Under the pieces are notes generated by a model that saw nothing but the letters and a program-made list of their open reading frames with translations, had not been told where the DNA came from and ran no database searches. The position numbers were made by a program, and so were the translations under genes. Positions 1 to 64,000 of a stretch of DNA of 64,000 bases are shown piece after piece; positions within the stretch are counted from its first letter, which is position 1; each line of letters opens with the position of its first letter. The stretch comes from Comamonas sp. B21-038 (GTDB lineage Bacteria > Pseudomonadota > Gammaproteobacteria > Burkholderiales > Burkholderiaceae_C). The stretch is taken from positions 4,278,001 through 4,342,000 of the forward strand of contig NZ_CP092462.1 in the NCBI RefSeq assembly GCF_022387135.1, written 5' to 3'.

Positions 1-1041
1 CACCGTGGCGCGGTGCGTCAACACGCCGTCTACGGTCGCTGTGCCGGTGACCGTGACCACCACCTGGTTGCCCGTGCCCGCAGGCACCTGGGCATCGACC
101 CGCAGCTGGTGGCCTGTGCGAGGGCTCGCATCGCAGGCGGCCAGTCCCTGGGCACTGCACGACCACTGCACATCGGCCAGCGACGCGGGCACGGCGCTGC
201 TCAGCGTCACGCCCGTACCGGCAGCCAGACCGGCGTTGCTGACCACCAGGCGGTACTGCACCCGCTCGCCCACCTGGTAGTGGGCCTGTGCCACTGTCTG
301 CGTGACCGCGTAATCCACCTGCGCCCGGGTATCGGGAGCGGCACCTTTGAACAGATAAAACTGCGCAAAATGCCTGCGCGCCGATGCCAGGTCATTTTGC
401 GTGGCACCGGCATTTTCTTCGTCGCCGACCACCAGCCAGACACGGACATCCTGCCCGGGTGCGATGGCCCCTGGTACTGCGGACATCGCAATGGCCATAT
501 CCTCACCGCCGGCATTCGGCAAGGTACTGTTACTGAGATCGCCGGTTGCCGCACGCGCGAGCAGGGAGCCATTCCAATAACCCATCTCCCCCGCTTCCCA
601 GCGGTCTGCAGCGATATGGCCGGCAGGCGCTGTCAGCGACGGGGCCACCACCGCTTCGTTGAAGAAGGTATTTTGGGCGGCGTCCTGGTCTATATCCACA
701 AAGCCGGTAATACGGACATTTTCCAGCGGCAATGCGGAGTTATTGCGAAGTAACCACTTCCACTGCACCCCCTCCTTGCCAAAGCTGGACTTCTCGGTAT
801 TGACGAGGGTCAAGCCATTTTGAAGCGGCGCCAGGCTTTCAGCCGGAATCTGGCGTATTTCTTCAGCAGCGGCTCCATCGCTGAGAAAAAGGCTTACCCG
901 TTCCACAGTGAAACTGGCCGTCTGTGCGGCGGCCATGCCGGCCACTAGCAAAAACCATACACCTAACCAAAAACTGCTTACTTGAATTATTTTTCGTTGC
1001 AGCTTTGTTTTTTGTCGCTGCGGCGCCTGCTGACCTGTCAT
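1..1041 (-). CDS. Exported DUF11-type surface protein, N-terminal part (runs off left edge)
   Basis: The minus-strand frame is open from an ATG at 1041 to the window edge, giving 347 residues without a stop; the C-terminus lies outside. Residues about 1-40 form a signal peptide: a basic start, a hydrophobic stretch (WLGVWFLLVAGMAAA) and a likely cut before QT. Residues about 45-235 are an unassigned beta-rich region. From about residue 245 there is a DUF11-type conserved repeat (YQVGERVQYRLVVSNAG), a fold found in large secreted adhesin-like proteins. A GGTGGGG ribosome site precedes the start. It is divergent from the two-component system at 1414-4136 and may be controlled by it. Cell-surface location is inferred; the exact role is unknown. 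Confidence 0.75.
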   Translation of the reverse strand, partial: MTGQQAPQRQKTKLQRKIIQVSSFWLGVWFLLVAGMAAAQTASFTVERVSLFLSDGAAAEEIRQIPAESLAPLQNGLTLVNTEKSSFGKEGVQWKWLLRNNSALPLENVRITGFVDIDQDAAQNTFFNEAVVAPSLTAPAGHIAADRWEAGEMGYWNGSLLARAATGDLSNSTLPNAGGEDMAIAMSAVPGAIAPGQDVRVWLVVGDEENAGATQNDLASARRHFAQFYLFKGAAPDTRAQVDYAVTQTVAQAHYQVGERVQYRLVVSNAGLAAGTGVTLSSAVPASLADVQWSCSAQGLAACDASPRTGHQLRVDAQVPAGTGNQVVVTVTGTATVDGVLTHRATV

Positions 1042-1058
1042 ACCCCACCCGATCGCTG

Positions 1059-1064
1059 ATTATA
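1059..1064 (-). promoter_or_regulatory. Possible -10 element of the DUF11 gene
   Basis: Read on the minus strand, 1064-1059 is TATAAT, 18 bases before the ATG at 1041. No convincing -35 at normal spacing is seen. The 1042-1413 intergenic stretch is AT-rich between about 1083 and 1180 and must hold the divergent promoters of the DUF11 gene and the response regulator. Confidence 0.3.
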
Positions 1065-1378
1065 GAAATGGGCGAGATTCTCGCTTGAAACCTTTGTTTT
1101 CAACTATCACTGTTTTTAAAAAACACTATAGTTACTTATGGTTTCTTAACTTATTTATTTCTTACACCCATAACCTGCGGGTATTTTTGGGGCATCTTGG
1201 GATGCCACGCCCGCATTTCCTCAGAGGGCACAGCCCCCATTTATGGAACACAGGCCTTTATCGGTTTCCGGGCTACCACGGCGAGATAGACGCCAAAACA
1301 ACGCAGCGCCGTTACAACACCATTCCCGACAAATTCCCCAGTTTCAGGGATGGCATTTTTTGTTCACTCGCATACCAT

Positions 1379-1398
1379 CGCGGGGGTCCACCCCCGCG
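1379..1398. other. GC hairpin just upstream of the response regulator
   Basis: CGCGGGGG (1379-1386) and CCCCCGCG (1391-1398) pair perfectly around a TCCA loop, followed by TTTGT. The structure ends 15 bases before the chosen start codon at 1414, where no clear ribosome site exists. It could be an attenuator or could hide translation initiation; this is inference. A weaker hairpin (GGCATC 1191-1196 with GATGCC 1201-1206) lies further upstream. Confidence 0.5.
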
Positions 1399-1413
1399 TT
1401 TGTCTGGTTGCCC

Positions 1414-2124
1414 ATGCTTGAACCCTCGTTGCTTGTTGAAGATGCCCTTTTGCCGGTCCCGGTGTTGGTCGTGGAGGACGAGCCGCTTTTGCAGCAACGC
1501 TTGCGCCAGGTGCTCAGGCAGCTGGGCTATGAGGACGATGCGCTGATTTTTACCGGCACCTTGGCCGAAGCCCGTGCCGTGGTGGCCGAAGAGCCGGTGG
1601 GCCTGGCCTTGGTGGATCTGCGCCTGCCCGACGGCAATGGCCAGTCGCTGATCGAAGAGCTGCGGGCCGAAGACCCGGGCCTGGGCATTCTGGTGGTGTC
1701 GGCCTGGAGCTCCGAAGAGCTGATCCTGAGCGCGCTGCGCGCCGGGGCCACCGGCTATGTGCTCAAGCAGCGCGATGATTTTGAGGTGATGCTGTCCATC
1801 CGCAGCGTACTGCGGGGTGGTGCACCGATAGACCCCTTCATCGCGCGGCGCATCTTGCAGCTGCTGCCCATGCGTGCGCCCAAGCCGGCGGGCAGCGCCA
1901 CCCCCGCAGCCCACAGTGGCGAGCTGGACGTGGGCCTGACACCCCGTGAGGCCGAGATTTTGCGCCTGGTCGCCGATGGCATGAGCAACCGGGAAATCGC
2001 CAACGAAGTGCATCTGTCGCGCCACACTGTGGAGAGCCATGTCAAGCGCATTTACCGCAAGCTCGCGGTCTCGTCGCGCATGATGGCCGTGCGCGAAGCG
2101 CGTGCCCGGGGAATGATTGAGTGA
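1414..2124 (+). CDS. NarL/LuxR-type response regulator
   Basis: A 236-residue DNA-binding response regulator. The receiver domain covers about residues 16-135, with the acidic pocket E21-D22-E23, phospho-acceptor D68 (LALVDLRLPDG) and conserved lysine K118 (GYVLKQ). The C-terminal LuxR helix-turn-helix covers about 170-232 (LTPREAEILRLVADGMSNRE). The frame is open further upstream, but the receiver begins only a few residues after ATG 1414; GTG 1462 is an alternative. The last four bases overlap the GTG start of the partner kinase, so the two are translationally coupled. Targets are unknown; the divergent DUF11 gene and the nearby pilus operon are candidates by position only. Confidence 0.85.
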   Translation: MLEPSLLVEDALLPVPVLVVEDEPLLQQRLRQVLRQLGYEDDALIFTGTLAEARAVVAEEPVGLALVDLRLPDGNGQSLIEELRAEDPGLGILVVSAWSSEELILSALRAGATGYVLKQRDDFEVMLSIRSVLRGGAPIDPFIARRILQLLPMRAPKPAGSATPAAHSGELDVGLTPREAEILRLVADGMSNREIANEVHLSRHTVESHVKRIYRKLAVSSRMMAVREARARGMIE

Positions 2125-4136
2125 GCCGGCGCTGGAACCCCCTTCCCCGGCTGCTGCAAGCCGGGGCGTATCTGCTCGCACTGTGGTTTTGGCTGTGGGC
2201 AGGGCCGGCCATGGCCCAACAGCCGCCATCGGGCACCAGCAACGTGGCCAGCTGCAGCGTGCGGATTCTGCAGACCGATGCCGCCCGCGCCAGCACGCTC
2301 AACCCCGCCCTGCCCGCCCCGGCCGATGGCTGGGAGCCGGTCACGCTGCCCGATCTGTGGACCAGCCGCTGGCCCACGCACGATGGCGCCGTCTGGTACC
2401 GCATTGCCTGGGAACGCGCCTGTGATGGCCCACCGCAGGTGCTCGATGCCGAGTCTGCCGTGGCACCGACGGCGGTTGCGCTGGGCATCGATGGCATCAG
2501 CGTGGCGGGAGCGGTCTATGTGAACCATGACCTGCTGTGGAGCGATGCCTCGCTGGTCGAGCCGCTGTCGCGCAGCTGGAATGTGCCGCGCTGGTGGCTG
2601 CTGCCGGAATCGACGCTGCAGCCAGGCACCAATACCATCTATGTCTACGCGGTCGGCCACCGGGCGCTGAGCCCCGGCCTGGGCCAGCTGCGCCTGGGCA
2701 CGCCGCAGGAAGTAGCCGATGTACAAGCGGGCAAGCAATGGCGCCAGCGCACGGTCTACTTTGTCAATGCCGTGCTCTGTGCCATGGCGGGTGTGCTGTT
2801 TTTCAGCATCTGGCTGCTGCAGCGCAAGGCCCGCACCTATGGCTGGTTTGCGCTGATGGCCCTGTGCTGGATGCTGTACCTGAGCACCTACCTGGCGGGC
2901 ACCCAGTGGCCCTGGCCCGATTCGCTGACCCGCAGCCGCTTCAGCCTTATTGCCTTGCTCGGCTATGTGCTGAGCGTGTGCATTTTCACATTCCGCTTTG
3001 GTGCGCAGAAGCTGCCCTGGGTGGAGCGCTTTTTGTGGCTGCTGGCCTTCATCGGCGCTGCCATCACCTGCCTGGTGCCGCCCGAGCATGCACGCCAGGG
3101 CTTCAGCCTGGTGTGGCAGGGCGCGACGGCGGTGTTCCTGGTCAATGGGCTGCAGTTCCAGGTCCATGCCTGGTTTCCGCGCAAACGGCCGCGCAATCTG
3201 GCGCATATCCTGCTCGCCTGCATCTGGCTGCTGCTGACCTTGGTGGCGCTGAACAACCTCTATTCGGTATTGGACCGCTGGCAGGTGGCGCGCGACTGGG
3301 CGGCGCTCAGCGGCGTGCTGGTGATCGGCCTGCTGATGCTGCTGCTGGGCGGCCAGCTGGTACGGCAGATGCACGAGGTGCGGCGCTTCAACCGCGAGCT
3401 GAAGGTGGGCGTGGAATCGGCCCGCAGCGAGCTGGCCCAGGCCCTGCAGCGCGAGCATCTGCAGGCGCTGGAGAACGCGAAGTTGCAGGAGCGCATGGCC
3501 CTGGCCCATGACCTGCATGATGGCCTGGGCGGCAGCCTGGTGCGCAGCATGGCGCTGGTGGAGCAGTCGCCCGACACCATCAGCAGCGCGCGCGTGCTGT
3601 CGCTGCTCAAAGGCATGCGCGACGACCTCAACCAGCTGATCGACTACGGCTCCAGCGCTGGCGCGGCAGTGCCTGAGACCCCTGTGCAATGGGCCGCACC
3701 GCTGCGCCACCGCATCACCCGCATCCTCGATGAGATTGGTGTGCAGACGCACTGGAGCATTGCCGCGCAATGGCAGGGCACGGTCGAAGAAGGCAAGCGC
3801 CCCAATGCGCTGCAGTGCCTGCTGCTGACCCGGCTGGTGGAGGAGGCGCTGTCCAACGTCATCAAGCACAGCCATGCCAGCAAGGTGCGGGTGGAGTATT
3901 CACAGCCCAAGCCCAACCAGCTGCTGGTGCGGGTCGAGGACGATGGCGTGGGCTTTGATGTGCAGGCGGTGCAGCGCGCTGGCCAATCGGTGGGCATGCG
4001 CAGCATGGCCGCACGCGCCCAGCGCCTGGGCGCCAGCTTCAGCGTGCAATCGAGCCCTGCCGGGACAATGGTGACGGCGGTACTGCAGCTGGGCACCGGT
4101 TTGCCGGCGGCGGCGCCGGGGGCGGAGCCCCGGTGA
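2121..4136 (+). CDS. Sensor histidine kinase, 7TM-DISM/HisKA_3 type
   Basis: A 671-residue membrane kinase starting at a GTG within the regulator's stop codon (GTGA overlap). It has a signal peptide (cut near AMA-QQ), a periplasmic beta-rich sensing region to about residue 205, then a run of about seven transmembrane helices to about 415 and a short coiled linker. The HisKA_3 box ERMALAHDLHDGLGG puts the phosphorylated histidine at about H466. A HATPase domain follows, with N-box LVEEALSNVIKHSHA and G-box EDDGVGFD. This arrangement is typical of NarX/UhpB-like kinases that pair with LuxR-type regulators. The ligand is not predictable from the sequence. Confidence 0.87.
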   Translation: MSRRWNPLPRLLQAGAYLLALWFWLWAGPAMAQQPPSGTSNVASCSVRILQTDAARASTLNPALPAPADGWEPVTLPDLWTSRWPTHDGAVWYRIAWERACDGPPQVLDAESAVAPTAVALGIDGISVAGAVYVNHDLLWSDASLVEPLSRSWNVPRWWLLPESTLQPGTNTIYVYAVGHRALSPGLGQLRLGTPQEVADVQAGKQWRQRTVYFVNAVLCAMAGVLFFSIWLLQRKARTYGWFALMALCWMLYLSTYLAGTQWPWPDSLTRSRFSLIALLGYVLSVCIFTFRFGAQKLPWVERFLWLLAFIGAAITCLVPPEHARQGFSLVWQGATAVFLVNGLQFQVHAWFPRKRPRNLAHILLACIWLLLTLVALNNLYSVLDRWQVARDWAALSGVLVIGLLMLLLGGQLVRQMHEVRRFNRELKVGVESARSELAQALQREHLQALENAKLQERMALAHDLHDGLGGSLVRSMALVEQSPDTISSARVLSLLKGMRDDLNQLIDYGSSAGAAVPETPVQWAAPLRHRITRILDEIGVQTHWSIAAQWQGTVEEGKRPNALQCLLLTRLVEEALSNVIKHSHASKVRVEYSQPKPNQLLVRVEDDGVGFDVQAVQRAGQSVGMRSMAARAQRLGASFSVQSSPAGTMVTAVLQLGTGLPAAAPGAEPR

Positions 4137-4199
4137 GTGCTGGGCCCCATCCCCGAACGCCTGACCAGCCACAGCGCCTACCGTACGCTGAACGGTAAA

Positions 4200-4235
4200 A
4201 AAGGCCACCACAGATAAAACTCTGTGGTGGCCTTT
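4200..4235. terminator. Bidirectional terminator between sensor kinase and pilY1
   Basis: A perfect 15-bp stem: AAAGGCCACCACAGA (4200-4214) and TCTGTGGTGGCCTTT (4221-4235), loop TAAAAC. It is flanked by A-runs on the left and T-rich sequence on the right, so it can work for the plus-strand kinase and the minus-strand pilY1, which converge here. Confidence 0.85.
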
Positions 4236-4261
4236 GATTTTACGTGTGAGCGGCTCAGTGC

Positions 4262-7200
4262 TTAGTTGGTCACCGCCTCGCGCCAGCTGATGCGTTTACC
4301 CTGTGGCTTGGGGGTCGCCACGGGGATGACGATATCAATCGGCGTTCCCACGACACCGGTCTGGATGTGGCTGGTCACGGTGCCATCCCGGTTAGCCGTC
4401 AGCGCATTGCCGACGATCATCGTATCGGGTACCTGCTCGCCAGCGGGGCCGCCTTCCGGGTTGCCGTTTACCGCCAACCCTGTCTCAAAGTTGAGGTAGT
4501 TGAGCCAGCCATAGCCGCCTGCCAGGCAAGGCTCGTCGGATGGCACATTGCTGGCCACCACCAAGGTGGTGCCGGCCAACAGCATATTGACGTTCACCCG
4601 TTCACGATCGATGGGCAGATCGACATACCAGCCTTTGCGGCGGTCATTGCAGACGGCATGGTCACGGCTTGCGCAGCGCAGCGTACGGACAATCTTGCCG
4701 GTCACATCGGTGGTCGCCCTGAGCTCGGATTTCTTGAGGTCTGCCCGGAAGGCGGGACCGCTCATGGCATAGCCTTCCGGCTTGTCATCAAAGCCGTAAA
4801 TCGATTGCCGCTTGTCGTCCGTCATATCCGCTGGGCCAAACAAGCGGCCGGTGGCGACCAGAATGCGCGGCAGCTGCGTGCCGCCTTGTACCAGCTCTAC
4901 CCGTGTGGTGACGGGTTGTGGCTGCCCGCCGTCGTCGGTCAACCGTACCACGCGCTGCACTTGGAACTGGCTCGCGGCCACATCCCACTGGAAACGCCAG
5001 ACATTGCCGTCCAGATCGCCGCCATAGAGCAAGCGGGTGGTGTTGTCGCCGGCAGGGTCGCGCAAGTAGTTGTTGATCTCACGCAGGCCGGTGCCGCTGG
5101 GGGTGGTCATTTGCGCGATGGTCGCGCCGGTGCTGGCATTGAGCACAAACACATGGTTCTTGCCATCGGCATTGTTGTAGCCCGAGGTGAGGAACACCGC
5201 CCAGGTGCCATTGGGGTGTTTGGAGACCATAGGCCGGCCAAAGCTCAGGCCCATCTCGGGCAGGCTGGCTTCCCACAGCGGCTGGGGTTGCAGCGGGTTG
5301 GTGATGTCGAGCGCGTAGTAGCCCTTGCCCCCCTTGTTGAAGCCGCCGACAAGGATGGTCTTCCAGGCGCTGCCGTCGTGGATATCGGCCACGACGGGCG
5401 AGCCATCGACAAAGTAGCGGTGGGCACTGTCGTAGTCCACACTGGCCAGGCGTGCCATTTCGGGCATCACGGCGGTGGGGACAAAGGCCCAGGCTTCGCG
5501 CGCGGCCACGGGTACCGTTCGGCCGCCAATGGTTTCTGTCTTGCGCAGATCGGTTTCGGCATGGAAGGCATGCAGCATGCCGTCATTGCCGCCCACATAC
5601 ACCATGGGCCTGCGGTTTTGCTGGCTCAGGCGGTAGGCGGCATACCCGGCATCGCGGTAGCGGCGCGTGGGCTTGCCCACGTACAGGGGTTGCGAGCTAA
5701 TGATGTCGCCCAGGCGGCTTTCACGCGGGCGGTAAAGCTTGCGCACATCGCCCAGCGCAAAGTCTTCCAGGCTGCGGTCACCGCGCAGGTAGTTCACCAG
5801 ATTGGCGCCTTGGGCGGCCTCCTTTTGCGCATCGTTCATCTGCGCGTACTGGGCCAGGCGGGTGCTGATGGCGGACGCTTCGAAATGGCTGCGCAGGCTG
5901 CCCAGGTTGGCGTAGGTAAATTCGGCCAGCCTGCCCCCGTTCATGAACAGAATGCGTCGGTTGTCAGTTGCCAGGTCGCGCCTGTCCAGCGCATCCTTGG
6001 CCGACCAGCCTTCGATTTGCGTGCGTTTGCCGGAGCTGAGGCCAATCTCAAAAGCCTGCAGATCGCCCGACCAGCGGCCAGTGCGGTAGGTGGCGGCATA
6101 GGCAAAGTTGTTGCCCGCTTCGGTGATCGGCGAGGTCACGCCCACGCTGCCGCCAGAGCCCAGCGCCGCGCGGATATCGGCAAACACCTCTGCCAGGCCG
6201 GACTGGATGGCTGATGGATCATTGGCGCTGAAATACAGGCCCCGGCCATTGACGGCCGTGTGCCAGAAGTCATCGATGGATTCCGGGCTCTCCTCATTGG
6301 CCCCTTCACGCGGCCAGATGGGCCAGGTTTTGAGGCCGCTGCGCAGATCGGCAAAGTCGCCCGCGCCAGCCTTGTAGTCCTTGTGGTACTTCAACGTGCC
6401 CGATACCCCCATGCCGATCACATAGGTGCTCATGTGCTGCCAGGTGGCCTTGTCATCCTCGGCCCCTGTGCCCACCGGCCGCACCTGGTTGGGCCAGCCG
6501 CGTGGGGTACTGTTCTCGTCACCGGGGCGCAGATCGGTGGCGTAGTAGTACTGCGCCACATCGGCCAGCGAATTGCTGCTGCCGCCCGTAGCCGGGTTCA
6601 GGTGGTCCTCGTTGCAGGGCAGGCTGCCGCAGCGGGTGTGCGTTGCTGGCAACGCGGCCCAGGGGGCTGTGCCGGGCTGGGGTCTTCCGGCGGGCGGCAG
6701 TTGCTGCGCGGGTTCAAGCGGATAGCAGATCGCAGGCGATTCCAGGTCGCCATTGAACGCGACCCGTCCTGGAGGGCTGACCAGGGTACGGCCCGTTTCG
6801 GCGGTACCTGTCAGGGTCACATGGTCGGTCCAGCGGTGGCCGCTGTAGACCTTCTTTCTGCCGGTGACCTCTTCGCAGGTCTCTGCCGGGCAGCGGGCTG
6901 GTCTGGTGGGATAAATCTCCGTGGAACCCACACCCACACCACTGCAGTCGGTCACCTTGCGGGTATAGCGGTTATAGCCAGGCACGCACAACTCACCTTG
7001 GGGCACGTCAATCGTTACAGGGCCTTCCTTCACGCACAGGTACTCCACGCCATTGGCATCGGTGCTCTCTTCGCAGGCAGCGAATTCAGCTTCAGACTGC
7101 AGGTAAGTCACACCATCGGAGGTGCTTCCGTCGAAGGAATAACAAGCGCTTGTGACATAGTCGTTTTCTGGCCTTGGCTGCGGTCCGAAGGGCAGATTTG

Positions 7201-10138
7201 CCAACCGGGCTGCGCAGGTGCCATAGCGCATGTCTTCTCCAGAATTTCTAAAAACGCACAGACCCAGTTTTTTATACCCGTCCACAATCGGATCTGTGCA
7301 GTTGGGAACATTTCGTTCCGGATCCGATTGTCCCTCGCAGGAGGTCCGCACCCAATCGGGGGCCCTGGGTGCATTGACGACACAGGCAGAAACCAGTTCG
7401 GGCTCGCTACTCACCTGTTGGCACACGCTGTAGATACAACCGTTTTCTGGCGTCGCGACCTGCGGGGTGCAAGTGGCAGGGTTGGCGGGTGTGGGCGACG
7501 GCGGCAGCAGGCCTTCCTTGCCACGGGCCGGCGTGCAAAAACCCGATTCCGGTGGTTGAACCGGGGTGTTTTGGCACTCTGTGCCGACCCAGCCATTAGA
7601 AAAACTGGGTGCCACTGGCGTGCAGGAGGCCACGCCGCGCCAGGGGGTGGTGCGCCGCTCACAACTCAAGTCATAGTCAGGACCGATCCCCTCACTACAA
7701 GTGTTCGTCGGCGGGCCCCAGACGCTCTGGGCATCGGTGCAACTGACGGCATAGTCACCCTCGATGCCTGCCTGACAGTTGCGCGACGCAACCGTACTGC
7801 TCTGCGGTATGCCTCGGCCTGCGCACCGCACGTCGATGCGGCCCGGCTGGTCAGGCAGTGAACCGGGTTGGCAGGACGCGACCATTTCCGAAGCACTTTG
7901 CTGCGTGCATTCGGTGTAGGTGTTGCTCGCAGCGTCCCATGCCGGCGTGCTGGTCACTTGGCAGCTGTTGTCGGTCTCTCCTTCAAACCCATTGACTGCT
8001 TCGCGCGCACAACTGGTATGGCGAAAGCCGTTGGCCTGGGTGCCAGCTTCGCTGATGCACTGCTCTTCTGACACATAGCTTTCCTGGCGGTGGCTGCTGT
8101 CGCAATTGCTGTATTGCACCAAAGCCGTGTTGCCCCCAGCGGCCCGGATAGCGGCAGCCAGTTGGGGATGCAGGTTATTGCAGGTCAGTACCGGGCCGCT
8201 ATAGGCGGGAACGGCGACGCCTTCGCAAGCAATGGTGCCCACGCCCGGTACAAACTGGCCATTGCGGCTGCACATCGAGATGCCGACATCTTCTTGGCGG
8301 GGGCCATCGCACTCCACGTTGTAATCACCAGCCATGCCGGGGGTACAAGCCTGTACCACTTTCCAGCTGTCCCCGCCGCGCGGCTCCACCGTACAGCCGC
8401 TGGGAAAGGCTTCGCAGACCGACTTGTCCGTGGTCTTCAACTCCACTTCGCCCTGCGCCGGGTCTTTGTACCAGTAGAAGTAGCGCTTCTCGCGCACTTG
8501 AGTGGCTGTGGCCCGCGCCCAAGGCGTCTGGGTTTCGGTACTCCAAGTGGTGGTGAGCTTGTTACGGTACTGCTTTTTATTGATGTAGTTCCAACTCAGG
8601 CGCTGCTGGTGCAGGTTCTTGGTAACCGTGTGCCTGCCCTGGGCAGTCCAGTACTGGCGGGTGCTCATCAGGTCATTGCCGATCGAGGCCGGCGCTTTGC
8701 GGAAGATCTGCATGCTCTGGCTGACTTCCTTGCGCCACCAGATTAGATTGCCGTAATACCATTGTTGATAAAAGTTGTCCTTTTTAGCGACTCGCTTATA
8801 GATCGTCTCGGTCTTGGTGCCTCCCCCAGGCACCGTCACTCTCCAGCCAAGCCTGCAGCTGGCCAGTGCGTAATCGACATCGGCATCGTGCGCCAGGCGG
8901 TAGCCACTGACCGAACCATCGTAAATAGGACGCGGAATCAAGCCCTCTGGCGGCGTCAGACCCAGCGGCGGGCCGTCTTGCTGGCCGACCAGGGTCACGC
9001 CATCGATCTGCACCGGGCCTCTGCCCTTGGTCTCCTGGCCGGTGTTCCAGTAGCCGTCGGTGGTGACGATGGTGTAGTGGCGCTGGCAGGCGGAGATGAC
9101 GGGGTCGACAAAGGGCAGCATCGTGTCGTTGATGCTGTCGCTTTTGCCGGCGTAGTAGCGGCCCACACGGGCCAGGGCCTCGCGCGTGGGGGAGGTGCCC
9201 CCGGTTTTGGCGCTCTGGATGGTCTGGAACCAGGTCTGCTTGTCGGTGCCCCAGAAATCCTTCACCGGCAGGAAGTGGCTGTGCGCGCCCGAGCCGGGCT
9301 TGGCCACCGTCATGAAGCCGATGCGGAAGTTGTCGTTCAGCGTGCCAAAGGCCAGGCTGACGGAGGACTTGGCCATGTTGATGCGCGTGCGGTAGTAGCT
9401 GTACCAGATGGCAAAGTTGCGCTCTTTTGCCGCCGTGATCCTCACGCGCGACCAGCGCCCCGTCACACGACCATTGGGCACCCCGCTGACAAACATGTTG
9501 ACCAAGTCGCTGACTTGCACGCTGCCGTCATCGTCAAACAGTTTGGGCTCTGCGGGCCAGGTACAGGTTTCTTCGCGTTCCCAGCTGGGCATGGTGGGGA
9601 AGCGGCTGTCGCGAGGCGTCCAAACGAAGTGATAGGCACGCTGCGGTGGATCGACGTAGAGGTCACGGCTGCGCGTATTAGCGTCGTATGCCTGAAATGA
9701 GGTGGCGAGATTGACGACGCCCTGCGACTGGTCGTAGCCGTCCTTCCAAGCTGCGGAGAAAGTGGGCACGGGCATGTCGGTGGTGCCATCGGCCTGCTTG
9801 GGCAGCGGGTAGCTGGTATCGGGGTTGTAGTAAAGCGCGTTGCACAGCGCGCTTTTGTAGCCCACCGGGAAGTACTTGGTTTCACGCCGCTCCCAGCCAT
9901 CGGGCATGTGGCTCCATTTCATCGAATCCGAGGTGTCGAGCAGCAGCATCACATTGGGCTTGGTCTGGTCGCCCAGAATGCCCAGCGGGACATCGGCAAT
10001 ATCGACCGCATCGCTGGATGTGGAGTCGGCGGCTGCGTTACTGGCAAACAAGCCAGCCACTACGGTGGCAGCAGCGAGCATGGCCCACAGGCTTGCGGCC
10101 CGGGGCCATCGCAGCGGGGGTTTGAATTTTTGAAGCAT
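4262..10138 (-). CDS. pilY1: PilY1-type type IV pilus tip adhesin with cysteine-rich insertion
   Basis: A 1958-residue protein, far longer than Pseudomonas PilY1 (about 1160). ATG 10138 is preceded by AGGAGAGG. Residues 1-37 are a signal peptide. A von Willebrand A-like domain begins with the MIDAS motif DTSDS at 68-72. Residues about 570-1095 are an insertion with about three dozen cysteines and degenerate C-x2-G-x3-DY-x3-C units. Residues about 1400-1958 are the PilY1/PilC beta-propeller (YVGGNDGMLHAF, VGGFNKGGKGYYALD, YGGDLDGNVWRF). PilY1 primes pilus assembly with the minor pilins and acts in adhesion and surface sensing. It is the last gene of the minor pilin operon, 81 bases after pilX. 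Confidence 0.92.
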   Translation of the reverse strand: MLQKFKPPLRWPRAASLWAMLAAATVVAGLFASNAAADSTSSDAVDIADVPLGILGDQTKPNVMLLLDTSDSMKWSHMPDGWERRETKYFPVGYKSALCNALYYNPDTSYPLPKQADGTTDMPVPTFSAAWKDGYDQSQGVVNLATSFQAYDANTRSRDLYVDPPQRAYHFVWTPRDSRFPTMPSWEREETCTWPAEPKLFDDDGSVQVSDLVNMFVSGVPNGRVTGRWSRVRITAAKERNFAIWYSYYRTRINMAKSSVSLAFGTLNDNFRIGFMTVAKPGSGAHSHFLPVKDFWGTDKQTWFQTIQSAKTGGTSPTREALARVGRYYAGKSDSINDTMLPFVDPVISACQRHYTIVTTDGYWNTGQETKGRGPVQIDGVTLVGQQDGPPLGLTPPEGLIPRPIYDGSVSGYRLAHDADVDYALASCRLGWRVTVPGGGTKTETIYKRVAKKDNFYQQWYYGNLIWWRKEVSQSMQIFRKAPASIGNDLMSTRQYWTAQGRHTVTKNLHQQRLSWNYINKKQYRNKLTTTWSTETQTPWARATATQVREKRYFYWYKDPAQGEVELKTTDKSVCEAFPSGCTVEPRGGDSWKVVQACTPGMAGDYNVECDGPRQEDVGISMCSRNGQFVPGVGTIACEGVAVPAYSGPVLTCNNLHPQLAAAIRAAGGNTALVQYSNCDSSHRQESYVSEEQCISEAGTQANGFRHTSCAREAVNGFEGETDNSCQVTSTPAWDAASNTYTECTQQSASEMVASCQPGSLPDQPGRIDVRCAGRGIPQSSTVASRNCQAGIEGDYAVSCTDAQSVWGPPTNTCSEGIGPDYDLSCERRTTPWRGVASCTPVAPSFSNGWVGTECQNTPVQPPESGFCTPARGKEGLLPPSPTPANPATCTPQVATPENGCIYSVCQQVSSEPELVSACVVNAPRAPDWVRTSCEGQSDPERNVPNCTDPIVDGYKKLGLCVFRNSGEDMRYGTCAARLANLPFGPQPRPENDYVTSACYSFDGSTSDGVTYLQSEAEFAACEESTDANGVEYLCVKEGPVTIDVPQGELCVPGYNRYTRKVTDCSGVGVGSTEIYPTRPARCPAETCEEVTGRKKVYSGHRWTDHVTLTGTAETGRTLVSPPGRVAFNGDLESPAICYPLEPAQQLPPAGRPQPGTAPWAALPATHTRCGSLPCNEDHLNPATGGSSNSLADVAQYYYATDLRPGDENSTPRGWPNQVRPVGTGAEDDKATWQHMSTYVIGMGVSGTLKYHKDYKAGAGDFADLRSGLKTWPIWPREGANEESPESIDDFWHTAVNGRGLYFSANDPSAIQSGLAEVFADIRAALGSGGSVGVTSPITEAGNNFAYAATYRTGRWSGDLQAFEIGLSSGKRTQIEGWSAKDALDRRDLATDNRRILFMNGGRLAEFTYANLGSLRSHFEASAISTRLAQYAQMNDAQKEAAQGANLVNYLRGDRSLEDFALGDVRKLYRPRESRLGDIISSQPLYVGKPTRRYRDAGYAAYRLSQQNRRPMVYVGGNDGMLHAFHAETDLRKTETIGGRTVPVAAREAWAFVPTAVMPEMARLASVDYDSAHRYFVDGSPVVADIHDGSAWKTILVGGFNKGGKGYYALDITNPLQPQPLWEASLPEMGLSFGRPMVSKHPNGTWAVFLTSGYNNADGKNHVFVLNASTGATIAQMTTPSGTGLREINNYLRDPAGDNTTRLLYGGDLDGNVWRFQWDVAASQFQVQRVVRLTDDGGQPQPVTTRVELVQGGTQLPRILVATGRLFGPADMTDDKRQSIYGFDDKPEGYAMSGPAFRADLKKSELRATTDVTGKIVRTLRCASRDHAVCNDRRKGWYVDLPIDRERVNVNMLLAGTTLVVASNVPSDEPCLAGGYGWLNYLNFETGLAVNGNPEGGPAGEQVPDTMIVGNALTANRDGTVTSHIQTGVVGTPIDIVIPVATPKPQGKRISWREAVTN

Positions 10139-10219
10139 TTCCCTCTCCTTGGTTCTCGTCGTTGGCTGCTGCCCGGGAGTAAGGGCCATGCCAGGGGGCG
10201 CGCCTGCGCGCTGCCGTCA

Positions 10220-10804
10220 TCAATACACGGTCATCTGCACATAGCTCACGGTGGCGCGCGGGCCCACTGCACGCGCGCTGATGCGGTACATGGGCCGGTC
10301 ATTGCAGGGCACTACGCTGCCAGGGCTGTCGGATGAGCCGGGGCAGCCGGTGCCTTCGGGTGCCACGCACGATTGGCCTGCGGCATTCAGTGGGCCCGCT
10401 GCGCTGCACAGGCGATGGATCATGTAGCGCACTTCATTGCCCAAGCCGTCATCGGCGGTGGCTTGTTTGCCACTGGCATCCCATAGCAGCTCCTTGGCCG
10501 CGACCCTGGGGTCGAAGCTGGCAAAGTAGCCTGCGCCGGCGTTGTCACCGTCCAGCGCCGCGCCGTTTTGCGACAGCTGATCGAGTTGTGCCAGCCCATA
10601 CTCCAGGCCCAGGTCGGCACCGGTAGTGGCTGTTTGTTTGAGTGCCAGGCTGCCCGCGATGGAAGAGCCCGTCGTGGTGGTACGCACCAGCGCCAGGCTG
10701 GTGAGCGTCATTACCAAAAGCACGACCAGTGCGACCAGCAGCACGACGCCGCGTGCGCTGTGTGGACGCGTGGCGGGAAATGGTTGGCGGTATCGGATCG
10801 TCAT
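10220..10804 (-). CDS. pilX: Type IV pilus minor pilin PilX
   Basis: 194 residues. ATG 10804 overlaps the pilW stop in an ATGA junction. A 19-residue leader ends in ARG before the hydrophobic helix starting VVLLVALVVLL, the prepilin peptidase site. Position +5 of the mature protein is valine, not glutamate, as is usual for PilX/GspK-like pilins that cap the pilus tip complex. The rest is soluble, with several cysteines near the C-terminus (LCSAAG, SCVAPEGTGC, VVPCND). It works with PilV, PilW, FimT and PilY1 in pilus initiation at the inner membrane. Confidence 0.85.
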   Translation of the reverse strand: MTIRYRQPFPATRPHSARGVVLLVALVVLLVMTLTSLALVRTTTTGSSIAGSLALKQTATTGADLGLEYGLAQLDQLSQNGAALDGDNAGAGYFASFDPRVAAKELLWDASGKQATADDGLGNEVRYMIHRLCSAAGPLNAAGQSCVAPEGTGCPGSSDSPGSVVPCNDRPMYRISARAVGPRATVSYVQMTVY

Positions 10805-11991
10805 GGTGCTAGTTGCCCCCACAGGGTGTTGCGCAGCGGGATCACGCTTTCGTAGACGCGGTAGCGGTAGTGCTTCCAGTCCGAGTCGGGCGCGTCGTCA
10901 TCTGTCCAGAACTGCTTGCTGCCACTGGCCCAGCGTGGTGGGCTTTGGGTGACCTCGTCACGCTCGTATTGTGAGCTGCGTACTACCACCGCTATGCGTA
11001 CGGCAAGCACCTTCTCCCAGTCCGGTTCGGTGTTGGAGCCGGTCGACGACGGCGAAGCTGTCCACTCAGCCCGGTTGTCAATCTGGCCATCTCCGTTGAT
11101 GTCATAGCCATACTCCGCCTGAAACCTGAGCACATCGTGTGCGACAGACACACTGCTCTCGCTGGTCTCGTTCAGAAAGTTGTAATAGACCAGCTCATTG
11201 CCCTGCAGGCTCCAGACGTGCAACTGCGGCTCGGGACCCAGGTTGTAAAGCGCCCCTTCACCCGGGCTGGTGGTGCCGCCATCTAGCATGTTGCGGCGGC
11301 TGCCGCCGTTAAAACGAGGGGTTACGCTCGTTCCGGTGTAGAAGTTGCTATAGCTTCCGGCACCCTGGCTCACGCGCTTGTCGGGATAGGGTTCGCTGCC
11401 CGAATCCGTAGCCACCGTGGAGCGGGCGCCAGCGGTGATTTCCATCAGCAAGCACTCTTGGGTATTGGTGTCTGAGGTACCCACGGCCACATCGCCGGCA
11501 TGCAAGCCGGCATTGGATTTCTCCATGCTGAAGACGCCGTTGGCACTGGCCTCGTAGCGTGAGCCCATCACCATGTTGGCGGACGAGCCGGTGAGCACCC
11601 ACAACTGCGTATTTCCACTGGTGGCTGTGATACGCACAGGCACTAGCGGGAACGTAAAGGCGCGGCCATTGTTATGCGCCTGCACCGAGCAGCCCAAATG
11701 CCGAGGCTCCATCGAAGCAAAGCCCAGGCCGGCGGAGCGAATATCACGCTCGATGCTGAATAGCGCCAATGCGCCAGCGGTTTGGGCGTTGCTCACAGAG
11801 GAGACCGTACGGCGCTGCTTCTCTGACACGCCATAGAGCTGGTAGATGACAAGCATGCTGGCCAGGCCAATAGCTAGGCCAATCAGGATTTCGATGATGG
11901 AAAAACCAGCTTGGCCTTGTAGCGAGCGTTGCGGATGGCGGCATCCTGCAAGCCGGATCCGTTGCAACCAGGCCATGCTGCCTGTGTCCAT
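10801..11991 (-). CDS. pilW: Type IV pilus minor pilin PilW
   Basis: 396 residues from ATG 11991; in-frame ATGs at 12012 (inside pilV) and 11976 are alternatives. After a basic leader the prepilin cleavage site is QAG before FSIIEILIGLAIGLAS, with the conserved glutamate at +5. The large C-terminal pilin domain (SIERDIRSAGLGFAS and beyond) is typical of PilW/GspJ-like minor pilins. It follows pilV by about ten bases and overlaps pilX by four, which indicates tight co-translation. The product belongs to the pilus initiation complex. Confidence 0.87.
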   Translation of the reverse strand: MDTGSMAWLQRIRLAGCRHPQRSLQGQAGFSIIEILIGLAIGLASMLVIYQLYGVSEKQRRTVSSVSNAQTAGALALFSIERDIRSAGLGFASMEPRHLGCSVQAHNNGRAFTFPLVPVRITATSGNTQLWVLTGSSANMVMGSRYEASANGVFSMEKSNAGLHAGDVAVGTSDTNTQECLLMEITAGARSTVATDSGSEPYPDKRVSQGAGSYSNFYTGTSVTPRFNGGSRRNMLDGGTTSPGEGALYNLGPEPQLHVWSLQGNELVYYNFLNETSESSVSVAHDVLRFQAEYGYDINGDGQIDNRAEWTASPSSTGSNTEPDWEKVLAVRIAVVVRSSQYERDEVTQSPPRWASGSKQFWTDDDAPDSDWKHYRYRVYESVIPLRNTLWGQLAP

Positions 11992-12001
11992 AGGATGGAG
12001 G

Positions 12002-12526
12002 CTAGTGCACATAGGCCTGAATCTGGTAATTGCGCAATGCCGCGTCCTGCGGAGACAGCCAGCACAGCGTGACCGTCACTTGGTTCAACCCATTGCTGGT
12101 ATTCACCAAAATCTGCTGCCTTGTCGGCACTCCACCTGGGAGGCCCTGCACATGTTGTGGGCCACCTCGCGCGGCAGACAGCAAATTGAGGACGTCGACG
12201 TTTTCTGCCTGCTTCCCGCTGAAACTGCAAAGCTCCAGGCTGCCATCCGGCTGGTGCTGCATATTTTGCAGAGATGCAGCCAGCGCCTCAGGCGAGCTGC
12301 GATCCACCCGAAGCGAGATGGCCTGCACAATCTGGGCTGCATACATGCCTGCCTCAGTGCGGTAATGCGCCTGGCCCGACCAGTTGACCGATCGCGCAGT
12401 AAGCCCGGCAATGCCCAGAATGCCAAACACGATGATCATGATGGCGACCAATGACTCGATCAGCATCATGCCCCGCTGGCCACTTGCCGCCGCATATGCA
12501 GGCGCGGTCATACGAGGCATCAGCAT
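12002..12526 (-). CDS. pilV: Type IV pilus minor pilin PilV
   Basis: 174 residues. A 19-residue leader ends in GQRG before MMLIESLVAIMIIVFGILG, matching PilV/GspI-like prepilins, with glutamate at +5. The start ATG 12526 lies inside the end of the fimT-like gene, overlapping by seven bases. The C-terminal half ends VTVTLCWLSPQD, a segment common in PilV. It is part of the minor pilin set that primes pilus assembly and connects to PilY1. Confidence 0.85.
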   Translation of the reverse strand: MLMPRMTAPAYAAASGQRGMMLIESLVAIMIIVFGILGIAGLTARSVNWSGQAHYRTEAGMYAAQIVQAISLRVDRSSPEALAASLQNMQHQPDGSLELCSFSGKQAENVDVLNLLSAARGGPQHVQGLPGGVPTRQQILVNTSNGLNQVTVTLCWLSPQDAALRNYQIQAYVH

Positions 12527-13020
12527 TTCCGGTTGTCTCCGTCGGCACTGACCGCTGGGTCACACATGCGCACCTGGCCACCGGGCGAGATAAGCACGCG
12601 CAGACAGCGCTGGGCGCCACTGTCTTCGAGACAGGTCGCATTGGTGGGCTTGAAGTTCACCGCATTGGCTTGCGGGGTCCGGCCCACGCTGTCAAAGGTG
12701 ACGGTGCTTTGTTCCGCCTCCACAGTCAGGCCGGTTGCACTTTCCACGGTTTTGCTGGCGATTTGTGAGTTGCCTACCGTGACTGTCCAGCCCAGGTTGC
12801 TGTCAGTCATGCCAAGGGCCACATAGGCATTGCGGCGCAGCGCTTCGGCCCGCGCCAGTTGCGCACCATCGTAGTAGGCTTGGGCGGCCGCGCGGATTTT
12901 GGAATCGAGGATGTAAACGGAGACCGATGGAATCGCCAACAACAGCAAAAAGACGGTGAGGGCCAAGCCCACCATCAGCTCGATCAGGGTAACGCCTTGG
13001 CTATAGCGAAACGTAGCCAT
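12520..13020 (-). CDS. FimT/GspH-type minor pilin
   Basis: 166 residues from ATG 13020, which follows GGGAGCTGCTG and overlaps the upstream stop as TGATG. A nine-residue leader ends in SQG before VTLIELMVGLALTVF, a clean class III prepilin site with glutamate at +5. The mature part shows the GspH/FimT pattern (AQAYYDGAQLARAEALRRN and VTFDSVGR) with a C-terminal cysteine. In Pseudomonas the equivalent position holds FimU or FimT; FimT-like proteins can also bind DNA during uptake. Which of the two this is cannot be settled from sequence alone. Confidence 0.83.
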   Translation of the reverse strand: MATFRYSQGVTLIELMVGLALTVFLLLLAIPSVSVYILDSKIRAAAQAYYDGAQLARAEALRRNAYVALGMTDSNLGWTVTVGNSQIASKTVESATGLTVEAEQSTVTFDSVGRTPQANAVNFKPTNATCLEDSGAQRCLRVLISPGGQVRMCDPAVSADGDNRKC

Positions 13021-13514
13021 CAGCAGCTCCCGTCTCTTCGGATGGACCAGCAGCCCGTGCCTTTGGTCCAGCCAGGTGGCACGCTGGCGGTATTGCGGGC
13101 ACCTTCGTGGGTCAGGACAAATTCGAAGCCCAACATAGATCCCTTGCCGGTTGCCCTGACGGTGTAGCTGCTCCCCCGCGGATCGCACCTGTAGCCCCAG
13201 CGTTTGGTATCCGATGGCTGGGCAGCTATCTTGCTTTCACAAGCATTTCGGTACGTCCGGTTATCCTGGTAGAACTGCTCCATCTTGGCGCCCATATCGG
13301 CCAACGGAGTGATGCCTTCCACAATCTGGCCCCGCTTGATGTACTCGCTGTAGCTGGGCAAGGCAATCGCCGACAGAATCGCCACAATGGCGACCACAAT
13401 CATGACCTCGATCAGCGTGAAGCCGCGCCGCGCGGGCGCGATTGCCAGACGCACGGCACGGCGGCTTGCAGGTTGAGCCGGCAGCCGTTGGCCTACTGCT
13501 TGAAACACCATCAT
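13020..13514 (-). CDS. pilE: PilE-like type IV pilin
   Basis: 164 residues from ATG 13514, preceded by AGGGAGGG at good spacing. The leader is long, about 33 residues and basic, ending in ARRG before [19 protein letters not shown], the canonical cleavage and N-methylation site with glutamate at +5. The body ([20 protein letters not shown], then YQDNRTY) is typical of PilE minor pilins. A cysteine pair (NACES and YRCDPRG) and a C-terminal cysteine may form disulfides. As the first gene of the operon it precedes the fimT-like gene, a different order from Pseudomonas, where pilE is last. Confidence 0.85.
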
Positions 13515-13637
13515 GACACCCTCCCTCACCCGCTTGCGCGTGGCGCTGCAATCCTCTAGTCCATTGGATGAAGAGATCGCATTGAGGCATGGAGATGAGC
13601 AGCCACCGACCCAATCATCAATAGAATTTATTGATAT

Positions 13638-13660
13638 TTAGAAATTCATATTATTTCTAA
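13638..13660. promoter_or_regulatory. Palindrome in the pilus operon leader
   Basis: TTAGAAAT (13638-13645) and ATTTCTAA (13653-13660) form a perfect 8-bp inverted repeat with a 7-base spacer, about 125 bases upstream of the pilE start in AT-rich DNA. It is a candidate operator or a weak hairpin. No regulator can be named. Confidence 0.4.
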
Positions 13661-14131
13661 CAAGGCCGCATCATAGGGGATGCCCGGTGGTTTCTTACCA
13701 ATAACTTACGTCAATAGATATACCAAGATTCAATAACTACGCTGAAGATCAGCGCTGAGTCACGGGCCAGCGGCTCGGCGCTTGGCCGCACCGACATCTG
13801 CAGGCAAGGAAGTTTTGATAGCAACGCAGGCAACAAATCATCAGACGCTGGCGTCCACACCGGCAGAGAGCCGCGCCCAGCCCGTAGCCCGGCTTTGCGT
13901 GGCGTCGCGGCGCAATGTTGATACATTCAATTTCATGTATCTGCTCACAAAATCCAAAATGCCGTTGCAAATGTGCATCTTGAGAAAGATCAAGCTTACA
14001 GATGCGCTGCGGTGGAAGACCACGAGGACAGCCCCGACCACAGCGGCAGTGCAAAGGACCGCCGGTGCAAACCGAGGAGGTAACGCAGCCGGTCGGCTTT
14101 GGCGCAGCCGCTAAGAAGCCGGGTGCAGCAT

Positions 14132-14167
14132 ACACGCTGCCTGCGTTGGCGCAGGGACAGGCAGCGT
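14132..14167 (-). terminator. Hairpin downstream of znuA
   Basis: CACGCTGCCTG (14132-14142) and CAGGCAGCGTG (14157-14167) form a perfect 11-bp stem with a 14-base loop, 20 bases after the znuA stop. There is no U-tract on the minus strand, so it may be an mRNA-stabilising end rather than an intrinsic terminator. Confidence 0.45.
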
Positions 14168-14186
14168 GCTCTGCAACCAGCGTTGG

Positions 14187-15179
14187 TCAGCCCGCTTGCA
14201 AGGCCTTGAGCAAGGTGGCAGCGTTGGTCTCGACCATGTCGATATAGGTGGCAGCGGGGCCACCTGCAGGCGACAGCGCATCGGAGTAGAGCCGGCCACC
14301 AATGGCAGCACCCGTCTCGCGCGACAGCTGCTCGAGCAGGCGCGGGTCGGAGATGTTCTCCAGGAAAATGGCGCCGATGCGCTCTTCGCGCACCTGCTTG
14401 ACCAGCGCCGCCATGTCGCGGGCGGAGGGCTCGGATTCAGTCGACAGGCCGCGCACCGGCACAAAGCGCAGGCCATAGGCCTGGGCAAAGTAGCCAAAGG
14501 CATCGTGGGTGCTGACGACGGTGCGCCGCGCTGCGGGCACGGCGGCAAAGCGCTGGCGCAGGCTGGCATCCAGCGCAGTCAGGCGGGCAATGTACTGGGT
14601 GGCCTGCTGGTCGTAGCGGGCCGCGTTGGCCGGGTCTGCCGTGGCCAGGCCCTTGGCGATATTGCGCACATAGACGATGGCGTTTTTCACGTCCTGCCAG
14701 GCATGGGGGTCATTGGGGCCATGGTGGTGGCCGTGCCCATGGTCGTGGTCATGCCCCGCCTTGTTAGCGCCGTGGTCATGCCCGGGGTCCTGTTTGTGAT
14801 CGTGTCCTTGGCCCTTGGGCAAGGCGCGTACCGCAATGCCCTGCGATGCGATGATCTCCTGGCCTTGGAAGCCTGCGGCCTTCTTGAGGCGCGGCAACCA
14901 ACCCTCAAAATCCAGGCCATTGGCCACCAGCACCTTGGCCTGCTGCAGCTGGCGCGCCTGCTGCGGCGTGGGCTCAAACACATGGGCATCGCCGTCGGCG
15001 CCGACGAGCGCAGAGACGGTCACCAAGTCACCGCCCACCTGGCGCGTCAGATCCTGCAAGATGGAAAAACTGGCCACGACGGGCAGCGGCTGGCCCGCAG
15101 CCCAGACGGCGCTGGCCGGCAAGGCGCTGGTCAGCGCCAGCCCCAGCATCGCGCGGCGGTTCAGGTAAAAGTTGCTCAT
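14187..15179 (-). CDS. znuA: Zinc ABC transporter substrate-binding protein ZnuA
   Basis: 330 residues, cluster A-I metal-binding protein. Residues 1-28 are a signal peptide (ALPASAVWA). Metal ligands typical of the family are visible: histidine in DAHVFEP near residue 65, DPHAW after the loop, STHDAFGYF near 220, and an acidic residue near the end. A histidine/aspartate-rich loop at about 122-157 (GHDHDHGHGHHHG) marks it as a zinc rather than manganese binder. It captures Zn2+ in the periplasm for the ZnuB permease. The start overlaps the znuB stop (ATGA). The operon begins at the Zur box at 17005-17020, so zinc-dependent repression is expected. Confidence 0.92.
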   Translation of the reverse strand: MSNFYLNRRAMLGLALTSALPASAVWAAGQPLPVVASFSILQDLTRQVGGDLVTVSALVGADGDAHVFEPTPQQARQLQQAKVLVANGLDFEGWLPRLKKAAGFQGQEIIASQGIAVRALPKGQGHDHKQDPGHDHGANKAGHDHDHGHGHHHGPNDPHAWQDVKNAIVYVRNIAKGLATADPANAARYDQQATQYIARLTALDASLRQRFAAVPAARRTVVSTHDAFGYFAQAYGLRFVPVRGLSTESEPSARDMAALVKQVREERIGAIFLENISDPRLLEQLSRETGAAIGGRLYSDALSPAGGPAATYIDMVETNAATLLKALQAG

Positions 15180-16069
15180 TCGGATACTCCCATTGGTTCA
15201 GACACAGAATCGTTGCCCGGCCTGTGGCGCTGCGCGCGCACGCTGCCCAGCCGGCCCAGGCAGAGCGACAGCAGGTACAGGCCGCCAAGGCTCAAGGTGA
15301 TGGCGGCCGATGCCGCAATGCCCGCGTGGTAGGACAGCAGCAGGCCCAGCACGCTGCCGGCCATCGCGATACCGGTGGACAGCGCCATCTGCAGGCCCAC
15401 GCCGCGCAGCCAAAACCGCGCACTGGCGGCGGGCAACACCACCAGGGCCACGGCCATCAAGGTGCCCAGCGAATGGAAGCCCCCCACCAGGTTGAGCACG
15501 AGCAGCAGCATGAACAGCGCATGGCTGATGCTGCCCATGCGCCCCTGCAGGCGCAAAAAGCCGGGGTCCAGGCATTCCATCAGCAAGGGCCGGTACATCA
15601 GCGCCAGGCCCAGCATCGACAGGCTGGCGATGGTGGCGGTCAGGTACAGGGTGGGATCGTCCAGCGCCAGCACCGAGCCGAACAGCACATGCAGCAGATC
15701 CACATTGGAGCCGCGCAGCGAGACCAGCAACACGCCCAGCGCCAGCGAGATCAGGTAGAAACCGGCAAAACTTGCGTCTTCGCGCAAGGCGGTGTAGCGG
15801 GTCACCACACCCGAGAGCATGGCCACGACCAGGCCCGCGGCCAGGCCGCCGATCGTCATCGCCGGCAGGGACAGGCCAAACAGCAAATAGCCCAGGGCCG
15901 CGCCCGGCAAGATGGCATGTGACATGGCGTCGCCCACCAGGCTCATGCGGCGCAGCAGCAAGATGGTGCCCAAGGGCGCAGCGCCCGCACTCAAGGCCAG
16001 GCAGCCGGCCAGCGCGCGGCGCATGAAGCCGTAGTCCACAAAGGGATGCCACAACAGCTCGGCCATCAT
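15176..16069 (-). CDS. znuB: Zinc ABC transporter permease ZnuB
   Basis: 297 residues with about eight transmembrane helices, an ABC-3 family permease. Family motifs include LLLRRMSLVGDAMSHAILPG near residue 38 and SLGTLMAVALVVLPAASAR near 195. The start has a strong AGGAGGCGTGC ribosome site and overlaps the ATPase stop as ATGA; an ATG one codon downstream is possible. It forms the inner-membrane channel for Zn2+ delivered by ZnuA and powered by the ATPase at 16066-16800. The C-terminal tail after the last helix is basic and cytoplasmic. Confidence 0.9.
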   Translation of the reverse strand: MMAELLWHPFVDYGFMRRALAGCLALSAGAAPLGTILLLRRMSLVGDAMSHAILPGAALGYLLFGLSLPAMTIGGLAAGLVVAMLSGVVTRYTALREDASFAGFYLISLALGVLLVSLRGSNVDLLHVLFGSVLALDDPTLYLTATIASLSMLGLALMYRPLLMECLDPGFLRLQGRMGSISHALFMLLLVLNLVGGFHSLGTLMAVALVVLPAASARFWLRGVGLQMALSTGIAMAGSVLGLLLSYHAGIAASAAITLSLGGLYLLSLCLGRLGSVRAQRHRPGNDSVSEPMGVSE

Positions 16070-16800
16070 GCACGCCTCCTGGCGGTAGCGCGCGCTGTCA
16101 GGTTCGGCAGCACATCGGCGGTGTCGCCCCAGGCCAGCTGCGTCCCCGCCAGTGCCAATGCCTGCGGGAAATACCGCTGCACCATCTCGCGGTCATGCAG
16201 CACGGCCAGCACCGTTCTGCCCCGCGCATGCCACTGCTGCAACAGCTGCAGCAGCACATCGACGGAGGGCTCATCAACGCCGGTAAATGGCTCGTCCAGC
16301 AAGATCACCGGCGGGTTCTGTACCCAGAGCCGGGCAAAGCGCATGCGCTGAAACTGCCCGCCCGAGAGCTCGGCAATCCAGCGCGGCTGCCAGCCTTGCA
16401 GGCCTACCGTGGCCAGCGCTGCACCGATCTGCGCACGCTGCGCATCACTGACCGGCCCCAGCGCGCCGGTTTGCGCCCACAGGCCCAGGCTGACGAAGTC
16501 TTCCACACTGATGGGAAAGTCACGCTCCACCTCGCAGGCCTGCGCCAGATAGCCCAGTGCCGCACGCGGATAGCGGCAGCGCAGCGACCCTTGCATGGGC
16601 GCAAGCAGCCCCAGCAAGCCCTTGAGCAGGGTCGATTTACCGCCCCCGTTAGGGCCGACGATGGCCGTCATCGATCCGGCGGCAAACTGCCCGCTGACAC
16701 CGCGCAGTGCCAGCCTGCCGCCATAGCCCAGGCCCAGGTTGGAGAGTTCAAAGTCCACGCTGCAGCCCGGCACTGGCAAAGGGGGAACGGACTGCATCAT
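16066..16800 (-). CDS. znuC: Zinc ABC transporter ATP-binding protein ZnuC
   Basis: 244 residues, ABC ATPase. Walker A is GPNGGGKST, the Q-loop lies in ALGYLAQ, the signature is LSGGQFQRMRFAR, Walker B is PVILLDEPF, and the switch histidine is in AVLHD. The start is taken at ATG 16800 because its ATGA overlaps the stop of a small upstream frame; a second ATG follows at once, and longer N-terminal extensions lack domain support. It energises zinc import with ZnuB and ZnuA, the three genes overlapping by four bases each. Confidence 0.88.
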   Translation of the reverse strand: MMQSVPPLPVPGCSVDFELSNLGLGYGGRLALRGVSGQFAAGSMTAIVGPNGGGKSTLLKGLLGLLAPMQGSLRCRYPRAALGYLAQACEVERDFPISVEDFVSLGLWAQTGALGPVSDAQRAQIGAALATVGLQGWQPRWIAELSGGQFQRMRFARLWVQNPPVILLDEPFTGVDEPSVDVLLQLLQQWHARGRTVLAVLHDREMVQRYFPQALALAGTQLAWGDTADVLPNLTARATARRRA

Positions 16801-16925
16801 GGCTGTTGTACCGCCCATGCCACCACGCCCCATAGCAGCGCGCTCAGGCCCAGTGCCAGCAGGCAACGCGCCAGCGCCGAGGCCTGCAAGGCGCTGCGGC
16901 GCCTGGTTGTGTGTATTGATCTCAT
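16797..16925 (-). CDS. Possible small membrane protein coupled to znuC
   Basis: A 42-residue frame lies between the Zur box and znuC. The protein has a basic start (MRSIHTTRRRSALQ) and one strong hydrophobic helix (CLLALGLSALLWGVVAWAV), a typical single-pass small membrane protein. Its stop overlaps the znuC start as ATGA, the same junction used throughout this operon, which argues that it is translated. The ribosome site (GGGCGAGCT) is weak and the frame is open further upstream to 16994. I do not recognise a family. If real, it would be Zur-regulated and could assist the importer. Confidence 0.45.
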   Translation of the reverse strand: MRSIHTTRRRSALQASALARCLLALGLSALLWGVVAWAVQQP

Positions 16926-17004
16926 AGCTCGCCCATTCGCAGGTGCCGCGCACCCAGATTGCGCTGGGCGGCACCGGCTAAACACCTGGCACATTTCAAA
17001 AATG

Positions 17005-17020
17005 TGATGTTATAACATCA
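17005..17020. promoter_or_regulatory. Zur box of the znu operon
   Basis: TGATGTTATAACATCA is a perfect 16-bp palindrome matching the zinc uptake regulator site of proteobacteria. It lies about 80 bases before the small membrane frame and overlaps a TATAAC that could be the -10. Zn-loaded Zur would repress znuCBA. Confidence 0.88.
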
Positions 17021-17126
17021 AAACACCAGACTGGCGAAAAAAGCGCGGCTCTGCCTGACCACGGCGGCCTAGCGGTGCGGGAAGAAACGCGGTACAGGAA
17101 AGGGAGAGAAACAGCGATCCGGCGCG

Positions 17127-17555
17127 CTAAGCGGCGGGCGCAGCAGCGCAGCGGCTGCAGGTGCCATGCATCTCGACATGGGTGCTGCTGGGCCGGAAGC
17201 CGTTGGCCTTGGACCAGGTCTTGAGGCGCCGCTCTACCGCAGGCTCCAGGAACTCATCGACCTGGCCGCAGCTATCGCAGATAGCGAACACCACGAGGCC
17301 ATGGTCATGGCCTTCGGCATGGGCATGCGCGCAGACCACAAAAGAGTTGAGGCTCTCGACCCGGTGCACCAGGCCGTATTCGATCAGCTTGTCCAGCGCG
17401 CGGTAGACCTGCTGGGGCGCACGCAGGCCCTCGTCACGCAGCTGGTCCAGCAAGGCATAGGCACTGGCTGGATTGGCCTCACGCGCAAGCGCTTGCAGCA
17501 CCAGCGCTTGGTGCTTGGTCAACTCGGGCGGGGGCGTTTTGGCGGCTGTGGACAT
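17127..17555 (-). CDS. zur: Zinc uptake regulator Zur (Fur family)
   Basis: 142 residues. The N-terminal winged helix covers about 10-80 (LTKHQALVLQALAREANPAS, then QQVYRALDKLIEYGLVHRVE). The C-terminal dimerisation and metal domain has a histidine-rich stretch (CAHAHAEGHDHG), the CDSCG pair and a C-terminal CSRC pair, the structural zinc site of Fur proteins. Position between two Zur palindromes and znuABC supports Zur over Fur. It follows the small gene at 17595-17837 in the same direction and is divergent from the GTPase gene, so the box at 17915-17928 probably gives autoregulation too. Confidence 0.9.
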   Translation of the reverse strand: MSTAAKTPPPELTKHQALVLQALAREANPASAYALLDQLRDEGLRAPQQVYRALDKLIEYGLVHRVESLNSFVVCAHAHAEGHDHGLVVFAICDSCGQVDEFLEPAVERRLKTWSKANGFRPSSTHVEMHGTCSRCAAAPAA

Positions 17556-17594
17556 GGTGACAACAAAGGCAGAGGCCCGAGTTTAGCCGCTCTG

Positions 17595-17837
17595 CTATGC
17601 GGACGCCGCCAGCGGGGGCTCCGCAGCGGCGCGCTCCTGCTCTTGGGCGGCTTGCAGCAACCAGCGCTGCACCGCCTGCCAATGCGCATCGCCGTACAGG
17701 CGCCTGAAGCGCTGCGTCTCCTCCAACTCCGCATTGCGCCAGACCGCCAGCCGCTGCGCAATGTAGTCCGCGCTCAAGGGGATGCCGCATTCGACGGTGA
17801 TGCAGTGCCGCCACTGCGCGTAGGTTCGGGGAATCAT
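17595..17837 (-). CDS. Conserved small protein upstream of zur, function unknown
   Basis: 80 residues from ATG 17837, which has an AAAGGACAG ribosome site. The sequence is soluble and helical, rich in Trp, Arg and Gln ([17 protein letters not shown], then [19 protein letters not shown]), with two cysteines at about 13 and 18 that could bind metal. No signal peptide or membrane helix. It is the first gene after the Zur box at 17915-17928 and is followed 39 bases later by zur, so it is likely zinc regulated. I recognise no named domain. Confidence 0.65.
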
Positions 17838-17914
17838 CGCTGTCCTTTCCACATCTCAACAGCTGCCAACCCCGGTTCCCAGTGAACGCTTGAGAAAATT
17901 CAGCTTGATTGTGT

Positions 17915-17928
17915 TATGTTATAACATA
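17915..17928. promoter_or_regulatory. Second Zur box, between the zur operon and the GTPase gene
   Basis: TATGTTATAACATA is a 14-bp palindrome sharing the ATGTTATAACAT core with the box at 17005-17020. A TTGAGA at 17890 stands 19 bases upstream, so the box overlaps the likely -10 of the GTPase gene. One site can serve both divergent transcripts. Confidence 0.85.
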
Positions 17929-18012
17929 TCGCATCACGAACACATGCACCACCCAGCGCTGACCTGGGCATGCAGCAAGCCGCCCGAGCCAGCGCCAACC
18001 CCGCATTCCACG

Positions 18013-19254
18013 ATGACTTCCACCACCCTCTTCTCCCCACTGGCAACAGCACGCCCAACCAAGCTCCCCGTCACCGTGCTCTCCGGTTTTCTGGGGGCCG
18101 GCAAAACCACGCTCCTCAATCACATCCTGAACAACCGCGAAGGCCGGCGCGTGGCGGTCATCGTCAATGACATGTCCGAAGTCAATATCGACGCCGCCCT
18201 GGTGCGCCAGGGCGGGGCTGAGCTGTCGCGCACCGATGAGAAGCTGGTGGAGATGAGCAATGGCTGCATCTGCTGCACCCTGCGCGAGGACCTGCTGGTA
18301 GAAGTCAGCCGCCTGGCCCGCGAAGGCCGCTTTGACCAGCTGGTGATCGAGTCCACCGGCATCTCCGAGCCATTGCCGGTGGCCGAGACCTTTACTTTTG
18401 CCGGCGAGGACGGCCGCAGCCTGGGCGATGTGGCGCAGCTGGACACGATGGTCACGGTGGTCGATGCCTTCAACTTTCTGCGTGACTACAGCTCGCGCGA
18501 CCATCTGCGAGCCCGTGGCCAATCGCTGGGGGATGAGGACCAGCGCACCGTGGTCGACCTGCTGGTCGAGCAGATCGAGTTCTGCGATGTGATTGTGCTC
18601 AACAAGGCCGACCTGGTGTCTGACGCCGAGCGCGAGCAGCTGATGGGCATCTTGCGGGGCCTGAACCGCCGCGCCCGCATTGAGCTGGCCGTGTTTGGCC
18701 AGGTGCCGCTGCACAAGGTGCTGCAAACGGGCCTGTTCGATTTTGAGCAGGCCTCCCAGGCCCCCGGCTGGCTGCAGGAGCTGCGTGGCAGCCACCAGCC
18801 CGAGACGGAGGCCTATGGCATTGGCAGCTTTGTCTACCGCGCCCGCCGCCCCTTCCACCCCGAGCGCTTTTTTGCGCTGATCAACCAGGAATGGCCGGGG
18901 GTGGTGCGCTCCAAAGGCTTTTTCTGGCTGGCCAGCCACCCGACGTTGGCCGGCCAGTGGTCACAAGCCGGTGCCGTGGCGCGCCACAGCGCCGCCGGCT
19001 ACTGGTGGGCCGCCGTGCCCGAAGAGCGCTGGCCGCAGGACGCAGAGGCGCTGGCCTTGATACGCCAAGCCTGGGACGACCGCGTAGGCGACGCCCGCCA
19101 GGAGCTGGTGTTGATCGGCATGGACATGGACGAGCCGGCGCTGCGCGCGCAGCTGGACAGCTGCCTGCTGAGCGATGCGGAGATGGCGCAGGGGCCCGCG
19201 GTGTGGACGGGGTGGCGGCATTCGTTTGTGGATTGGCCCGACAGCAAGATCTAA
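18013..19254 (+). CDS. COG0523/CobW-family GTPase, zinc-regulated metallochaperone
   Basis: 413 residues from ATG 18013. The Zur box at 17915-17928 lies inside the longer frame, which excludes its first start at 17890; ATG 17944 remains possible. The P-loop GFLGAGKTT is near residue 24, the metal-binding CxCC motif [11 protein letters not shown] near 84, the switch region ESTGISEP near 115 and the base-recognition motif NKAD near 200. A CobW C-terminal domain follows from about 280. Such Zur-repressed GTPases (ZigA/ZagA class) move zinc to essential enzymes when zinc is scarce. The paired Zur box is strong support for that subgroup rather than cobalamin synthesis. Confidence 0.87.
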
Positions 19255-19287
19255 CAGGCACCCACAAGCGCGAAGACCCATGCAGCC

Positions 19288-20484
19288 TTACAGCGCCTTG
19301 TAAACCGCCAGGGTCTCCGCTGCGCAGCGCTGCCAGGAGTAGTTGGCCGCCCGCTCCAAGCCCTTGGCACTGGCATCGCGCAGCCATGCCTCGTCTCCAA
19401 GATGGCGTTGCAGACCGCGCAGAATGTCGTCCACGTCCAGCGGGTTGACCAGCGCCGCTGCACCGCCCGCCACCTCGGGCATGCAGGAGGCGTCCGAGGT
19501 CAGCACCGGCGTGCCGCTGGCCATCGCCTCCACGATCGGCAGGCCAAAGCCTTCATAGAGCGAAGGGTAGGCGAACAGGCGCGCGCCCGCATAGAGCATG
19601 GGCAGGTCGGCCTGGTCGACATAGGACAGGTAGTGCAGCCAGCCCTCGTTGGCCGCCTGCTCCATGCGGCGGTGTATGTCTTCGGATTTCCAGCCCTTGC
19701 CGCCTGCCAGCACCAGCGGACAAGCCTTGCGCAAGGCTGGGTCCAGCTGCGCGTAGGCCTGCAGCAAGCGGCCGATATTCTTGCGTGGCTCGATCGTGCC
19801 CACATACAGCGCGTAGCTGCGCGGCTGCAGGCCATGCTTGGCCAGCACAGGGGCCAGTTCAGCATCGCTGCGCGGATGGTAGGCGGCATCCATGCCCAGG
19901 CCAATGGCTGTGACCTTGTCCGCCGACCAGCCAAAGTGCTGGATGAATTCCTGGCGCACCGTTTCCGTATCGGTGATCACATGCTCGGTGTGCCTGAGGC
20001 TGCTGCCGAAAGCCAGGTTCATGAATTCCACACGCGCCTGCGGGTGGAACTCGGGGTAGAACACATGCGAGAGGTCATGCACGGTATTGACCGTGCGGCC
20101 TGGGAAAGGCGGAACCAGGTAATTAGGGGAGTGGAAGATGGCCTGCCCTTCCCCGCGTACTCGCCAACGCGAAATGGCAGGCATCAGCGATTGGTACACC
20201 CGCACTGCTGCGCGGTTGGCCGACAAGGTGCTACGCAGACGCGTGAACAACGTGGGCGCAGTATGAGGGGTGGTTTGCACACCCGGCGCCGCAGCGGTGG
20301 GGCTTGGACTCTGTCCACCGAGCGCCGCCAACGGATCTGCCACCCAATGGCCATGTGAAAAGTAGCGCAAACGGTCTACATCAGGATGCTGGCGCAGTTG
20401 GCTGGCCAGCTCGTAGCTGTAACGCCCAATGCCGGTCAACGGCGCATGGAGCGCATCAGCGCCCAAGATGATGTCTAAACCCAT
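19288..20484 (-). CDS. Glycosyltransferase family 4, O-polysaccharide assembly
   Basis: 398 residues from ATG 20484, preceded by GAAGGACC and eight bases after the rmd stop. A GT-B enzyme: the N-terminal domain has the glycine loop GIGRYSYELA. The C-terminal domain has EPRKNIGRL near 215 and the nucleotide-sugar motif EGFGLPIVEAMASGTPVL near 305, containing the EX7E acid pair. By context it should transfer D-rhamnose or mannose from a GDP-sugar, like WbpY or WbpZ of the P. aeruginosa A-band locus. It is the last gene of the operon, converging on the GTPase gene with 33 bases between. Confidence 0.85.
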   Translation of the reverse strand: MGLDIILGADALHAPLTGIGRYSYELASQLRQHPDVDRLRYFSHGHWVADPLAALGGQSPSPTAAAPGVQTTPHTAPTLFTRLRSTLSANRAAVRVYQSLMPAISRWRVRGEGQAIFHSPNYLVPPFPGRTVNTVHDLSHVFYPEFHPQARVEFMNLAFGSSLRHTEHVITDTETVRQEFIQHFGWSADKVTAIGLGMDAAYHPRSDAELAPVLAKHGLQPRSYALYVGTIEPRKNIGRLLQAYAQLDPALRKACPLVLAGGKGWKSEDIHRRMEQAANEGWLHYLSYVDQADLPMLYAGARLFAYPSLYEGFGLPIVEAMASGTPVLTSDASCMPEVAGGAAALVNPLDVDDILRGLQRHLGDEAWLRDASAKGLERAANYSWQRCAAETLAVYKAL

Positions 20485-20492
20485 AAGGTCCT

Positions 20493-21439
20493 TCAAGCCC
20501 GCAGCATCCAGCGCAGGGTGTCTTCCAGTTGGTAGCTGCGCCACTCACCGATGGCCTGCTCCAGCGCTGTGGTGTCAGCACGCAAGATGCGCACCTCGTT
20601 GGCACGTACAAAGGCCGGATTCACCCGTACCTCCATGGTGTGACCGCTGATCTGCTGCACCTGTTCCAATACGTCGCGCAGCGACCAGGTGCGGCCCGAG
20701 CCGACATTGAACACCCCACCCACTGCAGTGCCCTGCGCGGCGCTATCCAGCAAGCGCACATAGGCGGCCGCCACATCGCGTACGTCAGAAAAATCGCGGT
20801 CCACATCCAGGTTGCCCAGCTCGATCACGTCGGCCTTGCGCAGCGCATGGTCCACGATCTTGGGGATCAGAAACTGCGGCGACTGGCCCAGGCCGGTGTA
20901 GTTGAACGGCCGCACCAGCACCACCGGCAACTGCGGCAGCCACAGCCGCGCCATGTATTCCATCGCGAGCTTACTCACGGCGTAGTCATTGGCAGGGTTG
21001 GCGGTGGTGCTCTCGGGCAAGGCACCTTCATGGCTGTTGCCGTAGATGTTGGCACTGCTGGCCAGCAACACGCACTGCGGCTTGACAGGCAAAGTACTCA
21101 ATGCCTGCAGCAGGTGGCGGGTGCCCACGACATTGACGCGGTAGAAATCATCCGCCGAGCCGTGGCCCACAAACGCAATCGCTGCCAAATGCACCACCGC
21201 CTGCGGACTGATCTGGTGAACAGCGCTTTTCAGCGCTGCCTCGTCGAGCAAATCCGCCTGCAGGCACTGCGCTGCTGGAATCAGCCCAGCGCCACCGGAC
21301 GCGGAGCGATCGAGCGACCAGACATCCCAGCCAGCAGCGCGCAGCAAGGGCACCAGATGCTGACCGGTAAACCCCTGCGCACCTGTCAGCAGTACCCGCT
21401 TTTGGGCTGCTGCACCCACGGCATTGGCAGCGGCGTTCA

Positions 21440-21440
<1 letters not shown>
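20493..21440 (-). CDS. rmd: GDP-4-keto-6-deoxy-D-mannose reductase (Rmd-like)
   Basis: 315 residues, short-chain dehydrogenase/reductase of the extended NDP-sugar epimerase type. The NAD(P) motif is TGAQGFTGQHL near residue 19, with a serine near 127 and the catalytic YAVSK near 150. It starts in a TGATG overlap with gmd. The usual role is stereospecific reduction of GDP-4-keto-6-deoxy-D-mannose to GDP-D-rhamnose. A close alternative is GDP-6-deoxy-D-talose synthesis, which uses the same substrate; the A-band-like gene set favours rhamnose. Confidence 0.82.
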
Positions 21441-22516
<1,076 letters not shown>

Positions 22517-22667
22517 TCAGGATGGCAAGATTTCGGAAATCTCAATCATTGCAGCAGCCTTCATATCTTCGTGCTGCAGCGGCATACTATCAACTAAATT
22601 AAAACATAACCATTACTCATTCTCAGTATGTCAAAACCTGCCACTGGAGATAACCAGTTAAATATTC

Positions 22668-25160
22668 TCAAACTTCAACCTTGGTAGCAATACGCTGAAG
22701 TAGCTGCGCTGCGCTTTGCCCCCAAGTCTGCCACGGCATGTGCTTAGAATTTCTTTCCTGGCGATTGTCAAATGAAGCTACATAACTGCTGATCACTGCT
22801 TCCAGCCCAGCTGCAGAATTAAAATATATAGCGTAATCACCGGCCACCTCACGAAACACCGGAATATCGCGAGCAATAATTGGGAGATCAATTTGAGCAG
22901 CCTCAATCAAGGGCAATCCAAACCCCTCACCATAAGAGGCGGCAATCAAACAATCCGATTGCGCATATACTTTTGCAAGATATTCATCACTTATTCCTTG
23001 CAACCAAAAGAGCCTCTCACCGAGCTGGGGATGCCCTTGTAAGTCATCCACCAGTCTGTCTACCTTCCACCCCTGCTTTCCAACAAACACCAGGTTGAAA
23101 TCGGTAGAAGAGTTCCATAAGGCGTTGGCCGCATCCAAGACTTGAGCGTGCCCTTTACGTGGCTCCACTGTCCCCACCATCAGGAAGGTCGGACGCATGG
23201 AAAGTTTATCGAGTGTTTCCGATGAATCGGCCGGCAGTCCTTGGCTGGGAGTAGAACTTTCAATGTCCGCCCCCATGTGAAACCAGTCAATCTGCGGCAG
23301 GTTTGTTGATCCTTGTTTTCGACACCATGCTTTGAACTCATCCGCGACAGACTGCGATATACAAATGACCCCATCAGTCTGCGCAGCCACGCTTACCCAA
23401 CGGGAATGGTTAGCTTGAGCACCTTCGGGAAAGAACTGCGGCATCGTGATGGGCAGCAAGTCATACAGCACAAATCGCACATCGACGCCGTGATTACGTA
23501 AAGTCTGATAAAAGGGCGACTGGTAGATCTGCACTTGCGGCTGCATATCTAGCGCCAAAAATATATCGCCGGAAGCGTAATCAATGGCGGCATCCGGATC
23601 AGCCGCGTACGCGCCTGGCTTGCCCAAAAAATTCTGAACAAATTGATCAGCGTAGCGATAACCGAGTTTTTCTGTCGTCGCGTAAACGGCTCGGACTTCA
23701 TAGGCATCCGGCGGGTGTGAAAGCCATTCATGGAGAATGCTGCGTACTACACGTTGAATCCCGGTTCGGGCGTCGCGCTGCACCAGCTCTGAGATATCGA
23801 CCAATAACTGCGGTTTGGCAGCTCTGTGGTTACGCGCAATGGCCTGCGACAGGCCCATCAAGTCCAGGCTTGCATCTTCCGCCGCCATCTGCGCAATGGC
23901 GGGCAGCAGATCCGACCGAACAGATGCCTCTGTCACGGTCGTCTTTGAGACCAAGTCCTCCAGCGCTGCAATGGTTCGGAGCGCCGAGTTCTCCCAGGAA
24001 AACTGGGTTGCCTGCCTTAAAGCGTGCGCCCGAAGCTCTTGGTGGAAGTCTGCATCGGTCAACGCTTCGGCCATCTTTTGCGCTATGTCTGCGGGATCAT
24101 ACGGATCAAAGAGCGCTCGCTCCCATCCTATGACCTCGGGAACACTGGTAGTGTTGGCCCCAATGGTGGCTGCACCACAGGACATGGCCTCCAGTGCCGG
24201 CAAGCCAAAGCCTTCATGCCAGGACGGAAACACATAGAGGGCACATTGGCAGTACAACTGCACCATGTCGTCATCGCTGATGCGTCCCGTAATCACCACC
24301 TCAGCCTGGCCCAATCCGCAGTCGCGTATATGGGCCTCTAGCTGCTCACGGTGATCTGGTGGCAACCCACCGGCCAGTACCAATTGATGGGCATGGCGCA
24401 AATCAGTTGAGAGCTGCGCAAATGCGCTGATGAGGCCTCTATGGTTCTTACGCTCATCCGTTGCACCGGAATACATCACAAAGGGCTTGCGAATACCCAA
24501 GCGCCTTTGCAAATCACGTGTTTGCTCGGCTGAATAGCTCACCGGCCTGAAGCAGGGGTCTATCGCCGAGGAAATGTTGACGACGCTATGTGAATCCACC
24601 TGAAGGTGCGTGATGGCTTCTTGCCTTGCTGATTCAGATATGGCCAACAGCAAATCTGCCTTTTTCGCTTGCGCAGTACAGGCTAAGTAGTGATCACGAT
24701 AGACCGTGTCGTTGTCCAGATAGGTGGATGCCTGGATCAACGGGATCGCATCGTAAAACGTGACCGCTACCGGGCACCCCGCCCGCTCATGGACACTGTG
24801 CACCGAGTTGTCGCCGAAGCCGTCGTAGAGACTGCTGATGTGCACCGCATCAGGCTGAATCTGGCAAATGGCCTCTTCTCTGATGATGGCTGCAATACCT
24901 CGGCGCACCGCATTTTCTGGCTCGCTGCTATTTACCGGCGCGAGCGCATGCCAGACATGGATGTGATTGGCTGGTATCCATGGCTTAAACGCATCACGTA
25001 TCGGCCGAATCGTTTCAGCCAGCATGCCATTGAGCAACAGATGAATCTCATGTTCACCCTTGTTTTTAGCCATCGCCAAGGCCAGCGCAAGCGTGTACCG
25101 GCCTATCCCTCTGTGCCGACTCGCAGACTGCGCTCCTTGAAGATCAATCAAGATTCTCAT
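22668..25160 (-). CDS. Double-domain GT4 glycosyltransferase, WbdA-like
   Basis: 830 residues made of two GT-B glycosyltransferase modules. Module one covers about 1-400, with GIGRYTLALALA near 18, GATDERKNHRGLI near 232 and EGFGLPALEAMSCGAATIG near 315. Module two covers about 450-830, with DISELVQRDARTGIQRVVRS near 455, GTVEPRKGH near 655 and EGFGLPLIEAA near 740. Each has an EX7E pair, so both may be active. The architecture resembles WbdA, the polymerising mannosyltransferase of E. coli O9a. It starts four bases after the methyltransferase stop. With the downstream single-module enzyme it supplies three GT modules, matching the three rhamnosyltransferases of the A-band locus. Confidence 0.85.
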   Translation of the reverse strand: MRILIDLQGAQSASRHRGIGRYTLALALAMAKNKGEHEIHLLLNGMLAETIRPIRDAFKPWIPANHIHVWHALAPVNSSEPENAVRRGIAAIIREEAICQIQPDAVHISSLYDGFGDNSVHSVHERAGCPVAVTFYDAIPLIQASTYLDNDTVYRDHYLACTAQAKKADLLLAISESARQEAITHLQVDSHSVVNISSAIDPCFRPVSYSAEQTRDLQRRLGIRKPFVMYSGATDERKNHRGLISAFAQLSTDLRHAHQLVLAGGLPPDHREQLEAHIRDCGLGQAEVVITGRISDDDMVQLYCQCALYVFPSWHEGFGLPALEAMSCGAATIGANTTSVPEVIGWERALFDPYDPADIAQKMAEALTDADFHQELRAHALRQATQFSWENSALRTIAALEDLVSKTTVTEASVRSDLLPAIAQMAAEDASLDLMGLSQAIARNHRAAKPQLLVDISELVQRDARTGIQRVVRSILHEWLSHPPDAYEVRAVYATTEKLGYRYADQFVQNFLGKPGAYAADPDAAIDYASGDIFLALDMQPQVQIYQSPFYQTLRNHGVDVRFVLYDLLPITMPQFFPEGAQANHSRWVSVAAQTDGVICISQSVADEFKAWCRKQGSTNLPQIDWFHMGADIESSTPSQGLPADSSETLDKLSMRPTFLMVGTVEPRKGHAQVLDAANALWNSSTDFNLVFVGKQGWKVDRLVDDLQGHPQLGERLFWLQGISDEYLAKVYAQSDCLIAASYGEGFGLPLIEAAQIDLPIIARDIPVFREVAGDYAIYFNSAAGLEAVISSYVASFDNRQERNSKHMPWQTWGQSAAQLLQRIATKVEV

Positions 25161-25164
25161 GGTC

Positions 25165-26442
25165 TTAGCCTCTCAAACGAGCAATTTCTTGCTCCAATGC
25201 AGTGTGCACTTGCTTTGCGCGGGGTGAGAGATCGGCAATGGTGGGGTGATCGGCACTCATCTCGCTGACAGACACAGGTTCGCACAGCAGACCTCTTGAG
25301 ATAGCCTTGTGACGCAAATGCGCATGTAGCCAAGGCAACTGGCTGATGGCTCGGTTTATCCAGTCGCTGAGACGAGGATATTGCAAGACTTTGTCCATCA
25401 TGAAAGTCATAGGCGAAGCAACAAAGGCGCCCATGCCTCGCAACGGCGCTGTCACCTTCCAAGACGCGCTATGGAGCATGGCGTCCCGCGCCGCTTGGGT
25501 CGCAGCCAATTCAGCGTGCAAGGACTGCAGCTCACTACGAAAGGCCGATAACTCACCTCGCAGCAGTTGCAAGTCACGCTGCAATACTCGCACATTGCCT
25601 TGGAACAGCTGAATGTCACCGCGCGTGCTTGCCAACGCTGCCTCTGTGGCAAGACTCTTCAAACGCGTTTCGTGGTGTGCCGCCATTAACTCGTTCTGAC
25701 GCTGGTCGAAGCGATGGGCTAGGCTGGGCAAATCCACGCCCCTTTGCACGTTGAAAATGCTATCGAATGATGCCATGACCTCCGGGGTCGCTGATTTCTG
25801 CGCCACCACCCCATAGTCTGGACTGACATGGTTGAGCACATCCATCAGTGAAATATCAGAGCGCGAGTGTATGTCATCGGGCTCTTGCAATCTCAGCGTA
25901 CTCACACGCGCAAAACCGTGGTGGCTGGGTAGAAATTCCAGCAGCAGCGGAGGGATGGGGCGTTGGTGCGTCGGATCCAGATAGAAATTGGCCGTCCCTA
26001 CCACAACATTTTCAGGATTAGGGGTTTCAAGGATGAGCAAACCTCCTGGCTTAAGAACGCGCAGTGCCTCTCCAACCAGTTTATCGAGCAATTCAAAAGG
26101 AATATGTTCAGCAACATGAAACCCCGACACGACGGCCAATGACGAGTCAGGCTGCGCACTCAGGTAATCGATGGCATCGCTTTGAGTGACCGACAAGCCG
26201 CGCTCAATGCATGCCTGTAGCATGCCCTCATCCAGATCTACCCCACGGGCTTCAAAGCCATGTGATTGAGAAAGCTGCAGCCATTCGCCTCGACCGCATC
26301 CAAGGTCTAGCACCCTGGCGGGTGTATACAAAGCCAGCAGCGGACTAATGTATGGAATATATACCTTCAACCGCTCCAGAATGAGTTCGCGAGAACCCCT
26401 GTGGCGATCTTCGAAGGCGCGGTAAAAATTATCGGAGCTCAT
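25165..26442 (-). CDS. SAM methyltransferase with coiled coil, WbdD-like chain terminator
   Basis: 425 residues from ATG 26442, which overlaps the wzt stop as ATGA. Residues about 40-205 are a class I methyltransferase (VLDLGCGRGEW at 44-54, then VVSGFHVAEHIPFELL and GGLLILETPNPEN). Residues about 244-317 form a long heptad-rich coiled coil, followed by SWKVTAPLRG and a basic amphipathic tail. In E. coli O9a, WbdD caps the O-chain and its coiled coil acts as a ruler for chain length. Here the kinase module of WbdD is absent, so a methyl-only cap is predicted. Location between wzt and the polymerase supports this; the function is inferred. Confidence 0.75.
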   Translation of the reverse strand: MSSDNFYRAFEDRHRGSRELILERLKVYIPYISPLLALYTPARVLDLGCGRGEWLQLSQSHGFEARGVDLDEGMLQACIERGLSVTQSDAIDYLSAQPDSSLAVVSGFHVAEHIPFELLDKLVGEALRVLKPGGLLILETPNPENVVVGTANFYLDPTHQRPIPPLLLEFLPSHHGFARVSTLRLQEPDDIHSRSDISLMDVLNHVSPDYGVVAQKSATPEVMASFDSIFNVQRGVDLPSLAHRFDQRQNELMAAHHETRLKSLATEAALASTRGDIQLFQGNVRVLQRDLQLLRGELSAFRSELQSLHAELAATQAARDAMLHSASWKVTAPLRGMGAFVASPMTFMMDKVLQYPRLSDWINRAISQLPWLHAHLRHKAISRGLLCEPVSVSEMSADHPTIADLSPRAKQVHTALEQEIARLRG

Positions 26443-27656
26443 GCAATACACTTTGCTTCTGGAGGTATCCAGCAATTACCCTCGAATGGAGTCCGATTGA
26501 TATTCAGCACATTGAACACTAGTGCAAGATCACGCCATTCATAGTTGGCGGCCAAATGGGTGTCTGACTTATGCAAGGCGGTTGCAATGGAATATGATCC
26601 AGGGCCAAGATTTGCGGGAAATGTGAACTGCACACGAACACAGCCATCTCTCACATGGGCATCCAAATTTAAACCCAGGTGGTACGTGTTGGTACCAAAG
26701 ATAGTTTGACCAAGCCGGTCTTTGATGGAGTAACCAAGTACGAGGCCCGGAAGGATTGCACCCAACTCAATATCTATCTGCAGATGAACTTGCTGGCCAA
26801 CGTTGATGATTTCAACGGCTTCTCCTGCCTCATTGACCAAGGCAATATTCTTGACCTTCGCTTCACCTGTACCTGATGTGGTTTGGCTTCTCCCATCAGC
26901 CAACTGGACGACCTGCACAGTTTGGTTCTCACGCTCAGCTATCAATGCATTGTAAAAATCCATCACCGCCTCGGGATTGTCGTCCTTCACGACAACGCCT
27001 CGTTCGAGCAGCAAGGCTCGGCTGCATAAACCCTGTATAGCTGCACGGTCGTGCGACACAATCAACAGTGCACTGCCCTGGTCCCGAAACGCGCGGATAC
27101 GGTCAAAGCTCTTGTGCTGAAAATAGGCATCCCCTACCGAGAGGGCTTCATCCACAATCAGCAAATCTGGACGCACAGCCGTCGCCACACTGAACGCCAG
27201 CCGCATCTGCATGCCGCTGGAGTAGAGGCGGACAGGCCGGTCAATGTATTCACCAATTTCTGCAAATGCCTCAATCGCAGGCATGTGCTCGTCGATCTCA
27301 GCCTGGCTCAGGCCTAGTAACTGGCCAGCCATGAAGACATTCTGCCGCCCCGTGAAATCCGGGTGGAAACCCATGCCAAGCTCAAGCAGCGCAGCCACGC
27401 GGCCACTGCGCTGCACCCCACCAGTGGTGGGCTGGGTGGTGCCAGTGATGATCTTGAGAAGCGTGCTTTTGCCGGCACCATTGACGCCGATAATGCCAAC
27501 GGCTTCGCCAGGTTTGACGCTGAAGTCAATATCTTTCAGAACCCAGGTTTTCTCATGGGTGGTTCGGCCTGACGCCCACTCCCATGCACGTACCCATTTA
27601 TTGGGGTAGCGCTTATAGGCCTTGCCCACATGGCTGACAGTCAAGACATTCGTCAT
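26439..27656 (-). CDS. wzt: O-polysaccharide ABC exporter ATPase Wzt with C-terminal binding domain
   Basis: 405 residues. The ABC domain covers about 5-245, with Walker A GVNGAGKST at 57-65, signature YSSGMQMRLAFS, Walker B LLIVDEAL and switch IVSHD. Residues about 265-405 are the extra beta-sandwich domain found in Wzt proteins that recognise a modified O-chain end (GYSIKDRLGQTIFGTNTY). Such a domain is used when a cap, such as methyl, signals export, which fits the adjacent methyltransferase. ATG 27656 overlaps the end of the second wzm frame as ATGA, so wzt translation may depend on ribosomes that reach that frame. Confidence 0.92.
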   Translation of the reverse strand: MTNVLTVSHVGKAYKRYPNKWVRAWEWASGRTTHEKTWVLKDIDFSVKPGEAVGIIGVNGAGKSTLLKIITGTTQPTTGGVQRSGRVAALLELGMGFHPDFTGRQNVFMAGQLLGLSQAEIDEHMPAIEAFAEIGEYIDRPVRLYSSGMQMRLAFSVATAVRPDLLIVDEALSVGDAYFQHKSFDRIRAFRDQGSALLIVSHDRAAIQGLCSRALLLERGVVVKDDNPEAVMDFYNALIAERENQTVQVVQLADGRSQTTSGTGEAKVKNIALVNEAGEAVEIINVGQQVHLQIDIELGAILPGLVLGYSIKDRLGQTIFGTNTYHLGLNLDAHVRDGCVRVQFTFPANLGPGSYSIATALHKSDTHLAANYEWRDLALVFNVLNINRTPFEGNCWIPPEAKCIA

Positions 27657-28461
27657 AGTTCATCTACCAGCTCACCCACGCGAGCACTGAAAAACCACGC
27701 AGCCAAGGCCAGCAGCCCCAAGGAAATCAGCAAGAGATTGAGCAATGGTGCCCAAGTAGGCCAATTTTGGGTCAGGAATATTTGCTGGTAGTTCTGCACC
27801 AGGGGCGTCATGGGGTTCATTTGCATGATGGGGCGCGCCTTTTCTGGCAAGGCCCCCAACGTGTAGACGATGGGCGTCAGCCAGAACCAGAACTGCAACA
27901 CCACACCAGTGAGCTGCCCCACGTCTCTAAAAAAACGTTCAGAGTCCCCAGCAATACGCCAAGACCAACCGCAAAACAGGTTTGCAACAACAGCAGTGGC
28001 AGCATGGCCAGCAAGGGCAGTCCTGGCCAATGGCCTATCAATGCCAGAAAGACCAGATAGATAGCCATCACGATGGCAAAGTTAAGGAAGGCCGAGACCA
28101 CCACAATAATCGGTAGGCAAACACGAGGAAAGTTCGACTTTTTGATGAGATTGCCGTTGTCGATGAACACCCCGTTCAGCCGCGACACCACCTCAGAGAA
28201 GAAATTCCAGCTGATGACCCCCGCACACAGATAGATGGGGAATGCAAAAGGGGTCTTTTCATAACCAGGCAAGGTGGGACGCATCAGTTGGCCCATCACC
28301 AAGGTGTAGATCAGGATCATGGCCAAGGGATTGGCCACTGCCCAGAACGCGCCAAACAGTGACTCGCGGTACTTGCCATGGAACTCGCGCATGACGCTGC
28401 TCCAAACAAAGCCCCGGTACGCCCACAACGAGCGCATCATCGTGAAACCCGGCAAACTCAT
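27653..28461 (-). CDS. wzm: O-polysaccharide ABC exporter permease Wzm, interrupted by a -1 frameshift
   Basis: The permease is encoded in two overlapping frames. Frame one runs from ATG 28461 (ATGA overlap with manC) and stops at 27877 after 17 unrelated residues. Frame two covers 27928-27653 and carries the rest (FFRDVGQLTGVVLQFWFWL to the end). Joining them at T_TTT_TTA (27934-27928) gives 269 residues with about six membrane helices, the normal length and content for Wzm. Zero-frame reading yields a 194-residue product lacking the last two helices. Wzm and Wzt move the finished undecaprenyl-linked polysaccharide across the inner membrane. Phase variation in the T7 tract, programmed frameshifting or a sequencing error are all open. 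Confidence 0.85.
27928..27934 (-). other. T_TTT_TTA slippery heptamer in wzm
   Basis: On the minus strand codons GTT TTT TTA place T TTT TTA exactly in the X_XXY_YYZ register. A -1 shift continues with AGA GAC GTG (RDV), the conserved permease sequence. The run of seven T is 27935-27929. A weak Shine-Dalgarno-like GGGGA (27949-27945) ends 10 bases upstream, the spacing that stimulates -1 shifting in dnaX. No obvious strong downstream hairpin was found by eye. Confidence 0.7.
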
Positions 28462-29918
28462 TTGCCACTCACAGTGTCTGGCGCGCGTCCGTAGGTGTCT
28501 TCAAAACGCACGATGTCGTCCTCACCCAGATAGCTACCCGACTGCACCTCGATAATCTCCAGCGGCACCTTGCCAGGGTTGGCCAGGCGGTGGACATGGC
28601 CCAGCGGAATAAACGTGGATTCGTTTTCACCGAGCAGGAAGATCTGATCCCCGTTCGTTACTTCGGCTGTTCCCTTGACCACAATCCAGTGCTCGGCACG
28701 GTGGTGGTGCATCTGCAGGCTCAGCTGTGCACCCGGATTGACGACGATGCGCTTGACCTGGAAGCGGCTGCCGCTGTCGATGCTGTCGTACCAACCCCAT
28801 GGGCGGTGCACCTTGCGGTGGGCTGAGGCCATGCTGCGGTTCTGGGCCTTGAGCTGGGCCACCACTTTCTTCACATCCTGGGTGCGCGATTTGTCGGCCA
28901 CGAGGACCGCATCGGCCGTTTCCACCACCACCACGTTGTCCAGGCCTACCGCTGCGATCAAGCGGCTTTCCGAGAACAGCAGGCTGTTTCTGGTATCAAT
29001 GGCCAGGGTTTCGCCAGTGCCGGCATTGCCTTGTCCGTCACGTGGCAGCACATCCCACAGGGCATCCCAGGCACCCAGATCAGACCAGCCGGCATCGAGC
29101 GGCACCACGCGTGCAGGCACGCCCAACTCAGGGCGAACCGGCAATTTCTCCATCACTGCGTAGTCGATGGAATCTGCGGGGCAGGCGCCAAACAGCTCGC
29201 CATGGGGGCGGATAAAGTCCATATCCCGGCTGCTCTGCGCCATGGCCTGCTCACAGGCTTGCAGCATCGCAGGCTGCAGGGCGGCCATGGCCTTGAGCCA
29301 CTGGTCGGCACGCACCATGAACAAACCACTGTTCCACAGGTACTGACCGCTGCGCAGATACTGCTCAGCGACCTCCAGCGAAGGTTTTTCTGCGAAGCTC
29401 TCGATCGCAAACGCGCCGTGGCTATCAGCAGCGCCCTTTTGGATATAGCCATAGCCCGTCTCGGGGCGGTCGGCCACAATGCCAAAGGTGACCATCGCGC
29501 CTTCGCTGGCCAGCGGCCAGGCCGCTTCCACAGCACGGTGCAATTGCTCGGGGCGCGTCATCACATGGTCGGCAGGCATGGCCAGCAATACCGCATCGGC
29601 TTCAGCCGCCAAGGCGGCCAAGGTCAGCGCGGGGGCGGTGTTTCTACCCGCGGGCTCCAGCACCAGCTTGGCATCGGCAATGCCTTGTTCCTGCAGTTGC
29701 TGCGCGGCCAAAAAACGGTGGTCCGCATTGCAGACCAGCACGGGGCTGGTTTGCGCGATGCTGGGGTGTACGCCATGCAGGCGCACCGCCGTGTTCTGCA
29801 GCATGGACTGGCCATCGTCCTGCAAGCTCAAAAATTGCTTGGGATAGTGCTCGCGCGACAAAGGCCACAGGCGGGTTCCACTGCCACCACACAGAATGAC
29901 GGGCGTTAGTTTTGGCAT
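28458..29918 (-). CDS. manC: Mannose-1-phosphate guanylyltransferase / mannose-6-phosphate isomerase
   Basis: 486 residues from ATG 29918; a TTG three codons upstream is a weaker choice. The N-terminal nucleotidyltransferase has the pyrophosphorylase loop CGGSGTRLWPLS at 10-21 and FAEKP near 175. The C-terminal cupin from about 360 is the type II phosphomannose isomerase (RPWGWYDSID, then QLSLQMHHHRAEHW and GHVHRLANPG). The bifunctional enzyme makes mannose-6-phosphate from fructose-6-phosphate and GDP-mannose from mannose-1-phosphate; phosphomannomutase is not in the window. It corresponds to WbpW of the A-band cluster and feeds gmd and rmd. Confidence 0.92.
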   Translation of the reverse strand: MPKLTPVILCGGSGTRLWPLSREHYPKQFLSLQDDGQSMLQNTAVRLHGVHPSIAQTSPVLVCNADHRFLAAQQLQEQGIADAKLVLEPAGRNTAPALTLAALAAEADAVLLAMPADHVMTRPEQLHRAVEAAWPLASEGAMVTFGIVADRPETGYGYIQKGAADSHGAFAIESFAEKPSLEVAEQYLRSGQYLWNSGLFMVRADQWLKAMAALQPAMLQACEQAMAQSSRDMDFIRPHGELFGACPADSIDYAVMEKLPVRPELGVPARVVPLDAGWSDLGAWDALWDVLPRDGQGNAGTGETLAIDTRNSLLFSESRLIAAVGLDNVVVVETADAVLVADKSRTQDVKKVVAQLKAQNRSMASAHRKVHRPWGWYDSIDSGSRFQVKRIVVNPGAQLSLQMHHHRAEHWIVVKGTAEVTNGDQIFLLGENESTFIPLGHVHRLANPGKVPLEIIEVQSGSYLGEDDIVRFEDTYGRAPDTVSGK

Positions 29919-29957
29919 TCGAATCAATCTCGATAAATAAGGAGTTGCAGCGGCGCT

Positions 29958-30311
29958 TTAGCGCTTGTCGTTGGAAACCTGCTGGTTCTTCAGCTGCAGC
30001 AGCGCCAAACTTTGGTTGAGGCGCCGCACCTGCCGCTCGATGCGGGTGTTGACCATGTCCGCATGCAACGCCTTGATGAACAAGACGCCAACGGCGCAGA
30101 CCAGCAGCAAGGTCGGTGAATAACGGATGCCCAGGCCATCGGCAAAGTGGTCCAGCATGCGCGGCCACACGCCCAGCAGCACGGCCAGCAGCGCGACGGC
30201 CATCCAGAAAAGGCCCAGGCGCAAATACAGCCTGTCACCCCGGATCAGAAACAGAATCACAGCGGCAAAAAGCACGCCCAGGACTGTGGTTGTAATTTGA
30301 TAATTGGCCAT
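29958..30311 (-). CDS. DUF2304 small membrane protein
   Basis: 117 residues with three hydrophobic helices (ILFLIRGDRLYLRLGLFWMA and TLLLVCAVGVLFIKALHAD are characteristic) and a charged C-terminal tail (RIERQVRRLNQSLALLQ). This fits DUF2304, a family usually next to polyprenyl-phosphate glycosyltransferases of the DPM1-like GT2 type. It is the first gene of the O-polysaccharide operon, 39 bases before manC. A matching GT2 enzyme lies at 36352-37347, outside the operon. It may help lipid-linked sugar transfer; the function is not established. Confidence 0.75.
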   Translation of the reverse strand: MANYQITTTVLGVLFAAVILFLIRGDRLYLRLGLFWMAVALLAVLLGVWPRMLDHFADGLGIRYSPTLLLVCAVGVLFIKALHADMVNTRIERQVRRLNQSLALLQLKNQQVSNDKR

Positions 30312-30419
30312 TCCAACCTTGATTCACAGGGACATGGCACAAGGCCAAGATAAGGCCAAAGCGAAGCATGTCCCTTTGCGGCGTGTTTACTGCCAGAAAC
30401 AGAAAATTCTTTTACCCCG

Positions 30420-30438
30420 TTCAAATAGCTTATTTGAA
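30420..30438. promoter_or_regulatory. Palindrome in the O-polysaccharide / dinG divergent promoter region
   Basis: TTCAAATA (30420-30427) and TATTTGAA (30431-30438) form a perfect 8-bp inverted repeat around GCT. It sits in the 290-base gap between the DUF2304-led operon and dinG, about 110 bases before the DUF2304 start. No JUMPstart/ops element for RfaH was found nearby. Confidence 0.4.
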
Positions 30439-30616
30439 CAGCCGCATGATTCTACTGTGCATGGCCGCAACGGATTGCTGCCAAATGTCACTACAAGCCC
30501 TTTACACAGTGGACAAACACCTCCACCTTCCCCTGACTGCCACCTGGGTTTCGGTGACTACCGCATAAAACCCCAGTACCTGCCGCCACGGCCAATCCAT
30601 GCCACACTTCCCGCCT

Positions 30617-32797
30617 ATGTCTAATTCCGAATGGGCCCGCAACGCTGTTTCTGCCTTCGATCGCATGGTCAATGTCGAGGGCGGCTTTCGCTCGCGCCCC
30701 GGCCAGCGGCTGATGGCCGAAAAAGTAGCGGAGACCTTTGCTGCAGCGCAGCTGGGTAAGCTCGAAGAAGACGAGGAGCCGCAACGCGCCATTGCGGTGA
30801 TCCAGGCCGGCACGGGGGTCGGCAAATCGCTGGCCTATGCGGTGCCGGCGATTGCGATGGCGCTGGAGCGCGGCACCCGGGTGCTGATCTCGACGGCCAC
30901 CGTGGCGCTGCAGGAGCAGCTGGTGAACAAGGATTTGCCGGCACTGGCCCAGCAGATGGACCAGCCTTTCAAATACGCGCTGGCCAAGGGCCGGGGCCGC
31001 TATGTCTGCAAGCTCAAGCTGGAGCGCCTGGCCAGTGTGGCCCAGGGCGATGGCACGGACGGCGGCGAGCCCATCGACCACGATTTCTTTCCTGAAGAAG
31101 CCGCGCAGGCACGCCAATCGCAACGCAGCCCGCAAGAGAATGCCGCGCGCCTGCAGTTCTACACCAGCATGGCCGATGCGCTGACCACGCGGGGCTGGGA
31201 TGGCGACCGCGACAGCCTGGATACCCCGCCCGAGCCCGAGGTCTGGAGCCCGGTCGCTGCCGAAGGCAGTTCCTGCACCGGCAAGCACTGCCCGGTGTTT
31301 GGCAGCTGCACCTATTACGAAAAGCGCAAGGACCTGGTCCAGGCCCAGGTGCTGGTGGCCAACCATGATCTGCTGCTGTCCACCTTGGGCGCACGCCTGC
31401 TGCCCGAGCTGGACAACTGCCTGCTGATCCTCGACGAGGCCCACCACCTCCCCGGCACCGCGCTGTCGCAGTTTGCCTGTGAGATGAACCTGAGCCAGCT
31501 GACCTGGATCGACAAGCTCGCCAGCCGCGCGCAGCGCGTAGGCGGGTTGGTGGAGGTCAGCGAGATTGCCGACATCCCGCGCCATTCCGCCCAACTGCGC
31601 CAGCATTTGCAGGATTGCGCAAGGCTGCTGATGGACGAGTATGGCGAAGGCATGCGCCAGCAGCTGCAATCGGGCGGCCGGGGCCCTGCCCGCGTGCGCC
31701 TGCCGCGTGGCGAGCTGCCCCCTGCGCTGGTCGAGCCGCTGGCCCAGGCCGCGCACCACGCCAGCGCCTTTCTGGATGTGCTGCAGGCCATCTCCAAGGC
31801 CTTGCGCTCGCAGATGCGCGACCGGCCCGATGAGGCCAAGCGCCTGTCCACCCTGTATGCCCAGGTAGGCAGCCTGGCCCCGCGCCTGGAAGCCGTGCAC
31901 GACACCACCCAGCTGCTGCTGCAGGATGCGCCCCAGGGCAGCGTGCCGGCAGCCAAGTGGTTCACCTTGGACGTCGTGGGCGATTTTGTCGCCATCAAGG
32001 CCTATGCCAGCCCGGTGATCCCCGGCTCCACCCTGCGCCACCATCTCTGGAGCCAGGTGCGCGGCGCCGTGCTCACGTCGGCCACGCTCACCAGCGGCGG
32101 CCAGTTCGATTTCTTCTTGCGCGAATCGGGCCTGTACAACGATACGGCCGTCTCCACCCTGGAAGTCGCCAGCCCCTTCAACTACGCCGAGCAAGGCAGC
32201 CTGGTCGTCACCGAGACCCAGGCCGACCCGCGCACGCCCCAGCAGTTCACCAGCGAGATGGTGGATGCGCTGCTCGAAGACCTGGCCCAGGTGCAATCAG
32301 GCGGCCTGGTGCTGTTCACCTCGCGCGAGCAGATGCGCCTGGCGGTCGATGCGCTGCCCACCGCGATGCGCCAGCACGTGCTGGTGCAAAACACCTTGCC
32401 GCGCAGCCAGCTGCTGCACCAGCACCGCGAGCGCGTGGCCGCCGGCCTGCCCAGCATCATCTTTGGCATGCAAAGCTTTGGCGAGGGGCTGGACCTGCCT
32501 GGCGCGCTGTGCGAATCGCTGTTCATCACCAAGCTGCCGTTTGCGCCGCCCGATGACCCCGTCGACGAGGCCCGCGCCGAGTGGCTGAAGAACTCGGGCC
32601 GCGATCCGTTCAGCGAGATCGTGGTGCCCGCCACCGCCATCCGCCTGGCCCAGTGGGTGGGCCGCGCGATCCGCACCGAGGTGGACCAGGCCCATGTCTA
32701 CTGCTACGACAAGCGCCTGGTGCGTACCGGCTATGGCCAGCGGCTTCTGGCCAGCCTGCCGCCCTTTACCCTGCACCGGCGCATGGCCAACGCCTAA
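30617..32797 (+). CDS. dinG: ATP-dependent DNA helicase, DinG/XPD type
   Basis: 726 residues from ATG 30617; ATG 30599 in frame is equally possible, as neither has a good ribosome site. The superfamily 2 helicase has Walker A QAGTGVGKS near 70, LISTATVALQEQL near 93 and the DEAH box ILDEAHHLPG near 272. Four cysteines typical of the 4Fe-4S cluster are present: one in RYVCK near 132, three in CTGKHCPVFGSC near 220. Motif VI is QWVGRAIR near 680. It unwinds DNA 5' to 3', including R-loops and forked structures, in repair and replication. It converges on the pirin gene with a four-base overlap. Confidence 0.9.
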   Translation: MSNSEWARNAVSAFDRMVNVEGGFRSRPGQRLMAEKVAETFAAAQLGKLEEDEEPQRAIAVIQAGTGVGKSLAYAVPAIAMALERGTRVLISTATVALQEQLVNKDLPALAQQMDQPFKYALAKGRGRYVCKLKLERLASVAQGDGTDGGEPIDHDFFPEEAAQARQSQRSPQENAARLQFYTSMADALTTRGWDGDRDSLDTPPEPEVWSPVAAEGSSCTGKHCPVFGSCTYYEKRKDLVQAQVLVANHDLLLSTLGARLLPELDNCLLILDEAHHLPGTALSQFACEMNLSQLTWIDKLASRAQRVGGLVEVSEIADIPRHSAQLRQHLQDCARLLMDEYGEGMRQQLQSGGRGPARVRLPRGELPPALVEPLAQAAHHASAFLDVLQAISKALRSQMRDRPDEAKRLSTLYAQVGSLAPRLEAVHDTTQLLLQDAPQGSVPAAKWFTLDVVGDFVAIKAYASPVIPGSTLRHHLWSQVRGAVLTSATLTSGGQFDFFLRESGLYNDTAVSTLEVASPFNYAEQGSLVVTETQADPRTPQQFTSEMVDALLEDLAQVQSGGLVLFTSREQMRLAVDALPTAMRQHVLVQNTLPRSQLLHQHRERVAAGLPSIIFGMQSFGEGLDLPGALCESLFITKLPFAPPDDPVDEARAEWLKNSGRDPFSEIVVPATAIRLAQWVGRAIRTEVDQAHVYCYDKRLVRTGYGQRLLASLPPFTLHRRMANA

Positions 32798-33705
32798 CCC
32801 TGCTTGGCAGGTGCCTCGCCCGGGCTGCGCAAATGCACGCCCTCCAGCGAAGGGGGCACCAGCGCTGGCAAGGGCGAGGCGACGGGCGCCCCGAAGCCTT
32901 CGCCGTTCTGCCAGTCGCGCAAAAAGCCTTCGATCTCTTCCTGGCTCTGGCCGACAAAGTTCCACCAGATCATCACGCCGCCTTCATAGGGCGTGCCGCC
33001 CAGCAGAATGCAGCGGCTGCCGGCGCCGCATTGCAGATCCAGGCTCGTCTGCCCATCGGGCAGGTAGACCAGCTCATTGCCGGGGGCCGGCTCGCCATTG
33101 ACCTGCAGATCGCCGTACAGGCAGAGCACCGCATACTCAAAATCGGGCCGCAGTGCCAAGGTAGCGCTCGTGGCCTGCGCCGCCTCCATATCGACGGCCA
33201 CCAGCGGGCTGTGCACCTCGGTCGGCGCCTGCTGGCCCAGCCAGTCACCGGCCAGCACCGTCATCTGGATGCCCTGCTGCTGCAGCCGGGGCAACTGCGG
33301 GTAATGCTGGAAGCGCGGCGGCATAAAGCGCTGGTCCTTGGGCAGCGCAATCCACAGCTGCACCGCATGAAAGTCCGGCTTGCCCAGGCTCTCTTCCGAA
33401 TGCGCAATGCCCTTGCCAGCGGTCATCAGGTTGACCTGGCCGGGGCGAATCGGCTGCTCGCTGCCCAGACTGTCGCGGTGCAGGATCTCGCCCTCGATCA
33501 TCCAGGTGAAGGTCTGCAGACAGGTGTGCGGGTGCGGCCCCACCTGCATGCCGGGCCCGCTCTCAAAGTGCGAAGGGCCCGCGTGGTCCAGAAAACACCA
33601 GGCGCCCACCATGCGCCGCCCGCGCTGCGGCAGTGCACGCAACACCGGAACACCACCTACATCGGCCACCCGTCCAGGGTAGTGACGCAATGCCTTGTTA
33701 TCCAT
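32794..33705 (-). CDS. Pirin family protein
   Basis: 303 residues, two cupin domains. The start has a strong AGGAGATGGAAG site. The N-terminal cupin carries the pirin metal ligands: two histidines in GPHPHTCLQTFTWM near residue 57 and His/Glu in GIAHSEE near 100. The C-terminal cupin holds MIWWNFVGQSQEEIE, a family hallmark. Pirins bind Fe or other metals; some act as quercetin dioxygenases and others as regulatory or stress proteins. No neighbour points to a substrate. It overlaps the dinG end on the other strand. Confidence 0.88.
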   Translation of the reverse strand: MDNKALRHYPGRVADVGGVPVLRALPQRGRRMVGAWCFLDHAGPSHFESGPGMQVGPHPHTCLQTFTWMIEGEILHRDSLGSEQPIRPGQVNLMTAGKGIAHSEESLGKPDFHAVQLWIALPKDQRFMPPRFQHYPQLPRLQQQGIQMTVLAGDWLGQQAPTEVHSPLVAVDMEAAQATSATLALRPDFEYAVLCLYGDLQVNGEPAPGNELVYLPDGQTSLDLQCGAGSRCILLGGTPYEGGVMIWWNFVGQSQEEIEGFLRDWQNGEGFGAPVASPLPALVPPSLEGVHLRSPGEAPAKQG

Positions 33706-33956
33706 CTTCCATCTCCTTGATCAGCGCCTGCTGCCGGCTCGCGCAGATTCCGCCGAAACACGCCTACACATGATTGCCTTGGCAGTATGGTACAAACAAG
33801 TGGTGAGGCAGTTGTGACCAGAGAGGGCATGGCTGCCACATTCAACGTGTTAGCGCCAAGATTGCGTGGCGCGACGACAGGCTCTCAGAGATTCGCTCTG
33901 GCAGCCGGTGTAACTCTCAGATTTGCCAGGTCGTGCTGGCGGTTTTCATCATTGCG

Positions 33957-33980
33957 GCTTTGCAGCCCCGGCTGCAAAGC
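33957..33980 (+). other. Strong hairpin in the leader of the 80-residue gene
   Basis: GCTTTGCAGCC (33957-33967) and GGCTGCAAAGC (33970-33980) are perfectly complementary, about 25 bases before the GGAAAGGAG ribosome site. No T-tract follows. The rest of 33706-34017 (about 310 bases) holds no gene that I can support; it must carry the promoter and a leader. Confidence 0.5.
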
Positions 33981-34017
33981 TGGAATTCGGTGCCCCCTCA
34001 TGGAAAGGAGACAACCA

Positions 34018-34260
34018 ATGACGACTCAACACTCCCACAACTACCCCGAGAACTTCAAGGCTCGCGTGGTAGGCATTGTTCAGCACCGTATCGGAGACGG
34101 TCAGCTGGAAACCATTCCCACCCCCATGGAAGTGGATGTCTCGACGGCCATTGCCAGCTTTGTGCTGTCCTGGACCATCGAAGGCCAACCCGTGACCGTC
34201 TCGCTGGCCAAGCCGGACTTTGACTACCACGTGGACCACCGCAACATTGTGGTGCAGTAA
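34018..34260 (+). CDS. Small protein of unknown function
   Basis: 80 residues from ATG 34018, with a near-ideal GGAAAGGAG site eight bases upstream. The protein is soluble, rich in histidine near the start (TTQHSHNYPENFKAR) and the end (FDYHVDHRNIVVQ), with hydrophobic beta-like segments (VSTAIASFVLSWTIEG) between. No signal peptide, membrane helix or known domain is seen. It is monocistronic, between pirin (divergent) and osmC (convergent). The strong ribosome site and structured leader suggest a well-expressed, possibly stress- or temperature-controlled product; that is inference. Confidence 0.7.
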   Translation: MTTQHSHNYPENFKARVVGIVQHRIGDGQLETIPTPMEVDVSTAIASFVLSWTIEGQPVTVSLAKPDFDYHVDHRNIVVQ

Positions 34261-34422
34261 ACCGCCTTGACGCTGTTGACACGCCGCCACGCCTCCTGTT
34301 GGAGCCATGCGCCGTTTCAACGGTTGACGGCTGTCATGGCACTGTGAAGTGCGTTCCCCGCATGCCTGCAAGGGCCTGCTTTATTCCGGGTGTCCGGCCC
34401 GCCCGCGCATGCATTGGCACGC

Positions 34423-34830
34423 TCAAGCCAGCGCCGTGACCACCCTCACCTCCCCCACCAGCAACTTGTGCACCGGGCAGGCTTCTGCAATCTGCTTGAG
34501 CCGGCTGCGCTGCTCCTCGCTCAAATCACCTTCCAGCTGAATGCTGCGCACGATGTCGTTGCCCAAAGCGGCACTGCCATCGGGGTTCAGCGCCAGCTCC
34601 ACCTTCACGCCCGTCAGCGGCCAGGCCTTGCGCTGTGCATACATCTGCACCGTGATCGTGGTGCAGGCACCCAGGGCCGACAGCAGCAGCTGCATGGGGC
34701 TGGGCGCCGTATCCCCGCCGCCAACGGCCTGCGGCTCATCACCATGCCATGCATGGCCTTGGGGGTTGTGCAGATCCACGCGGTAGTTGCTGGTCGTGCT
34801 CTGTGCCTGGGCTTGTGCCTGCTGCGCCAT
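34423..34830 (-). CDS. OsmC/Ohr family protein
   Basis: 135 residues from ATG 34830, preceded by AAGGAGATATAGCG. OsmC-fold features: [20 protein letters not shown] near 37 and EACPVHKLL near 117, which provide the two reactive cysteines. It resembles the YhfA-like/OsmC branch of thiol peroxidases that reduce organic hydroperoxides, often induced under osmotic or oxidative stress. The gene lies 150 bases downstream of gapA with a terminator between, so it has its own promoter. Confidence 0.85.
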
Positions 34831-34900
34831 ATCGCTATATCTCCTTGGTTCGATACGGCAATATAGGCTTTTCTGCCAAACCACGGTTGCAAACGGGCAC

Positions 34901-34930
34901 AAAAAAACCAGCGCCGTTGCCGGTGCTGGT
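34901..34930 (-). terminator. Terminator of the GAPDH gene
   Basis: On the minus strand, ACCAGCACCG (34930-34921) pairs with CGGCGCTGGT (34916-34907) around GCAA, with one wobble, and runs into seven T (34907-34901). It lies 54 bases after the GAPDH stop. Confidence 0.8.
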
Positions 34931-34983
34931 TCTGTGTGTCGCATGCCCTGGGCCACGGCCCGGGCACAGACCGCGCAAAGCGC

Positions 34984-36249
<1,266 letters not shown>

Positions 36250-36351
36250 TCAGGCTGTGCAACAATCCTGGGCAGCACGGGGGCCTCCCGTCACCGTCAT
36301 CCATAGCCTGCAGCAACACCGCCCCAGATGGTGGGCCGCCTCACAAACGCC

Positions 36352-37347
36352 ATGAGTCTGTCGCACCCCTCTTCGCCCTCCAGCCTGCGCACGGCAGTCA
36401 TCATTCCCTGCTACAAGGTCACGCGCCACATCCTGGCGGTGGTTGCCGAGATTGGCCCGGAGGTCGATGGCATCTACATCGTCGACGACTGCTGCCCCGA
36501 CGGCAGCGGCCGCTTTGTGCAGGAACACTGCCAGGACCCCCGCGTGCGCGTGCTGTTCAACGAGGTCAACCTGGGCGTGGGCGGCGCGGTGATGGCGGGC
36601 TACCGCGCAGCGATTGCCGACGGCTATGGCGTGCTCGTCAAGATCGATGGCGACGGGCAGATGGACCCGACCCTGGTGCCGCGCTTTGTCGCCCCGATTG
36701 CCAGCGGCCGCGCCGACTACACCAAGGGCAACCGGTTTTTCAACCTGGAAAAGATCACCCGCATGCCGCGCATCCGCATCTTTGGCAATGCGGTGCTGTC
36801 GTTCATGACCAAGTTCTCCACCGGCTACTGGAGCAGCTTTGACCCCACCAATGGCTTTACCGCCATTGCCGCCAGCACGGCCGCACAGTTGCCGCTGCAC
36901 AAGATCAGCCAGCGCTATTTTTTCGAGACCGACATGCTGTTCCGGCTGAACACGGTGCGCGCAGTGGTCCTGGACATCCCCATCGATTCGCGCTACGAGG
37001 ACGAGGTCAGCAACCTCAAGATCCACAAGGTGCTGACCGAATTCATGGCCGGTCACCTGCGCAATTTCTGCAAGCGCATTTTCTACAACTACTATCTGCG
37101 CGGCATGTCGGTGGCCTCGCTGGAGCTGCCACTGGGCCTGGCGCTGATCAGCTGGGGCACCGTGTTTGGCCTGTTCCACTGGGTGCAGTCCATCGTCTCC
37201 AACGTCGCCACCACGGCCGGTACCGTCATGGTCAGCGCGCTGCCCATCATCCTGGGCGTGCAGCTGGTGCTGGCCTTTATCGCGTTCGATGTGGCCTCCG
37301 AGCCCACACAATCGCACCGCCATGACGGCGAGGGTCTGCCTCGATAG
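36352..37347 (+). CDS. Membrane-anchored GT2 glycosyltransferase (polyprenyl-phosphate type)
   Basis: 331 residues from ATG 36352; ATG 36328 is possible. The GT-A domain has VIIPCYK near 17, YIVDDCCPDGSG near 40, LGVGGAVMAGYR near 70, and the metal-binding DGDGQMDP near 98, as in dolichol-phosphate mannose synthase-like enzymes. Two C-terminal hydrophobic helices lie at about 258-312. It should transfer a sugar from a nucleotide donor to undecaprenyl phosphate. Such enzymes often act with a DUF2304 protein; one is encoded at 29958-30311. It converges on tkt and has no operon partner. Confidence 0.85.
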   Translation: MSLSHPSSPSSLRTAVIIPCYKVTRHILAVVAEIGPEVDGIYIVDDCCPDGSGRFVQEHCQDPRVRVLFNEVNLGVGGAVMAGYRAAIADGYGVLVKIDGDGQMDPTLVPRFVAPIASGRADYTKGNRFFNLEKITRMPRIRIFGNAVLSFMTKFSTGYWSSFDPTNGFTAIAASTAAQLPLHKISQRYFFETDMLFRLNTVRAVVLDIPIDSRYEDEVSNLKIHKVLTEFMAGHLRNFCKRIFYNYYLRGMSVASLELPLGLALISWGTVFGLFHWVQSIVSNVATTAGTVMVSALPIILGVQLVLAFIAFDVASEPTQSHRHDGEGLPR

Positions 37348-37398
37348 GCGCTGTCCCGTCACCGGCACCCACCCACCCACACCTCACAGGCGCCCATG

Positions 37399-37441
37399 AA
37401 AAAACGCAGGGTGCAGGCCCTGCGGCCCGCATCCCTGCGTT
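37399..37441 (-). terminator. Terminator of the transketolase gene
   Basis: AACGCAGGG (37403-37411) pairs with CCCTGCGTT (37433-37441) over a GC-rich, internally folded loop. On the minus strand the stem runs into a T-tract (37404-37399), 25 bases after the tkt stop. Confidence 0.75.
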
Positions 37442-37465
37442 ATGGGTGGCTGAGGCAGTGCGCGT

Positions 37466-39505
37466 TTACGCCTTTTGCAACGCCACTTGCACCGTGTTGG
37501 CCACGTTGTCGGCGGTAAAGCCAAAGTGCTCGAACAGCACGCCGGCGGGGGCCGATTCGCCAAAGGTATCGATACCCACGACCGCAGCGCAGCCATACTT
37601 CCACCAGAAGTCGGTCACACCCATCTCGACGGCCACGCGCGGCAGGCCAGCGGGCAGCACGCTGCGCTTGTAGGCCACGTCTTCGCGGTCGAACGTGGTC
37701 GTGCTGGGCATGGAGACCACGCGCACGGCAATCTTGCGCTCGGCCAACAGGCGCTGGGCCTTCAAGGCCAGCTGCACTTCAGAGCCGGTGGCGATGATCA
37801 CCGCTTGCGCCTTCTTGTTCAGGCCGATGTCCGATGGCTCGGACAGCACATAGGCACCACGGCTGATGTTGCCGATGGCATCACCATTCTTGGGCGCGTA
37901 AGGCAGGTTCTGGCGCGACAGCAGCAGCGCCGTAGGCTTGTTGCGGTTGCTCAGTGCCACGCTCCAGGCCACGGTGGTTTCGGCGGTATCGGCAGGGCGC
38001 CACACATCCAGGTTGGGGATCAGGCGCAGGCTGGCAGCGTGCTCGATCGACTGGTGGGTGGGGCCGTCTTCGCCCAGACCGATGGAGTCATGGGTGAACA
38101 CATGCACCACGCGGCGCTTCATCAGCGCAGCCATGCGGATGGCATTGCGGCTGTAGTCGCTGAAGGTCAGGAAGGTGCCGCCGTAGGGGATGAAGCCGCC
38201 ATGCAGCGCCACACCGTTCATGATGGCGGCCATGCCGAACTCGCGCACACCGTAGTTGATGTGGCGGCCGATCTTGCCGTCTTCGGTCTTGACCACAGCG
38301 CCGCTGTCGTCCACGCGGAAGGCGGGGGTCGACTTGGTGTTGGTCAGGTTGGAGCCGGTCAGGTCGGCCGAGCCGCCCAGTAGCTCTGGCAGCGCAGCGG
38401 TGAAGTCTTCCAGCGCCAGCTGGCTGGCCTTGCGGCTGGCCACGGTCTCGCCCTTGGTGTGGGCCTGGGCCACGGCTTCCACGGCCACTTGGGCGAACTG
38501 CTTGGGCAGGTCACCGGCCATGCGGCGCTTCAGCTCAGCGGCCAGCTCGGGGAAGGCCTTCGCGTATTCAGCAAACTGCGCATCCCAGGTGGATTCGGCC
38601 TTGGCGCCAAAGGTCTTGTGGTCCCAGGCTTCGTAGACATCGGCAGGGATTTCGAACGGGGCCGAGCTCCAGCCCAGCGCAGCGCGGGTCAGGCCGATTT
38701 CTTCGGCACCCAGCGGCTCGCCGTGGGCCTTGCTGGTGTCCTGGCGGTTGGGGCTGCCCTTGCCGATGGAGGTCTTGCAGATGATGAAAGTCGGCTTGTC
38801 CGCAACCTTCTTGGCCTTGGCAATCGCATCGCTCACGGCCTTGGGGTCGTGGCCGTCGATCGGGCCGATCACGTTCCAGCCGTAGGCTTCGAAACGCTGG
38901 GCGCTGTTGTCCACAAACCAGGGCTGCACCTTGCCGTCGATCGAGATGCCGTTGTCGTCGTACAGCGCGATCAGCTTGTTCAGCTTCCAGGCGCCAGCCA
39001 GCGCGCAGGCTTCGTGGCTGATGCCTTCCATCAGGCAGCCATCGCCCAGGAACACATAGGTGTGGTGGTCCACCACATCGTGGCCGGGGCGGTTGAATTC
39101 AGCCGCCAGCAGCTTTTCTGCCAGCGCAAAGCCCACCGCATTGGTGATGCCCTGGCCCAGCGGGCCGGTGGTCGTCTCGATGCCGGGGGTGATGTCCACT
39201 TCGGGGTGGCCGGGGGTCTTGCTGTGCAGCTGGCGGAAGTTCTTCAGCTCGCTGATCGGCAGGTCGTAGCCGGTCAGGTGCAGCAGCGCATAGATCAGCA
39301 TGGAGCCGTGGCCATTCGACAGAATGAAGCGGTCGCGGTTGATCCACTGGGGGTTGAGCGGGTTGTGCTTGAGGTGCTTGCTCCACAAGGCCACTGCCAT
39401 ATCGGCCATGCCCATGGGGGCGCCGGGATGGCCCGAATTGGCTTGTTGAACGGCATCCATTGCGAGTGCGCGGATCGCATTCGCCATATTCTGATTGTTG
39501 ACCAT
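37466..39505 (-). CDS. tkt: Transketolase
   Basis: 679 residues. The thiamine diphosphate motif [18 protein letters not shown] near residue 155 continues to a [15 protein letters not shown] near 24 and the pyrimidine-domain segment [14 protein letters not shown] near 470 are also intact. It moves two-carbon ketol units between sugar phosphates in the pentose phosphate pathway and Calvin-like routes. ATG 39505 has no clear ribosome site; ATG 39487 is an alternative. The gene is divergent from the PepSY protein across 218 bases and is a single transcription unit. Confidence 0.95.
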
Positions 39506-39723
39506 GGGAGTGGAGGGGGAAAAAAAGCGACAAAGGCCGCATTTTAGCGGGCTGCCGCTTCAGGCGCCCGGCATGGCAGTCTTGGCCTACGGCGGTGCAG
39601 GGCCTCCACCTACTGCAACAGCTGGCGCAAACACTGACAATGCGTAAGCTATTGCCTTTAAAAATCTATTAATATTATTAATACATACTATCGTTAATGA
39701 ATTCCAGCTTGAAAGGATTGACC

Positions 39724-40242
39724 ATGCAACGCACCCTGTCCACCACCGCCCTGGCCTTGACGCTCGCGCTGGCGTCGCTGAGCGGCAGCGCCTTTGCCAG
39801 CACTGCAGAAAAGATCGCCGCCGTGCAAGCGGCCCGTTTCGATCTGACGCAGGCCATCCAAAGCGCACAGAGCCAGCATGGCCTTCAGGTCTTGCAAGCC
39901 GAGATCGACACCAAGAAAAAGCAGCCCATCTACGAAGTCAGCGGCATCAACGCACAAGGCCGTGAGATCAAGCTCAAGTTCAGCGCGCTGGACGCCGCCC
40001 AGGTGCTGGAAAACAAGGACGACGGCGCCGCCGAGAAAAAGGACAGCGACCGTCTGGCCGCTGCCAAGATCAGCATCAGCGACGCCATCGCCACCGCCTT
40101 GAAGCACACCCCCGGCAAGGCCATCGAGGTGGACCTGGACGACCACCTGGGCGTGCTGACCTATGACGTGAAGATCATCAATGCGGCCAACACCGAGGTG
40201 GAAGTGCGCGTGCATGCCATCAACGGCAACATCCACCAGTAA
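39724..40242 (+). CDS. Periplasmic PepSY-domain protein
   Basis: 172 residues from ATG 39724, preceded by AAAGGATTGACC. A signal peptide ends at GSAFA-ST. Two PepSY repeats follow: about 30-85 (FDLTQAIQSAQSQHGLQVLQ) and about 110-170 (ISISDAIATALKHTPGKAIE), each ending in a beta segment. Such small proteins occur in the periplasm and may inhibit proteases or sense envelope signals. It is followed by a strong terminator and so is monocistronic. The AT-rich stretch 39640-39700 should contain the promoter. Confidence 0.8.
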   Translation: MQRTLSTTALALTLALASLSGSAFASTAEKIAAVQAARFDLTQAIQSAQSQHGLQVLQAEIDTKKKQPIYEVSGINAQGREIKLKFSALDAAQVLENKDDGAAEKKDSDRLAAAKISISDAIATALKHTPGKAIEVDLDDHLGVLTYDVKIINAANTEVEVRVHAINGNIHQ

Positions 40243-40264
40243 TTGGGCCGAGCAGCAAGCCGCC

Positions 40265-40291
40265 AAGGCCAGCCCAGCGCTGGCCTTTTTT
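40265..40291 (+). terminator. Terminator of the PepSY gene
   Basis: AAGGCCAGC (40265-40273) and GCTGGCCTT (40279-40287) pair around CCAGC, followed by a run of six T (40286-40291). A textbook intrinsic terminator, also able to slow minus-strand transcripts. Confidence 0.9.
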
Positions 40292-40308
40292 GTGCCCGAT
40301 GACCGGTC

Positions 40309-40836
40309 TCAGCCCAATGTTTGCGCCATGTACTGCGCATCGTCGCCATAGCTGTACAGCGCATCCCGCTCTTGGGCCAACCAGGGCAGCAGCGGCGCAT
40401 AGCCCTTGCGCTGCCAATAGGGCTGCGAGCCCATCACAGAGACCAGCGCCGAGTAGCGCAGCCCATCGCCCTGCGCCTGTTGCAGCAAGGCCTGCAGCAG
40501 CGCAGAGGCCAGGCCTTCGCCCGCGCGCGCAGGGGCCACGGCCATGTCATGCAGGTACAAGGTATCGGCGGGGGAGGCACAGGCAAAGCCGCCATGCAGC
40601 GGCGTCACCTTGCCCAGCACGGACCGGTAGGCGGCCAGATAGGCCAGCACTTCACGGCCCTGCACGATCACCAGCGAGCACTGCCCAGGGCTGGCCAAGC
40701 GCTCGGCATACAGCGCGGCGCTCTCCATGAAGTCCGCGCCATAGCAGGCCAGTTGCACCTGCATCAGGCCATCCAAGTGCTGCGCGGTCAGGGGTTCAAG
40801 AGACCAGCGGGGCTGGTCGGGGGAAGAAAAACGCAT
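40309..40836 (-). CDS. GNAT family N-acetyltransferase
   Basis: 175 residues from ATG 40836. GNAT fold: the beta-4/alpha-3 acetyl-CoA region is LHDMAVAPARAGEGLASALL near 95-115, with the pyrophosphate loop ARAGEG, and the C-terminal part GSQPYWQRKGYAPL is typical of small-molecule or protein acetyltransferases. The start lies just after the end of the CMD-family gene upstream, so the two may be co-transcribed. The substrate is not predictable. Confidence 0.82.
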   Translation of the reverse strand: MRFSSPDQPRWSLEPLTAQHLDGLMQVQLACYGADFMESAALYAERLASPGQCSLVIVQGREVLAYLAAYRSVLGKVTPLHGGFACASPADTLYLHDMAVAPARAGEGLASALLQALLQQAQGDGLRYSALVSVMGSQPYWQRKGYAPLLPWLAQERDALYSYGDDAQYMAQTLG

Positions 40837-40864
40837 CGCCCGATTGTCGGCGATGCCGCAGCGA

Positions 40865-41434
40865 TCAGCCCAAAGGCGCCAGCGGCTGCGACGTAGATGC
40901 CGGCACCGTGGTGCGCGCGGCATTCATCACCATCGACAGCAGGCTGTAGTAGCCATTGATGCCGATCAGGTCCATCACGCCCTTGTCGCCAAACCGCTGC
41001 TGGGCCCGTGCCCAGGTGGCGTCGCTCACCTGGCGCTGCTGGTGCAGCTCAATGCAAAAGTCATGCACAACGGCCTCGTCTTCGGGCATCGCATCGGGGC
41101 GGCGGCCTTGGGCCACGGCGTCCACGGTCGCCTGGCTCACTCCTTCGCGCAGCGCAATCGGCGCATGGATGGCCCACTCCACCTGCTGCGTCCACTGGCG
41201 GGCAGTCACCAGGATCGCCAGCTCCGTCAGGCGCACACCGATGGCGCTGCGGTAGCGCAGGTACTCGCCCAGGCGCTGGGTGTGGTCCATCAGCTCGGGG
41301 CTGCGCAGCAAGGGCACAAAGGGCGATATCAGTGCGCCGCGCGGGCCATCAATGATGGGCTGGGCATAGCGGCGCTGTTCTTCGCTCCAGGCCTCCGGGG
41401 GCAAGGGCGGCATGCGGTCCTGGGAGGGCGTCAT
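40865..41434 (-). CDS. Carboxymuconolactone decarboxylase-family protein
   Basis: 189 residues from ATG 41434 (GGAAAGACC upstream). The helical CMD/AhpD-like fold is recognised by RLTELAILVTARQWTQQVEW near residue 68-87, HAPIALREGVSQATVDAV and GYYSLLSMVMNAA near the end. It lacks the CxxC redox pair of AhpD, so a peroxidase role is unlikely. It follows the aminotransferase by 34 bases and precedes the GNAT gene by 28, suggesting a three-gene unit. Function is unknown; related proteins sit in aromatic or hydroxy-acid catabolic loci. Confidence 0.8.
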   Translation of the reverse strand: MTPSQDRMPPLPPEAWSEEQRRYAQPIIDGPRGALISPFVPLLRSPELMDHTQRLGEYLRYRSAIGVRLTELAILVTARQWTQQVEWAIHAPIALREGVSQATVDAVAQGRRPDAMPEDEAVVHDFCIELHQQRQVSDATWARAQQRFGDKGVMDLIGINGYYSLLSMVMNAARTTVPASTSQPLAPLG

Positions 41435-41468
41435 GGGCAGGTCTTTCCGATCGAGAAATGCAAGGGGT

Positions 41469-42809
41469 TCAGGCAGCAATGGCTTGCGTGGCTAGCACGG
41501 TGTCAATGGCATCGCCTAGGCGCTCGACCACCTGGTCGAGCTCCGCCTCGCTGCTGATGAAGGGCGGTGCCAGCAGCACATGGTCGCCATGCAGACCGTC
41601 AATCGTGCCACCCATGGGGTAGCACAGCAAGCCATGGGCCATGGCCTGGGCCTTGACCTTGGCATGCAGCTTGAACGCCGGGTCAAACGTGGACTTGTTG
41701 CTGCGGTCCTGCACCAGCTCCACGCCCCAAAACAGGCCCCGGCCCCGGATATCGCCGACATGGGGGTGCGCGTCAAAGCGGGCATGTAGCTGTTTTTGCA
41801 GGTAGGCGCCGCGCGCCAGTACCTGGGGCAGCAACTGGTCGCGCTGGATCACCTGCTGCACCGCCAGTGCGGCCGCCGCCGCCATCGCATGGCCAATATA
41901 GGTATGGCCATGCTGGAACATGCCGCTGCCGCTGCGCATGGCTTCGACGATCTTGCGCTGTGCCAGCACCGCGCCAATCGGCTGATAGCCGCCCCCCAGG
42001 CCCTTGGCAATGGTCATCAGATCGGGGCTGATGCCCTCCTGCTCCACCGCATGCAGGGTACCGGTGCGGCCCATGCCGCACATCACTTCATCGGCAATCA
42101 GCAAGATGCCATAGCGGTCGCAGAGCGCGCGCAGTCCCTGCCAGTAACCCGGTGGCGCCGCCACCGCGCCCAGGGTTGCGCCCACCACCGGCTCGGCCAC
42201 AAAGGCGATCACGTTGTCCGGGCCCAGCGCCTGGAACTTGGCATCGATCTCGGCCAGCAACCGCGCCACATAGGCGGGCTGGCTCTCGCCGTCCAGGCGG
42301 TCGCGGTACTCATAGGCCGGGGCCACGCGGCCCACGTCCATCAGGATGGGGGCAAACTGCTTGCGGCGCCATTCGTTGCCGCCGACGGCCAAGGCACCCA
42401 AGGTGTTGCCGTGGTAGCTTTGGCGGCGCGCAACAAAGTGCGTGCGCTGGGGCTGGCCGATCTCGACAAAATACTGGCGCGCCATTTTCAGCGCCGCTTC
42501 CACCGCCTCGGATCCGCCGGAGACAAAGTAGACACCGGTCATGCCTGCGGGGGCATGCGCGACCAGGTGGTCGGCCAGCGCCTCTTGCGCCTCGGTGGTG
42601 AAAAAGCTGGTGTGGGCATAGGCCAGCTGGTCGAGCTGGCGGTGCATCGCCGCCAGCACATCCGGGTGCGCATGGCCCAGGCAGGACACCGCCGCCCCGC
42701 CGCTGGCATCCAGGTAGGCCTTGCCGGCCTGGTCAAACAATTCCACGCCTTTGCCGCCCACTGCGACAAGAGGCACATGGGCCAGAGAACGATGGATGAC
42801 ATGGCTCAT
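41469..42809 (-). CDS. Class III pyridoxal-phosphate aminotransferase
   Basis: 446 residues. The family signature is complete: LIADEVMCGMGRTG near residue 225 and the PLP lysine in MTIAKGLGGGYQPIGAVLA near 255; GGSEAVEAALKMARQ near 97 binds the cofactor phosphate, and HTYIGHAMAAAAAL follows. Similar enzymes transfer omega-amino groups from beta-alanine, GABA, diamines or taurine-like donors. Two direct repeats at 42870-42910 lie just upstream and may bind a regulator. The CMD and GNAT genes follow. The exact substrate cannot be told. Confidence 0.88.
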   Translation of the reverse strand: MSHVIHRSLAHVPLVAVGGKGVELFDQAGKAYLDASGGAAVSCLGHAHPDVLAAMHRQLDQLAYAHTSFFTTEAQEALADHLVAHAPAGMTGVYFVSGGSEAVEAALKMARQYFVEIGQPQRTHFVARRQSYHGNTLGALAVGGNEWRRKQFAPILMDVGRVAPAYEYRDRLDGESQPAYVARLLAEIDAKFQALGPDNVIAFVAEPVVGATLGAVAAPPGYWQGLRALCDRYGILLIADEVMCGMGRTGTLHAVEQEGISPDLMTIAKGLGGGYQPIGAVLAQRKIVEAMRSGSGMFQHGHTYIGHAMAAAAALAVQQVIQRDQLLPQVLARGAYLQKQLHARFDAHPHVGDIRGRGLFWGVELVQDRSNKSTFDPAFKLHAKVKAQAMAHGLLCYPMGGTIDGLHGDHVLLAPPFISSEAELDQVVERLGDAIDTVLATQAIAA

Positions 42810-42869
42810 GCGAGCACTCCTTCACAATGCGTCACCAGCCCTGCGCCGGCAGCGATACGCATAGTATAA

Positions 42870-42910
42870 GGATCATTTGTATTTTTTCAATACATTAATG
42901 GATCATTTGT
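42870..42910. repeat. Direct repeat pair upstream of the aminotransferase
   Basis: GGATCATTTGT occurs at 42870-42880 and again at 42900-42910, exactly 30 bases apart, about three helical turns, in AT-rich DNA 60-100 bases before the aminotransferase start. This is the usual form of a tandem operator for a dimeric activator or repressor. No regulator gene is adjacent. Confidence 0.55.
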
Positions 42911-42967
42911 TCCATATCGATGTATTTCTGGTCCCAGGCCTCCCCTTCCCTCCCTCTCGCTATCCCT

Positions 42968-43282
42968 TCAACGCAAGCCGCCTACATAGCGCTTGGCGCT
43001 CGCCACCAGGCCCGGCTCAGCGGCATCCGCTGCCGCCCCCGCAGTGCCCATGGTGGCTGCCGCCGGTGCGGGCGCGCCCGGCAAGCTGGCGGCAAAACGC
43101 AGCGCCAGCCGCTCGAGCTCCGCATCCTGGTGGCTGCGGGCATGGTTCAGCGCAAACTGGGCCATCGCCTGGCCATAGGCGGTATCGCTGGCCATCCACT
43201 CGGTATCGGTCACCCGGCCCGTCTTGCGGCGCAGCGCCACATGCAAATGCGCGGCGATGGCCAGGCGTTCACTGTCGTTCAT
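42968..43282 (-). CDS. Small hypothetical protein downstream of the ammonium transporter
   Basis: 104 residues from ATG 43282 with a strong GGAGGAG site. The N-terminal two-thirds is helical and charged (MNDSERLAIAAHLHVALRRK, then ALNHARSHQDAELERLALR), followed by an Ala/Gly/Pro-rich linker and the end GLVASAKRYVGGLR. No membrane helix or signal. It is 108 bases downstream of the transporter in the same direction, so it may be co-transcribed. I do not recognise it; coding is supported by the ribosome site and amino acid pattern. Confidence 0.65.
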   Translation of the reverse strand: MNDSERLAIAAHLHVALRRKTGRVTDTEWMASDTAYGQAMAQFALNHARSHQDAELERLALRFAASLPGAPAPAAATMGTAGAAADAAEPGLVASAKRYVGGLR

Positions 43283-43390
43283 ACAAGCTCCTCCGTGGCA
43301 GAACCTGATGGGCAGGCTGCACGCCCAAGGCGGTGCAACCCGGTGGCGCGGCGGCGCAGCGCAGCGCCGCACATCTCAATTCAACTCAAC

Positions 43391-44623
43391 TCAGTTTTGG
43401 CTTTCCTGGTGCAGGCTGACATCCAGCCCATCGAGCTCCTGCTGCGCCGTCACCCGCAAAGGCAGAACCACACGAATCAAGGTCAGCAAAATGGCGCTGC
43501 CCACCGCGCTGTAGAGGGCCACCGCCGCCACGGCCACCAGCTGGTTCAGCACCGTGGCATCCACCCCGGCAATGGCGCGATCAGCAAACACCGCGGTGAG
43601 CAGCGAGCCGGCAATGCCGCCCACGCCATGCACACCAAACACATCGAGCGAGTCATCCACACCCAGGCGGCGCTTGAGCCAGGTGGCGCCCCAAAAGCAG
43701 GCCACGCCCGCGATCAGGCCAATGGCGACCGCACCGCCTGCCTGCACAAAACCGGCAGCCGGTGTGATGGCCACCAGGCCACCAATCAGGCCCGAGAGCA
43801 CACCCAGCAAGGTCGGAGCGCCGCGCACCCACCACTCGACCAGCATCCAGGACAGCGCACCAGCCGCAGCGGCCACCATGGTCACCAGCATGGCCAGCGC
43901 GGCCCGGCCATCGGCCGACAGGGCCGAGCCGGCATTGAAGCCGAACCAGCCAATCAGCAGCAGTGCTGCGCCCATCGCGGTCCAGCCCAGGCTGTGCGGC
44001 TCAAAGGCCTGGCGGCCATAGCCCTGGCGACGGCCCAGCATGGCCGCGCAGACGAGCGCTGACACCCCCGCATTGACGTGCACCACCGCGCCGCCGGCAA
44101 AGTCCAGCGCGCCCAGCTTGTTGAGCCAGCCATCGCTCTCCCACACCCAATGGGCCACCGGTGCATAGACCAGCACACTCCACAGCGCAGAGAACAGCAG
44201 CAGTGCCGAAAAGCGCATGCGCTCGACCACGGCGCCAATGATCAAGGTGGTGGTGATGACGGCAAACGCCATCTGGAACAGCGCATACAGCGATTCGGGC
44301 AGGTGCGGCGCCAGGTGGCTGACGGACACGGTGCCGGCCGCCGCATCCAGGCGCATGGGCGAGAACCAGGCCCTCTCCAGCCCGCCCAGCCAGGCCGACG
44401 ACTTGCTGAATGCCAGCGAATAGCCCAGCGCAAACCAGGTCAGCGCCACCATGGCCGCCACCGCAAACACCGCCACCATGGTATTGACCACGTTCTTGCG
44501 CCGCACCAGCCCGGCATAGAAGAGCGCAATGCCCGGCAGTGTCATCAGCAACACCAGCACCGTAGAGACCAAGAGCCAGGCCGTATCGGCCTTGTCAATC
44601 GCAGCCATCTGCACCATTTGCAT
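43391..44623 (-). CDS. amtB: Ammonium transporter, Amt/AmtB family
   Basis: 410 residues from ATG 44623 (AAAGGGG upstream). Eleven transmembrane helices are expected. Family motifs include FYAGLVRRKNVVNTM near 42, the first pore histidine in AGGAVVHVNAG near 170 and the second in FGVHGVGGIAGSLL near 325. There is no cleavable signal peptide of the E. coli AmtB kind, the N-terminus being short. It admits ammonium, gated in many bacteria by GlnK, but no glnK is adjacent, which is unusual for this family. A single-gene unit or paired with the small gene at 42968-43282. Confidence 0.92.
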   Translation of the reverse strand: MQMVQMAAIDKADTAWLLVSTVLVLLMTLPGIALFYAGLVRRKNVVNTMVAVFAVAAMVALTWFALGYSLAFSKSSAWLGGLERAWFSPMRLDAAAGTVSVSHLAPHLPESLYALFQMAFAVITTTLIIGAVVERMRFSALLLFSALWSVLVYAPVAHWVWESDGWLNKLGALDFAGGAVVHVNAGVSALVCAAMLGRRQGYGRQAFEPHSLGWTAMGAALLLIGWFGFNAGSALSADGRAALAMLVTMVAAAAGALSWMLVEWWVRGAPTLLGVLSGLIGGLVAITPAAGFVQAGGAVAIGLIAGVACFWGATWLKRRLGVDDSLDVFGVHGVGGIAGSLLTAVFADRAIAGVDATVLNQLVAVAAVALYSAVGSAILLTLIRVVLPLRVTAQQELDGLDVSLHQESQN

Positions 44624-44803
44624 GCCATCCCCTTTGTACGTTGTCATCCATTGCGGGTTTGTTTCAAAAGGTAGCAGTTTTTATGCCATGGGCCGGTAAG
44701 GCCCCTGGATACGGGGTCTTCAGGCATGCGCAGCGATGGCAACGCATGAGGCCGGGGCCAGATCGCACCACATCGGTGCCCTGGGCCATCGGCCGCCCAA
44801 AAC

Positions 44804-44836
44804 AAAACCGGCGCATGCATCGCTGCAGGCGCCGGT
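44804..44836 (-). terminator. Terminator after the GlcD-type flavoprotein gene
   Basis: ACCGGCGC (44807-44814) pairs with GCGCCGGT (44829-44836). On the minus strand the stem is followed by TTTTG and a further T-run. It lies 27 bases after the flavoprotein stop. Confidence 0.65.
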
Positions 44837-44862
44837 CTCCAAAACAGGGGCGAAAACGGGAT

Positions 44863-46290
44863 TCAGTCCGCCGCGAACACCTTGCCCGGGTTCATCAGCC
44901 CCAGCGGATCGAGCGCCTGCTTGATCGCGCGCATCGCAGCCAGCTCCTGCGGGGTGCGGCTAAAGCCCAGGTAGGGCATCTTGTGCAGGCCAATGCCATG
45001 CTCGGCAGAGACACTGCCCTGGAACTGCTGCACCAGGCCGTACAGCACGGCTTCCAGCGCCTCGTCCTCGCCGTTGATGGTTTGGCTGTCGGTGGTCACG
45101 TGCAGGTTGCCGTCGCCCACATGGCCAAAGAACAGGCTGTGGTGGCCGGGCCAGCGCGCATCAAAGGCAGCGCGGCAGGCAGCGGCAAAGCGGCCAATAT
45201 CCACCTGGGGCAGGCTGACGTCGAAGTTCACCGGCGGGTGCATGTGCGCCGTCATCTCGGCCGGCGCCTCACGCAGCTTCCACAGGCTCCTGGCCTGCTC
45301 GCCCGATTGCGCAATCACCGCGTCCACCACCTCGCCGGCCTCCATGGCCTCGCCCAAGGCCTCTTCCACCGCAGCGCGCAACGCGGCCTCGTCCTTGCCG
45401 TCCACATCGATCAGCGCCTGCAGCGGATGCTGCTGGGCAAACGCGGGCTGGAGCTTTTGCCACTGCATGGAGGTCTGCACAAAGTCGCTCCACATCAGCT
45501 CGAACGCGGCCACGCTGTTGCCAAAGCGGCCTTGCATGCGCGCCAGCACCGCCAGCGCCTCGTCAAAGCCCGGCAGGGCCACCATGCAGGTGGCCTTGGC
45601 CTGCGGAGCGGGCCGCAGGCGCAGCAGCACGCGGGTGATGATGCCCAGGGTCCCCTCGGCACCGATAAAGAACTGCTTGAGGTCGTAGCCGGTGTTGTTC
45701 TTCAGCATCGGACGCAGCATCGGCAGCACCGTTCCATCGGCCAGCACCACCTCCAGCCCCAGCACCTGCTCGCGCATCATGCCGTTTTGCAGCACGCCAT
45801 TGCCGCCCGCATTGGTGGAGACATTGCCGCCAATCTGGCAGCTGCCACGTGCGCCCAGGTCCACACCAAACACCCAGCCGGCCGCCACGGCCGCTTCCTG
45901 CACCGTCTGCAGGCTCACCCCTGCCTGCACGGTCATCAGGCCGGTGCGCGCATTCACGTCCTCGATCTGCTGCATGCGGTCCATCGCCACCGCCACGCCA
46001 TGGGCCACTGGCACCGCCGCGCCGGCCAACCCGGTCAGGCCGCCCTGCGGCACCACCGGCACCCGGTGGGCATGGCAGATGCGCAGCAAGGCGCTGACCT
46101 CTTCGGTGCTGCGCGGGCGCAGCAGCGCCAGTGGTGGCACCGGCGGCGTGCCGCTCCAGTCGGTCCAGTACTTCTGCGCAATGGCGTCTGCGCCGCGCGA
46201 AAAGCCGTTGGGGCCCAGCGCTTGCTCAAGGTCGGTCCAGAAAGCCGCCGCAGGAGCGGCTGCCGCGTTGTCGGTGCGAGAGGTAGTCAT
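44863..46290 (-). CDS. FAD-linked D-2-hydroxyacid dehydrogenase (GlcD/DLD family)
   Basis: 475 residues. The N-terminal PCMH-type FAD domain has VPVVPQGGLTGLAGAAVP near 78 and GGNVSTNAGGNGVLQ near 155. The C-terminal FAD-linked oxidase domain has FFGHVGDGNLHV near 392 and SAEHGIGLHKMPYL near 430, the family's metal-binding and substrate region. Related enzymes oxidise D-lactate, D-2-hydroxyglutarate or glycolate using cytochrome or flavoprotein acceptors. Position 3' of hutG may be chance, since a terminator separates them. The ribosome site is weak. Confidence 0.88.
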   Translation of the reverse strand: MTTSRTDNAAAAPAAAFWTDLEQALGPNGFSRGADAIAQKYWTDWSGTPPVPPLALLRPRSTEEVSALLRICHAHRVPVVPQGGLTGLAGAAVPVAHGVAVAMDRMQQIEDVNARTGLMTVQAGVSLQTVQEAAVAAGWVFGVDLGARGSCQIGGNVSTNAGGNGVLQNGMMREQVLGLEVVLADGTVLPMLRPMLKNNTGYDLKQFFIGAEGTLGIITRVLLRLRPAPQAKATCMVALPGFDEALAVLARMQGRFGNSVAAFELMWSDFVQTSMQWQKLQPAFAQQHPLQALIDVDGKDEAALRAAVEEALGEAMEAGEVVDAVIAQSGEQARSLWKLREAPAEMTAHMHPPVNFDVSLPQVDIGRFAAACRAAFDARWPGHHSLFFGHVGDGNLHVTTDSQTINGEDEALEAVLYGLVQQFQGSVSAEHGIGLHKMPYLGFSRTPQELAAMRAIKQALDPLGLMNPGKVFAAD

Positions 46291-46363
46291 AGCCCGCTAT
46301 TGTCGGGCGGTTTGCCCGGCAGCCGCGCGCTGCCAGCAGCAAAACCTGCTGGGCCGGTAGAGC

Positions 46364-46412
46364 AAAAAAGCGGCATCCCTGGCCTGCCGTGCAAGCGCTG
46401 GATACCGCTTTT
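46364..46412 (-). terminator. Terminator of the hut operon
   Basis: AAAAGCGGTATCC and GGGATGCCGCTTTT arms (46412-46400 and 46379-46366 on the minus strand) pair with one mismatch, then run into T. It lies directly after the hutG stop and ends the transcript. Confidence 0.75.
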
Positions 46413-46425
46413 GGAGGCGCCGGGA

Positions 46426-47253
46426 TCAGCGTGCCGATTGCTGCACGTAGGCCAGCAAGGTCTCCACCATGCGGCGCACATGGGGCTGCACCTTGGCGGC
46501 TACGGCCGGCAGGTAGTCAAACGGCATGTGCTCCTGCATATAGCTGCTCTGCGTCATCTCCAGCTGGATGGCATGCACGTTCTGTGCCGGCTGGCCATAG
46601 TGGCGCGTGATGTAGCCGCCCTGGAAGCGGCCATTGAGCACGCTGGTGAAGCCGTCGGCCTCGCCTTTGCGCGCCTCGGCCAGCAGCGCCTCGCCCAGGC
46701 CTTCGCCGCAGCTGGCGCCCTTGTTGGTGCCCAGGTTCAGATCGGGCAGCTTGCCCTCAAAAAAGCGCGGCAGTACCGACTGGATCGAATGCGCATCCCA
46801 CAGGCCCGCAGCGCCATGCTGGGCCTGGATGCGGGCCAGCTCGGCGGCCAGCTGGTCGTGGTAGGGCTTCCAGACCTGGTCACGGCGCTGGGCAATCTCG
46901 GCATCATCGGGCTGCAGCGCGGCGCTTTGGTAGACGGGGGTGTCGGCAAAGGTGTCCACCGGGCACAGGCCGGTGACGCTCTGGCCGGGGTAGAGGCTGG
47001 CGCCATCGGGGGGACGGTTCATGTCCACGACCAGGCGCGAATGCGTGGCCACCAGGGTCGAGGCGCCGATCTCCTGCGCAAAGGCGTAGAGCAGCGGCAG
47101 GTGCCAGTCGGTGTCATGGACCTCGCGCGCCTCGGGCGTAAAGCGCTCGGCCAGCGCCGGCGGCACATAGATGCCCACATGGGGGAAGGAGATCAGCAGC
47201 GGCGCCGTGCCTTGGCGGAACTCGAAGGCGGCGCGGTCGGTTTCAAAATGCAT
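46426..47253 (-). CDS. hutG: N-formylglutamate deformylase
   Basis: 275 residues from ATG 47253, with CAGGAGCC upstream and three bases after the hutF stop. The N-formylglutamate amidohydrolase family is shown by LLISFPHVGIYVPP near 20, DTDWHLP near 47, VVDMNRPPDGASLYPG near 74, and DAHSIQSVLPRFFEGKLPD near 153. It hydrolyses N-formyl-L-glutamate to glutamate and formate, the last step of the five-step histidine pathway. HutF upstream supplies the substrate. Confidence 0.92.
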   Translation of the reverse strand: MHFETDRAAFEFRQGTAPLLISFPHVGIYVPPALAERFTPEAREVHDTDWHLPLLYAFAQEIGASTLVATHSRLVVDMNRPPDGASLYPGQSVTGLCPVDTFADTPVYQSAALQPDDAEIAQRRDQVWKPYHDQLAAELARIQAQHGAAGLWDAHSIQSVLPRFFEGKLPDLNLGTNKGASCGEGLGEALLAEARKGEADGFTSVLNGRFQGGYITRHYGQPAQNVHAIQLEMTQSSYMQEHMPFDYLPAVAAKVQPHVRRMVETLLAYVQQSAR

Positions 47254-47256
47254 GGA

Positions 47257-48663
47257 TCATGGCTCCTGAAGAAGTTCGGTACGCGCGGCGACAAAGCTGC
47301 GCTGCGCGCTCTGGTGCAGCGGGTGGCGGCCGTCAGCCACGCGGCACTGGCCGCCCACCCAGACACTGGCCACCGCACTGCTGCGGCTGCTGGCAAACAC
47401 ATGGGCATCGAGCTGCTCGGCCGCCGGCAAGCCGGCCAGCGCCAGGTGCTGGTCATCGAGCACCACCCAATCGGCCTGCTGGCCCACGGCCAGGCCAGCC
47501 ACCGCGCGGCCGCTGGCCTGCGCGCCGCCCTGCACGGCCGCCAGCAGCATATGGCTGCCCACATGCGGCTGCTGCGCACTGGCCGCCACATTGCGCTGCT
47601 GCGATTGCAGGCGCTGGCTGTACTCCAGCATCATCAGCTCTTCGGCGGCGTTCACGCCGATATGGCTGTCCGAGCCAATGCCCCAGCGGCCCGCGCCGGC
47701 CTGCCAGCGCGGCAGGTCGAAGATGCCATCGCCCAGGTTGGCTTCGGTCAGCGGGCACAGGCCGGCCACCGCCTGCGAGGCAGCGGCGGCGGCGTATTCA
47801 GCCTCGTCCATGTGTGTCGCATGCACCAGGCACCAGCGCGCGTCCACCGGCATATGGTCCAGCAGCCAGGCCACCGGGCGCTGGCCGCTCCAGGCGACGC
47901 AGGCGTTGACCTCGGCCATCTGCTCGGCAATGTGGATATGCACCGGCGCCTGGGCGCTCAGTGCATGCAGGCCTTGCACGGCCTCCTGCAAGGCCTGGGG
48001 TGCCACGGCGCGCAGCGAATGCGGTGCCAGGCCCAGCGCTGCGCCTTGGGCGCTGCAGGCCGGTGCCAAGGTTTCCAGCAGGCGCAGCATGTTGTCGGTG
48101 CTGCGGATGAAGCGCTTTTGTCCCTCATTGGGCGCCTGGCCGCCAAAACCGCTGTTCTGGTACAGCACCGGCAGCAAGGTGATGCCGATGCCCGCCGTCT
48201 GCGCCGCCCGCAGCAGCGCCAGACTCAACTCGCCATCGGGCGCATAGGCCTGGCCATTGGGGCGGTGGTGCAGGTAGTGGAACTCGCAGACGCTGGTGTA
48301 GCCCGCTTCGAGCATCTCGATGTACAGCCAGGTGGCAATCGCCTCCAGGTGCTGGGGCCCCAGCCGGGCCGCAAAGCGGTACATCAGGTTGCGCCAGCTC
48401 CAAAAGCTGTCCTGCGCCTGGCCCCGGAACTCCGAGAGCCCGGCAAAGCCGCGCTGGAAGGCATGCGAATGCAAGTTGGGCATGCCCGGCAGCAAGGGGC
48501 CGGCGGCCTGCGTCACGCCGCTGCAGCAGCTGGCATCCACGCCGGGCTCGACCGACGTCAGACGCCCCTGTGCATCCCAGCGCAGCAGCACGTTCTGGGC
48601 CCAGCCGCGGGGCAGCAAGGCCTGGGCGGCAAACAGTTGGTTATGGGTATTCACATCAGACAC
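47257..48663 (-). CDS. hutF: Formimidoylglutamate deiminase
   Basis: 468 residues from GTG 48663; GGAGGT lies eight bases upstream, inside hutD, which it overlaps by eight bases. Amidohydrolase fold: the metal pair NLHSHAFQRG near residue 63, HIHIAEQ near 240, HATHMD near 280 and the aspartate in GIGSDSHIGVNAAEE near 325. It converts N-formimidoyl-L-glutamate to N-formyl-L-glutamate and ammonia, the alternative to the HutG/FTCD route. The pathway upper part (HutH, HutU, HutI) is not in this window. Confidence 0.93.
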   Translation of the reverse strand: MSDVNTHNQLFAAQALLPRGWAQNVLLRWDAQGRLTSVEPGVDASCCSGVTQAAGPLLPGMPNLHSHAFQRGFAGLSEFRGQAQDSFWSWRNLMYRFAARLGPQHLEAIATWLYIEMLEAGYTSVCEFHYLHHRPNGQAYAPDGELSLALLRAAQTAGIGITLLPVLYQNSGFGGQAPNEGQKRFIRSTDNMLRLLETLAPACSAQGAALGLAPHSLRAVAPQALQEAVQGLHALSAQAPVHIHIAEQMAEVNACVAWSGQRPVAWLLDHMPVDARWCLVHATHMDEAEYAAAAASQAVAGLCPLTEANLGDGIFDLPRWQAGAGRWGIGSDSHIGVNAAEELMMLEYSQRLQSQQRNVAASAQQPHVGSHMLLAAVQGGAQASGRAVAGLAVGQQADWVVLDDQHLALAGLPAAEQLDAHVFASSRSSAVASVWVGGQCRVADGRHPLHQSAQRSFVAARTELLQEP

Positions 48664-49252
48664 CGGCAGCTACCTCCTGCAGCGCGACGGCGATCAACCA
48701 GGCATCGTGGCTGCTCGCCTCCAGCTGCAATGGCTGGCCCAGCGCGGCGGTCCAGTACAGGCCGTCTTCGCCACCGGCCGTCAAGGCGGCCGACTGCGCA
48801 GGCAAGCGCCAGCTGCCCGCCCGCGCCAGCAGCAGGCCCTGGGCACTGGTCAGTGCCAGGCTGCCACCCCGGTGGATGGTGACCTGCGCCTGCACCCGGC
48901 CACGCCGGGTCATCACATTCAGATCCTGCGAGGCGCCGCCCAGCAGCTGGCAGTCCAGCGCCACATCGCCCGAAAACGCAAAAGGCTGCAGGCAGTGCTG
49001 CAGCAGGTGGTCCACGCTGCCATCGGCTGCTTGCAAATGCACGCCGTCACCTTCCAGCAAGGTGATGATGCGGTCGACGCCGGCAAAGGCCGAGAACGGC
49101 CCGCTGCTGGCAATTTGCGCAATGCTGATGCGCCAGGCAAAACTGTCGATACTTGCGCCAGGCGGCCAGCACAGCACCTCCTGGGTGGTGCCGCCGCCGT
49201 TCTTCCATGGCGTAGCGGGCAGCGCGCTGCTGCTGAAAAATTGCATGCTCAT
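48656..49252 (-). CDS. hutD: HutD family protein
   Basis: 198 residues; ATG 49252 or 49246. The HutD cupin fold is shown by LPATPWKNGGGTTQEVLCWP near residue 11-30 and SIAQIASSGPFSAFAGVDRI near 43-62. HutD proteins are a standard part of histidine utilisation operons; their role is thought to be regulatory, perhaps limiting pathway flux, but no enzyme activity is established. It sits between the ABC ATPase (10-base gap) and hutF. Confidence 0.88.
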   Translation of the reverse strand: MSMQFFSSSALPATPWKNGGGTTQEVLCWPPGASIDSFAWRISIAQIASSGPFSAFAGVDRIITLLEGDGVHLQAADGSVDHLLQHCLQPFAFSGDVALDCQLLGGASQDLNVMTRRGRVQAQVTIHRGGSLALTSAQGLLLARAGSWRLPAQSAALTAGGEDGLYWTAALGQPLQLEASSHDAWLIAVALQEVAAGV

Positions 49253-49262
49253 AGCTACCCGT

Positions 49263-50039
49263 TTATTGCTTGGTCAACACGGCCTGCAAAAAGCTGCGCG
49301 TGCGCTCTTTGGTCGGGTTGCTGAAGATGGTCTGCGGATCGCCGGCTTCGATGATGCCGCCGCCATCCATGACGACAACCACATCGGCCACTTCCTTGGC
49401 AAAGCCCATTTCATGGGTCACCACCATCATCGTCATGCCTTCTGCGGCCAGCATCTTCATCACCTGCAGCACCTCGCCCACCAGTTCGGGGTCGAGCGCC
49501 GAGGTGGGCTCGTCAAACAGCATCACCTTGGGGCGCATCGCCAGCGCACGGGCAATCGCCACGCGCTGCTTTTGCCCCCCCGAGAGGCTGCCGGGCATCG
49601 CATCGGCCTTGTGGGCCAGGCCCACCTTTTGCAGCAGGTCATGCGCCAGCGCATCGGCATCCTTGCGGCTGAGGCCATGGAGCTTGCGCGGGCCCAGGGT
49701 CACGTTGTCCAGCACCGACAGGTGCGGGAACAGGTTGAAGGACTGGAACACCATGCCGACCTCTTCGCGCAGCGCGTTGAGGGCTTTCTCGGGCAGCATC
49801 TGGCCGTCCTGCACCAGCGTGCGGCCACAGATGTCGATGCGGCCGCCTTGCGGCGCCTCCAGCCCATTGCAGCAGCGCAGAAAGGTGCTCTTGCCCGAGC
49901 CGCTGGGGCCGATGACGACCACCACTTGTTTGGGCTTGACATCGAAGTCGATGCCGTCGAGCACCACATGCGAGCCATAGGCCTTGCGCAGGCCACGGAT
50001 GCGGATCATGGATTCGGAATTCAACGGAGCTGCGGTCAT
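49263..50039 (-). CDS. Polar amino acid ABC transporter ATPase
   Basis: 258 residues. ABC domain: Walker [12 protein letters not shown] near 49, Q-loop [12 protein letters not shown] near 97, signature [15 protein letters not shown] near 152, Walker [15 protein letters not shown], and the switch histidine in [12 protein letters not shown]. The HisP/GlnQ pattern (PAAT family) is clear. The ATG overlaps the permease stop (ATGA); the frame may start at an internal ATG ten codons later, since the ABC fold begins there. With the permease and binding protein it forms an importer whose position before hutDFG suggests histidine, urocanate or a related substrate. Confidence 0.9.
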
Positions 50040-50704
50040 TGCACCATGCCTCCAGCGCGCATGCGCTTCTCAAAATGGCGCAGTGCCAGGGTGGTCACGC
50101 CGGTCAACACAAAATAAATCACGGCAATCGCCAAATACACTTCCAGCGAGCGGTAGGACACGCTGATGATCTTCTGGCCCTGGTGCATCACATCGTGGAT
50201 GGTCAGCAGCGAGACCAGCGCCGAGTTCTTGATCAGTGCAATGAACTCGTTGCCCAGCGGCGGAATCATCCGCACGATGGCCTGGGGCAGGATCACCGAC
50301 AGCATGGCCTGGCCGGACGACATGCCGATGGAGCGCGCTGCCTCCATCTGGCCGCGGTCGATGGACTGGATGGCGCCACGCACCACTTCGGACACATAGG
50401 CACCCGAGTAGATGCCCAGGCCCAGCACGCCGCAGGCAAAGGCCGGCAGCATGATGTTGAACTGCGGCAGACCAAAGAACAGGATGAACAGCTGCACCAG
50501 GAGCGGCGTGCCCCGGATCACGGCCACATAGGCTGTGCAGATGCTGTAGATGATCCTGTTTTTGGGGTTGAGCCGGCCAATGCCGATCAGCAGACCCATC
50601 ACGCAACCCAGCACCAGCGCTGCGGCCGTGATCTCCACCGTCACCGCTGCACCGCGCAGCAGATCGGGCCACCCTGCCCAGACGGGCGAAAAATCCAAAT
50701 CCAT
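50036..50704 (-). CDS. Polar amino acid ABC transporter permease
   Basis: 222 residues from ATG 50704, with AGGATTGACT upstream. Five to six membrane helices of the HisM/GlnP type. The conserved loop is [20 protein letters not shown] near residue 120-139, the ATPase docking region, and [20 protein letters not shown] near 61-80 is a further family hallmark. A single permease gene implies a homodimeric channel. It follows the binding protein by 63 bases and overlaps the ATPase gene by four. Confidence 0.9.
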
Positions 50705-50767
50705 AGTCAATCCTGTCGTCTCAGATCAGCGCACTGCCCGGGCAGCGCGCTGCGGCACCCATGCCGG

Positions 50768-51508
50768 TTACTTGCTGCCGGGGAACCACTTGTCCACGAT
50801 GGCCTTGTAGCCGCCATCAGCCTTGAGCTGCTCGAGCGCCCTGTTCACCGCGGCGGTCAGCTCGGGCGTGTCCTTGCGGATGGCCATGCCGTATTCCTCG
50901 GTGGTGATCTGCTCGGCCAGCACCTTCATGCCGCCACGGGTGCGGTTGTACTGGAACGCAGCAGGCTTGCCGGTCACGGCGGCATCGGCGCGCCCGATAT
51001 CCACCAGGTTGAACATTTCCTGGTTTTTTTCCACCTCGACGCGCTGCACCTTGGGGAAGTGTTCGGTCAGGTAACCCACGGACTTGGTGCCCACCTGCAC
51101 GGACACCTTCTTGCCGTCCAGATCGCTCAGCTTGGTGATGGGGCTGCCTTCCTTGACCATCGCCACCAGGCCACCGGCGTAGTAAGGCTGGGTGAAGTCC
51201 ACCACCTTCTTGCGCTCATCGGTGATGTAGATGGCCGAGACGGCCATGTCGTAGCGGCGGGCGATCAGACCGGGTACCAGGCCCTTGAAATCGATATCGA
51301 TCCATTCGACCTTCTTGCCCATCTTGGCCGCAACGGCCTCGACGAGTTCGACGTCGAAGCCGGTCTTCTTACCGTTTTCAACAAATTCCATCGGCGGGAA
51401 GGTGGCATCGGTGGCCACGCGCAGCACATTGTTCTGGGCAAAGGCAGCGCCTGCACCACAGGCCAGGGCGATCAAAGAGGTCTTCAAGACCAGGCGGCGG
51501 AAGTTCAT
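50768..51508 (-). CDS. Polar amino acid ABC transporter substrate-binding protein
   Basis: 246 residues from ATG 51508 (AAGGACTC upstream). Signal peptide to about 24 (GAGAAFA-QN). Solute-binding protein family 3: VLRVATDATFPPMEFVENGK near 28-47, GFDVELVEAVAAKMGKK near 50-66, and DMAVSAIYITDERKKVVDFT near 86-105. The binding cleft is typical of histidine, glutamine or arginine receptors. It follows the IclR gene by 45 bases, so both are probably in one transcript. The ligand is inferred from the hut genes downstream. Confidence 0.88.
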   Translation of the reverse strand: MNFRRLVLKTSLIALACGAGAAFAQNNVLRVATDATFPPMEFVENGKKTGFDVELVEAVAAKMGKKVEWIDIDFKGLVPGLIARRYDMAVSAIYITDERKKVVDFTQPYYAGGLVAMVKEGSPITKLSDLDGKKVSVQVGTKSVGYLTEHFPKVQRVEVEKNQEMFNLVDIGRADAAVTGKPAAFQYNRTRGGMKVLAEQITTEEYGMAIRKDTPELTAAVNRALEQLKADGGYKAIVDKWFPGSK

Positions 51509-51553
51509 GGGAGAGTCCTTTTTCAATTCAAGTACCAAGCAAAAATCTCAATG

Positions 51554-52333
51554 TCATCCAGCCAGACTGCGGGAGATGCGGGCCGCTGCGGCCAACGTGG
51601 CCTGCACCAGCTGGGCCTGCTGGTGCTGCACACGCTGGTGGGGCGCCATCAGGCTGAGCGCCGCCACGGCGCGGCGGCCGCTGGCAAATACCGGCACGCT
51701 GCAGCCCCAGACACCGGCATCGACCTGGCCCACCGTGGTGATGTAGCCCTGCGTGCGCAACTCCTGCAGCTCGGCAGCAGCTTCGGCGCGGGCGGGGGTG
51801 CCTTCGCCATAGTGCTGGTTCAGCAGCGCTTCGCGTTGCACGGCGGGCAGATAGGCCAGCACGCATTTGGCAGACGCCCCGACCTTCAGCGGCACGCTGC
51901 TGCCCTTGTCGAAGGAGCAGCGCAGCGACAGCGGGCTTTCCACCATGTCCAGGCACACGGCCTGGCCATTGGCGGCAACCAGCAAACCTGCGCTTTCCTG
52001 GGTCTGCTGCGACAGCTGCACCAGTACAGGGCGGGCCACATGCACCAAATGGGAGCCGTCATCGAAGCCACGCGCCAGCTGCAGGCCCAGCGGCCCGGGC
52101 GCATACAGCGCACCGCTGTCGGCCACAAAGCCAAAGCGCTTGAGGCGCGCGAGCTGCCGGTACAGGCTGCTGCGGGGCAAACCCGTGCCCTGCATCAGCT
52201 CGTTGGCCGACAGCGGCCGCCCGGCGCAAGCCAGAACCGCCAGCACCTGCAGCACACGGTCGGCCGCCGACACCTCGGAACCCGGGGCATCCGCTGCCGT
52301 ACGCTCGCCAACCAACAACTCTGAAGCATCCAT
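51554..52333 (-). CDS. IclR family transcriptional regulator
   Basis: 259 residues from ATG 52333; a TTG two codons upstream is possible. The N-terminal winged helix covers about 22-80 (SAADRVLQVLAVLACAGRPL, then LPRSSLYRQLARLKRFGFV). The IclR ligand-binding GAF-like domain follows from about 95 (VGASAKCVLAYLP near 170 and GVWGCSVPVF near 213). It is the first gene of the transporter-hut unit, and the palindromes just upstream (52440-52479) are likely its operators. Use of IclR instead of the HutC repressor common in hut operons is noteworthy. Confidence 0.88.
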   Translation of the reverse strand: MDASELLVGERTAADAPGSEVSAADRVLQVLAVLACAGRPLSANELMQGTGLPRSSLYRQLARLKRFGFVADSGALYAPGPLGLQLARGFDDGSHLVHVARPVLVQLSQQTQESAGLLVAANGQAVCLDMVESPLSLRCSFDKGSSVPLKVGASAKCVLAYLPAVQREALLNQHYGEGTPARAEAAAELQELRTQGYITTVGQVDAGVWGCSVPVFASGRRAVAALSLMAPHQRVQHQQAQLVQATLAAAARISRSLAG

Positions 52334-52439
52334 TTGCAATTCCCATTCCTCGGGACTAGTGACACAGATGATCTTGCAAGATCAATGCCAGAATTGTCGA
52401 ATTGCTCTCTGAATAAATACCTAGCGCAAACCCTAGGTC

Positions 52440-52479
52440 GGAATTGAATGGAGAATTCAATTCCCATTTAATGGGAATT
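52440..52479. promoter_or_regulatory. Overlapping palindromes upstream of the IclR gene
   Basis: GGAATTGAA (52440-52448) pairs with TTCAATTCC (52456-52464). AATTCCCATT (52459-52468) pairs with AATGGGAATT (52470-52479) around a single T. The half-site CAATTCCCATT recurs at 52337-52347 by the start codon. Twofold A/T-rich sites with GGAA/TTCC arms are the form bound by IclR-family proteins, so autoregulation of the transporter-hut operon is likely. Confidence 0.6.
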
Positions 52480-52558
52480 TGAGATGTAAAAAGCCCCAGC
52501 ATGGTGCGGCGCTGGACGCGCTGGCGAACGCGACCGCTGCCTTGCAGGGCGGTGGACT

Positions 52559-52593
52559 GGGGGAACGGGGGAGTGGGGGAGTGGGGGAGTGGG
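52559..52593 (+). repeat. G-tract tandem repeat with quadruplex potential
   Basis: Three perfect copies of GGGGGAGT at 52567-52590, preceded by GGGGG at 52559-52563 and followed by GGG. This makes four runs of five G with three-base loops, a strong G-quadruplex candidate on the plus strand. It lies between the IclR gene promoter and the end of rsmE, downstream of rsmE on the minus strand. Confidence 0.75.
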
Positions 52594-52663
52594 TGGCAGG
52601 CCTGTGGCAGGGCCGCCGTTCGATCAGCGCTTGATCAGCACCTGGCCAGCGCCCAGACTGCGG

Positions 52664-53398
52664 TCAAAGGGCCGCCAGATAACCCAAAGCCGCCAGCGGC
52701 GCCGTCTCGGCGCGCAGCACACGCGGGCCCAGCGTGACGGGCGCAAAGCCGTGGCCGCGTGCCAGTGCTTCTTCAGCAGGCGACAGGCCGCCTTCGGGGC
52801 CGGACAGAAAGACAAGGGGCTGCGTGCCTGCTTGCTGCACCGCCTGGGCCAGCGGCTGCGTGCCCTCGGCCAGCGACAGCACCAGGCGCTGCGCATCGGC
52901 CAGGCTCCCGGCCTTGATCCATTGCGCCAAGTCCACCGGCGCATGGATGCGTGGCACCTGGTTGCGGCCACATTGCTCGCAGGCGCTGGCGGCAATCGCC
53001 TGCCAGCGCTCCTGGCGCTTGGTGGCGCGGTCGCCCTTGAGGCGGGTGACCGAGCGCTCGGCCTCCAGCGGCGTGATGCTGGCCACGCCCAGCTCGGTCG
53101 CCTTCTCCACCAGCCATTCCATGCGCTCGCCAGCGGTAATGCCGGCGAGCAGGTGTACGGCACGGGCCGCTTCGCGCTCGATGGCCGTGTGGCCCTCTAT
53201 CTGCACGGTCACATGGCTGCGGCCCATTTGCACGATGCTGGCGTCGTACTCGCCCGCCGGGCTGCCCGCCTCGCCGTTGAACAAGGTGATGTGCTCGCCG
53301 GGCTGCATGCGAAACACCTGCACATGGCGCGCAGCCTCAGGCGGCAGATCCAGGGTGGCGCCGGCGCGCAGCTCAACGGGGCAATAAAAACGGGGCAT
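52664..53398 (-). CDS. rsmE: 16S rRNA m3U1498 methyltransferase RsmE
   Basis: 244 residues. An N-terminal PUA-like domain (MPRFYCPVEL, then HVQVFRMQPGEHITLFNGEA) and a C-terminal SPOUT methyltransferase with the trefoil-knot motifs LSGPEGGLSPAEE near 195 and LGPRVLRAETAPLAAL near 220. ERMEWLVEKATELGV near 92-106 is the family segment binding RNA. It methylates U1498 of 16S rRNA using SAM. It lies 54 bases downstream of the sugar kinase gene in the same direction. Confidence 0.93.
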   Translation of the reverse strand: MPRFYCPVELRAGATLDLPPEAARHVQVFRMQPGEHITLFNGEAGSPAGEYDASIVQMGRSHVTVQIEGHTAIEREAARAVHLLAGITAGERMEWLVEKATELGVASITPLEAERSVTRLKGDRATKRQERWQAIAASACEQCGRNQVPRIHAPVDLAQWIKAGSLADAQRLVLSLAEGTQPLAQAVQQAGTQPLVFLSGPEGGLSPAEEALARGHGFAPVTLGPRVLRAETAPLAALGYLAAL

Positions 53399-53452
53399 GG
53401 GGATCGGTCAAAGTGGACGGAGGTAAGGGGGCAGGAGGGTCAGGTCAGAGGC

Positions 53453-54619
53453 TCAGCCCCGGCCCATCATCCAGCCGCCTTGCTCCTCGATGCCTTCAAT
53501 CTCATGGACCAGGCGCATCAGCGGCACCAGTTCGCGGTAGCGCGATGCCGTCGCGCGGATGTAGTGGAGAAAGCGGGGCGCATCGGCCAGGTAGCGCGGC
53601 TTGCCGTCGCGCAGGGTCAGGCGGGCAAAGATGCCGGCCACCTTGAGGTGGCGCTGGATGCCCATCCATTCCACCGCGCGGTAGAAGTCCCCAAAATCCG
53701 CGCCAAAGCCCGACGGGCTGCCAGCGCCCAGCAGGCCCGCCTTGCGCGCCTTTTCCCAGTAGCGGATCGTGATATCGACGACAAAATCCTCTTCCCAGCT
53801 GATGAAGGCATCGCGCATCAGGCTGGCGATGTCATAGGTGATGGGGCCGTAGAGGGCATCCTGGAAATCCAGCACGCCCAGCGGCGCGCCGGCGGTGGGC
53901 GGCACCATCAGGTTGCGCATCATGAAGTCGCGGTGCACGAACACCCGAGGCACCGACAGGTTCTGGGCAACGATCGCGTCAAAGGCGTTGTTGAGCACCG
54001 CCTGCTGCTTGTCGCTCAGCTGCACCTGGCGGTGCTGGGCGATGTACCAATCGGGGAACAGCTGCAGCTCGCGGCGCAGAATGGCCTCGTCATAGACCGG
54101 CAGCACGCCTTCGCGCGATGCCTTCTGCCAGTCGACCAGAATATCCACCGCCTGCATGTACCACTGGTAGGCGGCCTGGGAATCGGGCGGCTGCAGCTTC
54201 TCGATCACCGTCTGCGTGCCCAGATCGGACAGCAGCATGAAACCATGGGCGGCATCCCAGTCCAGCACCTCGGGGGCGTTGAGCCCTGCCTGGGCCAGCA
54301 AGGCCTGCACCTTCACAAAAGGTTCGCTGTTCTCCTTGTCCGGCGGCGCATCCATGATGATGCGCGTGCCACCCTGCCGGTCGTCCACCCGCAGATAACG
54401 GCGAAAGCTCGCATCCGCCGATGCCAGACGAACGCTCTCGGCGCGCAGACCATGGCTGGCCGATACCGCAGCAAGCCACTGGCCAAACTGTGCGGCGCGG
54501 GCAGCGTCTGCCCAAACCACTGGGGTAACGCCCTGTAAAGATTGCACGGTGCTGTCAGGCTGGGGTGCTACAGAAGGTGCAGCAATAGGGTCAGACATGG
54601 GGGAAATAGATTGGCTCAT
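53453..54619 (-). CDS. amgK: AmgK-like sugar kinase (aminoglycoside phosphotransferase fold)
   Basis: 388 residues from ATG 54619; ATG 54598 is equally possible since neither has a good ribosome site. The APH fold has SADASFRRYLRV near 70, FMLLSDLGTQTV near 142, the Brenner motif VFVHRDFMMRNLMV near 248 and the DFG-like VLDFQDALYGPI near 268. In Pseudomonas, AmgK phosphorylates N-acetylmuramic acid in cell wall recycling and lies upstream of lptD, divergent as here. The usual partner murU is not next to it; rsmE follows instead. Confidence 0.82.
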   Translation of the reverse strand: MSQSISPMSDPIAAPSVAPQPDSTVQSLQGVTPVVWADAARAAQFGQWLAAVSASHGLRAESVRLASADASFRRYLRVDDRQGGTRIIMDAPPDKENSEPFVKVQALLAQAGLNAPEVLDWDAAHGFMLLSDLGTQTVIEKLQPPDSQAAYQWYMQAVDILVDWQKASREGVLPVYDEAILRRELQLFPDWYIAQHRQVQLSDKQQAVLNNAFDAIVAQNLSVPRVFVHRDFMMRNLMVPPTAGAPLGVLDFQDALYGPITYDIASLMRDAFISWEEDFVVDITIRYWEKARKAGLLGAGSPSGFGADFGDFYRAVEWMGIQRHLKVAGIFARLTLRDGKPRYLADAPRFLHYIRATASRYRELVPLMRLVHEIEGIEEQGGWMMGRG

Positions 54620-54721
54620 GGATAATGCAGATTCTACAAAGCCCTGCCGCCCGGCTGGGGCCCAGATCCCGATCCGTGTGCATGTATGCACCGCAGATGC
54701 ACAGGCCAGTGGCTATTTCCC

Positions 54722-57187
54722 ATGGATATTCACGCTTTCACCGATGTGGCGCCAGCCTCGCCCCGCCCTGCTGGCGCCGCCGCAGGGCTGCGCGCGCGCG
54801 CAGGCAAGCCTCCATCGCCCCGCACCTTGTCCCTCTCCGCACCCCGCTTTTCTCCGACCGCCATTGCCGGCTTGTGCATGGCTATGCTCTGGGCCTCGCC
54901 GGCGCTGGTTCTGGCCCAGACGTCCGCTGACAGCGACGAGGCCGGCCTGGTGCTGCGCGCCAGCCCGCGCCTGCAGGAGAACCTGAGCTCCGAGCAGCGC
55001 GGCAAGATGCCGGTCTACCTCGAAGGCGATGAACTCACCGGTCAGACGGCGGACATGACCACCGTCACCGGCAATGCCAGCCTGCGCCGCGCCGACACGA
55101 TGATCCGCGCCGACCGTCTGCGCTTTTACGAGCCCAGCAATACCGCCTATGCCGATGGCAATGTGCACATCAACCGTGCAGGCAGCGTGTTTGACGGCAC
55201 CGAGCTGCAGATGCAGCTCGATTCCAACGAAGGCTTCTTCAAGGATGCCAACTACCGCCTGCTGCCCAACAACGGCTATGGCGTGGCCTCGCGTGTGGAT
55301 TTCATCGACCGCGAACGCTCGGTCGTGCATGAAGGCACCTATACCACCTGCCAGCGCAACGATGAAGCCAGCTGGCAGCCGGACTGGATCATCCGTGCTG
55401 AAAAAATCAGCATCGACAACCTCGAAGAAGTCGGTGTTGCCGAGAACGGCGTGCTCGAATTCAAGGGCGTGCCGATCATCCCCATCCCCAAGATGAGCTT
55501 TCCCCTGTCGGAAAAGCGCAAATCGGGCCTGCTGCCGCCGACGATGTCGCTCGACAGCGACAGCGGCTTCACCTACGCCCAGCCCTATTACTGGAACATC
55601 GCCCCCAACCGCGACGCGACGATCACGCCGACGGCGATGGTCAAACGCGGCCTGGCGCTGGGCGGCGAGTTCCGCTACCTCGAGCCCACCTACTACGGCA
55701 CGCTGGCGGGCCTGTACATGCCCGGCGACCGCCTGCGCGACCGCGACCGCTGGTCCTGGCTGTGGCAGCACATCGGCAGCATCGACACGCCGATCGGCGG
55801 CGTGGGTCTGAACATCAACGCCAAACGCGTCAGCGACTCCGACTACTGGCGCGACTTCCAGGGCAACAGCTACAAGCTCAACGAGCGCCTGCTCAACAGC
55901 GAAGCGTCGGCCAGCTGGTCGCGTGACGACCACAGCCTGCTGCTGCGTGCACAAAAGTGGCAGACCTTGCAGGACCCGCTCTCGCCGATCGTGCCGCCGT
56001 ATGACCGCATGCCCCAGCTGCAGTACCGCTACACGCCGCAAAACCTGCCGCTGGGTCTGGAAGGCTCGATCGAGGCCGACGCCACGCGCTTCCGTGCCGA
56101 CACCAGCCTGCTCAACCAGCCCAATGCCGACCGGGGCTATGTGCAGGCCGAGCTGAGCCGCCCCTTCATTGCGCCGCAGGGCTACATCACGCCCAAGCTG
56201 ATGCTCAATACCCGGCACTACAACTTTGACAACTCGGGCCTGGCCACCTTCAGCAGCGCCAGCATCACGGTGCCCACCGTGAGCCTGGACAGCGGCCTGA
56301 CCTTTGAGCGCAGCACGCGGCTGTTTGGCCGCAACCTGATCCAGACGCTGGAGCCGCGCGCCTTCTACACCTACACGCCCTACCGCGATCAGAGCATGAT
56401 CCCGGTCTACGACACGGCGCCCTACGATTTCAGCTTTGCGACTATCTTCAGCTCGAACTCGTTCAGCGGCTACGACCGCATTGCCGACAACAACATGCTG
56501 ACCGTCGGCGCCACCACGCGTTTCCTCGATGCCGAAACCGGCACCGAGGCGGCGCGCTTTGGCATCGCCCAGCGCCTGCGCTTCTCGGACCAGCGCGTGG
56601 TCATGCCCAATGCCAGCCCGGTCAACGAGCGCTGGTCGGACATCATGCTGGGCGCCGGCATCAACTGGACGCCCAAATGGGGTTTCGACACCACGGTGCA
56701 GTTCAATCCCGACAGCGGCCGCTCGGTGCGATCGACGATGCAGGCGCGCTACAAGCCGGGCGACTACAAGACCTTGGCGCTGGCCTACCGCTACCAGGCA
56801 CAGAACAGCGAGCAGATGGACCTGGGCTGGCAGTGGCCGGTCGATGAAATCTTTGGCTCCAAGGGCAAAAAAGCCAAGGGTGAAGGCCGCTGGTACACTG
56901 TGGGCCGCTTGAACTACAGCATGCGCGACAAGAAACTGGTGGACTCGGTGGTGGGCGTGGAATACGCCGGATGCTGCTGGAGCAGCCGCATCGTGCTCCA
57001 GCGTTTGCAGAACTCGCTGGTGCAGTCCAACACCAAGCTGCTGTTCCAGATGGAATTCACTGGCCTGACCAAACTCACGCTGGGCGCTGACCCGCTGGCC
57101 AGCATGCGCGAAAACGTGCCCGGCTACCAGTCCCTGCCCAGCGGCAACGGCTCCGCAGTGCCCAGCCGTTTCAGCAATTACGATTGA
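54722..57187 (+). CDS. lptD: LPS-assembly outer membrane protein LptD
   Basis: 821 residues from ATG 54722; ATG 54686 in frame is an alternative. After a Pro/Arg-rich start there is a signal peptide ending LVLAQT. An LptA/OstA-like beta-jellyroll covers about 90-230 (YLEGDELTGQTADMTTVTGN). The 26-strand barrel fills the rest. Cysteines occur in TTCQRND near 215 and the C-terminal EYAGCCWSSR near 760, which would make the disulfides needed for LptD maturation. It inserts LPS into the outer leaflet with LptE. It overlaps the surA frame region and is co-transcribed with surA. Confidence 0.93.
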   Translation: MDIHAFTDVAPASPRPAGAAAGLRARAGKPPSPRTLSLSAPRFSPTAIAGLCMAMLWASPALVLAQTSADSDEAGLVLRASPRLQENLSSEQRGKMPVYLEGDELTGQTADMTTVTGNASLRRADTMIRADRLRFYEPSNTAYADGNVHINRAGSVFDGTELQMQLDSNEGFFKDANYRLLPNNGYGVASRVDFIDRERSVVHEGTYTTCQRNDEASWQPDWIIRAEKISIDNLEEVGVAENGVLEFKGVPIIPIPKMSFPLSEKRKSGLLPPTMSLDSDSGFTYAQPYYWNIAPNRDATITPTAMVKRGLALGGEFRYLEPTYYGTLAGLYMPGDRLRDRDRWSWLWQHIGSIDTPIGGVGLNINAKRVSDSDYWRDFQGNSYKLNERLLNSEASASWSRDDHSLLLRAQKWQTLQDPLSPIVPPYDRMPQLQYRYTPQNLPLGLEGSIEADATRFRADTSLLNQPNADRGYVQAELSRPFIAPQGYITPKLMLNTRHYNFDNSGLATFSSASITVPTVSLDSGLTFERSTRLFGRNLIQTLEPRAFYTYTPYRDQSMIPVYDTAPYDFSFATIFSSNSFSGYDRIADNNMLTVGATTRFLDAETGTEAARFGIAQRLRFSDQRVVMPNASPVNERWSDIMLGAGINWTPKWGFDTTVQFNPDSGRSVRSTMQARYKPGDYKTLALAYRYQAQNSEQMDLGWQWPVDEIFGSKGKKAKGEGRWYTVGRLNYSMRDKKLVDSVVGVEYAGCCWSSRIVLQRLQNSLVQSNTKLLFQMEFTGLTKLTLGADPLASMRENVPGYQSLPSGNGSAVPSRFSNYD

Positions 57188-57201
57188 AGCATTCCCTGAC
57201 C

Positions 57202-58611
57202 ATGAAACAACGCATTCTCTCTTTGAGCGTGGCCTGCAGCCTGGCCTTGCTGGCTGGTGCCGGCGCGGCGCAAGGCATCAAGGCTGGCAGTGACGGCGCA
57301 TCCGCCGGCATGCGTGCCCCCGGCACCGGCCGGGGCGCGCCCACGGCAGCCGCACCTGCTGCTGCGCAGCGCAATGCCAGTGCGCCCCGCTCGGCGGACT
57401 TCATCGTCGCGGTCGTCAATTCCGAGCCGGTCACCAATGTTGAGGTGCAGCAGCAGTTCGAACGCCTGCGCGCCCAGGCCGAGGCCAACAACATGCCGGC
57501 CGAAGCCGCTCGCCGCCAGGCACTCGAGATGCTGATCGGCCAGAAGATCCAGCTGCAGATGGCTGCCGAGCGCAACATCACGGTGGACAACTTTGCGGTG
57601 CAGCAGGCCGAAGAGTCGGTCGCCCGCCAGAACAGCATGACCATGCCCGAGCTGCGCCGCCGCCTGGCCAGCGAAGGTATTCCCGAAGCCCAGTTCCGCT
57701 CCGATCTGAAAAAGCAGCTGGTGATCCAGAAGCTGCGTGAGGCCGAAGTCGACTCCAAGGTGCGCGTCAGCGACCTGGAGATCGACCAGTACCTGCGCGA
57801 GCAGAAGGCCAAGGCAGGCCTCGCCGGCGCGGCCACCCAGCTCAACCTGGGCCACATCCTGATCACCGTGCCGGAAAACGCCAGCGAAGACCAGGTCAAG
57901 CAGCTGCAGGCCAAGGCCCAGCAGGCGGCCGACAAGATCCGCGCGGGCGAAGACTTCAATGCGGCCGTGGCCGAGTTCTCCGATGTGCCCGACGGCAAGG
58001 GCGGTGGTGCCATGGGCCTGCGCCCGGCCGACCGCTATCCGGAGCTGTTCGTCAAGGCCACCCAGGCCACGCCACAGGGCGCCATTGCCGGCCCGGTGCG
58101 CTCGCCCGCCGGTTTCCACATCCTGAAGGTGCTGGAGAAGACCAGCGGCGAAGTCCCCGCGATCGTCACCCAGAGCCATGCACGCCACATCCTGCTGCGC
58201 CCCAGCCCGCAGCTGAGCGAAGCCCAGGCCGTTGAGCGCCTGGAAGACTACCGCCGCCGCGTGCTGGCCCACCAGGACACGTTTGAAGACCTGGCCAAGC
58301 GCTATTCCGAAGACGGCAGCGCCAAGGAAGGCGGCGACCTGGGCTGGGCCAGCCCGCGCAAGTTTGTGCCTGAGTTCGAAGAAGCGCTCAACGCCTTGCA
58401 GCCCGGCGAGATCAGCCAGCCCATTGCCAGCCGCTTCGGTATTCACCTGATCCAGCTGCTGGAGCGCCGCGAAGCCAAGCTCAACCAGCGCGAGCAGCGT
58501 GACATGGTGCGCTCCATCGTGCGTGAGAACAAGCTCGAACAGGCGTTCAACACCTGGGCACAGGAAGCCCGTGCACGCGCCTACGTGGAATACCGCGAGC
58601 CGCCCCAGTAA
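57202..58611 (+). CDS. surA: Periplasmic chaperone / peptidyl-prolyl isomerase SurA
   Basis: 469 residues from ATG 57202, 14 bases after lptD. Signal peptide to about residue 24. A Gly/Ala/Pro linker, then the SurA N-terminal chaperone domain at about 65-190 (DFIVAVVNSEPVTNVEVQQQ). Two parvulin domains follow at about 210-315 (LNLGHILITVPENAS and GGGAMGLRPADRYPELF) and 325-430 (HARHILLRPSPQLSE and GGDLGWASPRKFVPEF). It escorts outer membrane proteins including LptD; the lptD-surA pairing is widely conserved. Confidence 0.94.
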   Translation: MKQRILSLSVACSLALLAGAGAAQGIKAGSDGASAGMRAPGTGRGAPTAAAPAAAQRNASAPRSADFIVAVVNSEPVTNVEVQQQFERLRAQAEANNMPAEAARRQALEMLIGQKIQLQMAAERNITVDNFAVQQAEESVARQNSMTMPELRRRLASEGIPEAQFRSDLKKQLVIQKLREAEVDSKVRVSDLEIDQYLREQKAKAGLAGAATQLNLGHILITVPENASEDQVKQLQAKAQQAADKIRAGEDFNAAVAEFSDVPDGKGGGAMGLRPADRYPELFVKATQATPQGAIAGPVRSPAGFHILKVLEKTSGEVPAIVTQSHARHILLRPSPQLSEAQAVERLEDYRRRVLAHQDTFEDLAKRYSEDGSAKEGGDLGWASPRKFVPEFEEALNALQPGEISQPIASRFGIHLIQLLERREAKLNQREQRDMVRSIVRENKLEQAFNTWAQEARARAYVEYREPPQ

Positions 58612-58700
58612 CAGCCCGGATGCCCCGGGCGCGATGACCCTGCCCGGCGCTGTGGCGCTGGGGCGGTGTCATCATCCGGCCCTCGGCAAGCCACTTTTAG

Positions 58701-58723
58701 AGCGGTGCTTTCGCACCGCTTTG
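58701..58723 (+). terminator. Hairpin between surA and rsmA
   Basis: AGCGGTGC (58701-58708) and GCACCGCT (58713-58720) pair around TTTC, followed by TTTGT. It may end the lptD-surA transcript partly, since rsmA starts only 8 bases later. Confidence 0.55.
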
Positions 58724-58730
58724 TCATTGC

Positions 58731-59510
58731 ATGAAACACATTCCCCGCAAGCGCTTTGGCCAGAATTTCCTGACCGATCGCGCCGTCATCGACGCGATCG
58801 TCGACGCCATCAATCCGCTGCCCGGCCAAACGGTGGTCGAGATCGGCCCCGGCCTGATGGCGCTGACCCAGCCGCTGGTCGAGCGCCTGGGCAAGCTCAG
58901 CGTCATCGAGCTGGACCGCGACCTGGCCGTACGGCTGCGCACGCACCCGCAGCTCGACGTGGTCGAGTCCGATGTGCTGAAGGTGGACTTCCGCGCGCTG
59001 GCCCAGCGCCTGGGCGTGGCCAAGCTGCGCGTCGCCGGCAACCTGCCCTACAACATCTCCAGCCCCATCCTGTTCCACCTGCTCGAACAGGTCGATGTGG
59101 TCGAAGACCAGCACTTCATGCTGCAAAAGGAGGTCATCGACCGCATGGTGGCCGCGCCTGCCACCTCGGACTATGGGCGCCTGACGGTCATGCTGCAGTG
59201 GCGTTATGCGATGGAGAACGTACTGTTCGTGCCGCCCGAGAGCTTTGACCCACCCCCCAAGGTCGACAGCGCCGTGGTGCGCATGGTCCCGCGCGCGCAA
59301 CCCGCCCAGCTGGATGCCAGGCTGCTCGAAGAGCTGGTGCGCGTCGCCTTCAGCCAGCGCCGCAAGATCCTGCGCAACACCCTGGGCAAATGGCTGGAGG
59401 ACAAAGGCTATGGCGGCAGCTTTGATCTGCAGCGCCGCGCCGAAGAAGTACCGGTCGCCGAATACGAGCAAGCGGCCGCCAGCCTGTCTGCCGCACCCGA
59501 CGCTGCCTGA
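58731..59510 (+). CDS. rsmA: 16S rRNA dimethyladenosine methyltransferase RsmA (KsgA)
   Basis: 259 residues. SAM site: [16 protein letters not shown] near the start, [15 protein letters not shown] near 35, ELDRDLA near 60, and the catalytic [15 protein letters not shown] near 104. The ending [12 protein letters not shown] near 212 is typical. It dimethylates two adjacent adenines of the 3' end of 16S rRNA. In many proteobacteria pdxA lies between surA and rsmA; here they are directly adjacent. Confidence 0.95.
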
Positions 59511-59535
59511 CCTTGAAGCAGCCCCGCCCCCAAGC

Positions 59536-59563
59536 AAAACGCCCGGCTTGCGCCGGGCGTTTT
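59536..59563. terminator. Bidirectional terminator between rsmA and the barstar-like gene
   Basis: AAAACGCCCGGC (59536-59547) and GCCGGGCGTTTT (59552-59563) pair perfectly around TTGC, followed by further T. It serves rsmA on the plus strand and the barstar-like gene on the minus strand. Confidence 0.93.
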
Positions 59564-59585
59564 TTCTGGGGAATCAGGACGCCGA

Positions 59586-60011
59586 TCAGAGGAAAGAGTA
59601 AAAACAGCGAAACGGCACCTTGCGCTCGGCCCAGTACTCGGCCGCATCGCGGAACACATCGAGCAGCTGCTCGCGCGCCTCGCGGTCGAACTTCATCGCA
59701 GTGGGGATCTGGTCCAGCACCACGACAAAGCCGGGCTGGGGCCCGCTCTTGTGCAAAGGGTCCGTCAGGCAGTCGAACAGCGCGTCGAAGTTCTTGCCAT
59801 AGTGCGACGGAAAATAGAACTGCATGCCAATCAACTCGAGCACATCGGCCTTGGACAGCGCATGCGCCAGATTGGCGTACAAGAAGTGCTGCCCCAGGTT
59901 CTGGGCTGCGTCGCGCAGGTCTTCCAACCGGTAGGCACGGATGGCCTGCACGATGTTCGGACGCACGAAACGCAGCGATGTATCTTGTACCTGACGAAGT
60001 GGAGTGTCCAT
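59586..60011 (-). CDS. Barstar-family ribonuclease inhibitor
   Basis: 141 residues from ATG 60011 (GGAAAGAG upstream); the frame opens at 60035 and ATG 60029 is possible. The barstar fold is shown by AYRLEDLRDAAQNLGQHFLY near 26, FPSHYGKNFDALFDCL near 66, with the conserved tyrosine/aspartate positions that fill the barnase active site, and FDREAREQLLDVFRDAAEYW near 107. It would bind and neutralise the ribonuclease encoded just upstream (60146-60556), protecting the producer cytoplasm. Confidence 0.85.
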   Translation of the reverse strand: MDTPLRQVQDTSLRFVRPNIVQAIRAYRLEDLRDAAQNLGQHFLYANLAHALSKADVLELIGMQFYFPSHYGKNFDALFDCLTDPLHKSGPQPGFVVVLDQIPTAMKFDREAREQLLDVFRDAAEYWAERKVPFRCFYSFL

Positions 60012-60145
60012 CTCCGTTGCTCTTTCCATTAGCATTTTTTAAAAACCACACCCCATCCTGGGGCTCATTGGGCATTGTTGACTTAGCACATCACTGAGCG
60101 CAAGACATCTCTTGCGGAAAAGCGACATAGGAGGAATCTGACTGG

Positions 60146-60556
60146 CTAATTCACAATGCGCCGAAAGCTGCTGTAGTGATCCTGGGTGTAGTAGCAAGTA
60201 TCGGGCATTGTGGCGACCTGACCGCCACAAATGATGCGGCGCGCCCCGCGATCGCGGGAGCCGGGTGTCTTGACCGTGTATTCCCGGTAGTAACCCCGCT
60301 TCTGCCTGGGCAGTATGCGTTCACGGTTACCAAATACCGAGCCGTCCTTGTCATAGGGAAAAGGGCCGCCGTCGAGGATCAGCGCATAGGTTTTGCGGCC
60401 TTGGGGCGGCAATTCGGCTACGGCTACCACCGGCCCATCGAATGCAGAAGTCCCGCTACCGCGGGCCTGCACGACAGGCGGCAACACCGCCAGGACCGCA
60501 GCAAGCACACCAGCCTTCACAGACGAGCGGGCCAGATAACCCCATGCTTTGAGCAT
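60146..60556 (-). CDS. Secreted guanyl-specific ribonuclease, barnase/RNase Sa type
   Basis: 136 residues from ATG 60556, with AAAGG eight bases upstream. A signal peptide or membrane anchor covers about 1-33 (GVLAAVLAVLPPVVQARG). The RNase N1/T1/barnase fold follows, with the catalytic glutamate in FGNRERILP near 80, arginine in YYREYTVKTPG near 92 and histidine in YYTQDHYSSFRRI near 128. It cleaves RNA after guanosine outside the cell or in the periplasm. It is paired with its inhibitor 134 bases downstream. Confidence 0.88.
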   Translation of the reverse strand: MLKAWGYLARSSVKAGVLAAVLAVLPPVVQARGSGTSAFDGPVVAVAELPPQGRKTYALILDGGPFPYDKDGSVFGNRERILPRQKRGYYREYTVKTPGSRDRGARRIICGGQVATMPDTCYYTQDHYSSFRRIVN

Positions 60557-60882
60557 CAACAACACCTTTCAGAACCAGGGATTCTCTGCACCACCTGCGC
60601 CCAGGGAACGGGCGCGGATCGGAAGGAGACGCAAGACGTCTTTTTGCAGCCCATAGCGAGCTATTGACAAGGAAGACAACGCCGCGAATCGCCCGTGCCC
60701 GCAGTCCGGCCATGGCAGGGAGTTTTGCGGAGAATTCCTAGACTCACCGAAAGTTCAGCCGGTCAGTGTGACGGATTGCCCCCCAAAATGCAAGAAGCCT
60801 GCCCAAAATTTGAGCAGGCTTCTCAGTATTTAACCGCAGCAAGTGCTGCGGAATCAGCGCAACTTAGGCACAAATAGCAGCA
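60557..60882. other. Intergenic region between the ribonuclease and malic enzyme genes
   Basis: About 325 bases without a supported gene. It holds the ribonuclease promoter (minus strand) and, near its right end, the malic enzyme terminator at 60793-60823. A 60-residue plus frame at 60695-60877 runs through the terminator hairpin and was rejected. Confidence 0.5.
60793..60823 (-). terminator. Terminator of the malic enzyme gene
   Basis: AGAAGCCTGC (60793-60802) and GCAGGCTTCT (60814-60823) pair perfectly around an 11-base loop, 60 bases past the maeB stop. The U-tract on the minus strand is interrupted (TTGCATTTT). Confidence 0.65.
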
Positions 60883-63195
60883 TCAACGCGCAAAATTCGC
60901 GTCTGCCACCGCAACTGCAGTCATATTGACAATGCGGCGCACCGTCGCGCTCGGGGTCAAAATATGCACCGGCTGGGCAGCGCCCAGCAGAATGGGGCCA
61001 ATGGCGATATTGCCGCCTGCAGCGGTCTTGAGCAGGTTGTAGCTGATATTGGCCGCGTCAATATTGGGCAGCACCAGCAGATTGGCGTTACCGACCAGGG
61101 GGCTCTCGGGCATGATGCTGGCGCGCTGCTTCTGGTCAATGGCCACATCGCCATGCATTTCGCCATCCACCTCCAGCCACGGGGCCTGGATGCGCAGCAG
61201 CTCCAGGGTCTGGCGCATCTTGACGGCGCTGGGCTGGTTGCTGGAGCCAAAGTTCGAGTGCGACAGCAGTGCGGCCTTGGGCTTGATACCAAAGCGCATC
61301 ATCTCCTCGGCCGCCATGATCGTGATCTCGGCGAGCTGCTCGGCCGTCGGGTCGTAGTTCACATGGGTGTCCACCAGGAAGACCTGGCGCTCGGGCAGCA
61401 GCAGGCCGTTCATGCAGGCATAGGTGGCAGTGCCGGCACGCTTGCCGATGACCTGGTCGATGTAGTGCAGGTGGATCGCGGTGTTGTTCCAGGTGCCACA
61501 GATCAGGCCATCGACCTCGCCCTTGTGCAGCAGCATGCAGCCGATCAGGGTCAGGCGGCGGCGCATTTCGATCTTGGCGATCGGCACCGTCACGCCCTTG
61601 CGCTCGGCCATGCGGTGGTAGGACTGCCAGAAATCACGGTAGCGGTCGTCATGCTCGACGTTCACCACATCGTAGTCCGTGCCTTCCTTCAGGCGCAGGC
61701 CAAATTTCTCGATGCGCTGGGCAATGATGGCGGGGCGGCCGATCAAGGTGGGGCGCGCCACGCGCTCGTCCACGACGATCTGGGCCGCACGCAGGATGCG
61801 CTCCTCCTCGCCCTCGGCGTAAGCAATGCGCTTCTTCGCCGCCCGCTTGGCCGCCATGAAGATGGGCTTCATCGCCGTGCCGGAGGCGTAGACGAAGGTC
61901 TGCAAGTGCTCGCGGTAGGCATCCATGTCCTGGATCGGGCGCTCGGCCACACCGCATTCCGCAGCCGCCTGTGCCACAGCCGGCGCAATCTTCATCATCA
62001 GGCGCGGGTCAAACGGCTTGGGGATCAGGTACTCGGGGCCAAACGACAGGTCCTGGCCGGCATAGGCGTTGGCGACCTCTTCGGTCTGCTCGGCCTGGGC
62101 CAGGTCGGCGATCGCATGCACCGTGGCGATTTCCATCTCGGTGGTGATCGTCGTCGCGCCGCAATCGAGTGCACCCCGGAAGATATAGGGAAAGCACAGC
62201 ACGTTGTTGACCTGGTTCGGGTAGTCCGAACGGCCGGTCGCCATGATGATGTCGTCGCGCACGCCCTTGGCGTCTTCCGGCGAGATCTCGGGGTTGGGGT
62301 TGGCCAGCGCAAAAATGATGGGGCGCACCGCCATGCGCTGCACCATATCGGGCTTGAGCACACCGCCCGCCGACAGCCCCAGGAACACATCGGCGCCATC
62401 GATCACTTGCGACAACGTGCGCTTGTCGGTTTCCTGAGCGAAAAGCTCCTTATCTTCGTCCATCAGCTCGGTACGGCCCTTGTAGACCACGCCGACGATG
62501 TCGGTGACCATCACGTTCTCGCGCTTCAGGCCGATCTCCAGCAGCAGGTTCAGGCAGGCCAGCGCCGCAGCGCCCGCGCCGGACGCCACCAGCTTCACGT
62601 CCTCGATCTTCTTGCCGGCCACCTTGAGCGCATTGACCATGGCTGCCGCCACAGTGATGGCCGTGCCGTGCTGGTCATCGTGGAAGACCGGGATCTTCAT
62701 GCGCTTGCGCAGTTCGCGTTCCACATAGAAGCACTCGGGCGCCTTGATGTCTTCCAGGTTCACGGCGCCAAACGTGGGCTCCAGTGCTGCGATCACATCG
62801 ACCAGCTTCTGGGGGTCTTTTTCGTTGATTTCGATGTCAAAAACATCGACACCGGCAAACTTCTTGAACAGAACGCCCTTGCCTTCCATCACGGGCTTGG
62901 AGGCCAGCGCACCGATATCGCCCAGGCCCAGCACCGCTGTGCCATTGGAGATCACCGCGACCAGGTTGCCCCGGCTGGTGTATTTGAAGGCTGCAGCCGG
63001 GTCCTTGACGATCTCTTCGCAAGGCGCCGCGACACCGGGCGAATAAGCCAGCGCCAGGTCATGCTGGTTGGCCATCGGCTTGGTGGCGGCAATCGCCACC
63101 TTGCCGGGGCGGGGAAACTGGTGGTACTCCAGTGCGGACTGGCGCAGCAGTGCGCGCTTGTCGACAGCAGTGGGGGTTGAATTCTTCTCAGTCAT
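60883..63195 (-). CDS. maeB: NADP-dependent malic enzyme with phosphotransacetylase-like C-terminus
   Basis: 770 residues from ATG 63195, which has GGAGACCGCC upstream; the longer frame to 63342 is not supported. The N-terminal malic domain has [12 protein letters not shown] near 54, [20 protein letters not shown] near 86 and [14 protein letters not shown] near 155. The NAD-binding domain has [11 protein letters not shown] near 190. Residues about 440-770 form a phosphotransacetylase-like domain ([20 protein letters not shown]), regulatory in MaeB and probably inactive. It decarboxylates malate to pyruvate, making NADPH. Confidence 0.95.
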
Positions 63196-63516
63196 GGCGG
63201 TCTCCGGCATCACGCAGCGTTCACTACGAAAAACAGCTGGAACATGCTGCCATCTGCATGCATGTCCCAACAGTATGTCCAAGGGCCCAGATCGATGTCC
63301 ACACAGCCGACAGCTGTGGATCGTATACAAGGCACGCTCCATTCTAGGCGCAGGCTAAAAATCAAGTATTCCAGTCGCCGACTAGAACTATGAAAAAGAT
63401 TTATAGCTTTTTCCACCTTATGCATAGTTAGCGCAAACGGTTCCACTGCTGCCAGAAGCGAAGGTCTACAATGGCTCACGTTTGCGCTATATAGGCTCCG
63501 CAAGGGCTCATTTGTC
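63196..63516. other. Divergent promoter region of maeB and the right-edge gene
   Basis: About 320 bases without a gene. It contains an imperfect hairpin near 63299-63319 (CCACA and TGTGG arms) and AT-rich DNA at 63355-63425 that probably carries the two divergent promoters. No precise -35/-10 pair can be called with confidence. Confidence 0.4.
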
Positions 63517-64000
63517 ATGGATTTAATGCTTCTGGTCGTTCTCATCTTGGGCGTGAGCTTTGTGCTGCGTGCCAAGGCCCAAAAGCAGCGCATCGCCTTG
63601 TTGGCCCAATATTTGCGTAATTACGACATTGAAAAGCTGATGGAGCGCCTCGTCAGCAGCTATATGCGTGCGCTCGATGAGAAAGACAGCAACCGCCAGC
63701 AGCAAATCTGGGAGCTGCAGGCATCGGTAGAAAACAGCCTGGCCAGCCAGTTCAGCAGCTTTGCCGATACGCTGGCCAAGGCGCCCGAGCCCGCCAACGG
63801 CGCCAGCTTCAAGATCAGCACCCAGGCTTTCTACTTTCCGTTCTCGCACCTGCTGGAAAAATTGCAGGGCAACCGCCATTCCTTTGACCTGCGCACCGCC
63901 ATTCGCCTGCATGCTGACGGCATCGCCCGCGTGGTCGCCAACACGGCCGGCCGCAGCCCCAAGGACCGCGCTTTTACGCTGTTGGCCGAGATGTACCTGA
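63517..64000 (+). CDS. Membrane-anchored protein of unknown function, N-terminal part
   Basis: The frame is open from ATG 63517 to the window edge (161 residues), with AAGGGCTC upstream. An N-terminal membrane helix (LMLLVVLILGVSFVL) is followed by a basic cytoplasmic stretch and a coiled-coil-like region (IEKLMERLVSSYMRALDEKD, then QQQIWELQASVENSLASQFS). A globular part follows (ISTQAFYFPFSHLLEKLQGN). The C-terminus is missing from the window. I recognise no named family. It is divergent from maeB. Confidence 0.7.
   Translation, partial: MDLMLLVVLILGVSFVLRAKAQKQRIALLAQYLRNYDIEKLMERLVSSYMRALDEKDSNRQQQIWELQASVENSLASQFSSFADTLAKAPEPANGASFKISTQAFYFPFSHLLEKLQGNRHSFDLRTAIRLHADGIARVVANTAGRSPKDRAFTLLAEMYL

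Follow-up and report, generated by a model that had tools for sequence, protein, structure and literature searches.

A two-part insertion in the VWA-type domain of a Comamonas PilY1: a candidate pilus-tip arm with coupled repeat lengths

PilY1 is a main tip adhesin and a proposed force sensor of type IV pili. In the available text of studies on Pseudomonas aeruginosa, a mechanosensing role in which cysteines matter is proposed for the PilY1 VWA domain (PMC9210963, PMC11891296), the protein has 11 cysteines, seven of them in that domain (PMC9210963), and constructs end at residue 1161 (PMC11891296). PilC/PilY1 proteins are modular, with 68 architectures in InterPro and a propeller that carries a variable N-terminal effector part, according to the accessible portion of PMC8179133. 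Extra VWA segments beside the MIDAS of a pilus adhesin are described in the same portion for RrgA and S. sanguinis PilB; these are two arms, one of them a four-stranded sheet, and no cysteine or heptad array is mentioned there (PMC8179133). Long, VWA-bearing PilY1 proteins with a median of 36 and 41 cysteines make up the myxobacterial clades 1.6 and 1.7 (PMC13190605), and are compared here by description alone, the main text of that paper holding no words beginning with "repeat" or "insertion". PilY1 itself, its VWA part, modular N-termini and long cysteine-rich myxobacterial forms are already known, as far as the accessible text of these papers goes (PMC8179133, PMC9210963, PMC13190605). Among the literature matches listed, which comprised titles and abstract openings with few subscription journals, none described a 29-residue cysteine unit, a heptad array paired with it, or the relation between their lengths that is reported below.

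The pilY1 gene and the insertion in its VWA-type domain

The window examined here, the whole stretch of 64,000 nucleotides from Comamonas sp. B21-038, carries a gene that we assign from its sequence as pilY1 of a type IV pilus tip, with minor-pilin genes upstream:

4262..10189, minus strand: pilY1, an open reading frame of 1975 residues with 46 cysteines
4772..5713, minus strand: PilY1 beta-propeller (residues 1493-1806, PF05567)
10220..13529, minus strand: minor-pilin genes upstream of pilY1 (Pfam)
10220-10822, minus strand: PilX-like gene (PilX profiles under their cut-offs)
10801-12012, minus strand: pilW (Pfam profile over its cut-off)
12002-12526, minus strand: PilV-like gene, so named from position alone (open frame without a Pfam match)
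12520-13188, minus strand: FimT/GspH-like gene (Pfam profile over its cut-off)
13020-13529, minus strand: ComP/PilE-like gene (ComP profile over its cut-off)

The protein matched the PF05567 propeller profile (E 6.2e-38; 131.2 bits against a cut-off of 28.1) and P. aeruginosa PilY1 3hx6 (phmmer, E 1.3e-55), with which it shares a C-terminal propeller, an N-terminal MIDAS motif and a minor-pilin operon. It differs in having 46 cysteines rather than the 11 given in the published text, and an insertion of 780 residues. The initial annotation had put it at about 800 residues longer than the Pseudomonas protein, and the measured excess over P. aeruginosa PilY1 was 814. Two paralogues of 1203 and 1209 residues are encoded in the same genome.

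The N-terminal region is labelled here as VWA-type on the strength of motifs, a sub-threshold Pfam match and the published work on P. aeruginosa PilY1, as far as its text is available:

8915..9964, minus strand: VWA-type domain, N-terminal part (residues 76-425; PF13519 VWA_2 at 265-345)
9923..9937, minus strand: MIDAS motif DTSDS (residues 85-89, from the sequence)
9053..9064, minus strand: TTDG, with the presumed MIDAS aspartate (residues 376-379; the insertion starts about 46 residues on)
6140..6583, minus strand: VWA-type domain, C-terminal part (residues 1203-1350; SLADVAQYYY, YVIGMG, GRGLYFSA)

The VWA_2 match had an E value of 0.0015 and 19.6 bits, under the curated cut-off of 27; on three relatives without the insertion, VWA profiles gave an E value of 0.38 or no match, and a PDB search with an 8-row profile found no VWA. 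The key MIDAS residues (DTSDS, TTDG) fall in invariant columns of eight aligned proteins, the motif T being assigned without certainty.

The distance from TTDG to LADVA was 832 residues in the window protein, where SLADVAQYYY starts at residue 1207, versus 48-60 residues from TTDG or STDG to LADVA in four insertion-free PilY1 proteins (L085, L131, L088, L068), so that nearly all of the extra length is a single insertion. As read from these motifs, about 780 residues, from about residue 426 (window ~8914) to about residue 1202 (window 6584), interrupt the VWA-type domain at a point near the MIDAS metal site along the sequence. Given the VWA topology, the insertion presumably separates the metal-site loop (TTDG) from the helix that follows it. 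The earlier placement at 6850-8420 captured the cysteine region and underestimated the extent, since the insertion starts earlier, at about 8914. Modular PilC/PilY1 proteins differ in this respect, because the variable part of the window protein is inserted in the VWA-type domain, and such insertions go unmentioned in the accessible part of that description (PMC8179133). The insertion was divided as follows:

8855..8857, minus strand: start Cys 445, 20 residues past YDG
8417..8854, minus strand: spacer (residues 446-591), corresponding to the heptad array in relatives
6875..8416, minus strand: two-cysteine repeat array (residues 592-1105; 36 cysteines, about 18 pairs)
6584..6874, minus strand: insertion tail (residues 1106-1202; Cys 1155, 1187 and 1192)

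The 20-residue spacing between YDG and the start Cys is common to Comamonas-type and regular array proteins, and is not found in three f25 proteins; the gaps between tail cysteines (50, 32 and 5) match those of L127 (45, 36 and 5).

The cysteine array and its regular relatives

The count of about 36 cysteines previously given for 6850-8420 agreed with ours, 36 of the 46 lying in residues 592-1105. Within this region, four short segments are relevant to the repeat:

8309..8347, minus strand: 13-mer CTPGMAGDYNVEC
7739..7777, minus strand: 13-mer CQAGIEGDYAVSC
7661..7699, minus strand: 13-mer CSEGIGPDYDLSC
7574..7624, minus strand: best preserved unit half, CTPVAPSFSNGWVGTEC (residues 856-872; the match to the parental unit runs to 876)

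The three 13-mers had been noted as alike, and each was recovered at its position, with the starts of the last two 26 residues apart; a looser 17-residue copy was also exactly where it had been placed. The strict pattern C-x2-G-x3-DY-x3-C was seen three times, while 20000 shuffles with cysteine positions held fixed gave a mean of 0.00075 and none (0/20000) reached three, which puts the pattern far above chance. The insertion had no Pfam-A match at E values up to 10, and a PDB search to the same limit yielded no sequence relative. The idea of a disulfide-type repeat within an oversized protein of the pilus tip was thus borne out, but a separate 26-residue module was not: we rejected that length for the unit, since relatives have a parental unit of about 29 residues (C-x15-C-x12), the 13-mers being variants of its first half. 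By this comparison, the 13-mers belong as worn copies to a series of two-cysteine units, about 18 in number.

The parental form was seen in L064 with L089 (a PilY1 of 2279 residues from another genus of the family), in which a regular 29-residue unit, C-x15-C-x12, occupies the same place; CTPQTAAAGNNWTGITCDQVTTGPTLVAS is an example. Open frames of 3153 and 3164 residues in L127 and L128, from another family, hold 100 array cysteines, or 50 pairs. Altogether, proteins of the parent form, which come from other Burkholderiales, have 26-50 two-cysteine units of about 29 residues, and reach about 3150 residues in length. Pfam-A gave scattered weak matches alone on parental units (best E 0.0019, in 2/10 triplets), and a PDB search with a three-unit profile of the parental array returned nothing at E up to 10.

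When an HMM of the relatives' units was applied to the window protein, one good unit was detected (12.0 bits at residues 856-876). The whole-sequence score with the single-unit parental HMM was -4.3, and 277 of the 455 shuffles reported (of 500) scored as high or higher. Since this model did no better on the real sequence than on shuffles, homology was tested in the other direction, with Comamonas-type profiles on the relatives. An HMM of 13 Comamonas-type insertions scored 35-317 bits on every one of the 16 insertions that have a regular array and 17-25 bits on three from f25, and in each of these 19 insertions the real score was reached by 0/50 cysteine-preserving shuffles. L069, which has a different repeat at the same site, gave no score with this HMM. 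A profile of 12 Comamonas insertions matched 8/299 genomes of the family, the window's own genome among them, and the other seven each proved to contain an array of cysteines within a PilY1-type frame, in some cases truncated at a contig end. In an unrooted tree built from sequence outside the insertion, the 23 array-bearing PilY1 proteins were set apart from the rest by a single branch (support 99/99). By these comparisons the Comamonas array is homologous to the regular array, and its carriers are of common descent.

Prevalence of the parental array was estimated with profile A5 at thresholds of 1e-6 to 1e-10, in genome samples that overlap. It was found in 14/399 family genomes, 5/399 order genomes, 4/60 genomes of family f25, 3/13 genomes of genus g75 and 1/1 of genus g2; none was found in 299 genomes drawn across the phylum, an empty result that carries little weight. 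A5 misses the window's own array, and degenerate arrays therefore fall outside these counts.

Spacer length and the number of two-cysteine units

Between the conserved start Cys and the cysteine array, the relatives carry a heptad repeat (e.g., QNLQSTV). Lag-7 identity was 0.19-0.54 in 12 of the 14 regular spacers, versus 0.04-0.15 at lags 6 and 8, and 0/2000 shuffles reached it; the signal was weak in L145 (0.18; 38/2000 shuffles) and absent in L143 (0.12; 399/2000). Heptad periodicity was not detectable in the window spacer (lag-7 p 0.62).

We compared S, the spacer length from Cys to Cys, with n, the number of cysteine pairs. In the first eight proteins (n,S) was (26,196), (50,364), (50,364), (34,253), (26,194), (26,199), (26,195) and (34,253), and the fitted slope was 7.00 +- 0.06 (r2 0.9996). 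A rule fixed in advance, S = 7(n+2) within 4 residues, was obeyed by two of six new proteins, whose residuals were -7, -2, +5, -8, 0 and -5, all within about one heptad; alone, these six gave a slope of 6.61 +- 0.18. For all 14 proteins the slope was 6.88 +- 0.10 residues per unit (r2 0.9974), or about one heptad per unit. The coupling of the two arrays thus holds, but the exact offset fails. An extra CxxxxxxC pair before the array in L135, L136 and L137 was discounted after the data had been seen; if it is kept, the slope is 7.41 +- 0.39 (r2 0.984). The fit leaves out L134 (spacer start out of frame), L147 and L148 (contig ends), L139 (a fragment), L066, L129 and L138 (without the start Cys), and L149 and L150 (without an open reading frame passing the filter). 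The three f25 arrays, in which both kinds of repeat are looser and the start Cys is absent, are not in it.

The window protein, with n of about 18, has an S of 147 residues versus 140 predicted, 7 longer than 7(n+2) and within one heptad. Its n may be off by about one, as there seems to be a surplus cysteine in one unit while another is apparently without its middle cysteine. We read it as an arm of 18 units that have diverged among themselves, and its spacer would have kept its length alone while the heptad pattern faded.

That the length relation is an accident of shared ancestry, with the heptad stretch a mere flexible linker and few lineages sampled, seems to us quite unlikely. The 14 proteins come from 8 genera, n takes four values among them (26 in eight proteins; 34, 44 and 50 in two proteins apiece), and the low success rate of the advance prediction also favours this alternative. 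Against it, joint differences in n and spacer length occur in separate lineages: in genus g75 a spacer of 253 residues goes with 34 units and one of 364 residues with 50, and two g364 paralogues in one genome have n of 26 with a spacer of 194 (L142) and n of 44 with a spacer of 315 (L141). When each combination of lineage and n value was represented by one protein (8 points, among them the window protein), 21/20000 random pairings reached the observed correlation, and a linker need not keep step.

Both arrays are probably the two sides of one co-folded, disulfide-braced pilus-tip arm that serves for reaching and binding surfaces. In sequence the arm consists of the spacer, a heptad array in most relatives, followed by the two-cysteine units, and is closed by the conserved cysteine tail. 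Co-folding is proposed because it is the simplest cause of a step-by-step match in length between unlike arrays: packed together, the heptad and cysteine parts would make up a single disulfide-braced rod near the MIDAS. From the VWA domain the chain would travel outward on the heptad side, reverse its direction, and reach the VWA domain again by way of the disulfide units, and because it would run out on one side and back on the other, both sides of the rod would have to keep an equal number of steps.

A four-unit superperiod was tested by 2000 permutations of unit order, with eight lags examined and p values uncorrected. At lag 4, p was about 0.001 or less in the heptads of 4/8 proteins (L064, L127, L128, L130; the others were L136, 0.078; L137, 0.083; L133, 0.42; L135, 0.21), in the second half-unit of 4/9 (L064, L127, L128, L130) and in the first half-unit of L127, L128 and L137. 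Thus both arrays of L064, L127, L128 and L130 show the superperiod, and the other five proteins were not significant in both arrays. The four-unit period points to a helical rod that completes a turn every four steps, and is not general in this sample. A whole-turn rule (n+2 divisible by 4) was true for the first eight fit proteins, for L134, whose spacer is unmeasurable, and for 4/6 new ones; it was discarded since both n = 44 proteins break it. We offer only tentatively, as a model of a new protein architecture with well under even chances, that the two arrays (about n+2 heptads and n two-cysteine units) co-fold stepwise into a rod with four steps per turn, in which the heptads would form an inner four-sided solenoid with 28 residues per turn and disulfide-linked hairpins a sheath, and n would set the length of the arm and change by gains and losses in both arrays.

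Conservation, probable exchange and possible roles of the arm

The Comamonas-type insertion was present in 10/100 genomes searched, including the window's own, all of the same genus, and the seven insertion loci in named genomes were all Comamonas. In 12 aligned proteins, 42 of 46 cysteine columns were invariant and the other four were lost in L060 only, while identity to the window protein was 31-64% in the cysteine-rich part versus 68-99% in the second VWA half. In Comamonas, then, these alignments show a cysteine frame that is nearly frozen and a remaining array that is variable.

AlphaFold2 models of residues 580-1200 and 76-1275, made with eight sequences, were of low confidence (mean pLDDT 31.6 and 31.8). 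Weak strand calls appeared in the spacer of a low-pLDDT model and are not used as evidence. The poor models and the biased composition would suit a cysteine-rich tract that is drifting at low complexity without a fold. We consider this highly improbable, given the invariant cysteine columns at such low array identity and the open frames of about 2000-3160 residues kept in several genera. We infer the fold, contacts and function of the arm from the comparisons made here. Metal or haem binding by the cysteines was set aside, the protein being exported.

The nearest Comamonas relative is L050 (C. koreensis), which forms a sister pair with the window protein (support 100/99). Between the two, dS was 2.15 in the spacer and 3.15 in the array, and 0.11-0.44 in the other four regions; identity dropped after about residue 450 and had recovered by 1175. 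Spacer and array thus behave as one block between little-diverged flanks, and this divergence is best read as a block exchange, consistent with recombination. Positive selection was rejected as the cause because dS is saturated too. Beyond the insertion, too, identity between this pair falls locally, with smaller dips at residues 151-250 and around 1776-1850.

The diverged block between little-diverged flanks is also what might be expected of an escape or variation surface, in which the arm would shield the tip or vary under pilus-binding phages or predators, with ligand binding secondary. In two C. testosteroni-area pairs (L052-L053, L052-L054), dN/dS was likewise raised in the array (0.73 and 0.77) and the tail (0.81 and 1.39), as compared with 0.11-0.35 in the VWA halves and propeller. 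However, the array gave 0.10-0.21 in the other 6/8 pairs, mostly not above the flanks, and a search of the genome at E up to 1 found no second array copy and so no silent donor cassettes. On balance we regard such a surface as unlikely to be the main role of the arm.

Ligand binding or force sensing by the predicted module, as put forward in the initial annotation, is possible. Under force sensing, a disulfide ladder would extend or reshuffle its disulfides on pilus retraction and feed VWA mechanosensing. The nearly invariant cysteine frame in Comamonas is compatible with this, as is the place of the insertion inside a VWA-type domain, the domain to which mechanosensing is ascribed in the available text on P. 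aeruginosa (PMC9210963, PMC11891296). On the other hand, a regular braced array suggests stiffness, and in genus g364 the MIDAS aspartate is replaced in 5/6 readable array PilY1 proteins (L133, L141, L142, L144 and L148; not L146). Because the array stays where the aspartate is lost, the arm can persist without it. We therefore judge force sensing to be an improbable primary role, about on a par with the escape surface.

Reach and adhesion are our first choice, and force sensing and escape from tip-binding enemies would be the main rivals. By raising a variable surface away from the pilus tip, the rod would serve for adhesion or reach, and the MIDAS would be a second, dispensable contact; a conserved cysteine frame, a variable surface and cassette exchange would fit a pilus-tip contact surface. 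Taken as a whole, we think it rather likely, though well short of certain, that these PilY1 proteins carry a two-part arm inserted in the VWA-type domain, with coupled lengths, co-folded as a rod, giving adhesive reach and exchanged as a block.

The arm marks where the variable contact surface of PilY1 may sit. That two unlike repeat arrays of a single chain are coupled step for step poses an unusual problem of folding and evolution, and the natural length series (about 18, 26, 34, 44 and 50 units) permits a direct test of reach and stiffness.

Cysteine arrays and the MIDAS site

In four PilY1 proteins of relatives (L141, L144, L146 and L147), the array repeatedly contains short cysteine pairs whose gap is 8, and every internal pair of this kind has a gap of 11 before it, so that these arrays look as if they had been built from blocks. 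The array is retained in five PilY1 proteins of genus g364 (L133, L141, L142, L144 and L148) in which TTDG, the site of the presumed MIDAS aspartate, is replaced by TTGG or ASGG and the aspartate is absent; in L146, an array protein of the same genus, the aspartate is present. The PilY1 proteins of family f25 (L066, L129 and L138) carry additional inserts alongside their looser cysteine array. These are stretches that appear beta-rich, such as SSITVSGTGG in L129, where one part of the array has units of about 35-37 residues.

The pilY1 neighbourhood and its counterpart in genome G020

The first minor pilin of the window operon (13020-13529, minus strand) matches the Pfam profile ComP_DUS (E 2.1e-10), named for the DNA uptake sequence receptor, and this match hints at a DNA-uptake role for the window pilus. 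A regulatory pair, assigned from its sequence, ends facing the 3' end of pilY1:

1243-4136, plus strand, LuxR-type response regulator and membrane histidine kinase genes

The pair is shared with locus L061 of genome G020, whose neighbourhood (response regulator, kinase and zinc ABC genes, likewise identified by sequence) is the same as that of the window. At L061, the minor-pilin/pilY1 cluster is replaced by a remnant:

L061:2828-3901, minus strand, 357-aa remnant in which a portion of the cysteine array survives

The cluster was apparently lost there through deletion and decay. A second array-bearing contig, C4, is present in G020.

An unrelated repeat at the VWA insertion site

The PilY1 of genome G082 carries a different repeat at the VWA site occupied by the window array:

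L069 residues 461-780, repeat whose unit of about 85 residues contains two cysteines (gaps 42/43)

Since this unrelated repeat occupies the same site, cysteine repeats may generally insert at this VWA loop of PilY1.
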